Positions 1-64,000 of a DNA stretch of 64,000 nucleotides are shown here, in pieces; position 1 is the stretch's first letter; each line of letters starts with the position of its first letter. A program made the position numbers and the translations under genes. The stretch covers positions 1 through 64,000 of the forward strand of contig NZ_FNGG01000008.1 in NCBI RefSeq assembly GCF_900102915.1, written 5' to 3'. The stretch comes from Salinimicrobium catena. Lineage in GTDB: Bacteria > Bacteroidota > Bacteroidia > Flavobacteriales > Flavobacteriaceae. The notes below the pieces were generated by a model. It was given only the letters and a program-made list of their open reading frames with translations, ran no database searches and was not told where the DNA came from.

Positions 1-2
1 AA

Positions 3-284
3 AAACTCCATGAACATTATTTAACCACTCCCAGTATGGGTGGAAAAGCCTGGGAAAATGCTCATGCGGAATCGTTGAATGGTATTCTCAAAAACGAATA
101 CATAGATTTTAGACATATGGATCTAACATTAACCGAGGCTCAGAGAATGATAAAAAAGGTGGTTTATTTATACAACAATGAGCGGCCACATGGTTCACTA
201 AAGAATAAAAAACCACAAGAATTTGTAAACTTTGTTCAGCACTTAACTACTGAACAAAGACCAATATTAAAGATTAATTATTAA
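3..284 (+). mobile_element. IS3-family transposase, C-terminal end (cut by window edge)
   Basis: This frame is open from the first bases of the window to a stop at 284, so the gene starts to the left and only about 93 residues are visible. They match the end of an IS3-type DDE integrase core. The segment ENAHAESLNGILKNEYI carries the third catalytic Glu in its usual setting, and YNNERPHGSL is the conserved tail motif. An ATG at 36 is internal, not the true start. It belongs to the element's transposase that cuts and joins DNA ends. Whether the full copy is intact cannot be judged here, and the terminal inverted repeat was not identified in the 77 bp before hisS. Confidence 0.85.
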
Positions 285-325
285 CCTGAAAAAAGGCAAC
301 CATATTCAGGCAAGCTCAATAAGAT

Positions 326-358
326 AACCGAAAACCGAAAACTGAGAACTGAGAACCG
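326..358. repeat. Degenerate short tandem words between transposase and hisS
   Basis: The stretch is built of near-identical 7-8 base words: AACCGAAAACCGAAAACTG followed by AGAACTGAGAACCG. It lies between the IS3 transposase stop and the hisS stop. It may include the insertion sequence's right end, but no inverted repeat partner is in the window. Similar word-like patterns occur at 3145-3202, 3747-3775, 26425-26553 and 41746-41769. Confidence 0.5.
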
Positions 359-361
359 CCT

Positions 362-1732
362 CTACTTCAACTTCTCCACCAGCTCTTGCTGAGAAACAGT
401 GAATTGTTCTCCCGAACGCATGTTCTTTAAAGTGAATTTTTGCTGCTCCATTTCCTCTTTCCCTGCCAGGACCACGTAAGGAATGTCGCGGCGATTGGCG
501 TGGGTCATCTGCTTTTTCATCTTGGCTTCATCGGGATAAAGTTCCGCGGCGACACCTGCCTTTCTCAACGCTTTAATGGCCTGAAAACAGTAGAGGCTTT
601 CGCTTTCCCCAAAGTTGATGAACAAGGCTTCGATATCTTTAGAAACGGTTTCAGGAAAAAGACCGAGTTCTTCCAGCACCAGATAGATCCTGTCAAGCCC
701 GAAAGAGATCCCTACTCCGCTCACATCTTTGAGTCCGAAGATGCCGGTAAGATCATCGTATCGGCCGCCGCCGCCAATGGAGCCCATCTTCACTTCTTTG
801 GGGGCTGATACCTCATAAATAGCGCCGGTGTAATAGTTGAGTCCGCGGGCCAGGGTCACATCCAGGTCGAGCGTGGCGGTTTCCAGCCCCAGGGCTTCAA
901 TGGACATGTTGATGAACTCCAGTTCTTCGATACCTTTTTTACCGACTTCAGAAGTGGACAGTATGGTTTTCAGCACCTTTATCTTTTCGGCAAAATCTCC
1001 CTTCAGGTCAAACACCCGCTGTATCTTCTGAATGGCTTCCGCAGAAATGCCTTTTTCCTGCATCTCCTTTTTCACTCCCTCCTCACCTATCTTGTCCAGC
1101 TTATCAAGAGCGACGGTAAAATCGATCAGCTTGTCTGATTCCCCGATCACTTCGGCAAAGCCGGAAAGTACCTTGCGGTTATTGATCTTGATGGTCACCC
1201 CTTTCAGGTCAAGAGCACTGAAAACGGCGTCATAAAGCTGCACGAATTCCACTTCCTGCCACAGGCTGGTACTTCCCACCACATCTGCGTCACACTGGAA
1301 GAACTCGCGAAAACGCCCTTTTTGAGGCCTGTCTGCCCGCCAAACGGGCTGGATCTGGTACCGCTTAAAAGGGAATTCGATCTCGTTCCTGTGCTGCACC
1401 ACGTACCGGGCGAAAGGCACGGTAAGGTCATATCTCAGCGCTTTTTCGCTGATTGACGATGTGATCTTGAGGCTGTCTTTGGCCTCATAAGCTTCTTTGT
1501 CGGCCTTCTTCAGGAAATCGCCGGAATTCAGGATCTTGAAGATCAACCGGTCACCCTCTTCCCCATATTTCCCCATCAGGGTTTCGCTGTTCTCAAAACT
1601 CGGCGTCTCAATTGGCTGAAAGCCGAACTTTTGAAACTGGTCGCGGATAGTTTGTATGATGTAGTTCCTTTTTGCCACTTCGGAAGGGGAAAAATCCCGC
1701 GTACCTTTGGGAATAGAAGGTTTCTGTGCCAT
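362..1732 (-). CDS. hisS: Histidine--tRNA ligase
   Basis: A 456-residue cytoplasmic class II aminoacyl-tRNA synthetase that charges tRNA-His with histidine using ATP. Class II motifs are visible: [11 protein letters not shown] near residues 100-110, the motif 2 region around residues 124-150 ([13 protein letters not shown], then [12 protein letters not shown]), the histidine-binding [15 protein letters not shown], and motif 3 as [17 protein letters not shown]. The C-terminal about 90 residues fit the anticodon-binding domain. It is slightly longer than the E. coli enzyme (424 aa). The start [16 protein letters not shown] is the family's normal N-terminus. It is transcribed alone, divergently from the permease gene at 1876. 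Confidence 0.97.
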
Positions 1733-1861
1733 TTTGATCGTTTTTTCCTGAAGCGCAAATATCTGAAAAAATAAAAGAATGCCCTGCTCCTTTTTCCGCC
1801 GAAAACAGCAAAGCTCAAATTTCCTGTAACAACTAAAGCTTCCCTGCGTCTAATTCACATA

Positions 1862-1869
1862 TACTTTTG
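1862..1869 (+). promoter_or_regulatory. Putative -7 box (TACTTTTG) of the permease gene
   Basis: TACTTTTG matches the Bacteroidota -7 consensus TAnnTTTG and ends only six bases before the ATG at 1876. No convincing -33 TTTG lies about 19 bp upstream. If this box is used, the transcript would have almost no leader. Confidence 0.4.
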
Positions 1870-1875
1870 CTGCGA

Positions 1876-3123
1876 ATGTTTCCACTTTTTAAAGAGAACA
1901 TCAGGATCGCTTTTTTTTCCATTAAAAGTCAGCTTTTAAGGACGATCCTTACCGTCATGATCATCGCCATTGGGATCACCGCCCTGGTGGGGATCTTAAG
2001 CGCTGTGGCCGCGCTGGAAAATACCATTTCCAGTGACTTTGCCTCTATGGGCGCCAATACCTTCAACCTGCAGCGGTATGAATCGCAGATAAGGGTGAAC
2101 GGCGGCGGCCGCAACGGTCGGGAAAAGATAAATCCCATCCTGGGGTATCGGGAAGTGAAAGAATTCAAGGACAAATACGAATTTCCGCAGACCAACATCT
2201 CCATTTCCTTTACCGGGACCTCTTCTGCAGAAGTGAAGTATGAGAACGAAAAGACCGACCCCGAAGTGACCGTCCTGGGAATAAACGAGAATTATGTATC
2301 CAATTCCGGACTGGAAGTGGAAAAAGGTCGGGACCTGAATTTCTTTGATGTTGAGAACAATAACAATGTGGCCATCCTGGGAGCCGACTTCAAAGACGGA
2401 CTTTTCAAAAACCTGAATCCCATCGGCAAGACCATATCCATAAGAGGAGCAAAATTCAGGGTGGTTGGCGTTCTGGAGTCCAAAGGCTCCACCTTCGGAA
2501 ACCGACAGGATCTGAGGGTATTGATCCCCATCCAGATTGCCCGTTCCATGTTCACCGCTCCCGACATCAATTACAATATCAGCGTAAAAGTAGATGACAA
2601 GCAACTGTTGGAAGGCGCACAGGAAGAGGCCATCATCACCTTTCGGAATATTCGCGGGCTAAGCCCCATTGAAGAGAACAATTTTGGGATCACCAGGAGT
2701 GACGACCTCATAAACCGTATCTTTTCCATCACCAAATACCTGAACATCGCCGCGTGGGTCATCTCCATCATCACCATTTTTGGCTCTTCCATAGCGCTTA
2801 TGAACATCATGCTGGTTTCGGTAAGTGAACGCACCCGCGAGATCGGTGTAAGAAAGGCTTTGGGCGCTAAAAAGAACACCATCGCTACCCAGTTCTTCAT
2901 GGAAACCTTAATTATTGGGCAGATCGGAGGCCTGTTCGGAATTATCTTCGGAATATTAATTGGTTTCGCAGTCTCTTCCGCGGCAGGCTTTGATTTCACC
3001 ACTCCGTGGATGGCGATGATCTGGGCAACCGCCATCACCATTGTCGTCGCCGTGCTGGCAGGAAGTTATCCTGCGGCCAAAGCAGCTAAACAGGATCCTA
3101 TAGAATCACTCAGATACGAGTAG
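1876..3123 (+). CDS. ABC transporter permease, MacB/FtsX type
   Basis: About 415 residues with the layout of MacB-type permeases. There is one N-terminal membrane segment (about residues 17-40, TILTVMIIAIGITALVGIL), a long periplasmic MacB_PCD-like domain, and a C-terminal FtsX domain with three membrane helices. The FtsX signature TREIGVRKALGAKKNTI marks the loop that couples to the ATPase. Such proteins work with a separate ATPase in envelope export or mechanotransmission, but no ATPase partner is adjacent and the substrate is unknown. The open frame extends back to a TTG at 1867, but ATG 1876 gives the usual start MFPLFKENIRIA. Confidence 0.85.
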   Translation: MFPLFKENIRIAFFSIKSQLLRTILTVMIIAIGITALVGILSAVAALENTISSDFASMGANTFNLQRYESQIRVNGGGRNGREKINPILGYREVKEFKDKYEFPQTNISISFTGTSSAEVKYENEKTDPEVTVLGINENYVSNSGLEVEKGRDLNFFDVENNNNVAILGADFKDGLFKNLNPIGKTISIRGAKFRVVGVLESKGSTFGNRQDLRVLIPIQIARSMFTAPDINYNISVKVDDKQLLEGAQEEAIITFRNIRGLSPIEENNFGITRSDDLINRIFSITKYLNIAAWVISIITIFGSSIALMNIMLVSVSERTREIGVRKALGAKKNTIATQFFMETLIIGQIGGLFGIIFGILIGFAVSSAAGFDFTTPWMAMIWATAITIVVAVLAGSYPAAKAAKQDPIESLRYE

Positions 3124-3144
3124 AGAAATTCCAATTTTCAAGCA

Positions 3145-3202
3145 CCAAATTCCAATATTTTTTTCCTTATAGTAATGCTTGCTAGAAAGCATTGGAATTT
3201 GG
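3145..3202. repeat. Intergenic inverted repeat between convergent genes
   Basis: CCAAATTCCAAT at 3145-3156 is the exact reverse complement of ATTGGAATTTGG at 3191-3202. A shorter inner pair, AATGCT/AGCAT, lies between them, and a further TTGGAATTT word follows. It sits between two convergent gene ends and could fold in either transcript, but it lacks a T-run, so it is not a standard intrinsic terminator. Confidence 0.55.
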
Positions 3203-3219
3203 AATTTGTTATTTGGAAT

Positions 3220-3693
3220 TTATAAATTAAGGTGTTTCTCGAAGAACTCGTAAAGTTCCCCTTTCGTAATAACCGCTCCCTGTTGCACCAGCGCGAAAAT
3301 GTCTTTATTGCGGTCATCGCTGACGGCTTTTGCTGATGTATACAGTGAAACGCGGTCATCCATCAAATTTTGCTGCAGCCAGTTGTAACCCTGTCGGGTA
3401 GTGACATCAACCTGCTCGTTTTCCACTTTTATGGCGATAAGGTTCAAGGTTGTTTCGGTGATCTTGAAAAGGTAGATCTGGTTAGGCGAAAAATGCTCCA
3501 GGAAGCGCGCCTGATTCAGCACCCCTTCCCACACAAGATCGCTGAAGATATCCAGCTCCTCTTCCGCCACTTCTGGCTTATTGATCTTGATATCTTCCCA
3601 CTCATCTCCGGTAATGGATTGAGAGGCTAAAAAGTTGATGAATTCCTGGTGTAGTTCTTCAAACTGTTCTTTTGATAATCGGGCGTATTTCAT
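3220..3693 (-). CDS. DUF6495 family protein
   Basis: A 157-residue soluble, acidic protein without signal peptide or membrane segment. From memory of the family, the N-terminal pattern MKYARLSKEQFEELHQEFINFLA and the ELDIFSDLVWE segment mark it as DUF6495, a conserved Flavobacteriia protein of unknown function. It reads in the same direction as the downstream-facing ribosomal operon but is separated from rplI by about 140 bp holding that operon's terminator, so it is probably transcribed on its own. No catalytic motif can be pointed out and no function is claimed. Confidence 0.7.
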   Translation of the reverse strand: MKYARLSKEQFEELHQEFINFLASQSITGDEWEDIKINKPEVAEEELDIFSDLVWEGVLNQARFLEHFSPNQIYLFKITETTLNLIAIKVENEQVDVTTRQGYNWLQQNLMDDRVSLYTSAKAVSDDRNKDIFALVQQGAVITKGELYEFFEKHLNL

Positions 3694-3746
3694 TGCTGAA
3701 AGTTTAAGGTTTAAAATTTAATGTTGTGTAAACTGATCTGTTTCAG

Positions 3747-3775
3747 TCTCAATTCTCATATCTCACTACTCAATA
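3747..3775. repeat. Degenerate TCTCA word array
   Basis: The words TCTCAATTCTCATATCTCA and CTACTCAATA repeat a TCTCA/CTCAAT theme in about 29 bp between the DUF6495 start and the rplI terminator. It has the same low-complexity style as the words at 326-358 and 26425-26553. Confidence 0.4.
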
Positions 3776-3780
3776 CCGAT

Positions 3781-3814
3781 AAATAAAAAAGCCCACTCCA
3801 AAAGAAGCAGGCTT
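3781..3814 (-). terminator. Intrinsic terminator of the rpsF-rpsR-rplI operon
   Basis: Read on the minus strand, AAGCCTGCTTC and GGAGTGGGCTT form an 11-bp stem (with G-U pairs) around a TTTT loop, followed directly by a run of T (TTTTTTATTT). It lies 20 bp after the rplI stop. Confidence 0.85.
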
Positions 3815-3834
3815 AGTAAGTTTATAAAGTGTGA

Positions 3835-4284
3835 TTACGCTTCTGCAACAACATCAAAGCTGAAGTTGGCGATCACTTCACGGTGAAAACGCAGGGTAGC
3901 GTCATACTGACCCAAACGCTTGATGTTACCACCGGCGATAGTGATGTACTTCTTCTCGATCTCAACACCTTCCTTAGCTAATGCATCAGCTAAGTCTTGG
4001 CTGGTCACAGATCCGTAGATCTTATCTCCTGCACCTGCTTTGGCGGTCAACTTAATATCAAGTCCATTAAGTTTATCGGCCTGCTTTTGTGCATCTTCGA
4101 TCTGTTTCTTCTCTTTATATGAACGCTGCTTCAAAGTCTCTTCCAAAACCTTTCTTGCAGAAGGGGTTGCCAATACGGCAAATCCTTGAGGGATCAAAAA
4201 GTTACGTCCGTATCCCGGTTTAACGGTTACCACGTCATCTTTGAAACCTAAATTTTCAACGTCTTTTCTTAATATCAATTCCAT
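3835..4284 (-). CDS. rplI: 50S ribosomal protein L9
   Basis: At 149 residues this is full length for L9, a two-domain protein of the large ribosomal subunit that binds 23S rRNA. The N-terminal RNA-binding domain carries the signature GYGRNFLIPQGFA (about residues 24-36). A charged connecting helix with KQRSYKEKKQIEDAQKQ follows, then the C-terminal domain. It is the last gene of rpsF-rpsR-rplI, 12 bp after rpsR, and is followed by a strong terminator, so it is expected to be co-transcribed from the promoter at 4964-4994. Confidence 0.97.
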   Translation of the reverse strand: MELILRKDVENLGFKDDVVTVKPGYGRNFLIPQGFAVLATPSARKVLEETLKQRSYKEKKQIEDAQKQADKLNGLDIKLTAKAGAGDKIYGSVTSQDLADALAKEGVEIEKKYITIAGGNIKRLGQYDATLRFHREVIANFSFDVVAEA

Positions 4285-4296
4285 AATAGCCCCTTT

Positions 4297-4593
4297 TTAT
4301 TTTAATAAATCGCCAACGTAAGGCATTAATGCTAAATGACGTGCGCGTTTCACGGCTACAGCCACTTTTCTCTGATATTTCAAAGAAGTACCTGTTAAAC
4401 GACGAGGCAATAATTTTCCTTGCTCATTCACGAAGCTCATTAAGAAATCAGGATCTTTGTAATCGATATACTTAATTCCTGATCTTTTAAAACGGCAATA
4501 CTTCTTGGTCTTGCTTGTCTCGATATTCAATGGGGTAAGATATCTTATTTCCCCATCTTTCTTTCCTTTAGCTTGTTGCTCTATAGATGACAT
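4297..4593 (-). CDS. rpsR: 30S ribosomal protein S18
   Basis: A 98-residue small-subunit protein that pairs with S6 on the 16S rRNA platform. The S18 core is clear: [20 protein letters not shown] followed by [19 protein letters not shown] and [11 protein letters not shown]. The N-terminal extension, with [14 protein letters not shown], is typical of Bacteroidota S18. It begins two bases after rpsF and ends 12 bp before rplI, so it is the middle gene of a tight operon. Confidence 0.97.
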
Positions 4594-4595
4594 AC

Positions 4596-4934
4596 TTACG
4601 CTTTTTCTTTGTTTCTGTTTCTTCTCTTTTCAGCCCACTCGATGGCATATTTGTCAAGCTTTACAGTAAGATAACGCATCATGCGCTCATCTCTGCGGAA
4701 CTCAACTTCCAACGGAGCGATTGCTTCTCCTGGTACGGTGTACTCAAACAAGTGATAAAAACCACTTTTCTTGTGTTGAATTGGGTAAGCTAATTTTTTC
4801 AACCCCCAGTTCTCTTTTGATATCATCTTGGCACCGTTAGAAACAAGAAAATCTTCGTATTTCTTAACTGTTTCCTTTATCTGGTCATCAGATAAAACGG
4901 GATTCAAGATGAAAACAGTTTCATAATGATTCAT
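4596..4934 (-). CDS. rpsF: 30S ribosomal protein S6
   Basis: A 112-residue protein with the S6 ferredoxin-like fold. It starts [19 protein letters not shown], with the conserved region [18 protein letters not shown] in the middle and a basic C-terminal tail ([13 protein letters not shown]). S6 dimerises with S18 during 30S assembly, and the gene order rpsF-rpsR-rplI reflects this. A well-formed promoter lies just upstream (4964-4994), giving a leader of about 20-30 nt. Confidence 0.97.
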
Positions 4935-4963
4935 AAAAAATTTACTTTAAATTAAATTGGCTG

Positions 4964-4994
4964 CAAAAATAGGATTAATTATTCTTTTTTCAAA
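4964..4994 (-). promoter_or_regulatory. Promoter of the rpsF-rpsR-rplI operon
   Basis: On the minus strand, TTTG (4991-4994) is followed by exactly 19 bases and then TATTTTTG (4964-4971). This is a full match to the Bacteroidota -33 TTTG / -7 TAnnTTTG promoter, and it lies 30 bp upstream of the rpsF start. Confidence 0.7.
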
Positions 4995-5099
4995 GCCCCT
5001 TTTCAAGGGTTAAACTGCTTTTTTCATCGCCCAAATTCAAAATTACTTTCACTTGTAAGATTTTTTCATTATTATTGCTAGTGCTAACCTTATTAACAA

Positions 5100-5810
5100 G
5101 TGGAAGAAGTCATACTAAAATGCGCCGTAGTCGATGATTCGAGCTTACAACGATTGTCAATCGTGAAGCTCATCAAAGATCATCCCAATTTGAAACTTGT
5201 AGCCGAATACAATAATGCCATTGAAACCAAAAATGGTCTTTTGGATACGGAAGTAGACCTTATTTTTCTTGATATCGAGATGCCGATCCTTTCTGGATTC
5301 GACCTGCTGGATGATCTGCCCAACAAACCGCAGATCATTTTCGTTACCGGAAAAACCAAATATGCCTTTAAAGCATTTGATTATGACGCGGTAGACTACC
5401 TGCACAAGCCAATTTCCAAAGAGCGGTTCCTCAACGCGGTATCAAAATCAATTAACCTTTATAAGCTGAAGCATGAAGGCGCTCCGGCAGAAGATGACGA
5501 CTACATCTTTGTAAAAAGCAACCTTAAGAATCGTAAGGTCTTCCTGAACAAACTTAAGTACATCGAAGCCTTAGGGGATTACGTGAAGTTCGTGACCGAA
5601 AAAGACAATTTCGTGGTTCTTGCTACCATGAAATCTTTTGAGAGCCAGCTGCCTTCCAATAAATTCCTGAGGATCCACAAATCATATATCGTGAACCTGG
5701 ACAAGATAGAGCGCTACAACAGCAGGAATATCGAGATCGACAAACAACAGATCCCGTTAAGCCGTCACAAAAAAGCCAATCTTATTGAGGCCTTAGCCGC
5801 CAATCAATAA
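5100..5810 (+). CDS. LytTR-family DNA-binding response regulator
   Basis: A 236-residue two-domain response regulator. The N-terminal receiver domain has the acidic pair VVDDSS (residues 10-15), the phospho-acceptor Asp58 in DLIFLDIEMPILSGFDLL, and the conserved Lys in YLHKPISKERF. The C-terminal LytTR domain (about residues 133-232) contains YIEALGDYVKFVTEKDN and FLRIHKSYIVNLDKIERY. The start is a GTG, because the nearby ATG at 5120 is out of frame. No histidine kinase lies next to it, so its partner is unknown. Its stop overlaps the end of priA tail to tail by seven bases. Confidence 0.92.
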   Translation: MEEVILKCAVVDDSSLQRLSIVKLIKDHPNLKLVAEYNNAIETKNGLLDTEVDLIFLDIEMPILSGFDLLDDLPNKPQIIFVTGKTKYAFKAFDYDAVDYLHKPISKERFLNAVSKSINLYKLKHEGAPAEDDDYIFVKSNLKNRKVFLNKLKYIEALGDYVKFVTEKDNFVVLATMKSFESQLPSNKFLRIHKSYIVNLDKIERYNSRNIEIDKQQIPLSRHKKANLIEALAANQ

Positions 5811-8260
5811 GGATCTACGTTCACCACTACCCTTATACTGCGAAAAGCCCCTACAGCTTTAAAGCTTTGCAGCACCTTCTCGATCAACCCCTTGGTCTTC
5901 CCTAAAGACTGTTTTTGAGGGATCTTTATCAGGATATTCTTATAATACTCATTCCGGATCCTCCCCACAGGAGGAAACTCGGGCCCCAGCACATTCTCAT
6001 AGAATGAATTTTTCAAAGAAGTGGCCAGCCAGTCTGCCCCCTCGTTGACCCTGGAATAATCCCTGCCTCTTAGGGTAAGGCGGATCAACCTGTAAAATGG
6101 CGGATATTTATACTGCCGTCTTTCTTCCAGCTGCTCCTTATACATGTCGGCGTAATTATTCATGGAAACCTGCTGTACGATCTGGTGATGCGGATTGTAG
6201 GTCTGGATCAGAACCTTTCCTCTTTTCTCTGTCCGTCCCGCTCTTCCGGCAACTTGCAGCATCAACTGGAAACTTCTTTCATGTGCCCTGAAATCGGGGA
6301 AATTGAGCAGCGTGTCTGCATTCATTATTCCTACAAGCCTCACATTTCTGAAGTCGAGTCCTTTTGTGAGCATTTGCGTTCCTACAAGAATTTCTATTTC
6401 CCCTTCTTCAAATGCTGTAATGATCTTTTCATACCCGTGTTTTCCGCGGGTGGTATCAAGATCCATTCGTCCGATTTTATGATCTGGAAAAAGGGCTTTT
6501 AGTTCTGTCTCTACTTTTTCGGTCCCAAAGCCCTTGGTGGAAAGTTCGGGGCTGCCGCAGGCCATGCATTTCTTCTGAAGCGCCATATTATACCCGCAGT
6601 AATGACACCTAAGCTGATTGTTATGACTGTGATAGGTAAGGCTCACATCGCAATTGGGGCACTGCGGCGAATGTCCACAGGTATTGCATTCCAGAATTGG
6701 ACTGAAGCCCCGGCGGTTTTGAAACAGGATCACCTGTTCCTTTTCGGCCAGGGTTTCCCTGATCTCCTCCACGAGCCTGTCAGAAAAATGCCCGGTCATC
6801 CTCCTTTTTCGGTGCTTCTCCTTAATATCCACGACCTCGATCTCGGGCAGCAAAACATTTCCGTAGCGCCTGTTTAGATTGACAAGGGAGTATTTGGAAT
6901 GTTCGGAATTAAAATAAGATTCCAGGGCAGGAGTGGCCGAACCCAGCAAAACTCTGGCATTGTGCATGTGCCCCAGCACCACAGCCGCATCGCGGGCATG
7001 GTATCGCGGCGCAGGATCGTATTGTTTAAAAGTGGATTCGTGCTCTTCATCAACAACGATAAGCCCCAGGTCGTGAAACGGTAGGAAAACGCTGGACCTT
7101 ACCCCCACAATAACTTTAGCCTTACTGCTGTTGTTCAGCACATTTTGATACACCTCTACCCTTTCATTGACAGAATACTTACTATGATATACGATCACCT
7201 TTTCGCCGAAGTAAGCCTGCAGCCTGGAAATGAGCTGGGCAGTAAGGGCAATTTCGGGCAAAAGATACAGCACCTGTTTGCCAGTGGCCACCATCTCCTC
7301 TATTAGTTTCACATAGATCTCGGTCTTTCCCGAAGAGGTGATCCCGTGCAGCAAACACACCCTCTCTTCCTCGTAAGCCGCTCTTATCTCCTGCAGCGCC
7401 TGTTCCTGGTATTCGTTCAGCTCCATCGAGCCGGAAACCTCCCCTCCTCCATATTGCAGGCGGTCGGTTTGGCGGTCATATTCCTCCAGCACGCCTTTTT
7501 GAACGAGCGATTTTATGATATTTGTAGACACCCTACTTTCTTTGGCAAGGGTTTTCAGTTTTAAAGGCTTGTCTTTGTCTTTCGCGCTGAGGGAAAACAG
7601 GGTGAAGATCACCTGCCGCTGTTTGGGAGCCCGGTTGAGCTCATCGAGCAGTTGGTGCATACCTTCTTCGGAAGCATGTTTCGGATCAAGCCGCACGTAT
7701 TTTTCCATTTTTGGCCGGTACTGCTCATAGATCTCCTGGTTCACCACCACCACCTTCTTTTCTACCAGGGAATTGATCACAGGAAGCACCGTCTTTTTAT
7801 CCAGCAGCTGGATGATCTCATTGATCTTTAAAGAGGATTGCCTCTGCAAAGCCTCATACAACAGGTATTCGTCATCTGTCAGCTCCTCTTCTTCCACCTC
7901 CACATCTTTCATAAGCTGCACGATGGTCTCGCTTTCCAGCAGAAAAGCACTGGGGATTGCCGCCCGCAGCACCTCTCCTTCGGCACACATATAGTAAGAA
8001 GCCAGCCATTTCCAGAAGGCTAATTGAGCAGCCGTAACAATAGGTGTCTTGTCAAGTATCTGTTCGATAGGCTTAGCTTCATAGATCTTAGGATCCTCCT
8101 GATGAACGGCCGAAACAATTCCGGTATAAATCTTGGATTTTCCGAAAGGTACAGCTACCCGCATTCCCGGCTGCAGAAATTCCGCTTCCCCGGCAGAAAC
8201 ACTGTAAGTGAAATGTTTCTCCAAAGGCAAAGGAAGGATCACATTGATGAAGTGAGGCAT
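5804..8260 (-). CDS. priA: Primosomal protein N' (replication restart helicase)
   Basis: PriA rebuilds replication forks at stalled sites by unwinding DNA 3' to 5' and loading the primosome. Seen here: Walker A LHGITSSGKTEIY, the DEEH box (VVDEEHESTFKQYDPAPRYH), the zinc-binding cysteine cluster (CNTCGHSPQCPNCD, then CHYCGY and CMACGSPE), and helicase motifs VGTQMLTKGLDF and QVAGRAGR. The open frame runs to 8317, but MPHFINVILPLPLEKHFTY is the family start, giving 818 residues. It stands alone and ends tail to tail with the LytTR regulator. Confidence 0.95.
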   Translation of the reverse strand: MPHFINVILPLPLEKHFTYSVSAGEAEFLQPGMRVAVPFGKSKIYTGIVSAVHQEDPKIYEAKPIEQILDKTPIVTAAQLAFWKWLASYYMCAEGEVLRAAIPSAFLLESETIVQLMKDVEVEEEELTDDEYLLYEALQRQSSLKINEIIQLLDKKTVLPVINSLVEKKVVVVNQEIYEQYRPKMEKYVRLDPKHASEEGMHQLLDELNRAPKQRQVIFTLFSLSAKDKDKPLKLKTLAKESRVSTNIIKSLVQKGVLEEYDRQTDRLQYGGGEVSGSMELNEYQEQALQEIRAAYEEERVCLLHGITSSGKTEIYVKLIEEMVATGKQVLYLLPEIALTAQLISRLQAYFGEKVIVYHSKYSVNERVEVYQNVLNNSSKAKVIVGVRSSVFLPFHDLGLIVVDEEHESTFKQYDPAPRYHARDAAVVLGHMHNARVLLGSATPALESYFNSEHSKYSLVNLNRRYGNVLLPEIEVVDIKEKHRKRRMTGHFSDRLVEEIRETLAEKEQVILFQNRRGFSPILECNTCGHSPQCPNCDVSLTYHSHNNQLRCHYCGYNMALQKKCMACGSPELSTKGFGTEKVETELKALFPDHKIGRMDLDTTRGKHGYEKIITAFEEGEIEILVGTQMLTKGLDFRNVRLVGIMNADTLLNFPDFRAHERSFQLMLQVAGRAGRTEKRGKVLIQTYNPHHQIVQQVSMNNYADMYKEQLEERRQYKYPPFYRLIRLTLRGRDYSRVNEGADWLATSLKNSFYENVLGPEFPPVGRIRNEYYKNILIKIPQKQSLGKTKGLIEKVLQSFKAVGAFRSIRVVVNVDPY

Positions 8261-8300
8261 ATGGGGTGCTGATTTTTGACAAAAATAAAAGCTTTTAAGC

Positions 8301-8333
8301 ACAAAAAAATAAACCATCCTAAAAAGAATGGTT
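8301..8333 (-). terminator. Terminator downstream of the chalcone-isomerase-like gene
   Basis: On the minus strand AACCATTC and GGATGGTT pair around a T-rich loop and are followed by TATTTTTTT. It lies about 25 bp after the stop at 8358 and upstream of priA. Confidence 0.7.
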
Positions 8334-8357
8334 TCTGTTCATTTTATGTGCTGAAGT

Positions 8358-8924
8358 CTATTGAGCCAGCAAACTTTCCTTTAGGTCATCATCTGCAGGA
8401 CGGTTGGATAACCAGATCCCGAAAAGGGCCTTTTTAAACTCCTTTCCTTTCACGATCCCTTTTTCCTCTCCATTCTTATAGGCCACCACACCTTTTGCAG
8501 GCAGGTAAACGAGGTCAAAAACATCGTTCTTTTTAATGTCTTCCTTGAAGAAGCCTAACATGGTATCTATTTCTTTCTGTATGGGTGCAGTGTTCCCGTT
8601 GGTGGATTTTTCAAAACCTTCGGTCACCGCTTCCACCATCTTATCGCTGGAAATCAGCTTTGAAACTATATGCAGTTTTATAGCCATGGGTTTGTCCCCG
8701 TTAAGGATCTCGGTGGCATCACTCGTTTTTTCGTTCAGGTATAAACCTGCGGCATAAAGATCTATCCACAGCTTTTCCCTTATACCGGCCCCATTAAGAG
8801 TAACGGTTTCTCCGTGAAAGGTCTCGCTGACAGGCAACACGGCATCTCCTACCTTTTTCTGGGCACTAACCGAAAAGGCCATCATCACCGCCATTATTGA
8901 TAACATCAGTTTTTTCATAATCAT
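8358..8924 (-). CDS. Secreted chalcone-isomerase-like protein
   Basis: A 188-residue protein with an N-terminal signal peptide (MKKLMLSIMAVMMAFSVSA, cleavage before QKKVG). The mature part matches the bacterial chalcone-isomerase-like family: ETVTLNGAGIREKLWIDLYAAGLYL is the recognisable core, and a late KGVVAYKNGEEKG segment follows. Plant homologues close flavonoid rings or bind fatty acids. In bacteria the role is unknown, so no reaction is assigned. It is likely periplasmic. The start may be the third codon (ATG at 8918). It has its own terminator. Confidence 0.8.
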   Translation of the reverse strand: MIMKKLMLSIMAVMMAFSVSAQKKVGDAVLPVSETFHGETVTLNGAGIREKLWIDLYAAGLYLNEKTSDATEILNGDKPMAIKLHIVSKLISSDKMVEAVTEGFEKSTNGNTAPIQKEIDTMLGFFKEDIKKNDVFDLVYLPAKGVVAYKNGEEKGIVKGKEFKKALFGIWLSNRPADDDLKESLLAQ

Positions 8925-8939
8925 TTAATTAGAGGGTTT

Positions 8940-9857
8940 TTATCTTTTTCTAAGTTTAAGGAGCGAAGCGTTCAGCTCAAATCCAAGCAACAATATATTA
9001 GAATTTATCCATATATACACCATCAGGATCAACAGGGCGCCAATCGACCCGTATAATTCGTTGTAGGCAGAGAAGTTCTCGATATACAATCCGAACAAAA
9101 AAGTGGTTACCACGATCAAAAAAGTACTGAAAAATGCACCTATTGAAAAGAAACGGCTCAGCCTTCCTTCCTTTGTTCCGAAATAGTATAAAGTGGCAAT
9201 GGCTATATATACCATACTAATGAACGTCATATACCTTCCCACATCTGCCCAAATTACCGCGTTATTCACCACACCCACACTTTTAAGATCTTCGGTAAGA
9301 TAAGTGAGATAAATGGTAACCACCACAGTAATAAGCAATAATAGCGCCAGAATGATGGAAACCCCAACAGCGATCACATATTGCCTAATGATGGACCTGT
9401 TGACCTTGGTGTGGTAGGAAAATTCGAAACCTGTGAAAACCGCGTTTACCCCATTCGCCATCAGGAAAATGGAGAGCAGGAAAACTACAGATAGGAGCCC
9501 TCCCCTTTTTCGGGCGGCGATATCAAAGAAAATGTCATTGAAATACTCTTTGGTATCGGGCGGCAGCAGATTATCAATGAATGCAAGAAATTCTATCTGA
9601 AAGTCATCTATAAAGTTGATGAACGGAATGAGGTTCAGCATAAAGAGCAGGAACGGGAAAAGCGCCATAAAGAAACTGAACGAGATCGCGCTGGCCCTGG
9701 CCGAAAATGTACCTTTTACAATGCCCGCGTAAAATATAATGAGTAAATCGTACAGGGAAAGACCTTCCATTCCCGGAAGCACAACCTCTTTGGCGTGGCC
9801 GGTCCACCAGCGCACCCAGCGGCTCTTCTTTTTACGTTTTACTTCTTCCGCGCCCAT
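8940..9857 (-). CDS. YihY/virulence factor BrkB family membrane protein
   Basis: A 305-residue integral inner-membrane protein with about six hydrophobic segments. The family pattern is visible in ARASAISFSFFMALFPFLLF near the first helix, and in the late helices FSIGAFFSTFLIVVTTFLFGLY and GSIGALLILMVYIWINSNIL. The first about 35 residues are basic and cytoplasmic. The family was once called ribonuclease BN by error; its true role is unknown, though some members are linked to envelope or metabolite transport. It starts two bases after nadC, so the two form an operon. Confidence 0.9.
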   Translation of the reverse strand: MGAEEVKRKKKSRWVRWWTGHAKEVVLPGMEGLSLYDLLIIFYAGIVKGTFSARASAISFSFFMALFPFLLFMLNLIPFINFIDDFQIEFLAFIDNLLPPDTKEYFNDIFFDIAARKRGGLLSVVFLLSIFLMANGVNAVFTGFEFSYHTKVNRSIIRQYVIAVGVSIILALLLLITVVVTIYLTYLTEDLKSVGVVNNAVIWADVGRYMTFISMVYIAIATLYYFGTKEGRLSRFFSIGAFFSTFLIVVTTFLFGLYIENFSAYNELYGSIGALLILMVYIWINSNILLLGFELNASLLKLRKR

Positions 9858-9859
9858 TG

Positions 9860-10717
9860 CTACACAGCCTTGAGGCTGAGATCAAGATTGTGAACGGAAT
9901 GAGTCAGTGCCCCGCTTGAGATATAATCTACCCCGCATTCGGCATAAGGCCTGGCGGTTTCAAGGGTGATGCCGCCACTCGATTCGGTCTGGCATTTTCC
10001 GTTGATCATTTCTACTGCCCGCCGGGTCTGTTCATAAGAGAAATTATCCAACAGAATGCGGTGGATTCCATCCATCTCCAGGATCTGCCTTATTTCATTA
10101 AGATCTCTCGCCTCTACTATTATCTTCAGGTCAAGCTGTTTATCCTTAAGATACTTCTGGGTTTTTTGAATAGCGGTCTTAATTCCCCCGGCAAAATCGA
10201 TGTGATTGTCCTTCAGCATGATCATATCGTAAAGTGCGAAACGGTGGTTCTCACCCCCGCCTATCTTCACCGCCCACTTTTCCAGGGCTCGTATTCCCGG
10301 TGTGGTCTTACGGGTATCCAGTATCCCGGTGTTTGTGCCTTCCAGTCTGTCAACAAAGGTGCGGGTCTTGGTAGAGATCGCGCTCATACGCTGCATGGCA
10401 TTGAGCACCAGCCGCTCGGCTTTAAGAATGGACTGCGAAGAACCTTCCACATAAAAAGCGACATCTCTCTTTTTCACCCTGCTGCCGTCTTCTATAAGGA
10501 CCTCCATCTTCAACTGCGGATCCACTTTTTCGAATACACGGTGGGCAAATTCCACTCCCGAAAGAATACCTTCATCTTTTACCAGGAGTTTTGCTTTTCC
10601 TGTAGCCTCCTTCGGGATACAGGCCAGCGAACTGTGATCGCCGTCTCCCACATCTTCCCTTAGCGCATTCTCTATGATTATTTCAATTTCCTTTTCAAAT
10701 TGTTCCTTTGAAATCAT
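9860..10717 (-). CDS. nadC: Nicotinate-nucleotide pyrophosphorylase (carboxylating)
   Basis: A 285-residue cytoplasmic enzyme converting quinolinate and PRPP into nicotinate mononucleotide, CO2 and pyrophosphate in NAD synthesis. Landmarks are EDVGDGDHSS near the N-terminus, LNAMQRMSAISTKTR, the substrate-binding DTRKTTPGIRALEKWAVKIGG, DMIMLKDNHIDF with its conserved Lys, and the C-terminal GVDYISSGALTHSV. Length is normal for the family. The downstream yihY-like gene follows after two bases. nadA and nadB are not in the window. Confidence 0.96.
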   Translation of the reverse strand: MISKEQFEKEIEIIIENALREDVGDGDHSSLACIPKEATGKAKLLVKDEGILSGVEFAHRVFEKVDPQLKMEVLIEDGSRVKKRDVAFYVEGSSQSILKAERLVLNAMQRMSAISTKTRTFVDRLEGTNTGILDTRKTTPGIRALEKWAVKIGGGENHRFALYDMIMLKDNHIDFAGGIKTAIQKTQKYLKDKQLDLKIIVEARDLNEIRQILEMDGIHRILLDNFSYEQTRRAVEMINGKCQTESSGGITLETARPYAECGVDYISSGALTHSVHNLDLSLKAV

Positions 10718-10734
10718 TGCAGTCCTTATTTTTG
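10707..10734 (+). promoter_or_regulatory. Putative promoter of rlmH-rdgB
   Basis: TTTG (10707-10710), a 16-bp spacer and TATTTTTG (10727-10734) fit the Bacteroidota promoter, with a slightly short spacer. It lies 33 bp before the rlmH ATG, and the -33 element overlaps the nadC start region. Confidence 0.5.
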
Positions 10735-10767
10735 CTAAAGTTACAAAGTAAAGACAAATTTAACACC

Positions 10768-11241
10768 ATGACCATAAAATTGCTCACCATAGGAAAAACC
10801 GATGATAACAGCCTGCAAAGCCTCATCGACACCTATGTAAAAAGGCTGGGGCATTACAACAAATTTGAGCTTGAGATCATTCCCGATCTTAAAAAGACAA
10901 AGAACATCAACACCGAACAACAAAAGGTCATGGAAGGAAAACTGATCCTGGACAAAGTGACCTCTTCAGATTTTCTTGTTCTGCTCGATGAAAATGGAAA
11001 ACAATATTCTTCGGAAGGTTTTTCAGAATACATTCAGAAGCGGCTCAACAGCGGCATGAAGCAGCTCATTTTTGTAGTAGGCGGGCCTTATGGTTTTTCC
11101 GAAGAAGTGTACCAGAGAGCCAACGGGAAGATCTCCCTGTCAAAAATGACCTTTTCACACCAGATGGTGCGCCTGTTCTTTACAGAACAACTTTACCGTG
11201 CTTTTACCATTTTAAAGAACGAACCCTACCACCACAAATAA
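10768..11241 (+). CDS. rlmH: 23S rRNA (pseudouridine-1915-N3)-methyltransferase
   Basis: RlmH methylates pseudouridine 1915 of 23S rRNA in the assembled ribosome, using SAM in a small knotted SPOUT fold. The 157-residue product is of normal length. It shows LLDENGKQYSSEGFSEYI, the SAM-binding loop FVVGGPYGFSEEVY, and the C-terminal SLSKMTFSHQMVRLFFTEQL ending in YHHK. An upstream extension of the frame to 10708 is rejected because MTIKLLTIGKT is the family start. rdgB follows six bases after the stop. Confidence 0.96.
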   Translation: MTIKLLTIGKTDDNSLQSLIDTYVKRLGHYNKFELEIIPDLKKTKNINTEQQKVMEGKLILDKVTSSDFLVLLDENGKQYSSEGFSEYIQKRLNSGMKQLIFVVGGPYGFSEEVYQRANGKISLSKMTFSHQMVRLFFTEQLYRAFTILKNEPYHHK

Positions 11242-11247
11242 AAGATT

Positions 11248-11841
11248 ATGACCGAAAAAGTAAAACTGGTATTCGCCACCAACAACCTCAACAAACTAAA
11301 GGAGATCAAGGCTTTGCTGCCAGATTCCCTGGAGCTGCTTTCCCTGCAGGATATTGCCTGCCAGGAAGATATTCCCGAAACTTCTGACACTATTGAAGGA
11401 AATGCCATTCAAAAAGCACGTTATGTGAAGGAAAAATACGGTTATGATTGTTTCGCCGACGATACGGGACTGGAAGTGGAGGCGCTCAACGGCGCGCCCG
11501 GAGTATATTCGGCCAGGTATGCCGGGGAGGAAAAGAACAACGAAGCCAATATAGATAAACTGCTTAAAGAGTTGAACGATAAGAACAACCGCAAAGCGCG
11601 CTTTAAAACGGTGATCGCCCTAGTTCTTGACGGAAAAGAACACTCTTTCGAAGGGATCTGCGAGGGGGAGATCCTTAAGAAAAGAGCCGGGGAGAAAGGC
11701 TTTGGATATGACTCTGTTTTTCAACCTGATGGTCATTCAAGAACCTTTGCAGAGATGGATCTGGAGGAAAAATCCCGTATCAGTCACCGCGGCCGTGCCA
11801 CTCAAAAACTGGTGGTTTTCTTGAGCCAGAATAAATATTAA
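11248..11841 (+). CDS. rdgB: Non-canonical purine NTP pyrophosphatase (RdgB/HAM1)
   Basis: A 197-residue house-cleaning enzyme that hydrolyses dITP, XTP and ITP to monophosphates, keeping deaminated purines out of DNA and RNA. Family motifs are [12 protein letters not shown] at the N-terminus, [20 protein letters not shown] with the catalytic acidic residues, [10 protein letters not shown], and SHRGRA at the C-terminus. It lies directly behind rlmH and is probably co-transcribed with it. Confidence 0.96.
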
Positions 11842-11862
11842 CACACTTCAAAAATAAAAGAG

Positions 11863-11870
11863 TATCTTTG
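11863..11870 (+). promoter_or_regulatory. Putative -7 box of the DEAD-box helicase gene
   Basis: TATCTTTG matches TAnnTTTG and lies 112 bp before the ATG at 11983. It would give an RNA leader of roughly 105 nt, unusually long for this window. No clear -33 TTTG is seen. Confidence 0.5.
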
Positions 11871-11919
11871 CCGCTCGAAATTCCTCAGGGTGAGGACGTG
11901 TTGCTGGAAGTTTAGGTTT

Positions 11920-11973
11920 TAAGTATGTCGATTCGCTTCTTATGTAACACTAACATAAATAATCGAATACTTA
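11920..11973 (+). promoter_or_regulatory. Long hairpin in the DEAD-box helicase leader
   Basis: TAAGTAT (11920-11926) and TCGATT (11928-11933) pair with AATCGA (11961-11966) and ATACTTA (11967-11973), leaving one bulged G. Inside, TTATGT (11940-11945) pairs with ACATAA (11953-11958). The total is 19 base pairs ending nine bases before the start codon, in place to control ribosome access. An additional small hairpin CCTCA-GGG-TGAGG lies upstream near 11883-11895. Confidence 0.6.
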
Positions 11974-11982
11974 CATCTTAGA

Positions 11983-13785
11983 ATGAAATCATTCCAACAA
12001 CTTGGACTTGATGCGCAATTGCTTCAAGCCATTACCGACATGGGGTTTGAAACTCCGTCTGAAGTTCAACAAAAAGCTATCCCGATCCTTTTAGAGGAAG
12101 AGACCGACATTGTGGCTCTTGCCCAAACCGGAACAGGGAAAACTGCGGCTTTTGGCTTTCCGCTTATCCAGAAAATTGACGTAAACAGCAGAAAGACCCA
12201 GGGACTTATCCTGTCTCCTACCCGTGAGCTTTGTTTACAGATCACTAACGAATTAAAGAACTACTCAAAGTACTTCAAAGGCCTTAATACTGTGGCTATT
12301 TACGGAGGTGCCAGCATTACCGAGCAGGCGAACCAGATCAAAAAAGGAGCGCAGATCGTAGTGGCAACACCCGGACGTATGCAGGATATGGTGAACAGAG
12401 GCCTGGTAGACATTTCCAATATCGACTACTGCGTACTTGATGAAGCCGATGAAATGCTGAATATGGGCTTCTTTGAAGACATTACCGCTATCCTGTCACA
12501 CACTCCAAAAGAGAAGAACACCTGGCTGTTTTCGGCCACCATGCCCAAGGAAGTGGCGACCATTGCGAAGAAATTCATGCGTACCCCGGTGGAGATCACT
12601 GTGGGAACCAAGAACACCGGAACTTCCAACGTTTCTCACGAATATTATGTAGTAGGTGGGCGTGACCGTTATGCAGCGCTGAAGAGACTGGCAGATGCAA
12701 ATCCCGATATTTTCTCGGTTATCTTCTGCCGAACCAAACGGGATACCCAGAAAGTTGCCGAGCAACTTATCGAAGATGGATATAATGCAGCGGCATTACA
12801 TGGAGACCTGAGCCAGAACCAGCGTGACCTGGTGATGAAGAGCTTCCGCTCAAGACAGATCCAGATGCTGGTAGCGACAGATGTGGCTGCACGAGGAATT
12901 GATGTAGATGACATTACCCATGTTATAAATTACCAGTTACCTGACGAGATCGAAACTTACACTCACCGAAGCGGACGCACCGGTAGAGCCGGAAAGAGCG
13001 GGGTCTCTATGGTTATCGTTACTAAAAGCGAGGTAAGAAAGATCAAAGGCATTGAGCGCATCATTGGGCAAGACTTTGAAAGAAAAGATATTCCAGATGG
13101 AATGGAGATCTGTGAAGTGCAGTTGTTCCACCTTGCAAACGACATTAAAGAGACCAAGATCAACCATGAAATAGACCGCTACCTGCCGAGCATCAATGAG
13201 ATGTTCGAAGGCCTTAGCAAGGAAGAGCTGCTTAAAAAGTTCTTTTCGGTGGAATTCACCAGGTTCTTCAATTACTATAATAATGCAAAGGATCTTAATT
13301 CAAGAGCCGAAGCCGATTCTTTCTCAGATAACAGTGACTCTACCCGTTTCTTCATCAATGTGGGTGCAAAAGACGATTTTGACTGGATGAGCCTGAAAGA
13401 TTTCCTTAAGGCAACCCTTGATCTTGGAAGAGATGAAGTGAACCGCGTGGAAGTAAAAGACAGTTTTTCCTTCTTTAACGTGGACAGCTCAAAAACACAG
13501 GAAGTGCTTACCATTTTTGAAGATTTCCAACTGCACGGGCGACACATTAACGTGGAAGTCACCAAGAACAGCGCCGGAAAAGATCGTGGGAAGAAAGGCT
13601 TTAAAGGAAAAGGCAAAGGACGTGGTTCAGAAAAATCTTTTTCCGGAAAAGGCCGTAAAAGATCAGAATCTCCGGTGAGCGGAAGAAGAAGATCGGCAGA
13701 CGGAGGAGAACGAAGAAGCAAAAAATCGGGCGGAAGAGGGAACAGCATTGAAAGTTCCATCAAAAGACGCCGTTCGAAAAAATAA
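11983..13785 (+). CDS. DEAD-box ATP-dependent RNA helicase (DeaD/CsdA-like)
   Basis: A 600-residue cytoplasmic RNA helicase. Helicase motifs run in order: Q-motif region GFETPSEVQQKAIPILL, Walker A AQTGTGKTAAFGFP, PTRELCLQ, the DEAD box, SAT, and HRSGRTGRAG. A DbpA-type RNA-binding domain follows (about residues 465-555), then a basic tail rich in Gly, Lys, Arg and Ser. This layout is that of DeaD/CsdA enzymes that help ribosome assembly and mRNA turnover, often at low temperature. The gene stands alone behind a structured leader (11920-11973), which may make it self- or cold-regulated. The last point is inference. Confidence 0.93.
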   Translation: MKSFQQLGLDAQLLQAITDMGFETPSEVQQKAIPILLEEETDIVALAQTGTGKTAAFGFPLIQKIDVNSRKTQGLILSPTRELCLQITNELKNYSKYFKGLNTVAIYGGASITEQANQIKKGAQIVVATPGRMQDMVNRGLVDISNIDYCVLDEADEMLNMGFFEDITAILSHTPKEKNTWLFSATMPKEVATIAKKFMRTPVEITVGTKNTGTSNVSHEYYVVGGRDRYAALKRLADANPDIFSVIFCRTKRDTQKVAEQLIEDGYNAAALHGDLSQNQRDLVMKSFRSRQIQMLVATDVAARGIDVDDITHVINYQLPDEIETYTHRSGRTGRAGKSGVSMVIVTKSEVRKIKGIERIIGQDFERKDIPDGMEICEVQLFHLANDIKETKINHEIDRYLPSINEMFEGLSKEELLKKFFSVEFTRFFNYYNNAKDLNSRAEADSFSDNSDSTRFFINVGAKDDFDWMSLKDFLKATLDLGRDEVNRVEVKDSFSFFNVDSSKTQEVLTIFEDFQLHGRHINVEVTKNSAGKDRGKKGFKGKGKGRGSEKSFSGKGRKRSESPVSGRRRSADGGERRSKKSGGRGNSIESSIKRRRSKK

Positions 13786-13843
13786 GTTTTCGTTAACACT
13801 TTGGTATGATTTTCCCTGAGAAAACCTTAGTTTGCAGACCAGA

Positions 13844-14602
13844 ATGAGAAAATTATTAGCCCCGCTTTTTTTGCTTATAGGATTCATGGCCTTTGGTCAG
13901 GAGGAGCCTACCGTTGTAACCGGAAAAGTGTTAAATGCAGCCAATGATGTGGCCATTGAAAACGCCCACGTGGTGAACCTCAACCAGGTCAAGGGTGCCG
14001 TCACAACTGCCGAAGGGGATTTCGAGATCCCGGCAAAAGTGAACGACACGCTGTATTTTTCCTACCTGGGATTCAAACCTATCAGGGTAAGAGTGACCAA
14101 TGACTGGTTGAAATACGGCGCCGTGAAAGTGAAGATGACCGAACTCGGCATCGCCCTTGAAGAAGTGGTGGTGCGCCCGGTGCAGCTTACGGGGTACCTG
14201 GAGATAGATGCCAAGAACATTCCTATTTACGAGAACTACCGTTACAGCATTTCCGGTTTGAACCAGGGTTATGAAGGAGGAGACCACAGTCCAAATGCCG
14301 TTTCACGGGTGCTGGGCGCTGTCTTCAATCCGGCAGATGCCCTGTATAATATCTTCGGAAAAAAGCCGAAACAAATGCGGAAGCTCCGAGAAATGCAGAA
14401 AGATGACGAGATCCGTCGCCTGCTTCAAAGCAAATTCGACCGGCAGACCCTTATGGCTGTACTGCAAATAGATCGCATGGACATTGACGAGGTGCTGAGA
14501 AGGTGTGATTATTCAAAGGATTTCATAGAATCTGCCAATGATCTGCAGATCCTGGATGCCATGAGCGGCTGTTATGAAGAATATAAGGTTTTGAACAGGT
14601 AA
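13844..14602 (+). CDS. Secreted protein with CarboxypepD_reg-like domain
   Basis: About 252 residues, exported by a signal peptide (MRKLLAPLFLLIGFMAFGQ). Residues about 24-105 form the beta-sandwich CarboxypepD_reg-like domain found at the front of many Bacteroidota outer-membrane receptors: VVTGKVLNAANDVAIENAHV and then DTLYFSYLGFKPIRV. The C-terminal half is alpha-helical and has no receptor barrel. The function is unknown; an envelope role is inferred. The open frame starts at a TTG (13832), but the ATG at 13844 suits the signal peptide better. A bidirectional terminator follows. Confidence 0.8.
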   Translation: MRKLLAPLFLLIGFMAFGQEEPTVVTGKVLNAANDVAIENAHVVNLNQVKGAVTTAEGDFEIPAKVNDTLYFSYLGFKPIRVRVTNDWLKYGAVKVKMTELGIALEEVVVRPVQLTGYLEIDAKNIPIYENYRYSISGLNQGYEGGDHSPNAVSRVLGAVFNPADALYNIFGKKPKQMRKLREMQKDDEIRRLLQSKFDRQTLMAVLQIDRMDIDEVLRRCDYSKDFIESANDLQILDAMSGCYEEYKVLNR

Positions 14603-14628
14603 AAAGATATTTTTCTACAGAACAAAAG

Positions 14629-14662
14629 AAAGCCAAAAGTGAGAACTTTTGGCTTTTATATT
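14629..14662. terminator. Bidirectional terminator between convergent genes
   Basis: AAAGCCAAAAGT, loop GAGA, ACTTTTGGCTTT forms a perfect 12-bp stem with T-rich tracts on both strands. It serves the gene ending at 14602 and the SRPBCC gene ending at 14669. Confidence 0.85.
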
Positions 14663-14668
14663 TTTGGG

Positions 14669-15196
14669 CTATTTCTTTTCCAGGATCTGCTTCAGGTTTT
14701 GCAGGCCCGTTTCAAAATCTTTTCCAATGGCGCGCTCCATTCCGTAGAGCCACATAAAGACCGAAGCAGGAAACCGGTGAACTCCCTTCACCCCCCACAC
14801 CATTTTGGTACGATCTGGCTCCAGCTCTTTCACCGCCATGTAATTCAGCGTTAAAGATTTGTAGGGACGCAGAAAAAGCAGTTCTGTTTCCAGCAGTTTA
14901 CCCTCGTGCAACTTGGTGATCTTTTGAATGCCCTCTACCCTGTTATTTCCTTTCCAGTATGAAGCGGCTCCCAGTTTGCCGTCCTCTCCCTTATATTTTA
15001 TTACAAATTGCGGATCGTTCAAAAACCAGGGCATCCAGGAAGATTGTTTTTTTAGCTGCCTGATGTAGGCGTAGACCTCAGCTTTTGGCCGATTGATCAC
15101 CACTGTCCTGCTCAGCTCATAATCCTTCCTGGACCAGGCATGCAGAAAGGCAATGAAGGTGATAATGCCAATAAGTATATAAAAGAATAAGGTCAT
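14669..15196 (-). CDS. SRPBCC-fold protein with N-terminal membrane anchor
   Basis: A 175-residue protein. The first segment, FFYILIGIITFIAFLHAW, looks like a membrane anchor. The rest fits the SRPBCC (polyketide cyclase/START-like) fold: the strand ELSRTVVINRPKAEVYAYI, then SWMPWFLNDPQFVIKYKG and the late helix VFMWLYGMERAIGKDFETGL. Members bind hydrophobic ligands, but no ligand is known here. It is a single gene, convergent with the CarboxypepD_reg protein, and shares its terminator. Confidence 0.8.
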   Translation of the reverse strand: MTLFFYILIGIITFIAFLHAWSRKDYELSRTVVINRPKAEVYAYIRQLKKQSSWMPWFLNDPQFVIKYKGEDGKLGAASYWKGNNRVEGIQKITKLHEGKLLETELLFLRPYKSLTLNYMAVKELEPDRTKMVWGVKGVHRFPASVFMWLYGMERAIGKDFETGLQNLKQILEKK

Positions 15197-15228
15197 AAAG
15201 TTTTGTTAAACGGTCCTAAAGTAACCAT

Positions 15229-15885
15229 TTATTGCGATGCCTGAAAGTGCCTTATCAATTCATCTGAACTTTTTATCGTTTTTTTGGCCCACTCAAGTTT
15301 TTTGAGGATCTTTTCTTCTTCGGAAAGCTGCCACTCAATACCGCTTTTTCTAAGCCTGGCCGTCACCTCCTGCAGGATAATGGCTGCGGAAACCGAAATG
15401 TTCAGGCTTTCGGTAAAACCCACCATGGGAATGGAAACGTATTCATCGGCTTCCTGAAAGACCTCTTCAGAAAGCCCCTCCACCTCAGATCCGAAGAAAA
15501 AAGCGGCAGGCCGGGTGATATCCAGGTCTTGCACGGGTATTCCCTTATGCGGGGAAGTCGCTATGATGCGATAACCTTTATTGCGCAGGCTTTTCATGCA
15601 ATCTTCGGCGGAATGATATCGATTAACATCAACCCATTTTTGTGCCCCCATGGCGATCTCGCGATCGATCTTTTTACGGTTCACCTCCTCTACCACATGC
15701 ACATTCTGCACCCCAAAGACATCACAACTTCGTATCACCGCGCTGGTATTGTGCAGCTGATAGACATCCTGAATGGCCACAGTAAAATGGTTAGTCCTTT
15801 GATCGAGCACCCGGTTGAATAACATTCTCCTTCTTTCTGTAAGAAAAGATTCCAGATAATGCAGAATTTCGAGGTTTTCATCCAT
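15229..15885 (-). CDS. trmH: TrmH-like tRNA (guanosine-18-2'-O)-methyltransferase
   Basis: A 218-residue SPOUT methyltransferase that most likely adds the 2'-O-methyl group to G18 of tRNA using SAM. The N-terminal part LTERRRMLFNRVLDQRTNHF and the SpoU motif 1 HNTSAVIRSCDVFGVQNVHV are clear. Motif 2 is FFFGSEVEGLSEEV and motif 3 is IPMVGFTESLNISVSAAI, and a short C-terminal TrmH extension follows. Other SpoU-family 2'-O-methyltransferases are possible, but the N-terminal ERRR block favours TrmH. It is transcribed alone, divergently from the sirtuin. Confidence 0.88.
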   Translation of the reverse strand: MDENLEILHYLESFLTERRRMLFNRVLDQRTNHFTVAIQDVYQLHNTSAVIRSCDVFGVQNVHVVEEVNRKKIDREIAMGAQKWVDVNRYHSAEDCMKSLRNKGYRIIATSPHKGIPVQDLDITRPAAFFFGSEVEGLSEEVFQEADEYVSIPMVGFTESLNISVSAAIILQEVTARLRKSGIEWQLSEEEKILKKLEWAKKTIKSSDELIRHFQASQ

Positions 15886-16005
15886 GCTGCGAAAATAGCA
15901 AATTATGGGCTAATGAGCCCCTTCAGCAAAACAATGTAAGAGTCATTTAGACTCCGGAGTTTCAGAAAAATTACTTATATTTTTTGCTTTATTAAAGCTT
16001 CAGAA

Positions 16006-16692
16006 ATGATGAAAAAGATAGTGGTTTTAACGGGTGCGGGAGTTAGTGCCGAAAGTGGGATTAAAACCTTTCGAGATGCCGATGGTTTGTGGGAAGGCCA
16101 TGATGTAATGCAGGTGGCCTCACCGATCGGCTGGGAAAAGGACCAGGAGCTGGTGCTGGATTTTTACAACAAACGAAGAAGGCAACTTCGCCAGGTAGAA
16201 CCCAATGCCGCCCACCTCGCTTTAAAGGATCTTGAAGAAAAATTTGACGTGCACATCATCACCCAAAATATTGATGACCTGCACGAACGGGCCGGCAGCC
16301 AAAATGTGATCCACCTGCATGGAGAACTGAAAAAAGCCCGCAGCACCTTTGATGAAAACCTGGTTATGGACTGGGAAGGAGATATAAAACTGGGGGATTT
16401 TTGCGAACATAATTATCAGCTGCGGCCTCATGTGGTATGGTTTGGCGAGGCAGTGCCCATGATGGAAAAGGCCATAGAGATCACTGCGGAAGCAGAAATC
16501 CTCATCATCATAGGAACTTCAATGCAGGTGTATCCCGCAGCCGGGCTCGTGGATTTCATTTCTGATGATATTCCGGTTTATTTTATAGACCCGAAGCCCA
16601 GCGTAAGCGAGAATCATAGGTTGACGATCTATGCTGAAAAAGCTTCGAGCGGGGTGCCGAAAGTGGTTAAGAATCTGCTGGAAAAAGCATAG
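16006..16692 (+). CDS. cobB: SIR2-family NAD-dependent protein deacylase
   Basis: A 228-residue sirtuin that removes acyl groups from lysine using NAD. It has the NAD loop LTGAGVSAESGIKTFRDADGL, the TQNIDDLHERAG motif and the catalytic His in VIHLHGEL. Residues FYNKRRR place Tyr and Arg in the YxxR arrangement that favours succinyl- or malonyl-lysine in class III sirtuins. The usual four zinc cysteines are missing; the only cysteine is in DFCEHNYQ. Preference for acidic acyl groups is inference. Confidence 0.9.
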   Translation: MMKKIVVLTGAGVSAESGIKTFRDADGLWEGHDVMQVASPIGWEKDQELVLDFYNKRRRQLRQVEPNAAHLALKDLEEKFDVHIITQNIDDLHERAGSQNVIHLHGELKKARSTFDENLVMDWEGDIKLGDFCEHNYQLRPHVVWFGEAVPMMEKAIEITAEAEILIIIGTSMQVYPAAGLVDFISDDIPVYFIDPKPSVSENHRLTIYAEKASSGVPKVVKNLLEKA

Positions 16693-16774
16693 AATTTCCA
16701 TTTTTCCGAAGAAATATCTTTTACAGGATAAACCTGAAGCCGTATCTTTACCCCTTAATTTTTAAGCCATAACC

Positions 16775-18112
16775 ATGACTGCCCTTCAAGCGATATCTCC
16801 AATAGACGGAAGGTATTTTCAGAAAACAAAAGAACTTGCAGCTTTTTTTAGTGAAGAAGCCCTGATAGGATACCGAGTTAAAGTTGAAATAGAATATTTC
16901 ATTGCCCTGTGCCAATCAGGTTTGCCACAATTGAAAGAAGTAGAACAGCAGGCTTTTCCAAAACTGCAGAATCTCTACACGAATTTTTCTTCGGAGGATG
17001 CGCAGGCTATCAAGGATATCGAGAAAGTCACCAACCACGATGTAAAAGCGGTTGAGTATTTCATCAAGCAAAAGTTCGATGAACTGGGACTTTCGGCCCA
17101 CAAGGAATTCATTCATTTTGGACTTACCTCGCAGGACATCAATAATACCGCGGTTCCTTTAAGCATTAAGGATGCTATGGAAGCCGTTTATCTTCCTTCG
17201 CTTAACAGCCTTTTGGAAAAACTTTCTGAACTGGCTGCGGAATGGAAAGACATCCCTATGCTGGCCCGTACCCATGGGCAGCCGGCCTCTCCTACCCGCC
17301 TGGGAAAAGAGATCCAGGTTTTTGTACAGCGCCTGAAGGAGCAAATCGAATTTTTAAAGAAAATACCAAATGCGGCGAAGTTTGGAGGCGCAACCGGAAA
17401 TTTCAATGCCCACAAAGTAGCCTATCCCGATACCGACTGGAAGGCCTTCGGAAATCATTTCGTGGAAGATATTCTTGGGCTGCACCATTCCTTCCCTACT
17501 ACACAAATAGAACATTACGATCATATGGCCTCGCTTTTTGATGCCTTAAAAAGGATCAATACCATCATCCTTGATCTTGATAAAGACATCTGGTCTTATG
17601 TTTCTATGGACTACTTCAAGCAGAAGATCAAAAAAGGGGAAGTCGGCTCCTCGGCTATGCCGCATAAAGTGAACCCTATAGATTTTGAGAACAGTGAGGG
17701 AAATTTAGGCATCGCAAATGCCCTTTTCGAACACCTTTCTTCCAAACTGCCGGTAAGCCGCCTGCAGCGGGATCTTACAGACAGCACCGTGCTGAGGGTC
17801 ATTGGAGTACCGTTTGGTCATACTTTGATTGGATTCTCTTCTACGTTAAAAGGGCTTAACAAGCTTCTTCTTAATGAAACCAAACTCAATGCCGACCTTG
17901 AAAATAACTGGGCGGTGGTAGCCGAAGCCATTCAGACTATACTGAGACGCGAAGGTTTTGCCAATCCTTATGAAGCTCTTAAAGGACTCACCCGAACCAA
18001 TGAGGTGATCAACAAGGAAAGCATTTCAAACTTCATTGACGGGCTAGAAGTTTCTGAAGAGGTAAAGAAAGAACTCAAGCAGATCACTCCCCAAACATAC
18101 ACGGGGATATAA
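16775..18112 (+). CDS. purB: Adenylosuccinate lyase
   Basis: A 445-residue enzyme of the fumarase/aspartase superfamily. It acts twice in purine synthesis: cleaving SAICAR to AICAR and adenylosuccinate to AMP, releasing fumarate. The start MTALQAISPIDGRYFQKT is diagnostic. It also shows HEFIHFGLTSQDINNTAV-type residues (as HKEFIHFGLTSQDIN), LARTHGQPASPTRLGKE with the catalytic His, and the mobile signature loop GSSAMPHKVNPIDFENSEG. purL is in the same window at 53168 but not linked. A strong bidirectional terminator follows. Confidence 0.97.
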   Translation: MTALQAISPIDGRYFQKTKELAAFFSEEALIGYRVKVEIEYFIALCQSGLPQLKEVEQQAFPKLQNLYTNFSSEDAQAIKDIEKVTNHDVKAVEYFIKQKFDELGLSAHKEFIHFGLTSQDINNTAVPLSIKDAMEAVYLPSLNSLLEKLSELAAEWKDIPMLARTHGQPASPTRLGKEIQVFVQRLKEQIEFLKKIPNAAKFGGATGNFNAHKVAYPDTDWKAFGNHFVEDILGLHHSFPTTQIEHYDHMASLFDALKRINTIILDLDKDIWSYVSMDYFKQKIKKGEVGSSAMPHKVNPIDFENSEGNLGIANALFEHLSSKLPVSRLQRDLTDSTVLRVIGVPFGHTLIGFSSTLKGLNKLLLNETKLNADLENNWAVVAEAIQTILRREGFANPYEALKGLTRTNEVINKESISNFIDGLEVSEEVKKELKQITPQTYTGI

Positions 18113-18115
18113 AAC

Positions 18116-18149
18116 AAAGAGGCCCGATAAATTTCGGGCCTCTTTTTCT
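18116..18149. terminator. Bidirectional terminator, purB and DUF4252 operon
   Basis: AAAGAGGCCCG and CGGGCCTCTTT form a perfect stem of about 11 bp with a short AT loop, flanked by A- and T-runs. It ends purB on the plus strand and the sigma/DUF4252 operon on the minus strand. Confidence 0.9.
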
Positions 18150-18164
18150 TTAAAAGATCTGACA

Positions 18165-18716
18165 TCAGTCTTTGAACATGGTATTGAAGTTCTGAAGCCC
18201 CTGGACATCCAATTCTCCTTTTTCAAATGACCTGAACAGCTTGATGATCGCCTCGGGATTCATATCATCTCCCGTCACACGGGCAATTCCGAAACCTTTT
18301 TCTTCATCGCTGCCAAACACGATCAATTCATCTATGGCATCTTCTTCTCCCATATAGTACAGTTCGGCTTTGCGGTCTCCGCCGCCGTATTTCATCAAAA
18401 GGTTGTATTTATCAGACTTCAGGATGTTCGATAATTTCTCCTGTTCTTCCCGGAAAGCATCTTCGTTTTCAGCCTTTTTAGGAAAGCCAAGGATGTTCAC
18501 TTTCCTGATGGTCTCCAAAGTGGCTTTTTGTTCGGCAGTAAGCTTTGAGTTTTCACCTGTTAGCAAACTGGCCGGAATATCAAAAGCCAGGTACTGCTTG
18601 TCGTTCTGGTTCTCCACGTAAAACTCCTGAAGGCTTGTCTCATTTTCACATGAAACAAGCCCAAGGGTTAGTAGTACCAGTATTAAAACTGTCTTTTTCA
18701 TTTTAATTTGTTTCAA
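18165..18716 (-). CDS. DUF4252 lipoprotein
   Basis: A predicted lipoprotein of 178-183 residues. The N-terminus KKTVLILVLLTLGLVSCEN gives a lipobox with Cys as the anchor. The rest is a DUF4252-type soluble domain: FRSFEKGELDVQGLQNF near the C-terminus and an acidic middle. The likely start is the Met at 18701 (MKKTVLIL), since starting at 18716 would overlap the previous gene by 14 bases. It is the last gene of an operon: ECF sigma, membrane protein, DUF4252, DUF4252. Function is unknown; envelope-stress output or sensing is inference from the context. Confidence 0.8.
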   Translation of the reverse strand: MKQIKMKKTVLILVLLTLGLVSCENETSLQEFYVENQNDKQYLAFDIPASLLTGENSKLTAEQKATLETIRKVNILGFPKKAENEDAFREEQEKLSNILKSDKYNLLMKYGGGDRKAELYYMGEEDAIDELIVFGSDEEKGFGIARVTGDDMNPEAIIKLFRSFEKGELDVQGLQNFNTMFKD

Positions 18717-19227
18717 CTTTTTTCAACTCATCTCCTCCCGGGATCTTGAAGTCATTGGCCAACTTGGATACTTGTGCCAGGTTGATCTCTCCGGTGATGT
18801 TCAGGATAACAGAGACCGGTTTGGTCTTTTCGCGGCCTTCCATGAACATGAACAACTGGCTTACATAATCCTCACTCTTACCGGGTTTGTAGTAGAATTT
18901 CACCACTTTTCCGTCTTCAGAGACTCTCATGAGTTCTTCAAGGCCTCCTTTTTTTATGTAAGAAGAAACATCTGTAGCCATCTGCTTGCGAACGCCCTCC
19001 TGGGTGGAAGACAACACGCGCATTTCCTGCAGGTTCTCAATAAGGTCAATATAAGCCTGCGTTTCAGGATCATCGGCATTAAGGTCGATCTTGGTAAGCA
19101 GTTTAAACATTTTGCTCGTGATCACTACCGCATCCACTTCTTTCATATCCTCATATTTCTCGAAATTCTGAGCATTGGACAAGAAGGGTAATAACAGGGC
19201 CATTAAGGCTAAGGTTAATTTTTTCAT
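18703..19227 (-). CDS. DUF4252 secreted protein
   Basis: A 174-residue protein with a standard signal peptide (MKKLTLALMALLLPFLSNA, cleavage before QNFEK) and no lipobox cysteine. The mature part carries the DUF4252 pattern, with MKEVDAVVITSKMFKLL, a central GGLEELMRVSEDGKVVKFYY and the late SVILNITGEINLAQVSKLA. It overlaps or abuts its lipoprotein paralogue downstream and lies 10 bp after the membrane protein gene. Periplasmic location is predicted; the function is not known. Confidence 0.82.
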   Translation of the reverse strand: MKKLTLALMALLLPFLSNAQNFEKYEDMKEVDAVVITSKMFKLLTKIDLNADDPETQAYIDLIENLQEMRVLSSTQEGVRKQMATDVSSYIKKGGLEELMRVSEDGKVVKFYYKPGKSEDYVSQLFMFMEGREKTKPVSVILNITGEINLAQVSKLANDFKIPGGDELKKVETN

Positions 19228-19237
19228 CGTTTTTATC

Positions 19238-19675
19238 TTAAGGGTTTTTTACAATTTTATTTTTGGTACTATTAAATTCCTGCAGGTATCCCAGGTCTTC
19301 GGTTCCGGTATTCATGTACCGGGAAACCATTTCAAGGGCTTCTTTGGTTTTTTGCATGGCCAGCTCGGGATCTTCATAAGTACCGAACTCGTTCACTCTG
19401 CTGTTTTGGTCAAGGGCCACTCCCAGCAAGATCACTATACTTGCCGCAATGGCCACCCAGGAATAGACTTTCTTTCTTCCGGGTTTGATATTTACTTTTC
19501 CCGAATAGCATTCTTCTTTTGCCACACTAAAAAAGGTGAACATGGGGGCATATTGCTGCAAGTGCGGGGCCACATCACCCGATGTGAAGTAGGCTCTGAG
19601 CCTTTCTTCCTCCCTCACGGTAGTCTCTGCTTCCAGGTACTTCTCCAAAAGGGTTTCAATTGCTTTTGATTCCAT
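19238..19675 (-). CDS. Putative anti-sigma factor, single-pass membrane protein
   Basis: A 145-residue protein with an acidic cytoplasmic N-terminal part (MESKAIETLLEKYLEAETT) and one membrane helix around residues 70-87 (VAIAASIVILLGVAL). A short outer domain contains YEDPELAMQKTKEALEMVS and a conserved-looking YLQEFN stretch. Its gene overlaps the end of the sigma factor gene by 20 bases, which suggests translational coupling. That position and topology are those of an anti-sigma factor; sequence alone gives no recognisable anti-sigma domain, so the role is inferred. Confidence 0.7.
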   Translation of the reverse strand: MESKAIETLLEKYLEAETTVREEERLRAYFTSGDVAPHLQQYAPMFTFFSVAKEECYSGKVNIKPGRKKVYSWVAIAASIVILLGVALDQNSRVNEFGTYEDPELAMQKTKEALEMVSRYMNTGTEDLGYLQEFNSTKNKIVKNP

Positions 19676-20171
19676 AGCGGTGTCTTTTTATCATTTCTTC
19701 TTTTATCTTTTTTCGGGCTCTGCTCAGGGCCACTCTTATCGCTGTCTGCTGCATTCCGGTCATTTCAGCGATCTCTTCATATTCATATTGTTCTACTTCT
19801 CTAAGCTGGATCAGGATCTTTTGTTGCTCCGGAAGCTCCTGAATTATCTTCTGCACCCAGTTTAGATCATCATTTACCTCAACCTTATGCTGCAATGAAG
19901 CTTCTCCGCTTTCATAATTGCTGTGAACGATCCTCAAATTATTGTTCTGTTTCAGTTTTAACTGGTCCAGACAATGATTCTTGGTCACGGTCATGGCAAA
20001 AGCTTCCAGGTTGTTATAAGAACTTAACTGTTGTTTTCTGCTCCACAACTTCAGCATTACCTCCTGGACCGCATCTTCCGCAGCCTCTTTTGAAACCAGT
20101 AGCCGCAAGGCCATACGGTACATTTTGTCCTGTACCGGTTTCATGAGGTCTGTAAACTTTTGCTGTTTCAT
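19656..20171 (-). CDS. ECF-type RNA polymerase sigma factor
   Basis: About 171 residues with sigma region 2 (about residues 8-75: KMYRMALRLLVSKEAAEDAV, VMLKLWSRKQQL) and region 4 (ELPEQQKILIQLREVEQYEY, then EIAEMTGMQQTAIRVALSRA). There is no region 1 or 3, so it is an extracytoplasmic-function sigma factor. The frame extends to 20222, but MKQQKFTDLMKPVQDKMY is the better start. It heads an operon with a putative anti-sigma gene and two DUF4252 genes, and faces the S41 protease pair across 128 bp. Confidence 0.9.
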   Translation of the reverse strand: MKQQKFTDLMKPVQDKMYRMALRLLVSKEAAEDAVQEVMLKLWSRKQQLSSYNNLEAFAMTVTKNHCLDQLKLKQNNNLRIVHSNYESGEASLQHKVEVNDDLNWVQKIIQELPEQQKILIQLREVEQYEYEEIAEMTGMQQTAIRVALSRARKKIKEEMIKRHRYGIKSN

Positions 20172-20299
20172 TTTTTGGTTAGTAAGCTGTTTTTTATCGC
20201 CTCTTACCATTACGACGGCCACCTATCAATTTTGTTACCAAAAAGTTTCAATTTTTCTTTTATCCGTGTAATTTAGGGGCTTCCTCAATTGGTAAAACT

Positions 20300-21751
20300 A
20301 TGAAATTCCCTAAAACCCTACTCCTGTTCTGTTCCTTATTCCTTTTGGTTGGTTGTTATGATGACATGGATGATGTCATTAGACCGACATCCTCGCTCGA
20401 CATTAAAAATTTTATATGGCGAGGCATGAACAACATCTACCTGTATAAGGGGCAGGTGCCCGATCTTGCCGATGATCGTTTTGCTAACCAGGAGGAATTG
20501 AACGAATTCCTGAATACCTTTTCCTCTCCCGAAGACCTTTTTTATAATGGACTGGTGGCTGCTGAAGACGAATTCAGTTTCCTGGTTGATGATTACATAG
20601 AACTGGAAAAATCGTTGGATGGCATTAGGGTTTCCAACGGAATGGAATTCGGTTTAAGAAGATATAGCGAAGGCTCGAACAATGTACTTGGGTACGTAAG
20701 ATATGTGCTTCCCAATACTTCCGCAGAAGAAAAAGGCATAGAGAGAGGTATGATTTTTAATACTATTGACGGCGTACAACTGACCGTGGATAATTACTCC
20801 CGACTCCTGGAACCTGAAACTTATACCATTGGCCTGGCCAACATAGAAGACGGAACCATCTCTTCCACGGGTGAGACCATAACTCTTGAAAAAGAGGAGT
20901 ACACTACCAATCCTATTTTTATCTCTAAAATAATTCCTACGGAAAATGCCAGGGTCGGTTACCTCATGTATAACGGCTTTACGGGAACCTTCGACGGGGT
21001 ATTGAATGAAACCTTCGGATTATTCAAAGCTGAAAACATTACTCATCTTGTGGTTGATCTAAGGTATAATGGAGGAGGTTCTGTAGAAACGGCCAATGAC
21101 CTGGCCAGTATGATCACCGGGCAAAACAAAGGAGAGGTCTTCTACACCGAGCAGTGGAATGATGATTATCAAACCTATTTTGAAGAGAACAGCCCGGACG
21201 ATCTTATCAACAGGTTTAACTCCACTATAAGAACCGGGGAACAGATCAACAGCCTTAATCTTAACGAGGTGTATGTGATCACCACCCTAAGGACCGCCTC
21301 GGCCAGTGAACTGCTTATCAACGGACTTGATCCTTACATCAATGTGATCCAGGTTGGAGAGGCTACTACGGGGAAGTTTCAGGCTTCTACCACCCTTTAT
21401 GACTCGCCCGACTTTAACCGATCTGATGCCAATCCCGGCCATACCTATGCCATTCAGCCTTTGATCTACAAGACCCTAAATGCAGTGGGCCGTACAGACT
21501 ATTATAATGGCCTAGCTCCCGACATTGAGATCACAGAAGACATTGAAAATCTTGGCACTTTGGGTGATCCGCAGGAACCATTACTCAATGCTGCTTTAAA
21601 AGCAATTATGGGAATTCCCCAGGATTTTTCCGCTACCAAGCGAAGAACGATCTCCGGAGATATTGGAGGAAGCGGCATGGATGATCTGTTATATCAAAAA
21701 ATGTATTCCGAAAAGGAAGCCCTGCCTAAACAGCCTGAACAAATAAATTAA
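20300..21751 (+). CDS. S41 family peptidase, lipoprotein (copy 1)
   Basis: A 483-residue surface or periplasmic lipoprotein (signal peptide ending LLVGC, lipidated Cys19). An N-terminal helical domain (residues about 35-120) is followed by a PDZ-like region (NTSAEEKGIERGMIFNTIDG) and a tail-specific protease domain of the S41 family. The active-site Ser is in RTASASELLINGL and the paired Lys in EATTGKFQAST. LVVDLRYNGGGSVETA is the substrate-binding strand. It degrades unfolded or tagged proteins by analogy with C-terminal processing peptidases; the substrate is unknown. A close paralogue follows after 56 bp. Confidence 0.88.
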   Translation: MKFPKTLLLFCSLFLLVGCYDDMDDVIRPTSSLDIKNFIWRGMNNIYLYKGQVPDLADDRFANQEELNEFLNTFSSPEDLFYNGLVAAEDEFSFLVDDYIELEKSLDGIRVSNGMEFGLRRYSEGSNNVLGYVRYVLPNTSAEEKGIERGMIFNTIDGVQLTVDNYSRLLEPETYTIGLANIEDGTISSTGETITLEKEEYTTNPIFISKIIPTENARVGYLMYNGFTGTFDGVLNETFGLFKAENITHLVVDLRYNGGGSVETANDLASMITGQNKGEVFYTEQWNDDYQTYFEENSPDDLINRFNSTIRTGEQINSLNLNEVYVITTLRTASASELLINGLDPYINVIQVGEATTGKFQASTTLYDSPDFNRSDANPGHTYAIQPLIYKTLNAVGRTDYYNGLAPDIEITEDIENLGTLGDPQEPLLNAALKAIMGIPQDFSATKRRTISGDIGGSGMDDLLYQKMYSEKEALPKQPEQIN

Positions 21752-21807
21752 CTTTTATAGCTGAGACAGGAACCTTAGATTTACCAACTTAATACAAATG
21801 AGTGATT

Positions 21808-23307
21808 ATGAATAAATTATTATTCCCCCTACTGCTGCTTGCAATTCTTTTCGGATCCTGTTCCAAGGAAGATGATACCGTAGAACCTCAACCTAAAGAA
21901 GAAATACAACAGGAAAGACGAAATCTTGAAGTAGAGGAATTCATTTTTGGTGCAATGAATGAAATATATCTTTATGAAGCCGATGTGCCTCAGTTGCAAG
22001 ATGGATATTTTTCTTCTCAGGATGATTTTCTGGATTTCTTAGAAGGTTATAACGATCCTGTAAATCTCTATTATGACCTGGTAGCCGATCATGACCAGTT
22101 CAGCTTCATGACTGAAGATTATGTGGCTCTAGAAAAACTTCTAAACGAAGGAATTTCAGGTACTACAGGAATGAATTATAGGTTACACACATTTGGTAAT
22201 AACACTGATGTTTTTGGTTATGTTAGATATGTTATACCAGGCAGCCCTGCCGAAGAAGCAGGAGTTAAAAGAGGGGACTTTTTTACCGAGATTGACGGAA
22301 GCAGCTTAAACGTAAACAATTACCAACAACTTTTAGGTCAGGCTTCTTTTTCAATGAGAATTGATGAGTTAATAGATGACACAATTACCCATACCGATAA
22401 GGTAGTTGAACTGAGTAAAGTGGAGATTGCTGAAGATCCCATTTTTACACACAACGTATTTGAAATAGAAGGGGAGAACATAGGCTATCTTTTATATAAC
22501 GGCTTTACGCCAGATTTTGATGCACAGCTAAACAGTGTTTTCGGAGAATTTAAAAGCCGTAACATCTCCAGTCTTATCCTTGATTTAAGATACAATGGGG
22601 GCGGTAATGTAGAAACTGCTATTGATCTTTCAAGCATGATCACAGGCCAATTCAATGAGCAGATCATATTAAAGTATGAGTACAACCAATATTATCAAAC
22701 CTATTTTGAGCAAAACAGGCCAGAGGATCTTCTCATGTATTTCAATAATTCTATAAGAAATGGTGAATCTATTAACAGCCTTAACCTCACAAAAGTATAT
22801 GTTATCACTACCAGAAGTTCAGCTTCCGCAAGTGAATTGGTAATTCATGCTTTAGAGCCATATATAGATGTGGTACAAATAGGAGGAACTACACGAGGAA
22901 AATTCCAGGCTTCGGCTACTCTCTATGATTCTCCTAATTTAAGTTACACCAATAAGGACGGGGAAGTGCATGTAAACCCAAACCACAATTACGCCCTTCA
23001 GCCCCTTATTGTAAAATATGCAAACAAAGACGATGAATCGGACTTTGTTGACGGACTATTCCCAGATGTTGAAGCTTCGGAGGACTTAGGAAACCTGGGA
23101 ACTTTAGGTGATCCCAATGAAACCTTATTAAACGCAGCCATTAATACCGTGCTGGGAAAAGCCCCGGAACCGGCTAGCGCAATGCAAAAGAGAGTCGAAC
23201 AGGAATTCAAATTCATCTGGGAAAGCGATATGTTCAAACCCAACTATCAAAGAGTATATCTTGACAAGATCCATCTTCCAGAGATAATCCCTGCAGAATT
23301 GAATTAA
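21808..23307 (+). CDS. S41 family peptidase, lipoprotein (copy 2)
   Basis: A 499-residue paralogue of the upstream gene with the same layout: lipobox LLAILFGSC, helical domain, PDZ-like SPAEEAGVKRGDFFTEIDGS, and the S41 domain with LILDLRYNGGGNVETA. The Ser is in RSSASASELVIHAL and the Lys in TTRGKFQASAT. By eye it is more AT-rich than copy 1 and carries extra residues (NKDGEVHVNP) near the active site. The ATG at 21808 is preferred over the in-frame GTG at 21802. The pair probably shares one transcript ended by the terminator at 23324. Confidence 0.88.
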   Translation: MNKLLFPLLLLAILFGSCSKEDDTVEPQPKEEIQQERRNLEVEEFIFGAMNEIYLYEADVPQLQDGYFSSQDDFLDFLEGYNDPVNLYYDLVADHDQFSFMTEDYVALEKLLNEGISGTTGMNYRLHTFGNNTDVFGYVRYVIPGSPAEEAGVKRGDFFTEIDGSSLNVNNYQQLLGQASFSMRIDELIDDTITHTDKVVELSKVEIAEDPIFTHNVFEIEGENIGYLLYNGFTPDFDAQLNSVFGEFKSRNISSLILDLRYNGGGNVETAIDLSSMITGQFNEQIILKYEYNQYYQTYFEQNRPEDLLMYFNNSIRNGESINSLNLTKVYVITTRSSASASELVIHALEPYIDVVQIGGTTRGKFQASATLYDSPNLSYTNKDGEVHVNPNHNYALQPLIVKYANKDDESDFVDGLFPDVEASEDLGNLGTLGDPNETLLNAAINTVLGKAPEPASAMQKRVEQEFKFIWESDMFKPNYQRVYLDKIHLPEIIPAELN

Positions 23308-23323
23308 ATTGGAATCTTAGAAC

Positions 23324-23352
23324 AAAAAAATCCCGCGAGAGCGGGATTTTTT
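23324..23352. terminator. Bidirectional terminator after the S41 pair
   Basis: AAAATCCCGC, loop GAGA, GCGGGATTTTTT is a textbook hairpin with T-runs on both strands. It lies between the S41 gene and the convergent beta-propeller lipoprotein gene. Confidence 0.9.
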
Positions 23353-23375
23353 AATTCCAATATAGTCTGTGAAAT

Positions 23376-24419
23376 TTAATCATTAAAGTAGAATCCGTTT
23401 GGCCCTACACCTACTTCAATAGTCTCCAATAGTTCTCCTCCTGTAGTGAAAACTTGAACAAAACTATTGGAAGCAAAATCTCCACCGTCAGCAATAAAAA
23501 TGTGCTCATCCTTTACCTCAAAGCCATACATCACACCATAATCAGAATTACTATGGTACTCAATTAACGGACTGGCAGCAGGCTCTGTAGCAGTCGCCTC
23601 AATAAAGTATACGCCATTGTTTATGGTATAGTATATTTTCCCGTTTTCAACATTCAGATTTTGAGCCCCTGTTAAACCTTCAGAAGTGATTTCAGAAATG
23701 CTATTATGAGTAGACAGATCAAAGCTTTCTAATCTTCCGGAAGACAAGGCATACAGCATGTTATTTTCAATATCTATCGAATTCAACCCATCCCCTGTTG
23801 TAATTGTTCCTTCTATGGTATTATTCGAAGGATTGAAGATGCTAATTTGATTTCCTGATCCATACGCGGCATTTTGCACATACAGGAGTCCGTTTCCTTC
23901 AATAATATCTTCAACGACAGAACCGGCAATCACAGTTTCCTCGACTGTAAGGGACTCAATATCTATTACCGCGATATAATCATCGTCACTGCTGTCCCAG
24001 GCAGCCTGGTTGGTCACATAGGCTTTACCACCTACAGCCACACCATAACGGGGCGCTGCAAGGCCGCTGTCAATCTTTCCTGCCAGTTCAAAGGTGTAAC
24101 GATCTACTACTGTTATAAGATTAGATCCGCCAGATATAATAAAAGCCAGTTCTTCTGTAAAGAATATTGATTGCGCATAATTCCCAAGGTCATCGCCGTC
24201 ATTTACTGCAGCATAGATCTCCTGCTCGGCGCTTTGAAGGCCACTCCTGATGAAGGTCACGGTACCCGCTGACTGAGAACCTTCATTGAGAACAAAAATT
24301 CCGTCAACATAATCTCCGGCAGGAGAGGGTTGTTCAAGAACTGTATCGTCATCCTTATTACAGGAATTGAATAGGAAGGCGGCAAAAACAACTAAAAGCA
24401 ATTTGATAATTCTCATCAT
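23376..24419 (-). CDS. BtuG-like beta-propeller surface lipoprotein (YncE-like)
   Basis: A 347-residue lipoprotein (lipobox LFNSC, followed by the acidic NKDDD, a pattern linked to surface export in Bacteroidota). The mature part consists of repeated blades of the YncE/DUF5074 style, such as NLITVVDRYTFELAGKI, DYIAVIDIESLTVEETV and NQISIFNPSNNTIEGTI. It begins on the base next to the TonB-receptor stop and is therefore under the same cobalamin riboswitch. In Bacteroides the beta-propeller lipoprotein BtuG caps BtuB and captures B12 with very high affinity. A similar role is inferred here from fold and position, not shown. Confidence 0.75.
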   Translation of the reverse strand: MMRIIKLLLVVFAAFLFNSCNKDDDTVLEQPSPAGDYVDGIFVLNEGSQSAGTVTFIRSGLQSAEQEIYAAVNDGDDLGNYAQSIFFTEELAFIISGGSNLITVVDRYTFELAGKIDSGLAAPRYGVAVGGKAYVTNQAAWDSSDDDYIAVIDIESLTVEETVIAGSVVEDIIEGNGLLYVQNAAYGSGNQISIFNPSNNTIEGTITTGDGLNSIDIENNMLYALSSGRLESFDLSTHNSISEITSEGLTGAQNLNVENGKIYYTINNGVYFIEATATEPAASPLIEYHSNSDYGVMYGFEVKDEHIFIADGGDFASNSFVQVFTTGGELLETIEVGVGPNGFYFND

Positions 24420-26255
24420 TTAAAAAATAAAGGTTAGGTTTATATTAAAATTTCTCCCCGGCATCCACCGGTTTTCTACAGTTTCATAGGCAGTATTAAA
24501 AACATTTTGCACTCTCCCCCCTAGCTGGTAATTATCATTTTTCCCGAAGGTGTAAGAGGCTCCAATATTGGATACCATATAACTGTTCAAATTGTACCTG
24601 GAATTATTATCTGAGCGGGTAAAGACTTCCCCATTATATAAGAGCTGATACTCTATTTCCCAGGATTTAAAATTTCCCTGCCCCATAAAGGTTGCCTTGT
24701 GAAAGGGTACATATATCAATTGCTTTCCGGTTTGTTGGTTCTCAGAAATAGTAAAGGAATAGCTCCCCCTCAACGCCACCTGTATCTCTCCCAGGCCTTT
24801 TTCCCACTGCAGGTAAGCCTCTGTTCCATAGGTATGCACTTCGTCTTCATTGCGGGGGCGCCAAACCCCGCCGCTCTCCGGCAGCCATCTTATCATATCT
24901 TTAATGGCTATGTAATATCCAGTAAGATTCAGCTCCAATTGTCGCCATTTAAATTCATTTCCTATCTCTCCCTGCCAGGAAGTCTCTGGCTTTAAACCTG
25001 GTCTTCCGGCAGAGGTCCAGTAGAGATCATTATAAGTTGGGATCCGGAAATTTCTTGAGGCATTTACCTTGAGACGGTAAAGATCTGAGAAGCGGTAGAT
25101 CCCGCTCGAGGAAAATAAAATCGGACTTTCATAATTGCCGGTCACTTCCTTTCGAATACCACTCTCATAGCTGAATTTCTCTGTCGGCCGGTGCTTCATA
25201 AGTATCACTACCGAAAAAATATTCCTGCTATTCTCCCCCAGATTGCTTCCTTTTCCCTTAGTATTCGTGTTGGAAAGTACCGTGCTGAACTGCATTTTTT
25301 CAGACACAGAATAAGTCAGGTCGTATTTGAGGATAAAATTTTCTGCATCACCAAACGACGAATTATCAGAAGCAATGTCACTGTAATATTCATACTTCTC
25401 TTTTAAATAGGCCATTTTTAAAAGGGAAGTAAAAGCAGACATTTTGTTTTCCCATTCCAGTAAATACCGCATGTGGGCATCCTGATATTTGCTCCTGGTT
25501 TCTGACGGCCTTACTAAAGATAAATGACGTTCCCCGGAAAAAATTCCACTGTATAACCGAAAAATATTACTTGGATCCAAACGATAGGCTACACCCAGGT
25601 TAAAAGTGTTGTTATAGAACTGCCCGTTCATATTTTCACCACGGTCATTAGGGTACAGATAGTTATTATCTGAACTATTATGGGCACCCGATAACGATAC
25701 ACTCCAATTTCCTCTTGCGGCCTTTACACTGTACTGGGCATCTAAGGAATTATAGCTGCCATACCCCACATACAATTCGTTCTCCAGTTTCTCCTTAAAA
25801 GATAACCGTGTATTTAAGTGTACAGTCCCCCCTATAGCTCCGGTACCGTAGACCACACTCCCTCCTCCACCCCTAATGCTTATTTGATCATATGCGCCTG
25901 CATTGATTGTGTTGAAATCGGTTTGGCCGTTCAGTTGAGAATTGACATTAATTCCATTCCACAGAACTGCCGTGTGAGACGCAGCTGTTCCACGAAAAGA
26001 GGGAGAGGAAACCATCCCCAGCCCATTCTCCTTAAAATAAATGGGAGAATTATAATTTAATAAAGAAGTTAATAAAGGACGTGTGCCCCGTTTTAGAGAA
26101 TCCGGTATGGTAATGATTGTTTGCCCCGTAGAGAAGTCTTTCAATTTGGCGTCTATCACGACTTCCTCCAGCACATTGACAGAGTCTTTTTGTCCCAAGC
26201 CTTGAAGGACATATAGCAGGAATAGAACCAAGATGTAAATTTTCTTGCTTTTCAT
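24420..26255 (-). CDS. btuB: TonB-dependent vitamin B12 receptor (BtuB-like)
   Basis: A 611-residue outer-membrane receptor with signal peptide (KKIYILVLFLLYVLQGLGQ). An N-terminal plug domain follows (about residues 28-140: EVVIDAKLKDFS, SFRGTAASHTAVLWNGINVN, IRGGGGSVVYGTGAIGGTVH), then a beta-barrel ending in an aromatic residue (INLTFIF). It imports its ligand across the outer membrane with TonB energy. The cobalamin riboswitch directly upstream identifies B12 or a related corrinoid as the probable substrate. The BtuG-like gene follows without a gap. Confidence 0.85.
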   Translation of the reverse strand: MKSKKIYILVLFLLYVLQGLGQKDSVNVLEEVVIDAKLKDFSTGQTIITIPDSLKRGTRPLLTSLLNYNSPIYFKENGLGMVSSPSFRGTAASHTAVLWNGINVNSQLNGQTDFNTINAGAYDQISIRGGGGSVVYGTGAIGGTVHLNTRLSFKEKLENELYVGYGSYNSLDAQYSVKAARGNWSVSLSGAHNSSDNNYLYPNDRGENMNGQFYNNTFNLGVAYRLDPSNIFRLYSGIFSGERHLSLVRPSETRSKYQDAHMRYLLEWENKMSAFTSLLKMAYLKEKYEYYSDIASDNSSFGDAENFILKYDLTYSVSEKMQFSTVLSNTNTKGKGSNLGENSRNIFSVVILMKHRPTEKFSYESGIRKEVTGNYESPILFSSSGIYRFSDLYRLKVNASRNFRIPTYNDLYWTSAGRPGLKPETSWQGEIGNEFKWRQLELNLTGYYIAIKDMIRWLPESGGVWRPRNEDEVHTYGTEAYLQWEKGLGEIQVALRGSYSFTISENQQTGKQLIYVPFHKATFMGQGNFKSWEIEYQLLYNGEVFTRSDNNSRYNLNSYMVSNIGASYTFGKNDNYQLGGRVQNVFNTAYETVENRWMPGRNFNINLTFIF

Positions 26256-26299
26256 TTTCCACCGGCTTTTTTCCCGAAAGCCACAGGTTTAAAAAGTTG

Positions 26300-26618
26300 A
26301 ATTTGGCAGGTCTCCTGGCTCGCGTCCTTTTGTGCACCTTCCCGTTCTCAAGAACAGTGGTATGAAGTCTACAAAGGCATCCCAAAATGTGGGACTAAGC
26401 TTACAGTTGCGGGAACAGCTCAGGCTTATTTGAAGTTAGAAGTGAGATCTTAGAAGTTAGAAGTTTTACTTCCTGCTTCATTCGTCTTCCGGACTTCAAT
26501 CGAAAATGAGTTAAAATTCGAAATTCGTACTTCTAATTTCTAACTTCCTTTCTCCTGATTCCCTTTTAATCGGTGTTTTTAATTTCTGAACTTTCAGAAA
26601 ACAACCGAACCAAAATTT
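26300..26618 (-). promoter_or_regulatory. Cobalamin (B12) riboswitch with expanded internal stem
   Basis: On the minus strand the conserved core is plain: GAGCCAGGAGACCTGCC (the B12 box, about 26305-26322), CCCGCAACTGTAAGC, and GGGAAGGTG-like bases between. TTTGG (26610-26614) and CCAAA (26301-26305) can form the closing stem P1. The 5' element AAAAGGGAATCAGG is also present. Normally a loop with GGTGnAAATCC joins the two halves of the next stem. Here TCAGG and CCTGA are instead separated by 129 nt. It controls the btuB-like and btuG-like genes; high cobalamin should switch them off. A small GGCTTT/AAAGCC hairpin lies between the B12 box and the btuB ATG. Confidence 0.88.
26425..26553 (-). 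repeat. 129-nt self-complementary insertion inside the riboswitch
   Basis: The stretch between TCAGG and CCTGA of the riboswitch is AT-rich and made of GAAGTTAGAA-type words. GAAGTTAGAA (plus strand 26432-26441) pairs exactly with TTCTAACTTC (26538-26547), and further TTAGAAGT/ACTTCTAA words lie inside, so it can fold as an extension of the stem it interrupts. It resembles the word-rich spacers elsewhere in this window. Confidence 0.65.
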
Positions 26619-26624
26619 CTGGTA

Positions 26625-26659
26625 CGAAAATAAACATTTCAGCTTATCTCCCTATCAAA
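26625..26659 (-). promoter_or_regulatory. Putative promoter of the riboswitch transcript
   Basis: On the minus strand TTTG (26656-26659), a 23-bp spacer and TATTTTCG (26625-26632) resemble the Bacteroidota promoter with one mismatch. Transcription would begin just before the riboswitch P1 stem, as expected. Confidence 0.45.
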
Positions 26660-26673
26660 TTTTGAAATAATCT

Positions 26674-26681
26674 TACTTTTG
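26674..26681 (+). promoter_or_regulatory. Putative -7 box of the btuFCD-like operon
   Basis: TACTTTTG matches TAnnTTTG and ends eight bases before the ATG at 26690, so the transcript may be nearly leaderless. It sits back to back with the riboswitch promoter. Confidence 0.45.
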
Positions 26682-26689
26682 ATACAGAT

Positions 26690-27835
26690 ATGAAACCGCT
26701 TTTTCACATACTCCTGCTGTTTCTCTTCGGAATCTTCTTTGGCTGTAAGTCTGAAGAAGGCCGGAAAGAAATGGCAAAATTGCCTGATGGAAAAGAAATT
26801 CCCATCAAATACGCTTCGGGGCTTTCTATTACTGACTACGGAAATTTCCGAATCATCACTGTCAAAGATCCCTGGCCAAATGCCGACAGATCTTTCAAAT
26901 ACCTGTTGGCTGAAGAAAATGCGGAAATTCCCGAAGGACTAAAATTTGATCAGAAGATCAAGGTTCCGGTGCAAAAGATCGTCGTCACCTCCACTACGCA
27001 CATTCCTTCTTTGGAAATATTGAATAAAGAAGAAACGCTGGTGGGCTTTCCCGGGCTGGATTATATTTCTTCGGAAGCCACTCGAAAATTGATCGCTGAA
27101 GGCAAGATCAAAGAACTTGGCAAAAATGAAGCTTTGAACACCGAAAGCCTGCTCAGCCTCCAACCCGATTTGATCGTGGCCTTCTCCATCGACGGCAGCA
27201 ACAAGAGCCTGAACACGGTAGAAAAAAGCGGAATTCCGGTAGTCTTCAATTCAGACTGGACCGAAAATTCTCCCCTCGGAAAGGCCGAATGGATCAAATT
27301 CTTTGGCGCCCTCTACGGAAAAATAGATTCGGCAAATTCCTTTTTTGAGCAAATAGAGAAAGAATATAATCAAGCCAAAGAACTGGCAAAAAGCGCGGAA
27401 GAAAGCCCATCTGTAGTCGCGGGCGCCATGTATAAAGATCAGTGGTACCTGCCCGCAGGAAACAGCTGGCAGGCAATCTTCCTGGAAGATGCCAATTCAG
27501 AATATCTTTTTGCAGATTCTGAAGGAACGGGTAGTCTGTCCCTGTCTTTTGAAGCTGTACTATCACAAGCCGCTTCTGCCGATTTCTGGATAGGACCGGC
27601 GCAATTTCAGTCATATGAGGAAATGCGCAGTGCCTCCCCGCATTACACCCGATTTTCAGCATTTCAGGAAAAACAGGTCTACACCTTCAGCAGTGAAAAA
27701 GGAGAAACCGGCGGCGTCATCTTTTACGAACTGGCGCCTATTCGTCCGGACCTGGTATTGAAAGACCTGATCTCAATCCTTCACCCCTCACTGTTGCCGG
27801 AGTATCAAACAACATTCTATAAACCCTTACAGTAA
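26690..27835 (+). CDS. ABC transporter substrate-binding lipoprotein (BtuF-like)
   Basis: A 381-residue lipoprotein (lipobox LFGIFFGC) with the two-lobed class III periplasmic binding fold: the KIVVTSTTHIPSLEIL strand near the start of lobe 1, GKNEALNTESLLSLQPDLIV before the linker helix, and lobe 2 from about residue 225. Such proteins carry B12 or iron chelates to a FecCD-type permease. The divergent riboswitch-controlled B12 receptor makes cobalamin the likely ligand. Permease and ATPase genes follow with no gap. The riboswitch itself reads the other way and cannot control this gene in cis. Confidence 0.85.
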   Translation: MKPLFHILLLFLFGIFFGCKSEEGRKEMAKLPDGKEIPIKYASGLSITDYGNFRIITVKDPWPNADRSFKYLLAEENAEIPEGLKFDQKIKVPVQKIVVTSTTHIPSLEILNKEETLVGFPGLDYISSEATRKLIAEGKIKELGKNEALNTESLLSLQPDLIVAFSIDGSNKSLNTVEKSGIPVVFNSDWTENSPLGKAEWIKFFGALYGKIDSANSFFEQIEKEYNQAKELAKSAEESPSVVAGAMYKDQWYLPAGNSWQAIFLEDANSEYLFADSEGTGSLSLSFEAVLSQAASADFWIGPAQFQSYEEMRSASPHYTRFSAFQEKQVYTFSSEKGETGGVIFYELAPIRPDLVLKDLISILHPSLLPEYQTTFYKPLQ

Positions 27836-28867
27836 TTGAAAAGTTCCAAAAGGTATAGCATAAGCCTCATGTTGTTGTTGATCGCGACAATAGTCACCTG
27901 GTTCTTGAACGTAAGCCTGGGTTCGGTAAGCATACCTTTTGACGAAATACTCGGGATGATATTCTCCGACGGGAACAGTAAAGAAAGCTGGCGTTACATT
28001 ATCATGGATTATCGTATACCGAAAGCTTTTACTTCGGTTTTGGCAGGATCTGGACTCGCGGTAAGCGGAATGTTGATGCAGACCATGTTCCGAAATCCGT
28101 TAGCCGGCCCTTATGTGCTGGGTCTTAGCAGCGGCGCCAGTCTGGGAGTGGCGCTGGTATTGATGGGCGCTTCTCTTTTCGGAGGGATCGCGGCTACCGC
28201 CGTATTTTCAAGCTGGGGTCTGGTGATCGCCTCGAGTGTGGGAAGTTTACTGGTATTGCTCGCGGTAATGCTGGCTTCGATAAGGTTGAAAGACACCATG
28301 GCCATCCTCATCATCGGGCTGATGTTTGCCAGCCTTAGCTCGGCCGTAGTGAGCGTGCTGGCCTACTTTAGTCCCGCTGCCCAATTACAGCAATACGTTT
28401 TCTGGTCCTACGGAAGCGTGGGCGACCTTTCCTGGAACGAACTGGGGGTACTGGCATTCTTCTGGTTCCTGGGAACCGGAATAGCCATTTATAGCATAAA
28501 GAACCTCAACTCCCTGCTTTTAGGGGAGCAATACGCCCGAAGCCTGGGAATGAACATTGGGAAAAACCGTGCCTTATTGATCATTTCCACAAGCTTCCTG
28601 GCAGGAAGCATCACGGCTTTTGCCGGCCCCATCGCTTTTGTAGGCCTGGCGGTGCCGCATTTGATACGACAGGTGATCCCGGTGAATGATCATAAAATTC
28701 TATTACCCGCTGTCATTTTGGGAGGCGCGATATTGATGTTACTCTGCGACATCCTGGCCCAGCTACCCGGAACAGACCTTACATTGCCTATTAATGCGAT
28801 CACTTCACTAGTTGGGGCGCCGGTGGTGATCTGGCTGCTGGTAAGGAAACGAAAATTCCTTTTTTAA
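27836..28867 (+). CDS. FecCD-family ABC permease (BtuC-like)
   Basis: A 343-residue inner-membrane permease of the FecCD/BtuC family, with about ten hydrophobic helices. Signature stretches are SGMLMQTMFRNPLAGPYVLG and, near the C-terminus, GPIAFVGLAVPHLIRQV, which precedes the ATPase contact region. It would move the ligand of the upstream binding protein into the cytoplasm. The start is a TTG on the base right after the upstream TAA, giving MKSSKRYSISLM; the next ATG (about 27869) would cut into the first helix. The ATPase gene starts one base after its stop. Confidence 0.88.
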   Translation: MKSSKRYSISLMLLLIATIVTWFLNVSLGSVSIPFDEILGMIFSDGNSKESWRYIIMDYRIPKAFTSVLAGSGLAVSGMLMQTMFRNPLAGPYVLGLSSGASLGVALVLMGASLFGGIAATAVFSSWGLVIASSVGSLLVLLAVMLASIRLKDTMAILIIGLMFASLSSAVVSVLAYFSPAAQLQQYVFWSYGSVGDLSWNELGVLAFFWFLGTGIAIYSIKNLNSLLLGEQYARSLGMNIGKNRALLIISTSFLAGSITAFAGPIAFVGLAVPHLIRQVIPVNDHKILLPAVILGGAILMLLCDILAQLPGTDLTLPINAITSLVGAPVVIWLLVRKRKFLF

Positions 28868-28868
28868 G

Positions 28869-29666
28869 ATGCAGAAGAACGTAGAACAAAATATCGTGCT
28901 GCAAACAAAGGACCTTCAGACCGGTTATCGCAAAAAAGACCGGGAAACGGTAATTAGTTCGGGAATCGATGTATCTGTGCAGGAGAGGGAATTGGTGGCC
29001 GTGATCGGGGTGAACGGAGTGGGAAAATCTACTTTTTTGAGAACCCTGAGCGGAATCCAGCCAGAATTGGGCGGAAAGGTACTCATCAACGGGCATGACA
29101 GGAAAGAGATTTCTTCGGAAAAACTCGCGGCCCTCATTAGCCTGGTCCTGACCGAACAACCAATTTCAAAGAACCTGGGCGTAGCCGAACTGGTCGCCCT
29201 GGGAAGACAGCCGTATACCAACTGGATCGGTAATCTTTCCGCAGAAGATAGAGGCCAGGTTAAAAAAGCATTGCAGCTGGTGAACATTGGAGACATTCAG
29301 CATAAAAAATGCTATGAATTAAGTGACGGACAACTTCAAAAAGTATTGATCGCCCGGGCTCTGGCCCAGGACACCCCGATCATGATCCTGGATGAACCCA
29401 CTTCCCATTTAGACATGTACCACAAAGCCCAGGTGCTGAAACTTCTGAAGCAACTCACTGACCAAACCGGAAAAGCTATCCTTTTTGCTACCCACGAGAT
29501 CAACCTGGCGCTGGAATTGTGCGACAAGATCATTCTCATGAAACCCGACGGCGTTATTCAGGGAAGCCCTGAAGAACTGATCCAAAAAAGGGCTTTTGAA
29601 AGCATATTTCCCGAGGACCTTATCTTTTTCGATCCGGCTACAAGATCTTTCAGAATAAAATCCTGA
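28869..29666 (+). CDS. ABC transporter ATP-binding protein (BtuD-like)
   Basis: A 265-residue ATPase that powers the FecCD-type importer encoded just upstream. It shows Walker A GVNGVGKSTFLRTLSG, the Q-loop region LVLTEQPISKNLGVAEL, the signature as ELSDGQLQKVLIARALAQ, and Walker B MILDEPTSHLD. The H-loop is ATHEINLA. The LSDGQ signature and ALGRQPYTNW are typical of siderophore, heme and B12 importers. It closes the three-gene operon that starts at 26690. Confidence 0.9.
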   Translation: MQKNVEQNIVLQTKDLQTGYRKKDRETVISSGIDVSVQERELVAVIGVNGVGKSTFLRTLSGIQPELGGKVLINGHDRKEISSEKLAALISLVLTEQPISKNLGVAELVALGRQPYTNWIGNLSAEDRGQVKKALQLVNIGDIQHKKCYELSDGQLQKVLIARALAQDTPIMILDEPTSHLDMYHKAQVLKLLKQLTDQTGKAILFATHEINLALELCDKIILMKPDGVIQGSPEELIQKRAFESIFPEDLIFFDPATRSFRIKS

Positions 29667-29672
29667 AAACAG

Positions 29673-29680
29673 TATCTTTG
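29673..29680 (+). promoter_or_regulatory. Putative -7 box of the rmuC operon
   Basis: TATCTTTG matches TAnnTTTG and lies 17 bp before the ATG at 29698, immediately after the ABC ATPase stop. It suggests a separate transcript for 29698-33732. Confidence 0.5.
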
Positions 29681-29697
29681 AAGAAATCGTGCCTCCC

Positions 29698-31068
29698 ATG
29701 AATGAAATCACCCTCATTGGAATCTCTCTATTTATTCTCCTTTTTGGAGCCGTACTGGGATTTATCATCGCCGGCTTCAGGAGCAAAGGCAACCTAAGCG
29801 TGCTGCAGGAAAGGAACAACCAGCTTCAGCTTCAGTATGAGAATTACAGGGAAGAAGTTCGAAAAACCCAAGAGACTGCAGACAGGCAATATGCCGAAGT
29901 CTGCGGGGAGCGGGAAAACATCCGGGAAGAAAAGGACCTTTTCAGGAATCAGCTTACCCAAAGAAATTCTGAACTGGAGAACCTTAGGGAGAAGCTGGAG
30001 GAACAAAAAGCGGAAGTTGAGAAACTTCAGGAAAAATTCAGCAGGGAATTTGAGAACCTGGCCAATAAGATCCTCGACCAAAAATCAGAAAAATTTACCA
30101 GCCTTAATAAAGAGAATATTCAGAACATCTTAAGTCCACTGCAGGAGAAGATCAAGACCTTTGAGGAGAAGGTGGAAAAGAATTCCAATGACTTCATTGA
30201 GCGGCATGCCCAGTTGGGCAAGCACCTGCAAATGCTAAGCGAGCAGAACATCAGGATAAGCGAAGAGGCGAACAATCTCACCAAAGCTCTAAAAGGAGAA
30301 AACAAGACTCAGGGCAACTGGGGCGAATTGATCCTGGAGCGAGTGTTGGAGAAATCAGGGCTAATGAAAGACCGGGAATATTTTGTGCAGCGAGCGCATG
30401 AGACCGAAGAAGGAAAAAAACTGCTCCCCGATGTAGTTTTGCACCTGCCGGCGGACAAACGCATGGTCATTGATTCCAAGGTTTCTCTGGTGGCTTATGA
30501 GAAATACATAAACGAAGAAGATGAGGCTCAAAGGGGCAAATTTTTGAAGGAACACCTGCGCAGCCTCAACAATCATATTCTTGACCTGAGTTCGAAAAAA
30601 TACGAGGACCTGTATAAGATCCAGTCGCCCGATTTCGTGTTGATGTTCATCCCAGTAGAGCCGGCCCTTTACTTGGCCCAAAATGCAGATAATTCCTTCT
30701 TCTATACGGCATTCCAAAAGAACATTCTGCTGGTAAGCCCCACCACTCTGCTTTCTGTATTGCGAACTATAGACACTTTGTGGAGCAATGAAAAGCAACA
30801 GCAAAATGCCATGGAGATCGCCAATCATGCGGCTTCGCTATACCACAAGTTCAAGATCCTGCTAGATGACCTGGAAACTGTGGGCAATCGCCTCAACTCC
30901 ACTTCTACTGCTTATGAAGCCGCGATGAAAAAGCTCACTGGCCAGCAAAACCTTATAAAAGACATTGATAAATTAGAAGCCCTGGGCATTTCGCCGAAAC
31001 AACGAATTTCCCAAAAGTGGATCGACAGGGCCGAAAATGAAGAAGAACCTCAAAACCGACTAAATTAA
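29698..31068 (+). CDS. rmuC: DNA recombination protein RmuC
   Basis: A 456-residue RmuC-family protein. It has an N-terminal membrane anchor (LIGISLFILLFGAVLGFIIA) and a long coiled coil rich in Glu and Gln (about residues 30-190). The conserved nuclease-like RmuC domain shows GNWGELILERVLEKSGL, LPDVVLHLPADKRMVIDSKV, and MFIPVEPALYLA. RmuC limits inversions at short inverted repeats; its exact activity is uncertain. The start is ATG 29698; a GTG three codons upstream is less likely. It heads a four-gene run with spacing of 6, 15 and 0 bp. Confidence 0.93.
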   Translation: MNEITLIGISLFILLFGAVLGFIIAGFRSKGNLSVLQERNNQLQLQYENYREEVRKTQETADRQYAEVCGERENIREEKDLFRNQLTQRNSELENLREKLEEQKAEVEKLQEKFSREFENLANKILDQKSEKFTSLNKENIQNILSPLQEKIKTFEEKVEKNSNDFIERHAQLGKHLQMLSEQNIRISEEANNLTKALKGENKTQGNWGELILERVLEKSGLMKDREYFVQRAHETEEGKKLLPDVVLHLPADKRMVIDSKVSLVAYEKYINEEDEAQRGKFLKEHLRSLNNHILDLSSKKYEDLYKIQSPDFVLMFIPVEPALYLAQNADNSFFYTAFQKNILLVSPTTLLSVLRTIDTLWSNEKQQQNAMEIANHAASLYHKFKILLDDLETVGNRLNSTSTAYEAAMKKLTGQQNLIKDIDKLEALGISPKQRISQKWIDRAENEEEPQNRLN

Positions 31069-31074
31069 GCTGTA

Positions 31075-32211
31075 ATGAAAAAGACCTTTTTAAGCCTACT
31101 CCTTTTTAATTTTCTCCTGAGTATTTCTGCCCAGGAAATATATTTTCCTTCGGAAGATAGCTGGGAGAAGAAAGAAGCTTCAGAATACAAGATCGACCTC
31201 ACAAAAGCGATAGAATTTGCTGAGAAGAATGAATATTCAGGATCAAGAGACCTTCGCCAGGCCATCCTCAAAGGCTTTCAGCATGAGCCTTACCACCAGA
31301 TCCTGGGGCCTACAAAAAGGCGCGGTGGCCCTGCAGGGATCATTCTCAAGAACGGGTACATCATCGGGGAATGGGGAGATACAGAAAGAGTTGACATGAC
31401 CTTTAGCGTGACCAAAAGTTTTTTGTCAACCACGGCCTTGCTTGCCCTGCAGCAGGGACTGATCAACGAGGTTGATGAAAAAGTTGAAAAATATGTTTGG
31501 GATGACACTTTTAAGGGCGAGCACAACAGCCAGATCACCTGGAAGCATCTGCTGCAGCAAACTTCTGACTGGAGCGGGCAGCTTTGGGGCGGATTTGACT
31601 GGGCAGACCGCCCTCCTTCAGATAAAACCATCGATGAGTGGCGGGCCAGAAAACTGAATGCTCCCGGATCCTTTTTCAAATATAACGATGTTCGGGTGAA
31701 CGTTCTTGCTTATTCCCTACTCAACGTCTTCAGGAAACCTCTTCCGCAGGTATTAAAAGAAAGGATCATTGATCCCATTGACGCTTCCACTACCTGGCGG
31801 TGGTACGGTTATGAGAATTCGTGGGTAACCCTTGACGGACTCAAAATGCAGTCGGTAAGCGGTGGCGGACATTCGGGTGGCGGCATGTTCATCAACACCA
31901 AGGACATGGCACGTTTTGGACTGCTGTTTCTCAACAACGGAAACTGGAACGGGAAACAGCTGCTTTCAGAAGAACTTATAGAGGAAGCCGTGGAACCGGC
32001 AAACGCGAATCCTAACTACGGCTACATGTGGTGGCTCAACAAAAAAGGCGACAGGAACTGGGAAAATATTCCGGATCACGTCTTTTATGCTGCCGGCTTT
32101 GGCGGAAATTTTATCATTATTGACCAAAAACAGGACCTGGTTGTGGTGACCCGCTGGCTGGAACCTTCAAAGGTCGAAGAATTCATGAACATCCTGTACA
32201 GATCACTTTAA
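31075..32211 (+). CDS. Secreted serine hydrolase (beta-lactamase/penicillin-binding fold)
   Basis: A 378-residue exported enzyme (signal peptide KKTFLSLLLFNFLLSISA). The class C beta-lactamase-like domain shows the catalytic SxxK as FSVTKSFLSTTALLAL and a KYNDVRVNVL segment at the usual YxN position (here Tyr-Asn-Asp). The HSGGGMFINTKDMARFGLLF block is typical of family S12 esterases. The C-terminal FYAAGFGGNFIIID carries the third motif. Substrates of these enzymes vary (esters, D-amino peptides), so no reaction is given. It lies six bases after rmuC. Confidence 0.85.
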   Translation: MKKTFLSLLLFNFLLSISAQEIYFPSEDSWEKKEASEYKIDLTKAIEFAEKNEYSGSRDLRQAILKGFQHEPYHQILGPTKRRGGPAGIILKNGYIIGEWGDTERVDMTFSVTKSFLSTTALLALQQGLINEVDEKVEKYVWDDTFKGEHNSQITWKHLLQQTSDWSGQLWGGFDWADRPPSDKTIDEWRARKLNAPGSFFKYNDVRVNVLAYSLLNVFRKPLPQVLKERIIDPIDASTTWRWYGYENSWVTLDGLKMQSVSGGGHSGGGMFINTKDMARFGLLFLNNGNWNGKQLLSEELIEEAVEPANANPNYGYMWWLNKKGDRNWENIPDHVFYAAGFGGNFIIIDQKQDLVVVTRWLEPSKVEEFMNILYRSL

Positions 32212-32226
32212 ACAAGACAGAAAGAG

Positions 32227-32772
32227 ATGAGAAAAGAGTTTAAGACCATTGCAGAATCACAAGTGACCATATCTGAGCTAATGCTTCCCTCCCATTCAAA
32301 TTTCAACGGGAAGATCCACGGAGGTTATGTGCTCTCACTTTTAGACCAGATAGCCTTTGCCTGCGCTTCAAAACATTCCGAAGTTTATTGCGTGACCGCC
32401 AGTGTAGACACAGTCGATTTTCTGAATCCCATCGAGATCGGGGAGCTGGTGACCATGAAAGCATCTGTGAATTTCGTTGGTTCCAGTTCCATGTTGATCG
32501 GCATAAGAGTGGAGGCTGAAAATATCCAGACGGGAAAGGTAAAACATTGTAATTCCTCCTATTTTACCATGGTGGCCAAAGACAGCGATGGAAAATCTAT
32601 AAAGGTTCCCGGCCTGATCCTCAAAACCAGCGACGACATACGACGCTTTGCCAAGAGCATCAAACGTTACGATAACAAGAAAATGAGGCGACAGGAATTC
32701 CACGAAACCGATTTTGTTTCTGAAGAGCACCTGCACATCGTGGAAACCTACAATGTAAAAATCGAACAGTAG
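32227..32772 (+). CDS. Acyl-CoA thioesterase, hotdog fold
   Basis: A 181-residue cytoplasmic thioesterase of the YciA/BFIT type. The hotdog helix and active-site region is LPSHSNFNGKIHGGYVLSLL, with the Asn and His typical of these enzymes. Next come CVTASVDTVDFLNPIEIGEL and the strand SSMLIGIRVEAENI. It would hydrolyse acyl-CoA to free acid and CoA. The C-terminal about 45 residues are basic and extend beyond the core fold. The next gene begins on the base after its stop. Confidence 0.88.
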   Translation: MRKEFKTIAESQVTISELMLPSHSNFNGKIHGGYVLSLLDQIAFACASKHSEVYCVTASVDTVDFLNPIEIGELVTMKASVNFVGSSSMLIGIRVEAENIQTGKVKHCNSSYFTMVAKDSDGKSIKVPGLILKTSDDIRRFAKSIKRYDNKKMRRQEFHETDFVSEEHLHIVETYNVKIEQ

Positions 32773-33732
32773 TTGAAGTTCAACGGATTCATAGCCGCAC
32801 TGCTATTTTCGATCCTCCTGGCGTGGTTACTGCCACAGGGCCCTGAAACTTTGCCCTTAAGAACCATTACCGATATTGGCATTGGGTTCATTTTCCTTTT
32901 CTACGGACTAAAACTCTCACCTTCAGAATTTAAAATAGGACTTTACAATTATAAGGTACATATCCTAATCCAACTGAGCACCTTTCTGCTTTTTCCACTG
33001 CTGGTTTTTGGTTTTATTCCGTTTTTCGAAGGCGGAACAGGTTCAGACCTGTGGCTGGCCCTGTTCTTCCTGGCAGCATTACCCTCAACGGTCAGCTCTT
33101 CTATCGTCATGATCTCGTTAGCCAAGGGCAATATACCCACAGCCATCTTCAATGCCAGCCTTTCAGGATTGATCGGGGTAGTGATCACCCCGCTTTGGAT
33201 GAGCATCTTCATGAAGGGATCGGCGGCCTTTGAATTTTCAAGCGTTTTTCAGAAGCTTTTTCTGCAGGTGATCTTGCCTCTTATTATTGGACTGCTCCTT
33301 CAGAGGAAATTCGGAAAAACCGCCCGAAAAAACAGCAGAAAGATCAGCTTTTTTGATAAGTCGGTGATCGTGCTGATCGTGTATTCCAGTTTCAGCACTG
33401 CCTTCAGCAGCCGTCTGTTCTCCACCCTGGCCATTACCGATCTTTTAAAACTGCTAGGGCTGGTCATCGCTCTCCTCTTCATTGTTTACTTCGGAATTGG
33501 ACAGATCTCCAAGGGGATAAAGTTAAATACCGAAGATCACATTACTGCGAAATTCGCCGGAACCAAGAAATCGCTGGTGCACGGATCGGTAATGGTAAAG
33601 ATCATTTTTGGGAACAGTGCCGCAAATGCCATTTACCTGTTGCCTATAATGCTGTACCATATTCTGCAGCTTTTGGTGATCGCGGTTTTCGCCGAAAGAT
33701 ACCGGCTTAGGGATACGGGAGAGGCAGCTTGA
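32773..33732 (+). CDS. Bile acid:sodium symporter family protein
   Basis: A 319-residue inner-membrane protein of the BASS/SBF-like (PF13593) type, with about nine to ten hydrophobic segments. Conserved points include FFLAALPSTVSSSIVMISLA in the crossed-helix core and IFNASLSGLIGVVITPLWM. Relatives move bile acids, pantothenate or pyruvate with sodium; the substrate here is unknown. The start is a TTG directly after the upstream stop (MKFNGFIAALLF). It is the last gene of the rmuC run and converges on the DUF423 gene with nine bases between stops. Confidence 0.85.
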   Translation: MKFNGFIAALLFSILLAWLLPQGPETLPLRTITDIGIGFIFLFYGLKLSPSEFKIGLYNYKVHILIQLSTFLLFPLLVFGFIPFFEGGTGSDLWLALFFLAALPSTVSSSIVMISLAKGNIPTAIFNASLSGLIGVVITPLWMSIFMKGSAAFEFSSVFQKLFLQVILPLIIGLLLQRKFGKTARKNSRKISFFDKSVIVLIVYSSFSTAFSSRLFSTLAITDLLKLLGLVIALLFIVYFGIGQISKGIKLNTEDHITAKFAGTKKSLVHGSVMVKIIFGNSAANAIYLLPIMLYHILQLLVIAVFAERYRLRDTGEAA

Positions 33733-33741
33733 GATATTTTT

Positions 33742-34140
33742 TTAAAACCTGATATTCTCGGCTATTGCCGAGATATTCACCGTAAAAAGGATCCAACCCA
33801 TCACTAGCAACAGTCCTCCTAGCGGAGTAACAGGCCCTAAAAAGGCCATTTTCCTGCCTCGTGCTGCACTTATTACCAGTCCATAAATACTGAAGGAAAA
33901 GAAAAATACGCCCAGAATGAGGAACCATCCCATCAGGTTTTGGGAAAATCCCGAAAAGGGAAAGATCACTCCAACCAGGATCAGCAACAGAGCATGGTAC
34001 ATCTGATATTTAACTCCGGTTTCAAAACTCTTCAGCTGCTCCGCATTTAAAATCTTTTTAAGTCCATGTGCCCCAAAGGCACCAAAGATCACGGCAAGGG
34101 CACCATAAACACCTCCCACTATTAAAACAAATTCTTTCAT
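33742..34140 (-). CDS. DUF423 membrane protein
   Basis: A small inner-membrane protein of about 132 residues with four hydrophobic segments. The family pattern is GALAVIFGAFGAHGLKKIL near the N-terminus, followed by FETGVKYQMYHALLLIL and, near the C-terminus, PLGGLLLVMGWILF. The function of DUF423 is unknown. The frame extends upstream to 34179, but MKEFVLIVGGVYG is the natural start and leaves room for the carB terminator. It is transcribed alone. Confidence 0.88.
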   Translation of the reverse strand: MKEFVLIVGGVYGALAVIFGAFGAHGLKKILNAEQLKSFETGVKYQMYHALLLILVGVIFPFSGFSQNLMGWFLILGVFFFSFSIYGLVISAARGRKMAFLGPVTPLGGLLLVMGWILFTVNISAIAENIRF

Positions 34141-34159
34141 TCTTTTCCCAATTGATTCA

Positions 34160-34200
34160 TATAAAAATAAGAATGCCACCCGAAAAAGGTGGCATTTCTT
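34160..34200 (-). terminator. Terminator downstream of carB
   Basis: GAATGCCACC and GGTGGCATTC form a perfect 10-bp stem with a short loop, followed on the minus strand by a T-rich tract. It lies 16 bp after the carB stop and just upstream of the DUF423 gene. Confidence 0.88.
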
Positions 34201-34215
34201 TTCTATAGTTTAAAA

Positions 34216-37068
34216 TTACTTACTCAGGTACATTTTTCTCCTGGAGTATAATTCGTAGAACTCATCATCTTTAAGATCGTCGATGAACAGAATACTTTCT
34301 CCCGTACTCTTCATTTCAGGTCCCAGCTGCTTGTTCACATGCGGAAACTTATTGAAAGAGAACACCGGCTGCTTGATGGCATAACCATCTAGCTTGCTGC
34401 TGTATTCAAAGTCGGTCACCTTATTCTCCCCAAGCATCACTTTGGTAGCATAGTTCACATACGGCTGTCCGTAAGCTTTCGCAATAAAAGGCACTGTTCG
34501 GGAAGCACGCGGATTGGCTTCGATGATATACACCTTATCGTCTTTAATGGCGAACTGGATGTTGATTAAACCTACCGTATTAAGTGCCAGAGCGATCTTT
34601 TTGGTATGATCTTTTATTTGCTGCATCACAAGGTCTCCCAGGTTGAATGGAGGCAGGGTCGCGTTCGAGTCTCCGGAATGAATTCCGCAAGGCTCAATAT
34701 GCTCCATGATCCCGATGATCTGTACATTCTCCCCGTCACAGATGGCATCTGCTTCCGCTTCAATGGCACCGTCAAGATAATGGTCTAGAAGGAGCTTATT
34801 ATTGGGGATCTTTCGCAGAAGATCGATCACGGTATCTTCCAGATCCTTTTTATTGATCACGATCTTCATTCCCTGTCCTCCAAGAACGTAAGAAGGTCTC
34901 ACAAGGATAGGGAAATCCAGTTTATCGGCAAGCGCAAGGGCTTCATCAGCAGTTTCAGCCACCCCGAATTCAGGATAAGGTATGTCGTTTTTCTGAAGCA
35001 ATTCAGAGAAAGAACCACGGTCTTCGGCAAGATCCAGAGACTGATAACTGGTACCCATGATCTTTATTCCGTAGCGATCCAGTTTCTCGGCAAGCTTCAG
35101 AGCGGTTTGTCCACCCAGCTGTACGATCACCCCCTCGGGCTTCTCATGACGAATGATGTCATAGATATGCTCCCAAAATACGGGTTCGAAATATAATTTA
35201 TCAGCCACATCAAAATCGGTAGAAACCGTCTCGGGGTTACAGTTGATCATGATGGTTTCATACCCACATTCCGAAGCAGCTAGCACCCCGTGCACACAGC
35301 AGTAGTCAAACTCGATTCCCTGCCCTATACGGTTTGGTCCTGACCCCAGCACCACGATCTTTTTCTTATCGGAAACTGTACTGTCATTTTCTACATATTT
35401 CTTCCCGTCTTTTGTCTCGATCTCGGCTTCAAAAGTGGAATAATAATAAGGAGTTTCAGCTTTAAATTCGGCCGCACAGGTATCCACCAGCTTGTAGACT
35501 CTGTTTATCCCCAGATCACTGCGTTTATTGTAAACCTGGCTTTCAAGACAACCCACCATAAAAGCGATCTGCCTGTCGGCAAAACCTTTTTGCTTGGCCT
35601 CTAAAAGCAGGTCTTTTGGAAGGGTATCGATCTTATATTTACTGATCTCTATCTCAAGCGCGTGCAGTTCTTCATATTGCTTGAGGAACCACATATCAAT
35701 TTTAGTGATCTCATGGATTCGGTTGAGGGTGATCCCCATTTGTATCGCATCATAGATCACAAAAACACGGTCCCAACTCGGATTCTTCAGCTTTTCGATG
35801 ATCTGGTCGTAGTTAGTGTAACCCTTTCCGTCTGCTCCCAATCCGTTTCTTTTGATCTCGAGAGACTGAGTTGCTTTATGCAAAGCTTCCTGGAACGAGC
35901 GTCCAATTCCCATCACCTCCCCTACAGATTTCATTTGAAGGCCAAGAGTCCTGTCGCTTCCTTCGAACTTATCAAAATTCCAGCGTGGGATCTTCACGAT
36001 CACATAATCCAGCGACGGTTCAAATAAAGCTGAAGTAGATTTGGTGATCTGGTTATCAAGTTCGTCAAGGGTATAACCAATCGCTAGCTTAGCAGCGATC
36101 TTGGCAATAGGATATCCTGTAGCTTTAGAAGCCAGGGCCGAAGACCTAGACACCCTTGGGTTGATCTCCACGGCTATGATATCTTCTTTTTCATCTGGGC
36201 TAACCGCGAACTGCACGTTACATCCACCTGCAAAATCTCCAATGCTCCTCATCATTTTGATCGCCAGGTCACGCATTCTTTGGAAGGTCACGTCACTAAG
36301 GGTCATGGCCGGTGCCACCGTAATGGAATCCCCGGTGTGGATCCCCATAGGATCCATATTCTCAATTGAACAAATGATCACCACATTATCATTTTTGTCC
36401 CTTAATAATTCCAGCTCATATTCTTTCCAGCCTAAAAGAGCCTTATCTATCATTACCTCGTGGATAGGAGAAACTTCCAGTCCATAAGTCAGCATTTCAT
36501 CAAACTGGTCCTCATTATGCACAAAGGAAGCTCCTGAACCTCCTAAGGTAAAGGACGCCCTAATTACCAGCGGGAATCCGAATTCCTGCGCGATCTCTTT
36601 TCCTTCAAGGTAAGAAGTAGCAGTACTGGCCGGTGCTACAGGCACCCCGATCCTGCTCATAAGTTGTTTGAACTTCTCCCTGTCTTCAGTAATATTGATC
36701 GCATCAATGTCAACCCCAATGATCTTCACTCCAAAATCTTCCCAAATGCCTTTTTCATCGGCTTCGATACAGAGGTTCAAAGCGGTTTGTCCACCCATGG
36801 TGGGCAGCACGGCATCTATCTGCGGATGCTCTTTGAGTATCTGGATAATTGATTTTGTGTTCAGCGGTTTCAGGTAAACATGATCGGCCATAGAAGGGTC
36901 GGTCATGATGGTGGCCGGATTGGAATTGATAAGGATGGTCTCGATTCCATCCTCTCTCAACGACCGCAGGGCCTGGGTTCCGGAATAGTCAAATTCACAG
37001 GCCTGTCCTATGATAATTGGACCCGAACCTATGATCAATATGCTTTTAAGTTCTTTATTCTTAGGCAT
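34216..37068 (-). CDS. carB: Carbamoyl-phosphate synthase large subunit (short form)
   Basis: A 950-residue enzyme that makes carbamoyl phosphate from bicarbonate, ammonia (passed from CarA) and two ATP for arginine and pyrimidine synthesis. Both ATP-grasp halves are present: IIGSGPIIIGQACEFDYSGT opens the first and VLGSGPNRIGQGIEFDYCC the second, each with EINPRVSRSSALASKATGYP-type and EANPRASRTVPFIAKAYG-type metal-binding blocks. It is about 120 residues shorter than E. coli CarB and lacks the C-terminal MGS-like allosteric domain, so control by UMP or ornithine is not expected. carA is not adjacent in the window. Confidence 0.95.
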   Translation of the reverse strand: MPKNKELKSILIIGSGPIIIGQACEFDYSGTQALRSLREDGIETILINSNPATIMTDPSMADHVYLKPLNTKSIIQILKEHPQIDAVLPTMGGQTALNLCIEADEKGIWEDFGVKIIGVDIDAINITEDREKFKQLMSRIGVPVAPASTATSYLEGKEIAQEFGFPLVIRASFTLGGSGASFVHNEDQFDEMLTYGLEVSPIHEVMIDKALLGWKEYELELLRDKNDNVVIICSIENMDPMGIHTGDSITVAPAMTLSDVTFQRMRDLAIKMMRSIGDFAGGCNVQFAVSPDEKEDIIAVEINPRVSRSSALASKATGYPIAKIAAKLAIGYTLDELDNQITKSTSALFEPSLDYVIVKIPRWNFDKFEGSDRTLGLQMKSVGEVMGIGRSFQEALHKATQSLEIKRNGLGADGKGYTNYDQIIEKLKNPSWDRVFVIYDAIQMGITLNRIHEITKIDMWFLKQYEELHALEIEISKYKIDTLPKDLLLEAKQKGFADRQIAFMVGCLESQVYNKRSDLGINRVYKLVDTCAAEFKAETPYYYSTFEAEIETKDGKKYVENDSTVSDKKKIVVLGSGPNRIGQGIEFDYCCVHGVLAASECGYETIMINCNPETVSTDFDVADKLYFEPVFWEHIYDIIRHEKPEGVIVQLGGQTALKLAEKLDRYGIKIMGTSYQSLDLAEDRGSFSELLQKNDIPYPEFGVAETADEALALADKLDFPILVRPSYVLGGQGMKIVINKKDLEDTVIDLLRKIPNNKLLLDHYLDGAIEAEADAICDGENVQIIGIMEHIEPCGIHSGDSNATLPPFNLGDLVMQQIKDHTKKIALALNTVGLINIQFAIKDDKVYIIEANPRASRTVPFIAKAYGQPYVNYATKVMLGENKVTDFEYSSKLDGYAIKQPVFSFNKFPHVNKQLGPEMKSTGESILFIDDLKDDEFYELYSRRKMYLSK

Positions 37069-37112
37069 TTATTTTGTTTTGTGGTGTTTGTAAAAGTATG
37101 AAGCTAAAGGGT

Positions 37113-37145
37113 ATAAAAAAAGGCGTTACTAAAAAAAGTAACACC
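37113..37145 (-). terminator. Terminator downstream of rpmH
   Basis: On the minus strand GGTGTTACT and AGTAACGCC form a 9-bp stem with a T loop, followed by TTTTTTTAT. It lies 27 bp after the rpmH stop and separates rpmH from carB. Confidence 0.85.
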
Positions 37146-37172
37146 TTAATATTTTCGAAGACTAATTATCAT

Positions 37173-37331
37173 TTAGTGCTTGTGCCTGTTCTCTGAAGAA
37201 ACCGATAATTTCTTTCTTCCTTTTGCTCTTCTACGAGCAAGCACCTTTCTCCCGTTAACACTTGCCATACGCTCTCTGAAACCGTGCTTATTTTTTCTTT
37301 TCCTCTTTGATGGTTGAAACGTTCTTTTCAT
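37173..37331 (-). CDS. rpmH: 50S ribosomal protein L34
   Basis: A 52-residue gene. Translation on the minus strand gives [20 protein letters not shown], then [20 protein letters not shown] and [12 protein letters not shown]. This is the classic L34 sequence: short, very basic, with the MKRTFQPS start and the RxGRxVLxxRRxKGR core. L34 sits in the 23S rRNA. The gene has its own perfect promoter (37402-37432) and terminator (37113-37145), so it is a stand-alone unit; it is not next to dnaA or rnpA here. Confidence 0.97.
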
Positions 37332-37401
37332 GATAATTATCTTTAATCTTCTTTGAAATCGCTTGTAAAATCGTTCTAAGACCTCTCCTTAAAACTGCGG
37401 G

Positions 37402-37432
37402 CAAATATACAAAGAGTTTTTACTTGCACAAA
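37402..37432 (-). promoter_or_regulatory. Promoter of rpmH
   Basis: On the minus strand TTTG (37429-37432), exactly 19 bases, then TATATTTG (37402-37409). This is a full match to the Bacteroidota promoter, about 70 bp upstream of the rpmH start. Confidence 0.7.
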
Positions 37433-37465
37433 CCCTAATTGCAAATAATTTTCAATTGTTTTTCT

Positions 37466-37473
37466 TACCTTTG
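37466..37473 (+). promoter_or_regulatory. Putative -7 box of the membrane TPR-like gene
   Basis: TACCTTTG matches TAnnTTTG, 22 bp before the ATG at 37496, in the intergenic region shared with the divergent rpmH promoter. Confidence 0.45.
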
Positions 37474-37495
37474 CGCCCTTCAAAACAATCATGAA

Positions 37496-38011
37496 ATGTT
37501 CAATAAAATTTACAAATTAATCATAGCCGGACTCCTTTTTGCCCTCGCGATCTGGCAATTTGTTGAAGGCAACATCGGCAACGGAATTTTTTTGCTGCTC
37601 CTAGTAGGGATCTTCATTTTCCTATACTATAAGAATGAAATGATCCTCATGGCTTTCTTAAGGCTGAGAAAACAGGATTTTGAAGGAGCTAAAAAATGGC
37701 TCGACAAGATAAAAGATCCCGAAAAAGCTTTGGTACAGAAACAACAGGGGTACTACTGGTACCTTCACGGACTAATGGTTTCACAAACAAATATCACCCA
37801 GGCTGAAAAGTTCTTTAAACGCGCGGTAAAATTAGGACTTTCCATGAGCCAGGATCTGGCCATGGCCAAGTTGAACTTAGCGGGTATTGCCCTGACCAAA
37901 CGCAGAAAAAGAGAAGCTCAATTACTACTTCAGGAAGCAAAGAAGCTGGACAAACACAATATGCTGGACGATCAGATCAAAATGATGAAACAGCAAATGA
38001 AAAAGATCTAA
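37496..38011 (+). CDS. Membrane protein with TPR-like C-terminal region
   Basis: About 171 residues. Two hydrophobic helices lie at the N-terminus (KLIIAGLLFALAIWQF and GIFLLLLVGIFIFLYY), followed by a soluble helical part with tetratricopeptide-like pairs. DFEGAKKWLDKIKDPEKALV and ITQAEKFFKRAVKLGLSMSQ are the clearest, and a basic coiled tail (DQIKMMKQQMKKI) ends it. Such anchored helical repeats usually mediate protein contacts; no function is known. The frame extends upstream to 37439, but the ATG at 37496 fits the promoter box and the first helix. A strong terminator follows. Confidence 0.8.
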   Translation: MFNKIYKLIIAGLLFALAIWQFVEGNIGNGIFLLLLVGIFIFLYYKNEMILMAFLRLRKQDFEGAKKWLDKIKDPEKALVQKQQGYYWYLHGLMVSQTNITQAEKFFKRAVKLGLSMSQDLAMAKLNLAGIALTKRRKREAQLLLQEAKKLDKHNMLDDQIKMMKQQMKKI

Positions 38012-38027
38012 AGATTTTAGATCTGAA

Positions 38028-38062
38028 ACAAAAAAGGAGCCCTCAACAGGCTCCTTTTTTGT
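38028..38062. terminator. Bidirectional terminator
   Basis: AAAAAAGGAGCC and GGCTCCTTTTTT pair around CTCAACA. It lies between the membrane TPR-like gene and the convergent lytic transglycosylase gene and can serve both. Confidence 0.9.
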
Positions 38063-38080
38063 TTTAATGTATGCCTCCAC

Positions 38081-39022
38081 TTATTCTGCCGCTGAATCAT
38101 CAACAGGAGAATAATATCCTTTTTCGGGCAACTCGATCAAATATTCCTTGCGGGACTTATTGTTCAAATGCGTTTCGCGCAGCCACGGATTGTGGATCTT
38201 CAGGATCTTATAGTTGATGTCAAAGTCCTGAGCGAATTTGGCAAAATCGGTCACCGCCGTATCTACTTTCACTTTATAGGAAGGCACATCTTTGTAAAGA
38301 TCTTTCTGCCTGAAGTTGAAACCGTATTTTTCCGGATTGCTCATGATCTCCTTTAAAGCCAGAATCCTGAACACATATCTACCTGTCTCTTCTCCCAACA
38401 GCAGATCGTAATATCCATCAACATCCTGCCTTTCCCGTTGCTTGTCCACTCCGTAATTTCCCGCATTATATGCGGCCGCGGCAAGCGTCCAGCTGCCGAA
38501 ACGTTCTTTGGATTTTTTCAGATATTCGGCTGCGACCCGAGTTGATTTCTCGATATTATAACGTTCATCAACATTGTCATTTATTTCCAGCCCGTATTCC
38601 TTTCCGGTAGATTCCATGATCTGCCAAAATCCTCTTGCCCCGGCAGGAGAAACCGCGTTGGTAAGTCCGCTTTCGATAACTGCGAGGTATTTGAAATCAT
38701 CGGGTACTCCGGCTTCAGCCAAAATCGGCTCGATCACCGGAAAATATTTATTCGCTCGTTTCAAAAGAAGAAGGGTGTTCGACTGCCAGTAGGTATTCAC
38801 AAGCAGTTCCCTGTCCATACGCTCGTAAATATCGGGCATTTCAATGGGCACAGGCTCACCTGCAAAATCCAGATCTTCGGGCATTGGCAGCGCGTACACG
38901 TTATAATCATTGATCATCTTCTTCTCCTGGTTCTCATCACTGGGCGCATCCTGCACAGCATTGATCCCTAACACGCAAACTACCACCAGGCTGGCGCCGA
39001 TAAGTATATTCCTCAAATCCAT
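38081..39022 (-). CDS. Lytic transglycosylase (MltD-like SLT domain)
   Basis: About 313 residues. An N-terminal membrane or signal segment (NILIGASLVVVCVLGINAV) precedes an acidic linker and a C-terminal SLT domain. Residues YLAVIESGLTNAVSPAGARG contain the catalytic Glu, followed by FWQIMESTGKEYGL and AAAAYNAGNYGVDKQ. It cleaves peptidoglycan between MurNAc and GlcNAc, forming an anhydro end, and acts in the periplasm. No LysM repeat is present, unlike E. coli MltD. The frame extends to 39061, overlapping the hydrolase gene by 26 bp; MDLRNILIG at 39022 is the likelier start. Confidence 0.88.
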   Translation of the reverse strand: MDLRNILIGASLVVVCVLGINAVQDAPSDENQEKKMINDYNVYALPMPEDLDFAGEPVPIEMPDIYERMDRELLVNTYWQSNTLLLLKRANKYFPVIEPILAEAGVPDDFKYLAVIESGLTNAVSPAGARGFWQIMESTGKEYGLEINDNVDERYNIEKSTRVAAEYLKKSKERFGSWTLAAAAYNAGNYGVDKQRERQDVDGYYDLLLGEETGRYVFRILALKEIMSNPEKYGFNFRQKDLYKDVPSYKVKVDTAVTDFAKFAQDFDINYKILKIHNPWLRETHLNNKSRKEYLIELPEKGYYSPVDDSAAE

Positions 39023-39035
39023 CTTCAATTTTTTA

Positions 39036-39734
39036 TTAGTTTCTAAATTCTTCTTTTCCAATTAACTTTCCTGTTTCTATGATTTCCTCCAGGTGCTCAT
39101 TGAACCACCTGAACCTGTTAATAATCATCACATGGGTGCCGCCGGGGACTGTTATACAGCCCTTAATGTATTTGTATGGAAAGATAAGATCCTTATCTCC
39201 ATGAATATGAACCACGCCGGGCGTAGGCTCTGGTTGATCCCAGCACACCATTCTTTCAATCGCCCAATCCAGATACCGGGTATCTGTAATAGACATGTAT
39301 TTCTTATAAAGCTTGAGGCGTTTTTTCATGAACTCCCCATAAGCGATCGTTTCAAAAGCGTCCAAATGTCCGGCCAGGGAGGTGGGAAGCACCTTAAAAA
39401 GCTTAGTGCACCTTGCCAGGCGCATTCGCCGTGGCAGTTCCTTTTCAGATTTAACACTTGAAATGATGATCACCCTTTTAACCTGCATGAATCGGGCCAT
39501 TTCCTGCACAATCACCCCGCCAAATGAAACTCCTATCAATACAGGTTCTTCATGTTTCACCCTTTCACACATCCGCAGAGAATAATCTTTCAGGCTTTCC
39601 TTTGGCTTCGGAAGCAGCCAGTCAAGCCAGTGTATTTCATATTTTTCTTCCGGAAGTTGGATCCTTTCAAAGATCGTTGGATTGGCTGCCAGACCGGGCA
39701 TGCAATAAACGTGAATAATGGGGGCTTTCTTCAT
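39036..39734 (-). CDS. Alpha/beta hydrolase
   Basis: A 232-residue cytoplasmic alpha/beta hydrolase. The nucleophile elbow is GVSFGGVIVQEM, with Ser in the G-x-S-x-G motif. The acid and His follow at HIHGDKDLIFPYKYI and PGGTHVMIINRF. The first strand, YCMPGLAANPTIFERI, includes the oxyanion region. The family cuts esters, thioesters or amides; the substrate is unknown. The downstream transglycosylase gene starts at or just past its stop, so the two are likely co-transcribed. Confidence 0.85.
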   Translation of the reverse strand: MKKAPIIHVYCMPGLAANPTIFERIQLPEEKYEIHWLDWLLPKPKESLKDYSLRMCERVKHEEPVLIGVSFGGVIVQEMARFMQVKRVIIISSVKSEKELPRRMRLARCTKLFKVLPTSLAGHLDAFETIAYGEFMKKRLKLYKKYMSITDTRYLDWAIERMVCWDQPEPTPGVVHIHGDKDLIFPYKYIKGCITVPGGTHVMIINRFRWFNEHLEEIIETGKLIGKEEFRN

Positions 39735-39920
39735 TTTTTACAGCTCCTTCAGCTGAAAATTCGTACAAAAAGGTTAACTTTATGGTCAAATTTAAAGGAA
39801 ATTCACCGTTTGCGGTAAATTTTAAGATAATTTTTCTCTTCGACGTTTCCGGCTTTTTTAAGAGCTTCGGAAGATTTTATAAAAAAAGCCGATTATTCTG
39901 GCTGATTTTTTGATATGTAC

Positions 39921-39937
39921 TAAGTAACAAATACTTA
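39921..39937 (+). promoter_or_regulatory. Small hairpin before the GNAT-like gene
   Basis: TAAGTA (39921-39926), loop ACAAA, TACTTA (39932-39937), followed by CATCAC and the ATG at 39944. The 3' arm and its flank read ATACTTACATC, the same 11 bases that close the DEAD-box leader hairpin at 11967-11977. Confidence 0.5.
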
Positions 39938-39943
39938 CATCAC

Positions 39944-40243
39944 ATGAAAACTGAATTATCTATCACAGACAATGAGTTCTTACGCCAGTTTGAAAGTGAA
40001 ATTGAAGGAGAGCTAGCAAAGATCGAATATTCTTCCCAGGACCGTAAAATCTTCCTTACCAAATTGGTGATGAGCGACACCCTAAAAGAAAAGGGCTACC
40101 TGGAACCTTTCATTACAAAAGTTCTTGACGAAATAAGGGCAAGAGAAACCAGAGTAATGCCCACCAGCCCGGCGGTCGCAAGATTTATGAGAAAATACCG
40201 CCGCAAGTACAAAGACCTGTTACCGGTGGGAATAAATATCTAA
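39944..40243 (+). CDS. Small GNAT-like protein (YjdJ-type acetyltransferase fold)
   Basis: A 99-residue cytoplasmic protein. Its order of segments fits the minimal GNAT fold of the YjdJ type: an N-terminal beta hairpin (EIEGELAKIEYSSQD), a middle strand (KIFLTKLVMSD), a helix (LEPFITKVLDEIRARE), and the C-terminal VMPTSPAVARFMRKYRRKYK, similar to the VxPxCPxVxxYxxxH end of these proteins. The acetyl-CoA loop (RGxGxA) is not recognisable, so activity is doubtful. It ends tail to tail with mtaB, sharing four bases. Confidence 0.65.
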   Translation: MKTELSITDNEFLRQFESEIEGELAKIEYSSQDRKIFLTKLVMSDTLKEKGYLEPFITKVLDEIRARETRVMPTSPAVARFMRKYRRKYKDLLPVGINI

Positions 40244-41574
40244 GCTAAGGCCGGCTCCTCTATAAATTCGAACCGCACCAGCCCGTCGTCGTCTATCTTT
40301 TGAAGTTCAACCTGGTGAAGGGTATTCACCAACCCGGGATTCCATGGAGTTTTCACTTTTACATAATTCTCAGTAAACCCGTGAATGTAGCCTTCTTTAT
40401 TTTCACCTTCGAACAACACTGTTTTCACAGAGCCTAGTTGGGACTCATAGAAGGCCCTTCTTTTCTTAGCCGAAAGTCCGCGTAACATTTTACTGCGTTT
40501 CTTCCTTACTTTAGCAGGGACCACACCATCCATTTCTGCAGCAATAGTGTTCTCCCTTTCAGAATAGGTGAACACGTGCAGGTAAGAAATCTCCAACTCA
40601 TTCAGGAAGTTATAGGTTTCGAGAAAATGTTCATCTGTCTCGCCGGGAAAACCTACTATCACGTCAACCCCAATGCAGGCATCGGGCATGACCTCTTTAA
40701 TACGGGTTACCCTGTCCACATACAATTCTCTCATGTAACGTCTGCGCATCGCCTTCAAGACTTCATTGCTCCCGCTCTGTAGCGGAATGTGGAAATGAGG
40801 CACAAAAGCCTTGCTGCTCGCTACGAAATCTATGGTCTCATTTTTCAGCAGATTCGGTTCAATAGAAGATATCCTGAGACGTTCAATCCCTTCAACTTTA
40901 TCCAGCGCTTTCACCAGGTCTAGAAAAGTATGCTCGTGCTTTTTGTTCCCGAATTCTCCTTTTCCGTAGTCTCCAATGTTCACCCCAGTTAGCACTATCT
41001 CCTTGATATTCTTTTCCGAGATCTTTTTCGCGTTCTCAAGCACGTTCTCTAGGGTATCGCTCCGGGAAATACCTCGCGCCAATGGAATCGTACAATAAGT
41101 GCACTTATAATCGCAACCATCTTGCACCTTCAGGAATGCACGCGTACGATCGCCAAAAGAATAGGAACCTACGTAAAAATCTGCTTCCTGGATCTCGCAG
41201 GAATGGATCTCTCCAAAATCATTTTTGGTAAGGTCGTTCAGGTAATTAGTGATCTTGAACTTTTCAGTCGCACCCAAAACAAGATCAACCCCGTCAACCG
41301 CAGCCAACTCTTCCGGCTTAAGCTGAGCATAGCATCCCACCGCGATCACAAAAGCGTTCTCATTCACCTTCTGCGCCTGTTTCACAATGGTCTTAAAACG
41401 CTTATCAGCATTATCGGTTACCGAGCAGGTATTGATGACGTATATATCTGCAGCTTCGGAAAAATCCACCCTTTGAAAACCTTCATCCTTGAAACTTCTC
41501 GCGATGGTCGAAGTTTCTGAAAAATTCAGTTTACAGCCAAGGGTATAAAATGCTACTTTTTTAGGGTTTTCCAT
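40240..41574 (-). CDS. mtaB: tRNA (N6-L-threonylcarbamoyladenosine-37-C2)-methylthiotransferase
   Basis: A 444-residue radical-SAM enzyme that adds a methylthio group to t6A37 in tRNAs reading ANN codons. The N-terminal UPF0004 domain holds three cluster cysteines in TLGCKLNFSETSTIA, INTCSVTDNADKR and VGCYAQLKPEEL. The radical-SAM cluster is DGCDYKCTYCTIPLARG. A short C-terminal TRAM-like domain follows. The MtaB identity, rather than MiaB or RimO, rests on the KLN start block and the NTCSVT...KRFK pattern. It is transcribed alone. Confidence 0.93.
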   Translation of the reverse strand: MENPKKVAFYTLGCKLNFSETSTIARSFKDEGFQRVDFSEAADIYVINTCSVTDNADKRFKTIVKQAQKVNENAFVIAVGCYAQLKPEELAAVDGVDLVLGATEKFKITNYLNDLTKNDFGEIHSCEIQEADFYVGSYSFGDRTRAFLKVQDGCDYKCTYCTIPLARGISRSDTLENVLENAKKISEKNIKEIVLTGVNIGDYGKGEFGNKKHEHTFLDLVKALDKVEGIERLRISSIEPNLLKNETIDFVASSKAFVPHFHIPLQSGSNEVLKAMRRRYMRELYVDRVTRIKEVMPDACIGVDVIVGFPGETDEHFLETYNFLNELEISYLHVFTYSERENTIAAEMDGVVPAKVRKKRSKMLRGLSAKKRRAFYESQLGSVKTVLFEGENKEGYIHGFTENYVKVKTPWNPGLVNTLHQVELQKIDDDGLVRFEFIEEPALA

Positions 41575-41704
41575 GATCCTTTGTTCCGGAAGCTAACACT
41601 CCCATTTTCAATGATTTATATGCCTTTTAGAAATTAAGCTTTTAAGGCCCGCAAAGATACCAACTATTATTCGTTTTCTAAAACCTGAATAATTCCATGA
41701 TCTT

Positions 41705-41744
41705 CAAATAAGAAAAAGCCCCGAAAACATCATTTTCGAGGCCT
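41705..41744 (-). terminator. Terminator downstream of the GlmU-like gene
   Basis: On the minus strand AGGCCTCGAAAA and TTTTCGGGGCTT form a 12-bp stem (two G-U pairs), followed by TTTTCTTATTT. It lies 36 bp after the stop at 41780. Confidence 0.85.
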
Positions 41745-41745
41745 C

Positions 41746-41769
41746 TTGATCATTGATCACTGATCATTG
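41746..41769. repeat. Triple TGATCA-type repeat
   Basis: TTGATCATTGATCACTGATC and the next bases ATTG contain three TGATCA or TGATCAC words in 24 bp, next to the terminator at 41705-41744. The palindromic words could be chance low complexity; similar word arrays occur in other spacers here. Confidence 0.4.
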
Positions 41770-41779
41770 TTAATTGTAT

Positions 41780-42952
41780 TTATCCTCTCCTGTATTTCTG
41801 GGTCTGTTCAAAAACCTCTTCCAGAATAGCCTTATCTTCCTCTGAAAATTCGATATCCCTTCTGGCCATTACCTTTTCAGCTACTTCAAAGGCCTTAACT
41901 GTTTTGTAAGTAGTAGTGCCTCCGCTCCCGCCCCAGCTAAAGCTCGGAATGAAATTCCGCGGAAAACCAGCTCCAAAGATGTTCGCGCTCACGCCTACCA
42001 CCGTTCCGGTATTGAACATGGTATTGATCCCGCATTTGCTGTGGTCTCCCATCATTAATCCACAAAATTGCAATCCTGTGGGAGCGAATCTTTCCGAAGA
42101 ATAATCCCACAGGCGCACTTCAGCGTAATTGTTCTTCAAATTTGAGGTATTGGTATCTGCACCAAGATTACACCACTCCCCTAATACAGAATTCCCAAGA
42201 AAACCATCATGTCCTTTATTCGAATATCCAAAAATGACAGAATTGTTCACCTCTCCCCCAACTTTACTATGCGGACCGACAGTGGTAGGTCCGTAAATTT
42301 TTGCTCCCAACTTCAAAGTGGCGTGGTCACACATGGCCAGTGGCCCGCGCACAATGCTGCCTTCCATGATCTCGGCCCCGGCAGCTACATAAACGGGCCC
42401 TTGAGAAGCATTGATGATCGCACACTCCATTTTGGCACCTTCCTCCAAAAACACATTTTCAGGAGCTATTACCTGATTGGTCGAAGAGATCGGTTGACTT
42501 TTCCTGTCTCGGGTCAGCTCTTCGAAATCTGCAGCAATGGCCTCTCCGTTCAGGCTGAATATATCCCAGGTGTTCTGAATAAAAAATGGCTTTCCTTCCA
42601 GTTCAATAGAAGTACAGGATTCAAAGTCTACATCCTGATCTTCATAGGCGAAAAAGGCTACGATATCTTCCTCATGAAAAATAGCTTCTCCCGGCTGCAG
42701 GTTGCTGATTTGTTCCACCAGTTCGGCCGTCGGCAAAAAAGCCGCGTTGATCATCACGTTCTCCTCCATTTCCACCATGGGCCATTTCCCTGAAAGATAA
42801 TCTTCTGTAATAGTCGAGGTGGTTGTATTTAAGATCTTTTCCCACTTTTCGCGAATGGTCATAATCCCTATGCGGATATCGGCGACAGGTCGGGTGAAGG
42901 TAAAAGGCAGCAACTGGTTTCTGGCAGCACCGTCAAAGAGTATGTAATTCAT
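41780..42952 (-). CDS. GlmU-family protein with degenerate nucleotidyltransferase half
   Basis: About 390 residues. The N-terminal part starts MNYILFDGAARNQLLPFTFT and RPVADIRIGIMTIREKW. It resembles a sugar nucleotidyltransferase fold but lacks the usual GxGTRxxP loop. The C-terminal half is a left-handed beta-helix of hexapeptide repeats (AIINASQGPVYVAAGAEIME, then TVGPHSKVGGEVNNSVIFGY). This is a conserved Bacteroidota protein annotated as GlmU-like; its substrate is unknown, and without the loop it may not transfer nucleotides. The frame extends to 43027, but MNYILFDG is the family start. Confidence 0.85.
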   Translation of the reverse strand: MNYILFDGAARNQLLPFTFTRPVADIRIGIMTIREKWEKILNTTTSTITEDYLSGKWPMVEMEENVMINAAFLPTAELVEQISNLQPGEAIFHEEDIVAFFAYEDQDVDFESCTSIELEGKPFFIQNTWDIFSLNGEAIAADFEELTRDRKSQPISSTNQVIAPENVFLEEGAKMECAIINASQGPVYVAAGAEIMEGSIVRGPLAMCDHATLKLGAKIYGPTTVGPHSKVGGEVNNSVIFGYSNKGHDGFLGNSVLGEWCNLGADTNTSNLKNNYAEVRLWDYSSERFAPTGLQFCGLMMGDHSKCGINTMFNTGTVVGVSANIFGAGFPRNFIPSFSWGGSGGTTTYKTVKAFEVAEKVMARRDIEFSEEDKAILEEVFEQTQKYRRG

Positions 42953-43033
42953 GAAGTTGGTTCTTTTTAAGGTAAAGGTACAAGTAAATTTAAAAAGGGA
43001 AAATGCCCTGCACCCACGGCATTCCAAAATAAT

Positions 43034-43069
43034 TCATAAAAAAAGCCTCCGCATTGGGAGGCTTTAAAA
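43034..43069 (-). terminator. Terminator downstream of rpmE2
   Basis: On the minus strand AAAGCCTCC and GGAGGCTTT pair around CAATGC, followed by TTTTTTTATG. It lies 18 bp after the rpmE2 stop. Confidence 0.88.
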
Positions 43070-43086
43070 ATATGATCTGCGGGAAA

Positions 43087-43338
43087 TTACTTTTTGAATT
43101 TCGCGTATTTGTTCTTGAACTTATCGATACGACCGGCAGTATCCAGTAATTTAGCTTTACCAGTGTAGAATGGGTGAGAAGTTCTGGAAATCTCCAATTT
43201 CACCAAAGGATATTCCTCACCATCAACTTCAATAGTCTCTTTTGTGTTCGCGGTAGACTTAGTGATAAAAACCTCGTCGTTCGACATGTCTTTAAACGCT
43301 ACCAATCTATAATTTTCCGGATGGATTCCCTGCTTCAT
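43087..43338 (-). CDS. rpmE2: 50S ribosomal protein L31, type B
   Basis: An 83-residue large-subunit protein. It starts [20 protein letters not shown], with the late [20 protein letters not shown] and a basic end [10 protein letters not shown]. The zinc cysteines of type A L31 are absent, so this is the zinc-free type B form that supports bridge B1b without zinc. It has its own promoter (43377-43406) and terminator (43034-43069). Confidence 0.97.
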
Positions 43339-43376
43339 CTCTTTATTCTTTAAAATCTTGTAATTTTTTCGAGGTG

Positions 43377-43406
43377 CAAATTTAATTAATTTTTATAAAA
43401 CAACAA
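43377..43406 (-). promoter_or_regulatory. Promoter of rpmE2
   Basis: On the minus strand TTG (43404-43406), 19 bases, then TAAATTTG (43377-43384). It lies 39 bp upstream of the start codon and fits the Bacteroidota consensus. Confidence 0.6.
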
Positions 43407-43441
43407 GTATTACAAATATATTTTTCACCTCTCATCAAACT

Positions 43442-43474
43442 TTACACCACGTGTGTAACGTTTTCCTATATTTG
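43442..43474 (+). promoter_or_regulatory. Putative promoter with inverted repeat, DUF4199 gene
   Basis: TATATTTG (43467-43474) matches TAnnTTTG. Just upstream, TTACAC-CACGT-GTGTAA (43442-43458) is a perfect 6-bp inverted repeat around five bases, placed where the -33 region should be. No TTTG is found there, so the site may bind a regulator. Confidence 0.45.
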
Positions 43475-43511
43475 CTTACCAACTGTAATTATCAACCAAA
43501 TGTAATGTTTT

Positions 43512-44042
43512 ATGGAAACTCAGCAAGCCAAAGCAAGCAAATTTGTTCTTAATTACGGTTTAATCCTTGGTATTATCATGGTCGTTCTCGGGGTGATCAT
43601 GTATGTAGCCAATTATCACCTGGACCCGCACTGGTCATTTTCGGTCATTAGTTTTGCCATTTTTATTGCCGTGGTTTTCTACGGAGTGAAAGCGTTTAAA
43701 AATGAGAACGGCGGATTTCTCACTATTGGAGAAGCCATTAAAGTTGGTGTAGGAATTGCGCTTATCGCCGGAATTATTTCCGCGATCTGGGCTTTTATTC
43801 TTTCCACTTATGTTGAACCCGACTATATGGCTCAAATGGCAGAGATGCAGCGGGAAAAAATGGTGGAGCGTTTCCCCGAAATGACAGACCAGCAACTGGA
43901 TAAAGCTGCCGAAATGAATTCCACTTTCATGAAACCCTGGTTCACCTCTGCAGTTACCATAGTGAGTAATTTATTGTTTGGCCTGTTGACAGGTCTGGTT
44001 GCCGGACTTATCATGAAGCAAAAAAGGCCTTACGACGTTTAA
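43512..44042 (+). CDS. DUF4199 membrane protein
   Basis: A 176-residue inner-membrane protein with four hydrophobic helices: FVLNYGLILGIIMVVLGVIM, FSVISFAIFIAVVFYGVKAF, GVGIALIAGIISAIWAFILS and, near the C-terminus, LLFGLLTGLVAGLIM. The NENGGFLTIGEAIKVG loop is the DUF4199 hallmark. Function is unknown. In Bacteroidota DUF4199 genes commonly precede a family 2 glycosyltransferase, as here (10 bp gap), so a role in envelope glycan or lipid-linked sugar handling is inferred. Confidence 0.88.
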   Translation: METQQAKASKFVLNYGLILGIIMVVLGVIMYVANYHLDPHWSFSVISFAIFIAVVFYGVKAFKNENGGFLTIGEAIKVGVGIALIAGIISAIWAFILSTYVEPDYMAQMAEMQREKMVERFPEMTDQQLDKAAEMNSTFMKPWFTSAVTIVSNLLFGLLTGLVAGLIMKQKRPYDV

Positions 44043-44052
44043 AAAATAGTGC

Positions 44053-45012
44053 ATGCAGTTATCTATCGTCATCCCGCTTCTTAACGAAGAAGAATCCTTG
44101 AACGAGTTATATAATTGGATCGCGTCTGTGATGCGGTCCAATTCTTTTTCTTATGAGATCCTGTTCATCGATGACGGCAGTACAGACGATTCCTGGAAGA
44201 TCATCAAAAAGATAGCTGCGGAAGATCCCTTTGTGAAAGGAATTAAGTTCAACCGCAACTACGGAAAATCCCAGGCCCTGCACGTAGGTTTCGAAAAAGC
44301 CGAAGGCGACGTCATCATCACCATGGATGCCGACCTGCAGGACAACCCTGAAGAAATTCCGGAGTTGTACGACCTGGTGAGCGCGCAGGGTTACGATCTC
44401 ATCTCGGGCTGGAAGAAAAAACGCTATGATTCTGTGCTTTCCAAAAACCTGCCGTCCAAATTATTCAATGCAGCCGCCCGAAAGACCTCAGGATTAAAGC
44501 TACACGATTTTAACTGCGGACTCAAGGCCTATCGCAAGGCGGTGGTAAAGAATATAGATGTGTACGGTGAAATGCACCGTTACATTCCTGTTTTGGCGAA
44601 GAATGCGGGTTATTCCAGAATTGATGAAAAGGTGGTGCAACACCAGGCCCGCAAATACGGAAAAACAAAATTTGGCGCTGAACGTTTCATAAACGGTTTT
44701 CTCGACCTCATCACCATCTGGTTCCTGTCTAAGTTCGGAAAGCGCCCCATGCACCTTTTTGGCGCCCTGGGAGTGCTGATGTTCTTCTTCGGATTCATTT
44801 CCGCGGCATGGATAGGTGCTTCAAAGCTGTACAAGCTTTATCACGGCCTGCCCAGCATTTTGGTGACCGATAATCCGTGGTTCTATATTTCCCTTACCAG
44901 CATGATCCTTGGAACGCTGTTATTCCTTGCCGGTTTCCTTGGAGAATTGATCCTTAGGAGCAGCCGGGAACAGGAACGATACCGCATTAGCGAAACTACC
45001 GGCCAGTTTTAA
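44053..45012 (+). CDS. Family 2 glycosyltransferase (polyprenyl-phosphate sugar synthase type)
   Basis: A 319-residue membrane-bound GT2 enzyme. The GT-A domain starts MQLSIVIPLLNEEESLNEL, with EILFIDDGSTDDSW and the metal-binding MDADLQDNPEEIPEL. HDFNCGLKAYRKAV marks the acceptor region, and two membrane helices close the protein (LFGALGVLMFFFGFISAAWI, then SLTSMILGTLLFLAGFLGEL). The family transfers a sugar from a nucleotide donor to undecaprenyl phosphate (DPM/GtrB type); the sugar is unknown. It lies 10 bp after the DUF4199 gene and 53 bp before the phosphohexomutase gene. Confidence 0.88.
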   Translation: MQLSIVIPLLNEEESLNELYNWIASVMRSNSFSYEILFIDDGSTDDSWKIIKKIAAEDPFVKGIKFNRNYGKSQALHVGFEKAEGDVIITMDADLQDNPEEIPELYDLVSAQGYDLISGWKKKRYDSVLSKNLPSKLFNAAARKTSGLKLHDFNCGLKAYRKAVVKNIDVYGEMHRYIPVLAKNAGYSRIDEKVVQHQARKYGKTKFGAERFINGFLDLITIWFLSKFGKRPMHLFGALGVLMFFFGFISAAWIGASKLYKLYHGLPSILVTDNPWFYISLTSMILGTLLFLAGFLGELILRSSREQERYRISETTGQF

Positions 45013-45034
45013 TTCCCTTTCCCACATAAATCCT

Positions 45035-45042
45035 TATTTTTG
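45035..45042 (+). promoter_or_regulatory. Putative -7 box of the phosphohexomutase gene
   Basis: TATTTTTG matches TAnnTTTG, 23 bp before the ATG at 45066. No TTTG at the -33 spacing was found. Confidence 0.4.
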
Positions 45043-45065
45043 TTGCTGAAAAAAATGCAACCAAA

Positions 45066-46796
45066 ATGAGTTATTACGATATAAAAAGCAAGGCAGAGGC
45101 CTGGCTGAAGCCTTCTTTTGATGAAGAAACCCAAAAGGAGGTTCGGGAAATGCTGGAGAAGGACTCCAATGAACTAAAAGAAAGTTTTTACAGGGACCTG
45201 GAGTTCGGTACCGGCGGAATGCGCGGTATTATGGGCGTGGGGACCAACAAGATCAACAAATACACCCTTGGTAAGAACACCCAGGGACTTTCAGATTATT
45301 TAAAGAAGCAATTCCCTGAAGAAGACCTAAAGGTGGTCATCGCTTACGATTGCCGTAATAACAGTAAGGAACTCGCACAGGTAGTGGCCGATGTTTTTTC
45401 GGCTAATGATATAAAGGTGTTCCTATTCTCGAATTTAAGACCTACGCCGGAACTTTCTTTTTCGGTAAAATATCTTGACTGCCACTGTGGGATCGTTTTG
45501 ACCGCAAGCCACAACCCACCTGAATATAACGGATACAAGGTTTACTGGCAGGACGGTGGCCAGTTGGTGCCGCCTCAGGACAAGGAGATCGTAGAACAGA
45601 TCGCTACCCTTGATTATGAGGAGATCAAGTTTGAAGCGAATAAGGATCTGATCACTTTCATAGATTCTGAAGTTGATGAAGCCTTCGCAAAAGCTTCTGT
45701 TGAGAACGGAAGCTTTGACACTTCGGCTTCAGCAAAAGATGACCTGAAGATCGTATTCACCTCGCTGCACGGCACCTCCATCACCATGATCCCAAAGGTT
45801 CTGGAACAGGCCGGTTATAAGAACGTGAGCATAGTTCAGGAACAAAAAGAACCGGACGGAAATTTTCCTACCGTAGAATCACCAAATCCGGAAGAACCGG
45901 CTGCTTTGAAAATGGCGCTTGAGCTGGCAGATAAAGAGAATGCAGACATTGTTATAGGCACAGATCCCGATAGTGACCGATTGGGGATAGCAGTTCGGGA
46001 TCGTAGTAACGAAATGGTTCTTCTAAACGGAAATCAGACGATGCTTGTCATGACCTGGTTTCTTTTAGAGCAGTGGAAAAAGCAAGGAAAGATCAATGGA
46101 AAAGAATTCGTTGGCTCCACCATTGTTTCCACTCCTATGTTAAGGATCCTGGTGCAGGATTACGGTGTAGAATACAAAGAAGGACTTACCGGCTTTAAAT
46201 GGATCGCCAAAATGATCAAGGACAATCCGGGGCTGGATTTCATTGGCGGGGGCGAGGAGAGTTTCGGGTTCATGGTAGGGGATTTTGTACGTGACAAAGA
46301 CGCGGTAACCTCTACCCTGCTTGCGTGCGAGATCGCTGCCCAGATGAAAGCCGAAGGCATCTCCTTCTATGAAAAGATGCTGGAGTTATATGTGAAATAC
46401 GGGTTCTATAAAGAAGAACTGATCTCCCTGGTCAAAAAAGGTATTGACGGGGCAGAACAGATAAAGAAGATGATGGTGGATCTAAGGGAAAACCCGCTTG
46501 CCGAAATTGGCGGCGAAAAAGTGGTTTTGGTCGAGGATTACCAAAGTTCCAAAGCTTTTGAATATGGGCTAACCGATACCGACATCAAGCCACTGGAAGT
46601 TCCAAAATCGAATGTGTTGATCTATTACACAGAGAACGGGACAAAAGTAGCTGCCCGTCCCAGCGGGACAGAACCCAAGATCAAATTCTACATAAGTGTC
46701 AATGCGCCTTTAGATTCTGTAGAGGACTTTGAAAAGATAGAAAAAGAACTTTCAGAAAAGATAGTCGCTATTCGCTCTGAGCTTAAACTGGCTTAA
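45066..46796 (+). CDS. Phospho-sugar mutase (phosphoglucomutase/phosphomannomutase)
   Basis: A 576-residue cytoplasmic enzyme of the alpha-D-phosphohexomutase family, moving phosphate between C1 and C6 of glucose or mannose. The active Ser is in VLTASHNPPEYNGYKVYW, the metal loop is GTDPDSDRLGIAV, the sugar loop is GGGEESFGFMVGDFV, and the phosphate loop is RPSGTEPKIKFYI. Length and the N-terminal GTGGMRGIMGVG block match the PgcA/PGM2 group. It stands in a cluster with a glycosyltransferase and an exporter. Confidence 0.93.
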   Translation: MSYYDIKSKAEAWLKPSFDEETQKEVREMLEKDSNELKESFYRDLEFGTGGMRGIMGVGTNKINKYTLGKNTQGLSDYLKKQFPEEDLKVVIAYDCRNNSKELAQVVADVFSANDIKVFLFSNLRPTPELSFSVKYLDCHCGIVLTASHNPPEYNGYKVYWQDGGQLVPPQDKEIVEQIATLDYEEIKFEANKDLITFIDSEVDEAFAKASVENGSFDTSASAKDDLKIVFTSLHGTSITMIPKVLEQAGYKNVSIVQEQKEPDGNFPTVESPNPEEPAALKMALELADKENADIVIGTDPDSDRLGIAVRDRSNEMVLLNGNQTMLVMTWFLLEQWKKQGKINGKEFVGSTIVSTPMLRILVQDYGVEYKEGLTGFKWIAKMIKDNPGLDFIGGGEESFGFMVGDFVRDKDAVTSTLLACEIAAQMKAEGISFYEKMLELYVKYGFYKEELISLVKKGIDGAEQIKKMMVDLRENPLAEIGGEKVVLVEDYQSSKAFEYGLTDTDIKPLEVPKSNVLIYYTENGTKVAARPSGTEPKIKFYISVNAPLDSVEDFEKIEKELSEKIVAIRSELKLA

Positions 46797-46807
46797 GCCG
46801 CTTTTGA

Positions 46808-48631
46808 ATGAATTATTTTAAAAAGATCCTTCAGTTTGCCGTACCCTACAAGAGGTTCGCGGTTCTGAACATTATTTGCAACGTTTTTTACGCCCTTTTC
46901 AGCACCTTGTCTTTCCTGGCACTTATTCCGGTGATCCAGATCCTGTTCGATAAGACCAAAAGAGTGGCCGAAGCCCCGAAATGGGAAGGCTGGGGAGGCG
47001 CAAAAGGCTATTTCACTGGAGCCTTTAATTATGAAGTGACTCAAAGGATAAACCAGGACGAGGTTTCTGCCCTGCTTTTTGTATGTGGAGTGGTGGTGGT
47101 GCTGTTCTTTCTCAAGAACATGTTCGGGTATCTTGCTGCATTTTTTATCACTTTTCTTAGAAACGGGGTTTTAAGGGATGTTCGAGATGCCATTTACGAT
47201 AAGATCCTGGCCCTGCCTGTTTCTTATTTTTCAGAAAAAAAGAAAGGAGATACCATTTCCCGCATCACGGCCGATGTGAATGAAGTGCAGACTTCTTTTC
47301 TTTCTATTCTGGAATTGATCGTTCGCGAACCGCTCACCATCATTTTTACCATTACAGCAATGTTGTTGATGAGCCCCACGCTCACTATTTTCGTCTTTAT
47401 CTTTTTGCCGATTTCCGGATTCATTATTTCGGTGATCGGGAAAAAATTGAAAAGCCAGTCCAACCTGGCACAGGAAGAGAACGGGCATTTTCTTTCGTTG
47501 GTGGAAGAAACCCTTTCAAGCCTTAAGATTGTAAAAGGTTTCAATGCCGAGGATAAATTCCGAAGCAAGTTCAGGAGTTCCACACACCGGCTCAAAAAGA
47601 TCCTTGACAGCCTTATCAACAGGCAAAATCTTGCCTCACCTACCAGTGAATTCCTGGGGATCTTTGTCATTGTGATCATTCTTTGGTTTGGCGGCAACAT
47701 GGTGCTTGTGGAAGGAACACTTGACGGTGCGACCTTTATCGCCTTCATGGGTCTCGCCTATAACATCCTTACCCCGGCAAAACAGATAAGTAAGGCGACC
47801 TATAGTGTCAAGAAAGGTGATGCAGCTGCAGAAAGGATCTTTCAGGTACTGGAAACCGAATCAAACATAGTGGACGCACCCAATGCCATTGAAAAAGAAG
47901 ATTTTGAACAGGCCGTACAGATCGAAAACATCTCTTTTAGATACGAAGACGAATATGTACTGAACAACTTCAGCATTGAGGTGCCAAAAGGTTCTACGGT
48001 GGCCCTTGTTGGCCAGTCGGGTAGCGGAAAATCGACCATTGCCAACCTCATCACCCGTTTTTACGATGTCAATGAAGGGGCGATCAAGATCGATGGTGTT
48101 GACATAAGGCAGATCAGCAAAAGATCACTGCGGAACTTGATGGGGCTTGTTACTCAAGATAGTATTCTCTTCAATGATACCATCAGGAACAATGTAAATC
48201 TTGGAAAGGAAAATGCGACCGATGAGGAGATCATCGATGCCCTGAAGATCGCAAACGCTTGGGAATTTGTAAAAGACCTGCCACAGCAACTGGAAACCAA
48301 TATTGGAGACAGCGGGAACAAACTCAGCGGCGGACAGAAACAGCGGCTTTCCATTGCACGTGCGGTGCTAAAGAATCCGCCCATTATGATCCTCGATGAG
48401 GCTACCTCGGCACTTGATACCGAAAGTGAACGCCTGGTGCAAAAAGCCCTCGAGAACATGATGAAGAACCGCACTTCTATAGTGATCGCCCACAGGCTTT
48501 CTACCATTCAAAATGCCGATAAGATCGTGGTCATGCAGAAAGGCCAGATCGTTGAACAGGGCAAACATGAAGAACTTTTAGCCAAAAGATCTACCTATCA
48601 AAAACTTGTAGAAATGCAATCCTTCGATTAG
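46808..48631 (+). CDS. ABC exporter, fused permease-ATPase (MsbA-like)
   Basis: A 607-residue half-transporter. Six membrane helices occupy about residues 15-330, followed by the ATPase: Walker A GQSGSGKSTIANLI, signature KLSGGQKQRLSIARA, Walker B MILDEATSALD and the H-loop IAHRLST. It resembles MsbA and other lipid or drug exporters that flip substrates outward as dimers; the substrate is not determined. An extra charged loop of about 40 residues (KTKRVAEAPKWEGWGG and onward) lies after helix 1. It starts 11 bp after the phosphohexomutase stop and ends at a strong terminator. Confidence 0.92.
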   Translation: MNYFKKILQFAVPYKRFAVLNIICNVFYALFSTLSFLALIPVIQILFDKTKRVAEAPKWEGWGGAKGYFTGAFNYEVTQRINQDEVSALLFVCGVVVVLFFLKNMFGYLAAFFITFLRNGVLRDVRDAIYDKILALPVSYFSEKKKGDTISRITADVNEVQTSFLSILELIVREPLTIIFTITAMLLMSPTLTIFVFIFLPISGFIISVIGKKLKSQSNLAQEENGHFLSLVEETLSSLKIVKGFNAEDKFRSKFRSSTHRLKKILDSLINRQNLASPTSEFLGIFVIVIILWFGGNMVLVEGTLDGATFIAFMGLAYNILTPAKQISKATYSVKKGDAAAERIFQVLETESNIVDAPNAIEKEDFEQAVQIENISFRYEDEYVLNNFSIEVPKGSTVALVGQSGSGKSTIANLITRFYDVNEGAIKIDGVDIRQISKRSLRNLMGLVTQDSILFNDTIRNNVNLGKENATDEEIIDALKIANAWEFVKDLPQQLETNIGDSGNKLSGGQKQRLSIARAVLKNPPIMILDEATSALDTESERLVQKALENMMKNRTSIVIAHRLSTIQNADKIVVMQKGQIVEQGKHEELLAKRSTYQKLVEMQSFD

Positions 48632-48663
48632 GCCTACAAAGACTTTCTTAAAGTACAGGAATA

Positions 48664-48697
48664 AAAAAATGGATGAAGTAGGTTCATCCATTTTTCA
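48664..48697 (+). terminator. Terminator after the ABC exporter
   Basis: AAAAAATGGATGAA and TTCATCCATTTTTC pair around GTAGG, followed by a T-rich tract. It lies 33 bp after the stop at 48631. Confidence 0.85.
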
Positions 48698-48933
48698 TTT
48701 AATCTTACCTGCCGTTTTGGGGCTAACGGAGATAAGATCTCCACTATTTGGAGCAAAAAAGATAACTTTTTCACAATGTGAAGATACTACAAAAATTCAT
48801 ACAAACAAACTTTTTGTGTATTTTATCTTTATTTTGTGTATTTCATCGATGTTTTAGTCATTTGAAAAGCTGAGATCAGGTTGGGGAATTCCTCTTATCT
48901 TTACCCTCTGAAAAAAAAGCTGCTCCCAGAAAA
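48698..48933 (+). promoter_or_regulatory. Upstream region of the second ECF sigma operon with repeats
   Basis: This 236-bp spacer has no gene. It holds an inverted repeat GGAGAT-AAG-ATCTCC (48728-48742), a second one TTCACA-A-TGTGAA (48770-48782), and a direct repeat TTTTGTGTATTTyATC at 48812-48827 and 48832-48847, exactly 20 bp apart. A -7-like TATCTTTA lies at 48896-48903. The repeats look like regulator sites, but no regulator is named. Confidence 0.45.
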
Positions 48934-49479
48934 TTGAAAAACGGCGAAGAAAAATTGTTACGTGACCTTCAGGATCCTCAAAAGCGTGATGAGGCTTTTA
49001 GAGAACTGCTGCGCCTGTACCAGGAACGGCTTTACTGGCAGATAAGAAACATCGTAAAAAACCATGAGGATGCAGATGATGTGCTCCAGAATACCTTTAT
49101 CAAGATCTACCGGAATATTGGGAAATTTAAAGGGGACAGCCAGTTGTTTTCCTGGATGTACCGTATAGCTACGAACGAATCGCTTACTTTCCTAAAAAAA
49201 AGAGCAAGAGAACTGCACATTTCTTCAGAAGAACTACAGCAACAGATCATCGATAATCTCGAAACCGATGTATATTTTGAAGGGGATAAAATTCAGCTAA
49301 AATTACAGCGGGCTATCGCAACACTTCCCGAAAAACAACAACAGGTTTTCAACATGAAGTATTTCCAGGAGTTGAAATACAAGGAAATTTCTGATATCTT
49401 AGGAACTTCAGAAGGTGCATTAAAAGCCTCCTATCACATTGCTACAAAAAAAGTAGAAGAATATTTAAAAAGCCATTAA
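48934..49479 (+). CDS. ECF-type RNA polymerase sigma factor
   Basis: A 181-residue sigma factor with regions 2 and 4 only. Region 2 shows HEDADDVLQNTFIKIYRNIG and QLFSWMYRIATNESLTFLKK; region 4 shows TLPEKQQQVFNMKYFQELKY, then EISDILGTSEGALKASYH. It would direct RNA polymerase to a small set of promoters in response to an envelope signal. The start is probably TTG (MKNGEEKLL), since no in-frame ATG precedes it. It heads a three-gene operon with a membrane protein and a Spy-like periplasmic protein, and is more divergent than the factor at 19656. Confidence 0.9.
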   Translation: MKNGEEKLLRDLQDPQKRDEAFRELLRLYQERLYWQIRNIVKNHEDADDVLQNTFIKIYRNIGKFKGDSQLFSWMYRIATNESLTFLKKRARELHISSEELQQQIIDNLETDVYFEGDKIQLKLQRAIATLPEKQQQVFNMKYFQELKYKEISDILGTSEGALKASYHIATKKVEEYLKSH

Positions 49480-49511
49480 ACCTTGCCGAGAAAATTCAGT
49501 CAAATAATCAA

Positions 49512-50042
49512 ATGAAAAAGAACGGGTTACCATACAGGAAAGATGCAGGTTTTAAAGTTCCGGAGAATTATTTTTCCAATCTTGAAGCCAGGCTAATGGC
49601 TCAGATCAATTCTGAAGAGAAGGATTCTGCCTTGCCACAAAGCTCCTCTCCCTTTAAGGTGCCCGACACTTACTTTGAAGATTTCGAGTCCCGAGTGAAC
49701 GAAAAGCTTTCCGCAGAGAGGAAAGATGTCAAGGTGGTGCCGCTGTTCAACAAAAAACACCTGTCCTATCTGGCAGGAGTTGCTGCCGTGCTGGCGGTGA
49801 TCATTAGCTCTGTGGTGTTTAACCGTTCACAGAATTTTAATTATAACGACCTGGACGTGCTGGCAGTGGAAAATTATTTGCTCGAAACCTTTGAATATAC
49901 CAGCCCCGAAGAAACACATTTACTTAAAGAAGGTGACTTCAGCTTTGCCACAACTCCCAGTTCTAACCTGGATAGGGAGGCCCTGTTGGAGTACCTGAAC
50001 GAAAACATGGAAGATCCTTCCCTCCTACTTAATGAAGAATGA
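49512..50042 (+). CDS. Putative anti-sigma membrane protein with FKVPxxYF repeats
   Basis: A 176-residue single-pass membrane protein. The cytoplasmic part has a duplicated motif: FKVPENYFSNLEARL at about residues 14-28 and FKVPDTYFEDFESRV at about residues 47-61. One helix follows (LAGVAAVLAVIISSVVF), then an acidic outer domain. Position after an ECF sigma gene and topology suggest an anti-sigma factor; no known anti-sigma domain is recognised. It ends just before the next gene (ATG at 50044). Confidence 0.7.
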   Translation: MKKNGLPYRKDAGFKVPENYFSNLEARLMAQINSEEKDSALPQSSSPFKVPDTYFEDFESRVNEKLSAERKDVKVVPLFNKKHLSYLAGVAAVLAVIISSVVFNRSQNFNYNDLDVLAVENYLLETFEYTSPEETHLLKEGDFSFATTPSSNLDREALLEYLNENMEDPSLLLNEE

Positions 50043-50043
50043 C

Positions 50044-50481
50044 ATGAAAAAATTGATCTTTTTATTCCTTCTCCTACTTGGCAGCATGACAAGCCAGGCG
50101 CAGGACAGGGATGAGCACCGGGAAAAAATAAAGGCGCTCAAAACTGCTCATATTACCGAAGGTCTTGATCTCACGACCAAAGAAGCTGAGCAATTCTGGC
50201 CCATCTATAATGAATTTCAGGAAAAAAGAAGGGATCTCTACCGCAGGGAAAGAGCCGATATTGAAAACCTGGAATGCATGAGCGAAGATGAGGCAACCGG
50301 GAAGCTCAATGAATATGTGGAGATCGAAAAACAGGATTTCCTCCTTAAAAAACAATATTATCGTGATCTAAGGCAGATCTTCTCTGCCAAAAAGATCATG
50401 CAGCTCAAGCAGCTCGAAGACGAATTCAACCGGAAACTGATGCGGGAATACCGCTCCCGGCGCGAGAATTCGCAGAAGTAA
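50044..50481 (+). CDS. Spy/CpxP-like periplasmic protein
   Basis: A 145-residue exported protein (signal peptide KKLIFLFLLLLGSMTSQA). The mature part is all-helical and highly charged: KALKTAHITEGLDLTTKEAE, FWPIYNEFQEKRRDLYRRER and the late RQIFSAKKIMQLKQLEDEF. This is the pattern of Spy/CpxP and sensor-of-ECF proteins that act as periplasmic chaperones or stress sensors. It lies at the end of an ECF sigma operon, which suggests it feeds back on that sigma system. The exact role is inferred. A long bidirectional terminator follows. Confidence 0.75.
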   Translation: MKKLIFLFLLLLGSMTSQAQDRDEHREKIKALKTAHITEGLDLTTKEAEQFWPIYNEFQEKRRDLYRRERADIENLECMSEDEATGKLNEYVEIEKQDFLLKKQYYRDLRQIFSAKKIMQLKQLEDEFNRKLMREYRSRRENSQK

Positions 50482-50506
50482 ACTTTGTATGGTTGGTTAG
50501 TTGAAG

Positions 50507-50545
50507 TGGTCCGGAGAGGAATTATCCTTCCGGACCATTTTTTTT
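50507..50545. terminator. Bidirectional terminator, ECF operon and Asp-box gene
   Basis: TGGTCCGGAGAGGA and TCCTTCCGGACCA pair over about 13 bp around ATTA, followed by a run of eight T. It ends the ECF operon; its T-run reaches the stop of the convergent gene at 50544. Confidence 0.88.
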
Positions 50546-51596
50546 ATCTGAAAATGAGTTTTGCCAGCCTGTTCTTTCCGGCGGCATAGGCAACTGTATC
50601 ATTTAAGAACCTGATGGTGTAAAAACCTTCATCAGAAAGCTCCTGCCAGGTCTGTCCTTTATCAGCCGAGTAGGCTACACCCGTAAAACCAACGGCAACC
50701 ATCTCTTTCGCCTCACCTCCCGGCACATAGCGAATGCTGCTCTTGTACCCGGGTCCTTCCCCTTCACTGATTAGCTTCCAGGTCTTCCCGCCGTCTGAAG
50801 TGACAGCCTTATTCCCGGTCTTGCCTTCGGGCGCAGTATAGTCCCCACCGATTATTACTCCGTTGTACTCATCATAAAAATCCAGGGAATATGCACCTTT
50901 TGTGCTTTCCCCCTGCACCAGCGGGGCTTCATAAACCTCCCAGGTTTTTCCTTTATCTGGACTATAGAATACTCTCGACTTCATTCCGCCGGAAATAATC
51001 CAGGTCTTCTCCCCTTCTACCGCGATGTTGGAATTACTGGCTGCAAAAGCGGCTTCTCCTTCTGCCGCTTCGGGAAGCTGCTCACACGGCAATTTTCTCC
51101 AATTCTTTCCGCCGTCGCGTGTTACGATGATCGACAGGCAATTCTCAACGGGATCGCCCATGGCGATGCCTTCCTTGTCGTTCCAAAAGGTCATGGCATC
51201 ATAAAACACCTTTTCGTGTTCTTCTTTATAAACGAGTTCCATGTTTCCGGTCTCGCCGGTCTTGTACAAAAGTGCCGGGTTTGCCACGCTCAGCATGAAG
51301 AAATCATTCGCAGTGGAAGCAACCGCTCTGAATTCTGGATAAATGGTGTCATACTGCTGCCGGTTCATTTTAACCTTTCCTTCTGCGGAATTGTAAAATC
51401 CGTAGTAGCCGTTCGATCCCGCGAAAGCCACTCCCCCGCTCATGATCTCGATGGCCCTAATGCTCACCGAATCTTCCATAAGGACCTGGACCTCAACTTC
51501 AGAAAAAGGCTGACGCTCCTTTGGTGGTTCCTTCTGCTTTTTATCTGAATTACAACTTAATAATACAATTACAAGCAGAAATAATAATCTTTTCAT
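50544..51596 (-). CDS. Asp-box (BNR/Ycf48-like) beta-propeller lipoprotein
   Basis: A 350-residue lipoprotein (lipobox LLVIVLLSC). The mature protein is a beta-propeller with at least four Asp boxes of the SxDxGxTW type: TRDGGKNWRK, SPDKGKTWEV, TSDGGKTWKL and SADKGQTWQE. Such folds occur in Ycf48 (photosystem assembly), sialidases and many envelope proteins; automatic annotation often calls this family 'oxidoreductase', which the sequence does not support. Neither substrate nor partner is visible. It is a single gene. Confidence 0.82.
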   Translation of the reverse strand: MKRLLFLLVIVLLSCNSDKKQKEPPKERQPFSEVEVQVLMEDSVSIRAIEIMSGGVAFAGSNGYYGFYNSAEGKVKMNRQQYDTIYPEFRAVASTANDFFMLSVANPALLYKTGETGNMELVYKEEHEKVFYDAMTFWNDKEGIAMGDPVENCLSIIVTRDGGKNWRKLPCEQLPEAAEGEAAFAASNSNIAVEGEKTWIISGGMKSRVFYSPDKGKTWEVYEAPLVQGESTKGAYSLDFYDEYNGVIIGGDYTAPEGKTGNKAVTSDGGKTWKLISEGEGPGYKSSIRYVPGGEAKEMVAVGFTGVAYSADKGQTWQELSDEGFYTIRFLNDTVAYAAGKNRLAKLIFR

Positions 51597-51644
51597 ATCT
51601 GGAATTTGCCTGTAAAGATAAATTTTTCCGTGGTCAAAAAACCG

Positions 51645-51652
51645 TACCTTTG
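51645..51652 (+). promoter_or_regulatory. Putative -7 box of the rRNA methyltransferase gene
   Basis: TACCTTTG matches TAnnTTTG and lies 18 bp before the ATG at 51671. No clear -33 element is seen. Confidence 0.45.
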
Positions 51653-51670
51653 CGGCTTTAAACAGAATTT

Positions 51671-52882
51671 ATGCGCTTACACAGGAACCTGGTCTTTGCA
51701 ACCGTAGATGCACTTGGAGAAATTTTTAATGAAGGGGAATATGCCGATAAGGTGATCGAAAAGACCCTGAAGCGGGATAAGCGCTGGGGTTCGCGAGATC
51801 GCAGTTTCATAGCCGAAACCACTTATGATATTGTTCGCTGGAAAAGGCTGTATTCTGAGATCGCTGAAGTGAAAGCGCCTTATTCCCGGGAAAATCTTTT
51901 CAGGCTGTTCGCTGTTTGGGCAACGCTACGCGGAATTGACCTGCCCGACTGGAAGCAGATAGAACCTACCCCTACCCGCCGCATCAAGGGAAAGTTTGAC
52001 GAGCTCAGCAAGATCAGGAAGTACCGCGAGTCTGTCCCCGACTGGATGGATGAAATGGGTGTAAAGGAATTGGGAGAACCTGTCTGGGAAAAAGAGATCC
52101 ACGCTCTTAATGAGCAGGCGCCTGTAATATTACGTGCCAATACTTTGAAAACAACGAAAGAAAAACTGCAGAAAGAACTTCAAAAAGAAGGAATTGAGGC
52201 TGAATTCATAAAAGGATATCCCGATGCCCTGCAGTTAAAAGAGAGAGCGAATGTCTTCAAAACAGAAGCCTTCAAAAATGGCCTTTTTGAGGTGCAGGAT
52301 GCTTCCTCACAACGGGTAGCTGAATTTCTCGATGTTAAACCGGGAATGCGCGTGGTGGATACCTGTGCGGGTGCCGGTGGGAAAACTTTGCACCTGGCCG
52401 CTCTAATGGAAAACAAAGGGCAATTGATCGCCACCGATATTTACGGCAACAAACTAAAAGAACTAAAAAGACGCGCCCGCCGTGCCGGAGCTCATAATAT
52501 TGAACCCAGAGCTATTGAATCTTCCAAGGTGATCAAAAAGCTCTACGGAAGCGCAGACCGCGTTTTGATCGATGCACCCTGTAGCGGTCTCGGAGTCTTG
52601 AGCCGTAATCCAGATGCCAAGTGGAAACTTCAGCCAGAATTCATCGAAACCATCAAAAAGACTCAGGAAGAGATCCTGAAAACCTATTCCAGGATCGTGA
52701 AAAGCGGCGGTAAAATGGTGTACGCTACCTGTTCTGTGCTGCCCTCAGAAAACCAGGAACAGGTACAAAAATTCCTGGCTTCTGAAGAAGGAAAAGATTT
52801 CAGCCTGGCCAAGGAAGAAAAGATCCTCTCCAGCGAAACCGGCTACGACGGATTTTATATGGCGCTTTTAGAGAAAAAATAA
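51671..52882 (+). CDS. RsmB/NOP-family rRNA cytosine-C5 methyltransferase
   Basis: A 403-residue cytoplasmic enzyme using SAM to methylate cytosine C5 in rRNA. An N-terminal NusB-like helical part precedes the Rossmann domain. SAM-binding motif I is VVDTCAGAGGKTLHLA, motif IV is LIDAPCSGLGVLSRNPDAKW with one conserved Cys, and motif VI is VYATCSVLPSENQEQV with the catalytic Cys. The exact target base (RsmB or RsmF type) cannot be told from sequence. It is transcribed alone and is followed by a cluster of palindromes. Confidence 0.9.
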   Translation: MRLHRNLVFATVDALGEIFNEGEYADKVIEKTLKRDKRWGSRDRSFIAETTYDIVRWKRLYSEIAEVKAPYSRENLFRLFAVWATLRGIDLPDWKQIEPTPTRRIKGKFDELSKIRKYRESVPDWMDEMGVKELGEPVWEKEIHALNEQAPVILRANTLKTTKEKLQKELQKEGIEAEFIKGYPDALQLKERANVFKTEAFKNGLFEVQDASSQRVAEFLDVKPGMRVVDTCAGAGGKTLHLAALMENKGQLIATDIYGNKLKELKRRARRAGAHNIEPRAIESSKVIKKLYGSADRVLIDAPCSGLGVLSRNPDAKWKLQPEFIETIKKTQEEILKTYSRIVKSGGKMVYATCSVLPSENQEQVQKFLASEEGKDFSLAKEEKILSSETGYDGFYMALLEKK

Positions 52883-52886
52883 TATT

Positions 52887-53040
52887 GGGCTAAAGCCCGA
52901 TCTGCAAGTCAAACTTCTTAGCCTCCGGATAAATCCGGAGGTTATTTATTTTTCTCGCAAATCCTTTTCGAAGTTTAGTATGAATTACCTCCGCCTTCAG
53001 GCGGAGGACAAAAAGCAATCGTCATCCTCCGGGCTTTAGG
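52887..53040. repeat. Cluster of palindromes between rsmB-like gene and purL
   Basis: The spacer carries GGGCT-AA-AGCCC (52887-52898), CCTCCGGAT-AA-ATCCGGAGG (52922-52941), CCTCCGCC-TTCA-GGCGGAGG (52988-53007), and CCTCCGGGCTTTAGG (about 53025-53039). The fourth combines words from the first two in inverted form. All share CTCCG or GGGCTTTAG words, so they look like copies of one palindromic family. Confidence 0.6.
52922..52953 (+). terminator. Probable terminator of the rRNA methyltransferase gene
   Basis: CCTCCGGAT and ATCCGGAGG form a perfect 9-bp stem with an AA loop, followed by TTATTTATTTTTC. It lies 39 bp after the stop at 52882. Confidence 0.75.
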
Positions 53041-53131
53041 CAAACTTAATTCAATTAGACCATCCATAAAGATCCCTTTTAAAAGGGTGTTTTTGAGGCT
53101 TTTTTGCTGAAGGATTTCATTTAAAAAAATG

Positions 53132-53139
53132 TAAATTTG
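53132..53139 (+). promoter_or_regulatory. Putative -7 box of purL
   Basis: TAAATTTG matches TAnnTTTG and lies 28 bp before the purL ATG. A TTTG at 53103-53106 gives a long 25-bp spacer. Confidence 0.45.
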
Positions 53140-53167
53140 CCGCTCAACAACACAAAACTATCCCAGA

Positions 53168-56100
53168 ATGATCCTATTCTTCGGAAATCATCCTAACAAG
53201 GTCTATGCGGTGGAGACGCATAAGAGCCTCTCGGCTGAAAACATCGCCAAATTAGACTGGCTTTTTGGAAACGCACAATATTTAGAGAAATCTGCCCTGG
53301 CAGATTTTTTTGTTGGGCCCCGTGCCGCCATGATCACTCCCTGGAGTACCAACGCGGTGGAGATCACCCAGAATATGGGCATTAAAGGTATTCGTCGTAT
53401 CGAAGAGTTCTACAAAGTAGACGAACATTACCACGATTTTGATCCTATGCTCTCCCAGAAGTATAACGGTCTTGACCAGAAGATCTTCACTATTAACATT
53501 GAGCCGGAACCAATTATTGAGGTAGAAGACATCGCCGCTTATAACGATAAAGAAGGGCTGGCTTTGAATGCCGAAGAAGTTGAGTATCTGAAGAAACTTT
53601 CAGAAAGACTGGGACGAAAGCTGACAGATTCTGAAGTTTTTGGATTTTCACAGGTGAATTCAGAACACTGTCGTCACAAGATCTTTAACGGAACTTTCGT
53701 AATCGACGGAAAGGAAAAACCTTCTTCCCTTTTCAAGCTCATCAGGAAAACTTCCGAAGAAAATCCCAACGACATAGTTTCGGCATATAAAGATAACGTC
53801 GCCTTTGTGAAAGGTCCGCGGGTGGAGCAGTTCGCCCCCAAGTCGGCTGATAAACCCGATTACTATAAAAAATCAGATTTTGATTCGGTCATATCTTTAA
53901 AGGCCGAAACCCATAATTTCCCAACGACGGTAGAGCCTTTCAACGGCGCGGCTACAGGAAGCGGCGGGGAGATACGCGACCGCCTTGCCGGCGGAAAAGG
54001 TTCCCTTCCCCTTGCAGGAACCGCGGTTTACATGACCTCCTACTCCCGACTGGAGGAGAACAGGCCCTGGGAAAAAGCCTTTCCCGAGAGGCCATGGCTG
54101 TACCAGACGCCAATGGATATCCTCATCAAAGCTTCCAATGGCGCTTCAGACTTTGGAAATAAATTCGGGCAGCCACTTATTGCCGGTTCAGTTTTGACAT
54201 TTGAACATTCCGAAGACCGTCGAGCTTTGGGCTATGACAAAGTGATCATGCTTGCAGGAGGGATCGGTTACGGGAAAGCGAACCAGGCCATTAAAGATAC
54301 TCCCAAAAAAGGAGATCAGATCGTGGTTTTAGGAGGTGAAAATTACCGAATTGGAATGGGTGGTGCCGCGGTTTCTTCCGCAGATACCGGAGAATTCAGC
54401 AGCGGAATCGAACTTAACGCCATACAACGTTCCAACCCGGAGATGCAAAAACGTGCCGCGAACACTATTCGCGCCATGGTGGAAGCCGAAAAAAACCCGA
54501 TCGTTTCCATTCACGATCACGGCGCGGGGGGACACCTCAACTGTTTGAGCGAACTGGTAGAGGAAACCGGAGGAAATATAGACCTTGATAAACTGCCTGT
54601 AGGAGACCCAACACTTTCGGCAAAAGAGATCATTGGGAATGAGTCGCAGGAGAGAATGGGGCTGGTCATTTCAGAAGAAGACCTGGAACACATGAAGAAG
54701 ATCGCTGAAAGAGAGCGAACTCCTCTTTACCCTGTCGGGGAAGTGACCAAAGATCATCAGTTCACCTTTGAAAGCAAGAAAACAGGAGCCAAACCAATGG
54801 ACCTGGCCCTAACCGACATGTTTGGAAGTTCTCCAAAGATGATCATGAAAGATAAGACGGTTGACCGAAAATATGCTGATGTAGAATATTATCGTGAAGA
54901 CCTGCACGATTACCTCAACCAGGTACTGCAGCTGGAAGCTGTAGGATCGAAGGACTGGTTAACGAACAAGGTTGACCGTTGTGTGACCGGAAGGGTCGCC
55001 AAACAACAGACTGCCGGTCCGTTGCAGTTGCCTTTGAACAACTGCGGGGTTATGGCACTGGATTATAAAGGCAAAGAAGGAGTAGCCACTTCTATTGGAC
55101 ACTCCCCTGTTTCGGCTCTGATCGATCCTGTGGCAGGTTCCAAGAATTCGATAGCGGAAGCGCTTTCCAACATCGTTTGGGCGCCGCTTGAAAAAGGCTT
55201 GAAATCTATTTCACTTTCAGCGAACTGGATGTGGCCCTGTAACAATGAAGGAGAAGATGCCCGCTTATATGAAGCGGTACAGGGAGTTTCAGACTTCGCC
55301 ATTTCCCTTGGTATTAATGTGCCTACTGGGAAAGATTCACTTTCCATGAAACAGCGATACGAAGACGGGAACGTACTGGCGCCGGGAACGGTGATCATTT
55401 CTGCCGCAGGGCATTGTGACGACATTAAAAAAGTAGTTGAGCCTGTACTGCAAAAGGACGGTGGCGATATTTACTACATCAACCTGTCCCAGGATACGTT
55501 TAAACTTGGCGGATCGTCTTTCGCGCAGATCCTGAACAAGGTAGGAAAAGAAGCTCCTACCATCCAGGATGATCAAAAGTTCGCAGCCGCTTTCAACGTA
55601 ATGCAGGAGCTGATTAAGAAGGATCTCATTCTAGCAGGTCACGATGTGGCATCGGGCGGGCTGATAACGACCCTCCTGGAAATGTGTTTTGCTGATGTGG
55701 ATCTTGCCGCTAAACTCGATCTTTCCCAACTGAATGAAGAGGATACCGTAAAACTGCTTTTTGCAGAGAACTGCGGAATCGTGTTTCAGGCGAAAAATGC
55801 TTCCGTAGAAGACATTTTAGAAGAAAATAAAATTGAGTTCTTTAAAATAGGTTCTCCCAAGAACGGGGAAACCATGACCATCAAGAACGGAAGTGAAGAA
55901 CTGGAATTCAACATTCCTGCGTTACGAGACACCTGGTCAAAGACTTCCTTTTTGCTAGACCAGAAACAAAGCGGGAGAGATATCGCTGCCGAACGCTATA
56001 AAAATTACGCGAAGCAACCGCTGCATTTTAAATTCCCGGAGCATTTCGATGGGAAGCTTCCGAAGATCGACCCTTCAAAACCAAGGATCAAGGCGGCGAT

Positions 56101-56833
56101 CATTCGCGAAAAAGGTTCGAATTCTGAAAGAGAAATGGCCTACGCCATGGACCTTGCCGGGTTTGACGTGAAAGATGTTCACATGACCGACCTTATTACA
56201 GGACGGGAAACCCTTGAGGATATCCACTTCATTGCTGCGGTTGGAGGTTTCTCGAATTCTGATGTTCTGGGAAGCGCAAAAGGTTGGGCCGGTGCTTTCC
56301 TTTACAACGAAAAGGCAAAAGCTGCGCTGGACAATTTCTTCGCAAGAGAGAATACCCTATCACTTGGGGTTTGCAACGGTTGCCAATTGTTCATGGAACT
56401 TGGATTGATACACCCCGGCCATGAAAAAAAGCCAAAAATGCTGCATAACGAATCTCATAAATTCGAATGTACCTTCACCAACATGGAAATTGCAGAGAAC
56501 AATTCTGTGATGATGCATTCGCTTTCGGGCACAAGACTCGGGATATGGGCGGCTCACGGGGAAGGAAAGTTCAGTTTTCCTTATGAGAAGGAACGCTACA
56601 ACATAATCGGGGAATATGGATATGATGATTATCCTGCCAATCCTAACGGTTCGCATCACAATGCGGCCATGATCGTGAGTGATGACGGCAGGCACCTGGC
56701 CATGATGCCTCACCTGGAAAGGTCTACTTTTCCATGGAATTGGGCTTATTACCCAAAGAACAGGAAAGATGAAGTCTCTCCATGGATCGAATCTTTGGTG
56801 AACGCCAGAAAATGGCTGGAAAAGCACCAGTAA
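53168..56833 (+). CDS. purL: Phosphoribosylformylglycinamidine synthase (single chain)
   Basis: A 1221-residue enzyme of purine synthesis that converts FGAR, glutamine and ATP to FGAM. It is the large single-chain form. The N-terminal region leads to the FGAM synthase core (FSQVNSEHCRHKIFNG, then LKAETHNFPTTVEPFNGAAT and GGEIRD). A second half has the PVSALIDPVAGSKNSIAEAL block, and a C-terminal glutamine amidotransferase carries the nucleophile Cys in LGVCNGCQLFMELG and the His/Glu region AAHGEGKFSF. Length is close to E. coli PurL (1295 aa). Confidence 0.97.
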   Translation: MILFFGNHPNKVYAVETHKSLSAENIAKLDWLFGNAQYLEKSALADFFVGPRAAMITPWSTNAVEITQNMGIKGIRRIEEFYKVDEHYHDFDPMLSQKYNGLDQKIFTINIEPEPIIEVEDIAAYNDKEGLALNAEEVEYLKKLSERLGRKLTDSEVFGFSQVNSEHCRHKIFNGTFVIDGKEKPSSLFKLIRKTSEENPNDIVSAYKDNVAFVKGPRVEQFAPKSADKPDYYKKSDFDSVISLKAETHNFPTTVEPFNGAATGSGGEIRDRLAGGKGSLPLAGTAVYMTSYSRLEENRPWEKAFPERPWLYQTPMDILIKASNGASDFGNKFGQPLIAGSVLTFEHSEDRRALGYDKVIMLAGGIGYGKANQAIKDTPKKGDQIVVLGGENYRIGMGGAAVSSADTGEFSSGIELNAIQRSNPEMQKRAANTIRAMVEAEKNPIVSIHDHGAGGHLNCLSELVEETGGNIDLDKLPVGDPTLSAKEIIGNESQERMGLVISEEDLEHMKKIAERERTPLYPVGEVTKDHQFTFESKKTGAKPMDLALTDMFGSSPKMIMKDKTVDRKYADVEYYREDLHDYLNQVLQLEAVGSKDWLTNKVDRCVTGRVAKQQTAGPLQLPLNNCGVMALDYKGKEGVATSIGHSPVSALIDPVAGSKNSIAEALSNIVWAPLEKGLKSISLSANWMWPCNNEGEDARLYEAVQGVSDFAISLGINVPTGKDSLSMKQRYEDGNVLAPGTVIISAAGHCDDIKKVVEPVLQKDGGDIYYINLSQDTFKLGGSSFAQILNKVGKEAPTIQDDQKFAAAFNVMQELIKKDLILAGHDVASGGLITTLLEMCFADVDLAAKLDLSQLNEEDTVKLLFAENCGIVFQAKNASVEDILEENKIEFFKIGSPKNGETMTIKNGSEELEFNIPALRDTWSKTSFLLDQKQSGRDIAAERYKNYAKQPLHFKFPEHFDGKLPKIDPSKPRIKAAIIREKGSNSEREMAYAMDLAGFDVKDVHMTDLITGRETLEDIHFIAAVGGFSNSDVLGSAKGWAGAFLYNEKAKAALDNFFARENTLSLGVCNGCQLFMELGLIHPGHEKKPKMLHNESHKFECTFTNMEIAENNSVMMHSLSGTRLGIWAAHGEGKFSFPYEKERYNIIGEYGYDDYPANPNGSHHNAAMIVSDDGRHLAMMPHLERSTFPWNWAYYPKNRKDEVSPWIESLVNARKWLEKHQ

Positions 56834-56850
56834 AATATTTTTATAGATCG

Positions 56851-56887
56851 AAAAGCTCCTGAATTCTTGTTCAGGAGCTTTTTTCTT
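56851..56887 (+). terminator. Terminator of purL
   Basis: AAAAGCTCCTGAA and TTCAGGAGCTTTTTT pair around TTCTTG and are followed by a T-run and CTTT. It lies 18 bp after the stop. Confidence 0.9.
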
Positions 56888-56945
56888 TCACCTTTCCCTA
56901 ACACCTTTTATCTGCCATTTTATTTATCTTCTAGAAAAAGAAACG

Positions 56946-58118
56946 ATGAAGGAGAATGCAGAAAAATATTTTGGCCGCGGCAATGAATCTTTCGACCTGG
57001 AGATCGTAAAAGCTGAAGGAAGCTTTGTATATGATGCCTCCGGAAAGAGGTACATAGATTTCCTTGGTGGCGCGGGAGTCGGGAGCCTTGGCTGGGATCA
57101 CCCCAAAATAGAAGAAGCCATAAGACATCAGCAACGACCAACTTATGTGTATCCTAATTTCCATTATAAAGGCTGGAACGAACTCGCAGAACTGCTGGCC
57201 GGGATCACTCCGGGAAAACTGGAAAAAAGCTTCAGGATGACCGGAGGGTCAGAAGCTGTGGAAGCGGCCCTGGAAATGGCCATGATGTATACCGGCCGTA
57301 AAAAGATAGTTTCGATGGAAGGCAGCTATCACGGAAATACCCTGGGAGCCCTGAGCATTGGTGCTACTTCAAAACAGGAGAATTTCCCCAACCTGTTGTC
57401 CGGGTGTGAGAAGATCGAACCGCCGTTAAATGAAGATCGCCTGGAAGAGGTGGAGAAAATGCTTTCTACGGAAGAATTTTCCGCAGTGATCATGGAACCC
57501 ATCATCATCAACCTGGGAGTGGTGATCCCTGAAGCAGAGTTCATGGCAGGTCTGGACAGGCTGTGCAAAAAATACGGAACGGTGCTCATCATGGACGAAG
57601 CCATCACCGGCTTTGGCCGTACCGGTAAAATGTTCGCTACCGAACATTATGATATTGAACCCGATATCCTGTGCATGGCCAAGGCCATCACTGCAGGACA
57701 TGCAGGCATGGGCGCTGTGATCACCACGCGAGAAATAGCTTCAAAAATTGAAGGTAAGATTGGGTTGTATTCTTCTTATGGCTGGCACCCCCTGAGTGTT
57801 GATGCCTCCATTGCCACCATAAACTACCTACAGGAGAACAGAAAAGGTATTTTTGAGAACATCAGGCAGTTGAGTTCGCTGTTTCAGAAAGAACTTGCAA
57901 AACTGAATTTCAGGAACAAACCTGAACTGAGGATCAAAGGACTGGCTATTGGCATAGATCTGCACGATGCCGATTATGCTTCAAAAGTAAAAGCTAAAGC
58001 ACTGAAGGAGGGCCTGTTGATGAACACTGAAGGCTCTGCCCTTCTTTTTTTACCGAATTTTCTCATGAAGGAACAAACTGCCAGAGAAGGAATAGAATTG
58101 CTAAAAAAATGCATCTGA
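56946..58118 (+). CDS. Class III aminotransferase (PLP-dependent)
   Basis: A 390-residue fold-type I PLP enzyme of the acetylornithine/GABA aminotransferase family. Features are the start YFGRGNESFDLEIVKAEG, the PLP phosphate region TGGSEAVEAALEMA, YHGNTLGALSIGA, the Asp that binds the PLP ring in LIMDEAITGFGRTGKMF, and the Schiff-base Lys in CMAKAITAGHAGMGAV. The amino donor cannot be set from sequence. It is flanked by the purL terminator and an acyl-CoA synthetase. Confidence 0.88.
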   Translation: MKENAEKYFGRGNESFDLEIVKAEGSFVYDASGKRYIDFLGGAGVGSLGWDHPKIEEAIRHQQRPTYVYPNFHYKGWNELAELLAGITPGKLEKSFRMTGGSEAVEAALEMAMMYTGRKKIVSMEGSYHGNTLGALSIGATSKQENFPNLLSGCEKIEPPLNEDRLEEVEKMLSTEEFSAVIMEPIIINLGVVIPEAEFMAGLDRLCKKYGTVLIMDEAITGFGRTGKMFATEHYDIEPDILCMAKAITAGHAGMGAVITTREIASKIEGKIGLYSSYGWHPLSVDASIATINYLQENRKGIFENIRQLSSLFQKELAKLNFRNKPELRIKGLAIGIDLHDADYASKVKAKALKEGLLMNTEGSALLFLPNFLMKEQTAREGIELLKKCI

Positions 58119-58196
58119 ATTAACTATTTTTTAAATTCAATTTGAAATCGATGCTCCTTTTCCTATTTTGCAAGGTCTATTGTAACCAAAGAGTAA

Positions 58197-59972
58197 ATGA
58201 CCGAAATTAAACGACTGTTCGATTTTCCTTACTTTCAGCTGGAAAATGCACCCCTTGAAAAGTCCCTTTCCACCAAAAGAAACGGCACATGGGAATCCCT
58301 TTCTACCCGGGAATACATCGATAAGGCCAACCAGATAAGCCGCGGACTTCTGCGTCTTGGCATTCAGCCTAATGATAAAATTGCAGTGATCTCCACCACC
58401 AACAGGACCGAGTGGAATGTACTGGACATTGGGATCCTGCAGGTAGGGGCCCAGAATGTTCCTATCTACCCAACTGTCTCTGAAGAAGATTACGAATATG
58501 TGATCAACCACAGTGAGGCTATTTACTGTTTTGTATCAGATGAAGAGATCCTCAACAAGCTGAACCTGGTAAAGAACAATACCTCTCTTAAAGGAATATA
58601 TTCTTTTGACCAGATCGCCGGCTGTGAGAACTGGGAAGAGATCCTGAAAATGGGAGAAAACGCTTCCAACCAGGAAGAGGTCGAGGCCCGAAAGGATGCC
58701 GTACAGGAAGATGACCTGGCAACGCTTATTTACACATCGGGAACTACCGGAAGGCCAAAGGGCGTTATGCTCAGCCATAAGAACATTGTGAGCGATGTAC
58801 TGCTGAGCGCGGAGAGAGTGCCTTTTGATTTTGGCACTTATGTCTCCCTGAGCTTTTTGCCGGTTTGCCACATTTTTGAAAGAATGATCTTGTACCTTTA
58901 TCAGTACTTCAGCGTTTCGATATATTTCGCCGAATCAATTGAGAAGATCAGTGATAACCTAAAAGAGGTAAAACCTCATGTGATCTCGGCCGTGCCGCGA
59001 TTGCTTGAAAAAGTATACGACAAGATCATCGCCAAAGGTTCAACTGTTGGCGGTATCAAGCAGAAGCTGTTCTTCTGGGCCGTAGAGCTCGGTCTTGAAT
59101 ATGAACCATACGGCGCCAACGGCTGGTGGTATGAGACCAAGCTCAGCCTTGCTCGCAAACTGGTATTTTCTAAATGGAAGGAGGGTCTTGGAGGCAATAT
59201 CGAACTCATCGTTTCAGGTAGTGCCGCTTTACAGCCAAGGCTTGCCAGGGTCTTTGCCGCTGCGGGAATTCCCGTGATGGAAGGCTACGGTTTGACCGAA
59301 ACTTCCCCTGTGATCGCCGTCAATGACCAAAGGAACTACGGGTTCAGAATTGGTACCGTCGGAAAGGTCTTAAAAGATGTTGATGTAAAGATCGCTGAAG
59401 ATGGAGAGATCCTGTGCAAAGGTCCTAACGTGATGCAGGGTTATTATAAGGACAAGGAGAAGACAGATGAAGCCATCAATAAAGAAGGTTATTTCCATAC
59501 CGGGGACATTGGTGAGCTTGACAAAGACGGCTTCCTTAAGATCACAGATCGTAAGAAGGAGATGTTCAAAACCTCTGGCGGAAAATATGTCGCGCCGCAG
59601 CTTATAGAGAACCAGATGAAACAATCCAGGTTCATCGATGAGATCATGGTGATTGGGGAAGGTGAAAAAATGCCGGCCGCTTTCATTCAACCGAACTTTG
59701 AATTCCTAAGAGAGTGGGCGCAGCGCAAACACATTGAAGTGGGAGAAACCAACGAGGAGCTTATCGCTAATCCTGAAGTGGTTGCCCGCATACAGGAAGA
59801 GGTGGATTTCTATAATCAGAAATTCGGAAGCTGGGAAAAAGTGAAGCGCTTTGAACTGACACCCGATGTTTGGAGCATTGAAGGCGACCATCTTACTCCA
59901 ACCATGAAACTCAAAAGAAGGAATATCATCAAATTATACCAGAATCTCTACGACGAGATCTACGAAAGATAA
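58197..59972 (+). CDS. Long-chain acyl-CoA synthetase (AMP-forming)
   Basis: A 591-residue ANL-family ligase that activates fatty acids to acyl-CoA through acyl-AMP. The phosphate loop is LIYTSGTTGRPKGVMLSHKN, motif A5 is VMEGYGLTETSPVIAV, and GYFHTGDIGELDKDGFLKIT plus DRKKEMFKTSGGKYVAP carry the hinge and C-terminal Lys regions. An internal membrane-proximal helix is possible near FERMILYLYQYFSVSIYF. It could supply substrate for beta-oxidation; the MarR/3-hydroxyacyl-CoA dehydrogenase pair 4 kb further on may share that pathway. Confidence 0.92.
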   Translation: MTEIKRLFDFPYFQLENAPLEKSLSTKRNGTWESLSTREYIDKANQISRGLLRLGIQPNDKIAVISTTNRTEWNVLDIGILQVGAQNVPIYPTVSEEDYEYVINHSEAIYCFVSDEEILNKLNLVKNNTSLKGIYSFDQIAGCENWEEILKMGENASNQEEVEARKDAVQEDDLATLIYTSGTTGRPKGVMLSHKNIVSDVLLSAERVPFDFGTYVSLSFLPVCHIFERMILYLYQYFSVSIYFAESIEKISDNLKEVKPHVISAVPRLLEKVYDKIIAKGSTVGGIKQKLFFWAVELGLEYEPYGANGWWYETKLSLARKLVFSKWKEGLGGNIELIVSGSAALQPRLARVFAAAGIPVMEGYGLTETSPVIAVNDQRNYGFRIGTVGKVLKDVDVKIAEDGEILCKGPNVMQGYYKDKEKTDEAINKEGYFHTGDIGELDKDGFLKITDRKKEMFKTSGGKYVAPQLIENQMKQSRFIDEIMVIGEGEKMPAAFIQPNFEFLREWAQRKHIEVGETNEELIANPEVVARIQEEVDFYNQKFGSWEKVKRFELTPDVWSIEGDHLTPTMKLKRRNIIKLYQNLYDEIYER

Positions 59973-59981
59973 TTCAACTCA

Positions 59982-60012
59982 ATATCCGGAAAGACCTTCC
60001 GGATATTTTTTT
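59982..60012 (+). terminator. Terminator after the acyl-CoA synthetase
   Basis: ATATCCGGA and TCCGGATAT form a perfect 9-bp stem around AAGACCT, followed by TTTTTTA. It lies 9 bp after the stop. Confidence 0.9.
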
Positions 60013-60032
60013 ACCTCTAAATATAATTTTAC

Positions 60033-61028
60033 ATGTATAAATACATCGCCTCCCCAGATCGCTATAAAAGAATGAAATACCGCCGCTGCGGCAGAAGCGG
60101 AATTCAGCTGCCCATGCTTTCACTGGGGCTTTGGCACAACTTCGGCGACAAAGACGACTTTGACACAGCCAGGAAGATCCTTAGAACTGCATTCGATAAC
60201 GGGATCACCCATTTTGACCTGGCCAATAATTACGGACCACCTTATGGCTCCGCAGAAAAGAACTTCGGAAAGATCTTCAAAGAAGATTTTAAGGAATACC
60301 GTGATGAGCTGATCATTTCTACCAAAGCCGGCTGGGACATGTGGCCGGGGCCATATGGAAATTTTGGTTCCAGGAAATACCTGATAGCCAGTCTTGATCA
60401 ATCCTTAAAAAGAATAGGACTGGATTATGTGGATATCTTTTACCATCATCGCCCCGACCCTGATACCCCTCTTGAAGAAACTATGGGGGCTCTTGACCAT
60501 ATCGTGAGACAGGGAAAAGCGCTGTATATCGGGATTTCTCAATATTCCGCTGAAGAAACCGAAAAAGCTGAAAAGATCCTAAAAGAAATGGGCACTCCCC
60601 TTCTTATACACCAGCCGCGCTACAGCTTGTTGGAAAGATGGGTGGAAAATGGCCTGTTAGACACCCTCGATAAAAAAGGAATTGGCAGTATCGCCTTTTC
60701 GCCTCTTGCCCAGGGGCTGCTCACCAATAAATATCTCAATGGAATTCCTGCAGATTCGAGAGCAGCTATTGAAGGTGGTTACCTGGACCGGGCTTTGATC
60801 ACAGATGAGCTGTTGGTGAAAATTCAAAAACTGAATGAACTGGCAACAGAAAGGGGCCAGACCCTGGCCCAGATGTCTATCGCCTGGCTGCTGAAAGATG
60901 AAAGGGTAACCTCGGTCCTTGCCGGGGTGAGCCGTGTTTCCCAATTGGAGGACAATATCAGTGCCCTGCACAAAATGGACTTTTCAGAAAAAGAGCTAAA
61001 GGAAATAGATGCCATCCTAAAGGAGTAG
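60033..61028 (+). CDS. yghZ: Aldo-keto reductase, YghZ/L-glyceraldehyde-3-phosphate reductase type
   Basis: A 331-residue NADPH-dependent aldo-keto reductase with the YghZ (AKR14) pattern. The start ASPDRYKRMKYRRCGRSGIQ, then PMLSLGLWHNFGD, is diagnostic of this subgroup. The catalytic Tyr and Asp appear in THFDLANNYGPPYGSAEKNF, and YHHRPDPDTPLEETMGAL carries the His region. NADPH binding follows at SPLAQGLLTNKYL. The physiological substrate in this organism is unknown. It converges on manA with six bases between stops. Confidence 0.9.
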   Translation: MYKYIASPDRYKRMKYRRCGRSGIQLPMLSLGLWHNFGDKDDFDTARKILRTAFDNGITHFDLANNYGPPYGSAEKNFGKIFKEDFKEYRDELIISTKAGWDMWPGPYGNFGSRKYLIASLDQSLKRIGLDYVDIFYHHRPDPDTPLEETMGALDHIVRQGKALYIGISQYSAEETEKAEKILKEMGTPLLIHQPRYSLLERWVENGLLDTLDKKGIGSIAFSPLAQGLLTNKYLNGIPADSRAAIEGGYLDRALITDELLVKIQKLNELATERGQTLAQMSIAWLLKDERVTSVLAGVSRVSQLEDNISALHKMDFSEKELKEIDAILKE

Positions 61029-61034
61029 TGATTT

Positions 61035-62006
61035 CTAAGAAATGTAAACTTCAAGAAGTTCGGCTCCTTCAGAGGTGATCCGGACTTCTTTATTTTTGGC
61101 AGGGATCAGGAGAGTCTCCCCCATTTTGATCGCTTCGGAATTATCATTTACTGATATCGCAGCCTCTCCGGAGACACACATGTAGATCACAAAAGAATCC
61201 AACTCTGAATAATCCTTATTTATCTCCCCATTCACCGGAAGAAAATTCGTGGTGAAATATTCACAGCCGGCGATATTGTTCGAGATATTTAAGGTTTTAG
61301 AATAACTTCTGTTGAAATCCTTTTTAAGATCAAAATCAATAGCCTCCAGCGCCAGATCTGTATGCAATTCGCGGCCCTTTCCGCTGCCATCGATCCGGTC
61401 CCAGTCATAGAGGCGATAGGTAACATCTGAAGTTTGCTGGATCTCAGCCAACAACACTCCTCCGCCAATGGCGTGCACGGTACCCGGATTTATGAAAAAA
61501 GCATCTCCCTTTTTCACCTTTTCAAAATTCAGGATTTCGGGGAGTTTATTTGAATTTAGATACTCCAGGTATTCACTTTTGCTGAGGGCGCGGTTAAACC
61601 CGATATTAATCTCTGCCCCTTCATCAGCCTGCAGAATGTACCACATTTCGGTCTTTCCGAAGGAATCATGACGTTCCAGGGCCAGCCGGTCGTTTGGATG
61701 CAGCTGCACCGAAAGCGCCTCACGGGCATCGATAAATTTGATCAGTAGGGGGAATTTATTTCCGAAGGTTTTGTAGATCTTTTCACCCACGAGTTCTTTA
61801 CCGTGATCCTTCAGAAGCTGCTCAAGGGTTCTCCCTTTCAGATCGCCCTTCTCAACAACAGAAAGATCATTCTCAATTCCAGAAATTTCCCAGCTTTCTC
61901 CTAGTTTTCTCTCTTGAGAGGACTTATGCAACACCTCCCTTAACTTATTTCCTCCCCAGATCTTCTCTTTTAAAATAGGAACAAATTTTATGGGATAATC
62001 GAGCAT
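61035..62006 (-). CDS. manA: Mannose-6-phosphate isomerase, class I (short form)
   Basis: A 323-residue zinc enzyme that interconverts fructose-6-phosphate and mannose-6-phosphate, supplying GDP-mannose pathways. The metal-binding block is LSVQLHPNDRLALERHDSFG followed by KTEMWYILQADEGAEI, with PGTVHAIGGGVLLAEIQQTS later. It is the short cupin form typical of Firmicutes and Bacteroidota, about 70 residues shorter than E. coli ManA (391). It stands alone. Confidence 0.93.
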   Translation of the reverse strand: MLDYPIKFVPILKEKIWGGNKLREVLHKSSQERKLGESWEISGIENDLSVVEKGDLKGRTLEQLLKDHGKELVGEKIYKTFGNKFPLLIKFIDAREALSVQLHPNDRLALERHDSFGKTEMWYILQADEGAEINIGFNRALSKSEYLEYLNSNKLPEILNFEKVKKGDAFFINPGTVHAIGGGVLLAEIQQTSDVTYRLYDWDRIDGSGKGRELHTDLALEAIDFDLKKDFNRSYSKTLNISNNIAGCEYFTTNFLPVNGEINKDYSELDSFVIYMCVSGEAAISVNDNSEAIKMGETLLIPAKNKEVRITSEGAELLEVYIS

Positions 62007-62208
62007 GAAGGTTGAGTTTTAGGAAAAGCAAAGATAAGAATTTCCCCGCCTTCAGGCTTAAACGAAGATAGTTTCAAAATGGAAGTTTTCCTTCTCTCCA
62101 TTTTTTCCTTAATTCTCTGTTAAACTCCACTCTCGCTCATTCGGTTCAATACATAAATCCTATAAATTTAGGAGAGCATACGAAAAGTTGAAAAATTTTA
62201 TAATTTTA

Positions 62209-62240
62209 TTATGCATGCATAACATATTTTTTTAACTTTG
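62209..62240 (+). promoter_or_regulatory. Promoter with 14-bp palindromic operator for marR
   Basis: TTATGCATGCATAA (62209-62222) is a perfect palindrome. It covers the place where a -33 element should be, and TAACTTTG (62233-62240), a full -7 match, follows ten bases later. A regulator bound to the palindrome would block or replace -33 contacts. The MarR protein encoded seven bases downstream is the obvious candidate for autoregulation; this is inference. Confidence 0.6.
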
Positions 62241-62247
62241 AGATCGT

Positions 62248-62685
62248 ATGAAAGAAAAGACCATTGATTATGTGCTTCGGGCCACCTGGATCTCAATTGC
62301 CAAAATGTACAACGAGGAGGCCGGTAAAGAAGGAAGCACGATGGCAACGGGTTTTGCCCTGTTGAGCATTGATCCTGAAAAAGGTACCCCCTCTACCTCA
62401 CTGGGGCCAAAAATGGGAATGGAGGCCACAAGCCTTTCCCGCACTTTAAAGACCATGGAAGAAAAAGGCCTTATTGTGCGAAAAAAGAACCCCGTTGACG
62501 GCCGAAGTGTCCTCATTCACCTCACAGATTTTGGGAAGGAAATGAGGGACTACTCCAAAAAGGTGGTACTCACCTTTGATGAGGCAGTAAAAAAGGAGAT
62601 CCCGGCAGAAGACCTGGAGAAGTTCCATGAAGTGGCTTATAAGATCATGGAACTTATCGCATCAAAAAAAATATACAATCAATAA
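62248..62685 (+). CDS. MarR-family transcriptional regulator
   Basis: A 145-residue winged helix-turn-helix regulator that acts as a dimer. The recognition helix and wing are in KMGMEATSLSRTLKTMEEKG, LIVRKKNPVDGRSVLIHLTD, and the C-terminal helices form the dimer interface. MarR proteins usually repress until a small ligand binds. Since a 3-hydroxyacyl-CoA dehydrogenase gene follows 39 bp later in the same direction, an acyl-CoA signal for beta-oxidation is a reasonable guess. A palindrome lies at its promoter (62209-62222). Confidence 0.9.
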   Translation: MKEKTIDYVLRATWISIAKMYNEEAGKEGSTMATGFALLSIDPEKGTPSTSLGPKMGMEATSLSRTLKTMEEKGLIVRKKNPVDGRSVLIHLTDFGKEMRDYSKKVVLTFDEAVKKEIPAEDLEKFHEVAYKIMELIASKKIYNQ

Positions 62686-62724
62686 AAAGACATCTGTACT
62701 CGATCATTAAAATGACCAAACAAC

Positions 62725-64000
62725 ATGAAACGAAGAATTAATAAAGTTGCAGTAATAGGCTCCGGAATCATGGGAAGCGGTATTGCCTGCCATTTCGCCA
62801 ATATTGGCGTGGAGGTGTTGCTGCTTGACATTGTTCCCAGAGAATTAACTGACAAAGAAAAAAACAAAGGTCTAAGCCTGGAAGATAAAGCGGTTAGGAA
62901 CAGGATCGTCATTGACTCCCTGCAGGCTTCTTTAAAGTCCAAACCTTCACCCATTTACCACCAGGATTTCGCAAAGCGTATTAAAACAGGAAATCTTGAG
63001 GACGACATTTCCAAAGTTTCTGAAGCAGACTGGATCATTGAGGTGGTCGTGGAAAGGCTGGACATCAAAAAACAGGTTTTTGACAACCTTGAAAAACACA
63101 GAAAGAAAGGTACCCTTATTACTTCCAATACTTCGGGAATTCCTATACAGCAAATGAGCGAAGGCCGAAGTGAGGACTTCAAAAAACATTTCTGCGGAAC
63201 CCACTTTTTCAATCCGCCACGATACCTCAGGTTATTCGAGATCATTCCGGGGCCGGAAACTTCAGAAGAAGTACTGCAATTCCTGAATGAATACGGAGAA
63301 AAATTTCTCGGAAAGAAATCGGTTGTCGCCAAGGACACTCCGGCGTTCATTGGGAACCGCGTAGGGATCTTCAGCATAATGAGCCTTTTCCATATGGTAA
63401 AGGAACTGGATATGACCATTGAAGAAGTGGACAAGCTTACCGGACCGGTAATAGGCAGGCAAAAATCAGCCACGTTCCGCACCGTAGACGTAGTAGGATT
63501 GGATACCCTGGTTCACGTGGCCAATGGACTTCATAAAGGAGTTCCAACAGACGAGGCCCATGACCTATTCGCCATGCCCGATTACATCAACACCATGGTG
63601 GAGAACGAGTGGTTTGGAAGCAAAAGCGGACAAGGGTTCTATAAAAAGATCAAATCTGACGATGGTTCCAGCCAGATCAAATCTCTTGACCTGAACACGC
63701 TGGAATACCGCGACCAGAAAAAAGCTTCTTTTGCCACTCTTGAGCTTACCAAGACCATAGACAAGGTAGAAGACAGGTTCAAAGTATTAATTGGCGGAAA
63801 AGACAAAGCCGGGGAATTCTACCGAAAGAATTTCGCTGCTCTTTTCGCATATGTTTCTAACAGAATTCCGGAGATCACTGATGAGCTCTACAAGATAGAT
63901 GACGCCATGAAAGCCGGTTTTGGCTGGGAGCATGGACCATTCCAGATCTGGGATGCCATTGGAGTCGAAAAAGGTATCGAAATGATGAAGGCCGAAGGCA
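62725..64000 (+). CDS. 3-Hydroxyacyl-CoA dehydrogenase (FadB/FadJ-like), cut by window edge
   Basis: The frame opens at the ATG at 62725 and has no stop up to the window end, so about 425 residues of a larger protein are seen. The NAD-binding Rossmann motif is VAVIGSGIMGSGIACHFANI, and the second domain shows CGTHFFNPPRYLRLFEIIPG with the His of the catalytic pair. VVAKDTPAFIGNRVGI follows. A second dehydrogenase-like repeat begins near residue 350 (FAAL FAYVSNRIPEITDE). The enzyme oxidises 3-hydroxyacyl-CoA in beta-oxidation. An enoyl-CoA hydratase half may lie beyond the edge but is not visible. Confidence 0.92.
   Translation, partial: MKRRINKVAVIGSGIMGSGIACHFANIGVEVLLLDIVPRELTDKEKNKGLSLEDKAVRNRIVIDSLQASLKSKPSPIYHQDFAKRIKTGNLEDDISKVSEADWIIEVVVERLDIKKQVFDNLEKHRKKGTLITSNTSGIPIQQMSEGRSEDFKKHFCGTHFFNPPRYLRLFEIIPGPETSEEVLQFLNEYGEKFLGKKSVVAKDTPAFIGNRVGIFSIMSLFHMVKELDMTIEEVDKLTGPVIGRQKSATFRTVDVVGLDTLVHVANGLHKGVPTDEAHDLFAMPDYINTMVENEWFGSKSGQGFYKKIKSDDGSSQIKSLDLNTLEYRDQKKASFATLELTKTIDKVEDRFKVLIGGKDKAGEFYRKNFAALFAYVSNRIPEITDELYKIDDAMKAGFGWEHGPFQIWDAIGVEKGIEMMKAEG

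Follow-up and report, generated by a model that had tools for sequence, protein, structure and literature searches.

Published descriptions of the cobalamin riboswitch class name an L5 kissing loop (in passages of PMC9600662) and describe interdomain docking (in passages of PMC10907184, which also present the T-loop as a motif that organises the junction). In AdoCbl and FMN aptamers the T-loop triloop of P4 is sometimes interrupted by a helix, and variable insertions typically fold and leave the core undisturbed, according to the relevant passages of Barrick & Breaker 2007 (PMC2258182). Helix insertions in the L4 T-loop are, as those passages indicate, already known in kind.

The window analysed here, a 64,000-nucleotide stretch of DNA from the marine bacterium Salinimicrobium catena, contains a single above-threshold match to the cobalamin riboswitch model RF00174, located on the minus strand (26629-26288; cmscan, Infernal). 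It scores 78.9 bits (E = 9.3e-18), exceeding the gathering score of 31.5 bits, and spans model positions 1-189 of 189. This match delimits a full-length aptamer (26288-26629, minus strand), and a search of positions 26200-26700 against Rfam at a loose threshold yielded nothing else credible. The conserved core strands and the B12 box (GAGCCAGGAGACCTGCC, 26305-26321, minus strand) are present in both the sequence and the covariance model alignment, and CCCGCAACTGTAAGC and AAAAGGGAATCAGG can be read directly on the minus strand along with the B12 box. L5 carries the kissing sequence UUCCCG (26410-26415, minus strand), which is complementary to CGGGAA (26276-26271) in the loop of a P13-L13 hairpin (26264-26282, minus strand; stem GGCUUU/AAAGCC) directly ahead of the ATG. 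Judged by its letters and position, this hairpin would be the expression platform adjoining the start codon, with L13 pairing with L5. Because of what is established for the class in the passages available from PMC9600662 and PMC10907184, we infer translational control through this L5-L13 kissing pair: cobalamin binding would stabilise the pair beside the start codon and lower translation.

The regulated gene (24420-26255, minus strand) encodes a btuB-like TonB-dependent receptor with matches to Pfam PF00593 and PF07715 over the cut-off. Its best NCBIfam model is TIGR01779 TonB-B12, at 108.1 bits and under that model's cut-off of 599.7, and the riboswitch sits upstream of a gene of probable cobalamin-uptake type. 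In keeping with this assignment, divergently oriented genes on the plus strand (26690-29666) encode a substrate-binding protein, a FecCD permease and an ABC ATPase; these transporter genes begin ~60 nucleotides from the riboswitch. The genome has two further cobalamin riboswitches, both with the ordinary GTGAAAATC L4 loop. The third cobalamin riboswitch (L003, 112683-112805 of G000:C5) lies ahead of an apparent gene remnant (L003 828-1623), seen by eye as short open reading frames of 114 and 94 amino acids in different frames, which we take to be nrdB/nrdA; it is an apparent orphan riboswitch, and a fuller nrd-like copy (L002) has its own cobalamin riboswitch.

The arms of P4, TCAGG (26554-26558, minus strand) and CCTGA (26420-26424, minus strand), enclose a self-complementary L4 insert of 129 nucleotides (26425-26553, minus strand) built of 7-nucleotide repeat words. 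The B12 box, the P4 arms and this enclosure had been reported with correct letters and coordinates in an initial annotation made from the sequence. The usual L4 loop measures 7 nucleotides, so the net gain in the window is 122 nucleotides, which Infernal places between consensus positions 58 and 59 of RF00174. A normal GGTGnAAATCC loop, sought by aligning the interval to the RF00174 covariance model, is absent. The same annotation held that the insert is not random, and this was borne out: the folding energy of the insert lies 3.2 SD below that of dinucleotide shuffles, and the calculated pairing probability of P4 is 0.91, versus a mean of 0.17 when the insert is shuffled, with 1 of 20 shuffles reaching 0.91.

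An assembly artefact, which the annotation had raised as a concern, is ruled out by the presence of an L4 of 104-154 nucleotides at the same place, ahead of the btuB-like gene, in 10 of 11 other Salinimicrobium genomes. The exception (G001, 74% complete) has a 17-nucleotide L4 with a small hairpin between T-loop letters. This distribution suggests that the insert is old and has been inherited within the genus. Searching genome contigs for an AAG-ending pattern on the 3' side of L4 recovered 17 loci (Salinimicrobium 9, Christiangramia/Gramella 5, Aequorivita 2, Flavobacterium cyanobacteriorum 1); the pattern requires AAG and an exact flank, and members with other loops fall outside its reach. 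Outside Salinimicrobium, L4 loops of this AAG type range from 6 nucleotides (F. cyanobacteriorum) through 20 (G. jeungdoensis) to more than 100. Subsequent comparisons use a variant set of 19 loci, comprising 11 from Salinimicrobium, 5 from Christiangramia/Gramella, 2 from Aequorivita and 1 from Flavobacterium. An L13 word complementary to L5 (CGGGAA, CGGGAT or CGGGT) lies near the ATG in 19 of these 19 loci. Their L6 is as usual, CCACTG and GGGAAGG, as read from the letters, since an automatic count hit an upstream CACTT in 9 of the 19. In two Aequorivita loci (L095 and L104), the longest ATG frame starting within 200 nucleotides past the riboswitch has 99 and 72 amino acids, and the downstream gene there is perhaps broken or different.

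The window keeps the two G-C pairs that close the T-loop (GG/CC of TCAGG/CCTGA). In Salinimicrobium, the U-A pair with its GNR triloop is absent, the first L4 letter being A or G in 11 of 11 copies, and the R place is occupied by C or T in 10 of 11. The U is kept by three of the other eight variant loci (L091, L092, L100).

The annotation had proposed that the ends of the insert pair perfectly, such that the stem is lengthened rather than broken. GAAGTTAGAA and TTCTAACTTC, set 6 and 7 nucleotides inward of the P4 arms and so close to the ends of the insert, can indeed form a perfect helix of 10 base pairs, but this is not the pairing that other species keep. Likewise, the lengthened stem stands for the window, where a long hairpin is the lowest-energy fold (-35.9 versus -33.8 kcal/mol for a three-way junction), but not for the genus, whose common arrangement appears to be the junction. 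In that arrangement, the 5' arm of P4a (GAAAG, 26548-26552, minus strand; weak in the window, and identified by comparison with 10 relatives) pairs with TTTTC (26502-26506, minus strand; likewise assigned by comparison with relatives). The outer arms of P4b follow, GAAG (26494-26497, minus strand) and CTTC (26432-26435, minus strand); in all 11 Salinimicrobium copies, the CTTC arm is the final such word ahead of the AAG strand. GAAG is likewise present in 11 of 11, partly by construction, as the parsing rule searches for it. Beyond P4b come seven nucleotides ending in AAG; in the window this strand is AAATAAG (26425-26431, minus strand), in the position that the 3' half of a T-loop would normally occupy, and its AAG end is found in 11 of 11 copies.

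In 9 of 11 Salinimicrobium copies, P4a begins with the first nucleotide of L4, and the second arm of the helix runs right up to GAAG. Three nucleotides separate the second arm from GAAG in S. marinum, and the window has the same three-nucleotide linker with P4a offset by one. The helix is 5 base pairs long in the window, starting from the second L4 nucleotide, and 7 to at least 9 base pairs long in the ten relatives, where pairs were counted up to 9. Over seven P4a positions in the 11 copies, 74 of 77 cells are paired, whereas permuted arms average 54.5 and 0 of 5000 permutations match the observed value; the choice of the best GAAG makes the pairing somewhat too high, and the species are related. 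All three unpaired cells come from the window row, which was read with the wrong arm (4 scattered pairs of 7). With that row excluded, position 3 is invariant and each of the other six carries two or more standard pair types; the two-sided changes include the replacement of G-C by A-U at positions 1 and 2. The comparison of sequences thus favours a three-way junction of P4a and P4b as the arrangement common to Salinimicrobium, and unselected templated mutation of near-palindromes can also produce such joint changes. Folding calculations rank the junction first in 6 of the 11 copies; in the other 5, including the window, another fold is better by 0.8-5.5 kcal/mol.

Inserts from elsewhere were compared by means of 209 places read from riboswitch matches listed for the order, 195 of them in the window's family, Flavobacteriaceae. 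Of these family places, 193 could be classified, giving 133 ordinary and 60 longer loops after one misparse was corrected by eye; the ratio 60/193 is no exact frequency, because reading began with low-scoring matches and covered neither 11 listed high-scoring matches (spans of 189-199 nucleotides) nor any unlisted ones. Outside the family, 13 of 14 places were classified and 0 were longer, again after one correction by eye. The automatic counts had been 61/193 and 1/13 extended, with L334 and L025 misparsed (an ordinary loop lies further on); L144 was set to ordinary by eye. The unclassified places are L033, L159 and L369, of which L033 and L159 appear ordinary by eye. The usual length is exceeded by 45 nucleotides or more in 21 of the 60 longer family loops. 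Of 49 loci from other parts of Bacteroidota, 47 could be parsed. Longer loops occur in 18, of which 17 lie outside the family; since 20 of the 49 were picked for length, this is no frequency. Locus L310 (G238), from another Bacteroidota family, has a long G+C-rich L4 insert (a 165-nucleotide stretch) with normal T-loop letters, and long L4 inserts therefore extend beyond Flavobacteriaceae.

U is the first loop letter in 59 of the 60 longer family loops. An earlier count over 143 distinct sequences, which excluded about 50 higher-scoring listed matches (40 of these entered the later count), found that 52 of 55 extended loops end in A-x-T-C, and the insert therefore sits at the variable position of the T-loop. 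The annotation's suggestion of a displaced tertiary-contact loop is a poor fit to most insert-bearing relatives, in which the T-loop letters simply flank the insert. In Salinimicrobium these letters are altered and not visibly moved.

Long inserts exhibit a strong 7-nucleotide period. Periodicity z values, which are inflated by the relatedness of the sequences, are 15.2, 13.1 and 5.6 at lags 7, 14 and 21 for the 11 Salinimicrobium inserts, and 15.7, 13.1 and 7.6 for the 21 inserts of at least 45 nucleotides from other genera. The inserts also fold well, with mean z values relative to shuffles of -3.7 (Salinimicrobium) and -2.8 (other genera); the margin falls short of 2 SD in 1 of 11 (-1.99) and 8 of 21, respectively. 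With 20 shuffled inserts per sequence as a control, mean P4 pairing probability is 0.90 versus 0.26 in Salinimicrobium, where 11 of 11 exceed the mean of their shuffles, and 0.76 versus 0.28 in the other genera, where 18 of 21 do. P4 is weak in Salinimicrobium L051 (probability 0.47); among the other genera, 4 of 21 fall below 0.4 and 3 of 21 (L161, L180, L195) are no better than shuffles. One insert rich in pyrimidine heptads (TACTTTG, TACTTCA, TACTTCG) has an arm without an obvious partner (L134, G100:C2:396596-396842).

Repeat words are common to L4 inserts and intergenic repeats. A search of the S. catena genome with the window insert gave 16 further matches at E values up to 1, falling at 14 distinct places. 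A narrower search with the same query yielded 13 further matches there and 10 in a second Salinimicrobium genome; five genomes from other genera contributed 0, 1, 3, 1 and 1. Apart from the insert's match to itself, the strongest match came from G214 rather than from S. catena, and the matches listed for G009 do not include the L4 of that genome. When the insert of G214 served as query, the two Salinimicrobium genomes gave 0 and 1 matches and the five others gave 3, 0, 3 (including itself), 12 (including that genome's own L4) and 2, with more in G111 than in G214. These results are suggestive of a fit between the repeat words of an insert and its host genome, albeit not a strict one. Arrays of 7-nucleotide period number 6 in 400 kb of the S. 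catena genome, versus 0 for periods of 5, 6, 8, 9 and 10. Only 1 such array was counted in 200 kb of a genome with a long L4 insert and 1 in 200 kb of a genome without one, so we draw no link between array density and L4 inserts.

The history of the locus appears complex. A BtuB tree groups the species differently from their L4 inserts, and a tree-based count of paired changes was therefore dropped. TH3 and S. sediminilitoris have close BtuB proteins (0.06 changes per site) and different inserts. S. terrae and S. sediminilitoris have nearly identical L4 inserts with BtuB proteins of different clades. The mismatch between inserts and BtuB in these sequences (L053, L056, L054) points to mosaic exchange at the btuB/L4 locus.

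Our preferred reading, to which we assign a probability of about 0.7, is that this is a working translational cobalamin riboswitch of the btuB-like gene whose L4 is a landing and growth site for 7-nucleotide repeat DNA. At the level of sequence and calculated folding, the core, L5, L13 and B12 box are kept, and the insert is nearly genus-wide, fast-changing, self-complementary and permissive of P4. The insert would be directed away from the core and would form its own small domain, either P4a plus P4b or the long hairpin; it may do little harm for these reasons. In the Salinimicrobium L4 the T-loop has lost its U (T1) and, in all copies but one, its R (T4); stacked helices and an A-rich strand that ends in AAG would stand in its place. 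That strand probably replaces part of the usual L4-L6 contact, or the RNA does without it. The most economical account is that an outward loop collects and tolerates repeat DNA provided that it folds on itself, and that one lineage rebuilt or gave up the motif. A stronger version, unlikely in our estimation, is that Salinimicrobium and some Christiangramia and Aequorivita rebuilt L4 through the growth of 7-nucleotide repeats, such that a junction of stacked helices with the A-rich AAG strand makes the L4-L6 contact without a T-loop. If true, repetitive DNA would have been turned into a tertiary-contact element of a riboswitch.

The annotation had balanced a working variant against an insertion that damaged ligand control. 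Intact boxes, L5-L13 complementarity, genus-wide presence and an insert calculated to permit P4 lend support to the former. A broken riboswitch, with the receptor gene constantly expressed, could account for the missing U and R and for a score (78.9 bits) below that of many relatives, and loss of the T-loop could weaken ligand binding since this motif is said to organise the junction (in passages of PMC10907184). However, a dead switch should decay, whereas the aptamer boxes, L5 and L13 are retained in the 11 Salinimicrobium copies although the insert changes fast, and P4 still pairs in calculations; damage is not supported, and we regard it as distinctly improbable. A very remote prospect is that the insert acts as an additional sensor or regulatory domain, such as one that switches between the long hairpin and the three-way junction. 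The energies of the two folds differ by only 2.1 kcal/mol in the window and by 0.8 kcal/mol in S. profundisediminis, but repeat words alone would give two near-equal folds, and no conserved inner sequence was seen in the inserts.

A far more serious contender, for which we would give somewhat less than even odds, is that repeats simply accumulate as neutral passengers in the outward-facing L4, their complementarity arising from inverted copying or templated mutation and not from selection. Loop lengths of 6 to 154 nucleotides among relatives, the words held in common with intergenic repeats, and the differing inserts of TH3 and S. sediminilitoris despite their close BtuB proteins are all in keeping with such accumulation. 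A passenger, however, need not keep register, and in 9 of 11 species P4a starts from the first L4 nucleotide with P4b following at once; the AAG strand is also constant in the 11 Salinimicrobium copies. This account is compatible with a working riboswitch and overlaps our preferred reading of a functional switch with an L4 that gathers repeats.

Three aspects of these findings are apparently new. One is the 7-nucleotide periodicity of the long inserts together with the words they have in common with intergenic repeats; a search of the open-licence literature by title and abstract start found no report of 7-nucleotide repeats in cobalamin riboswitches. The others are that the inserts, in model calculations, mostly let P4 form, and that Salinimicrobium sequences have lost the U and nearly always the R of the T-loop in favour of a constant strand ending in AAG. 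Because one riboswitch offers a natural series of loops from 6 to 154 nucleotides at one spot, both the need for the L4 T-loop and the tolerance of an RNA for repeat DNA become directly testable. The findings also expose a blind spot of the RF00174 model, in which this L4 domain is treated as an unmodelled insert.

Set against known systems, the locus resembles the translational btuB type of RF00174 in its full-length match, its B12 box and its L5-L13 words by the start codon of a TonB receptor, and differs in that the T-loop of L4 is swapped for a folded insert of 129 nucleotides. STRR repeats have heptamer units. They reportedly occur inside cyanobacterial RNase P RNA (work attributed to Vioque, 1997). 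That case likewise places dispersed short tandem repeats within a structured RNA; it involves another RNA and another phylum, and many inserts described here consist of two complementary arms. Intergenic arrays of heptamer direct repeats are described for Gramella forsetii and Aequorivita sublithincola in passages of PMC4679880. The genera of these species also include members with an AAG-type L4, but the word there is TAACTGA, and the term riboswitch is absent from the main text of that source. The closest precedent, as portrayed in the passages of PMC2258182, is the helix-interrupted T-loop, which likewise has a P4-loop insert that folds as a helix and, as here, keeps the five P4 pairs. There, the T-loop letters flank the helix. 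The Salinimicrobium copies, by contrast, have two helices in the interval and lack the U as well as, in all but one case, the R. Unlike that precedent as described, the Salinimicrobium inserts are long and periodic at 7 nucleotides.
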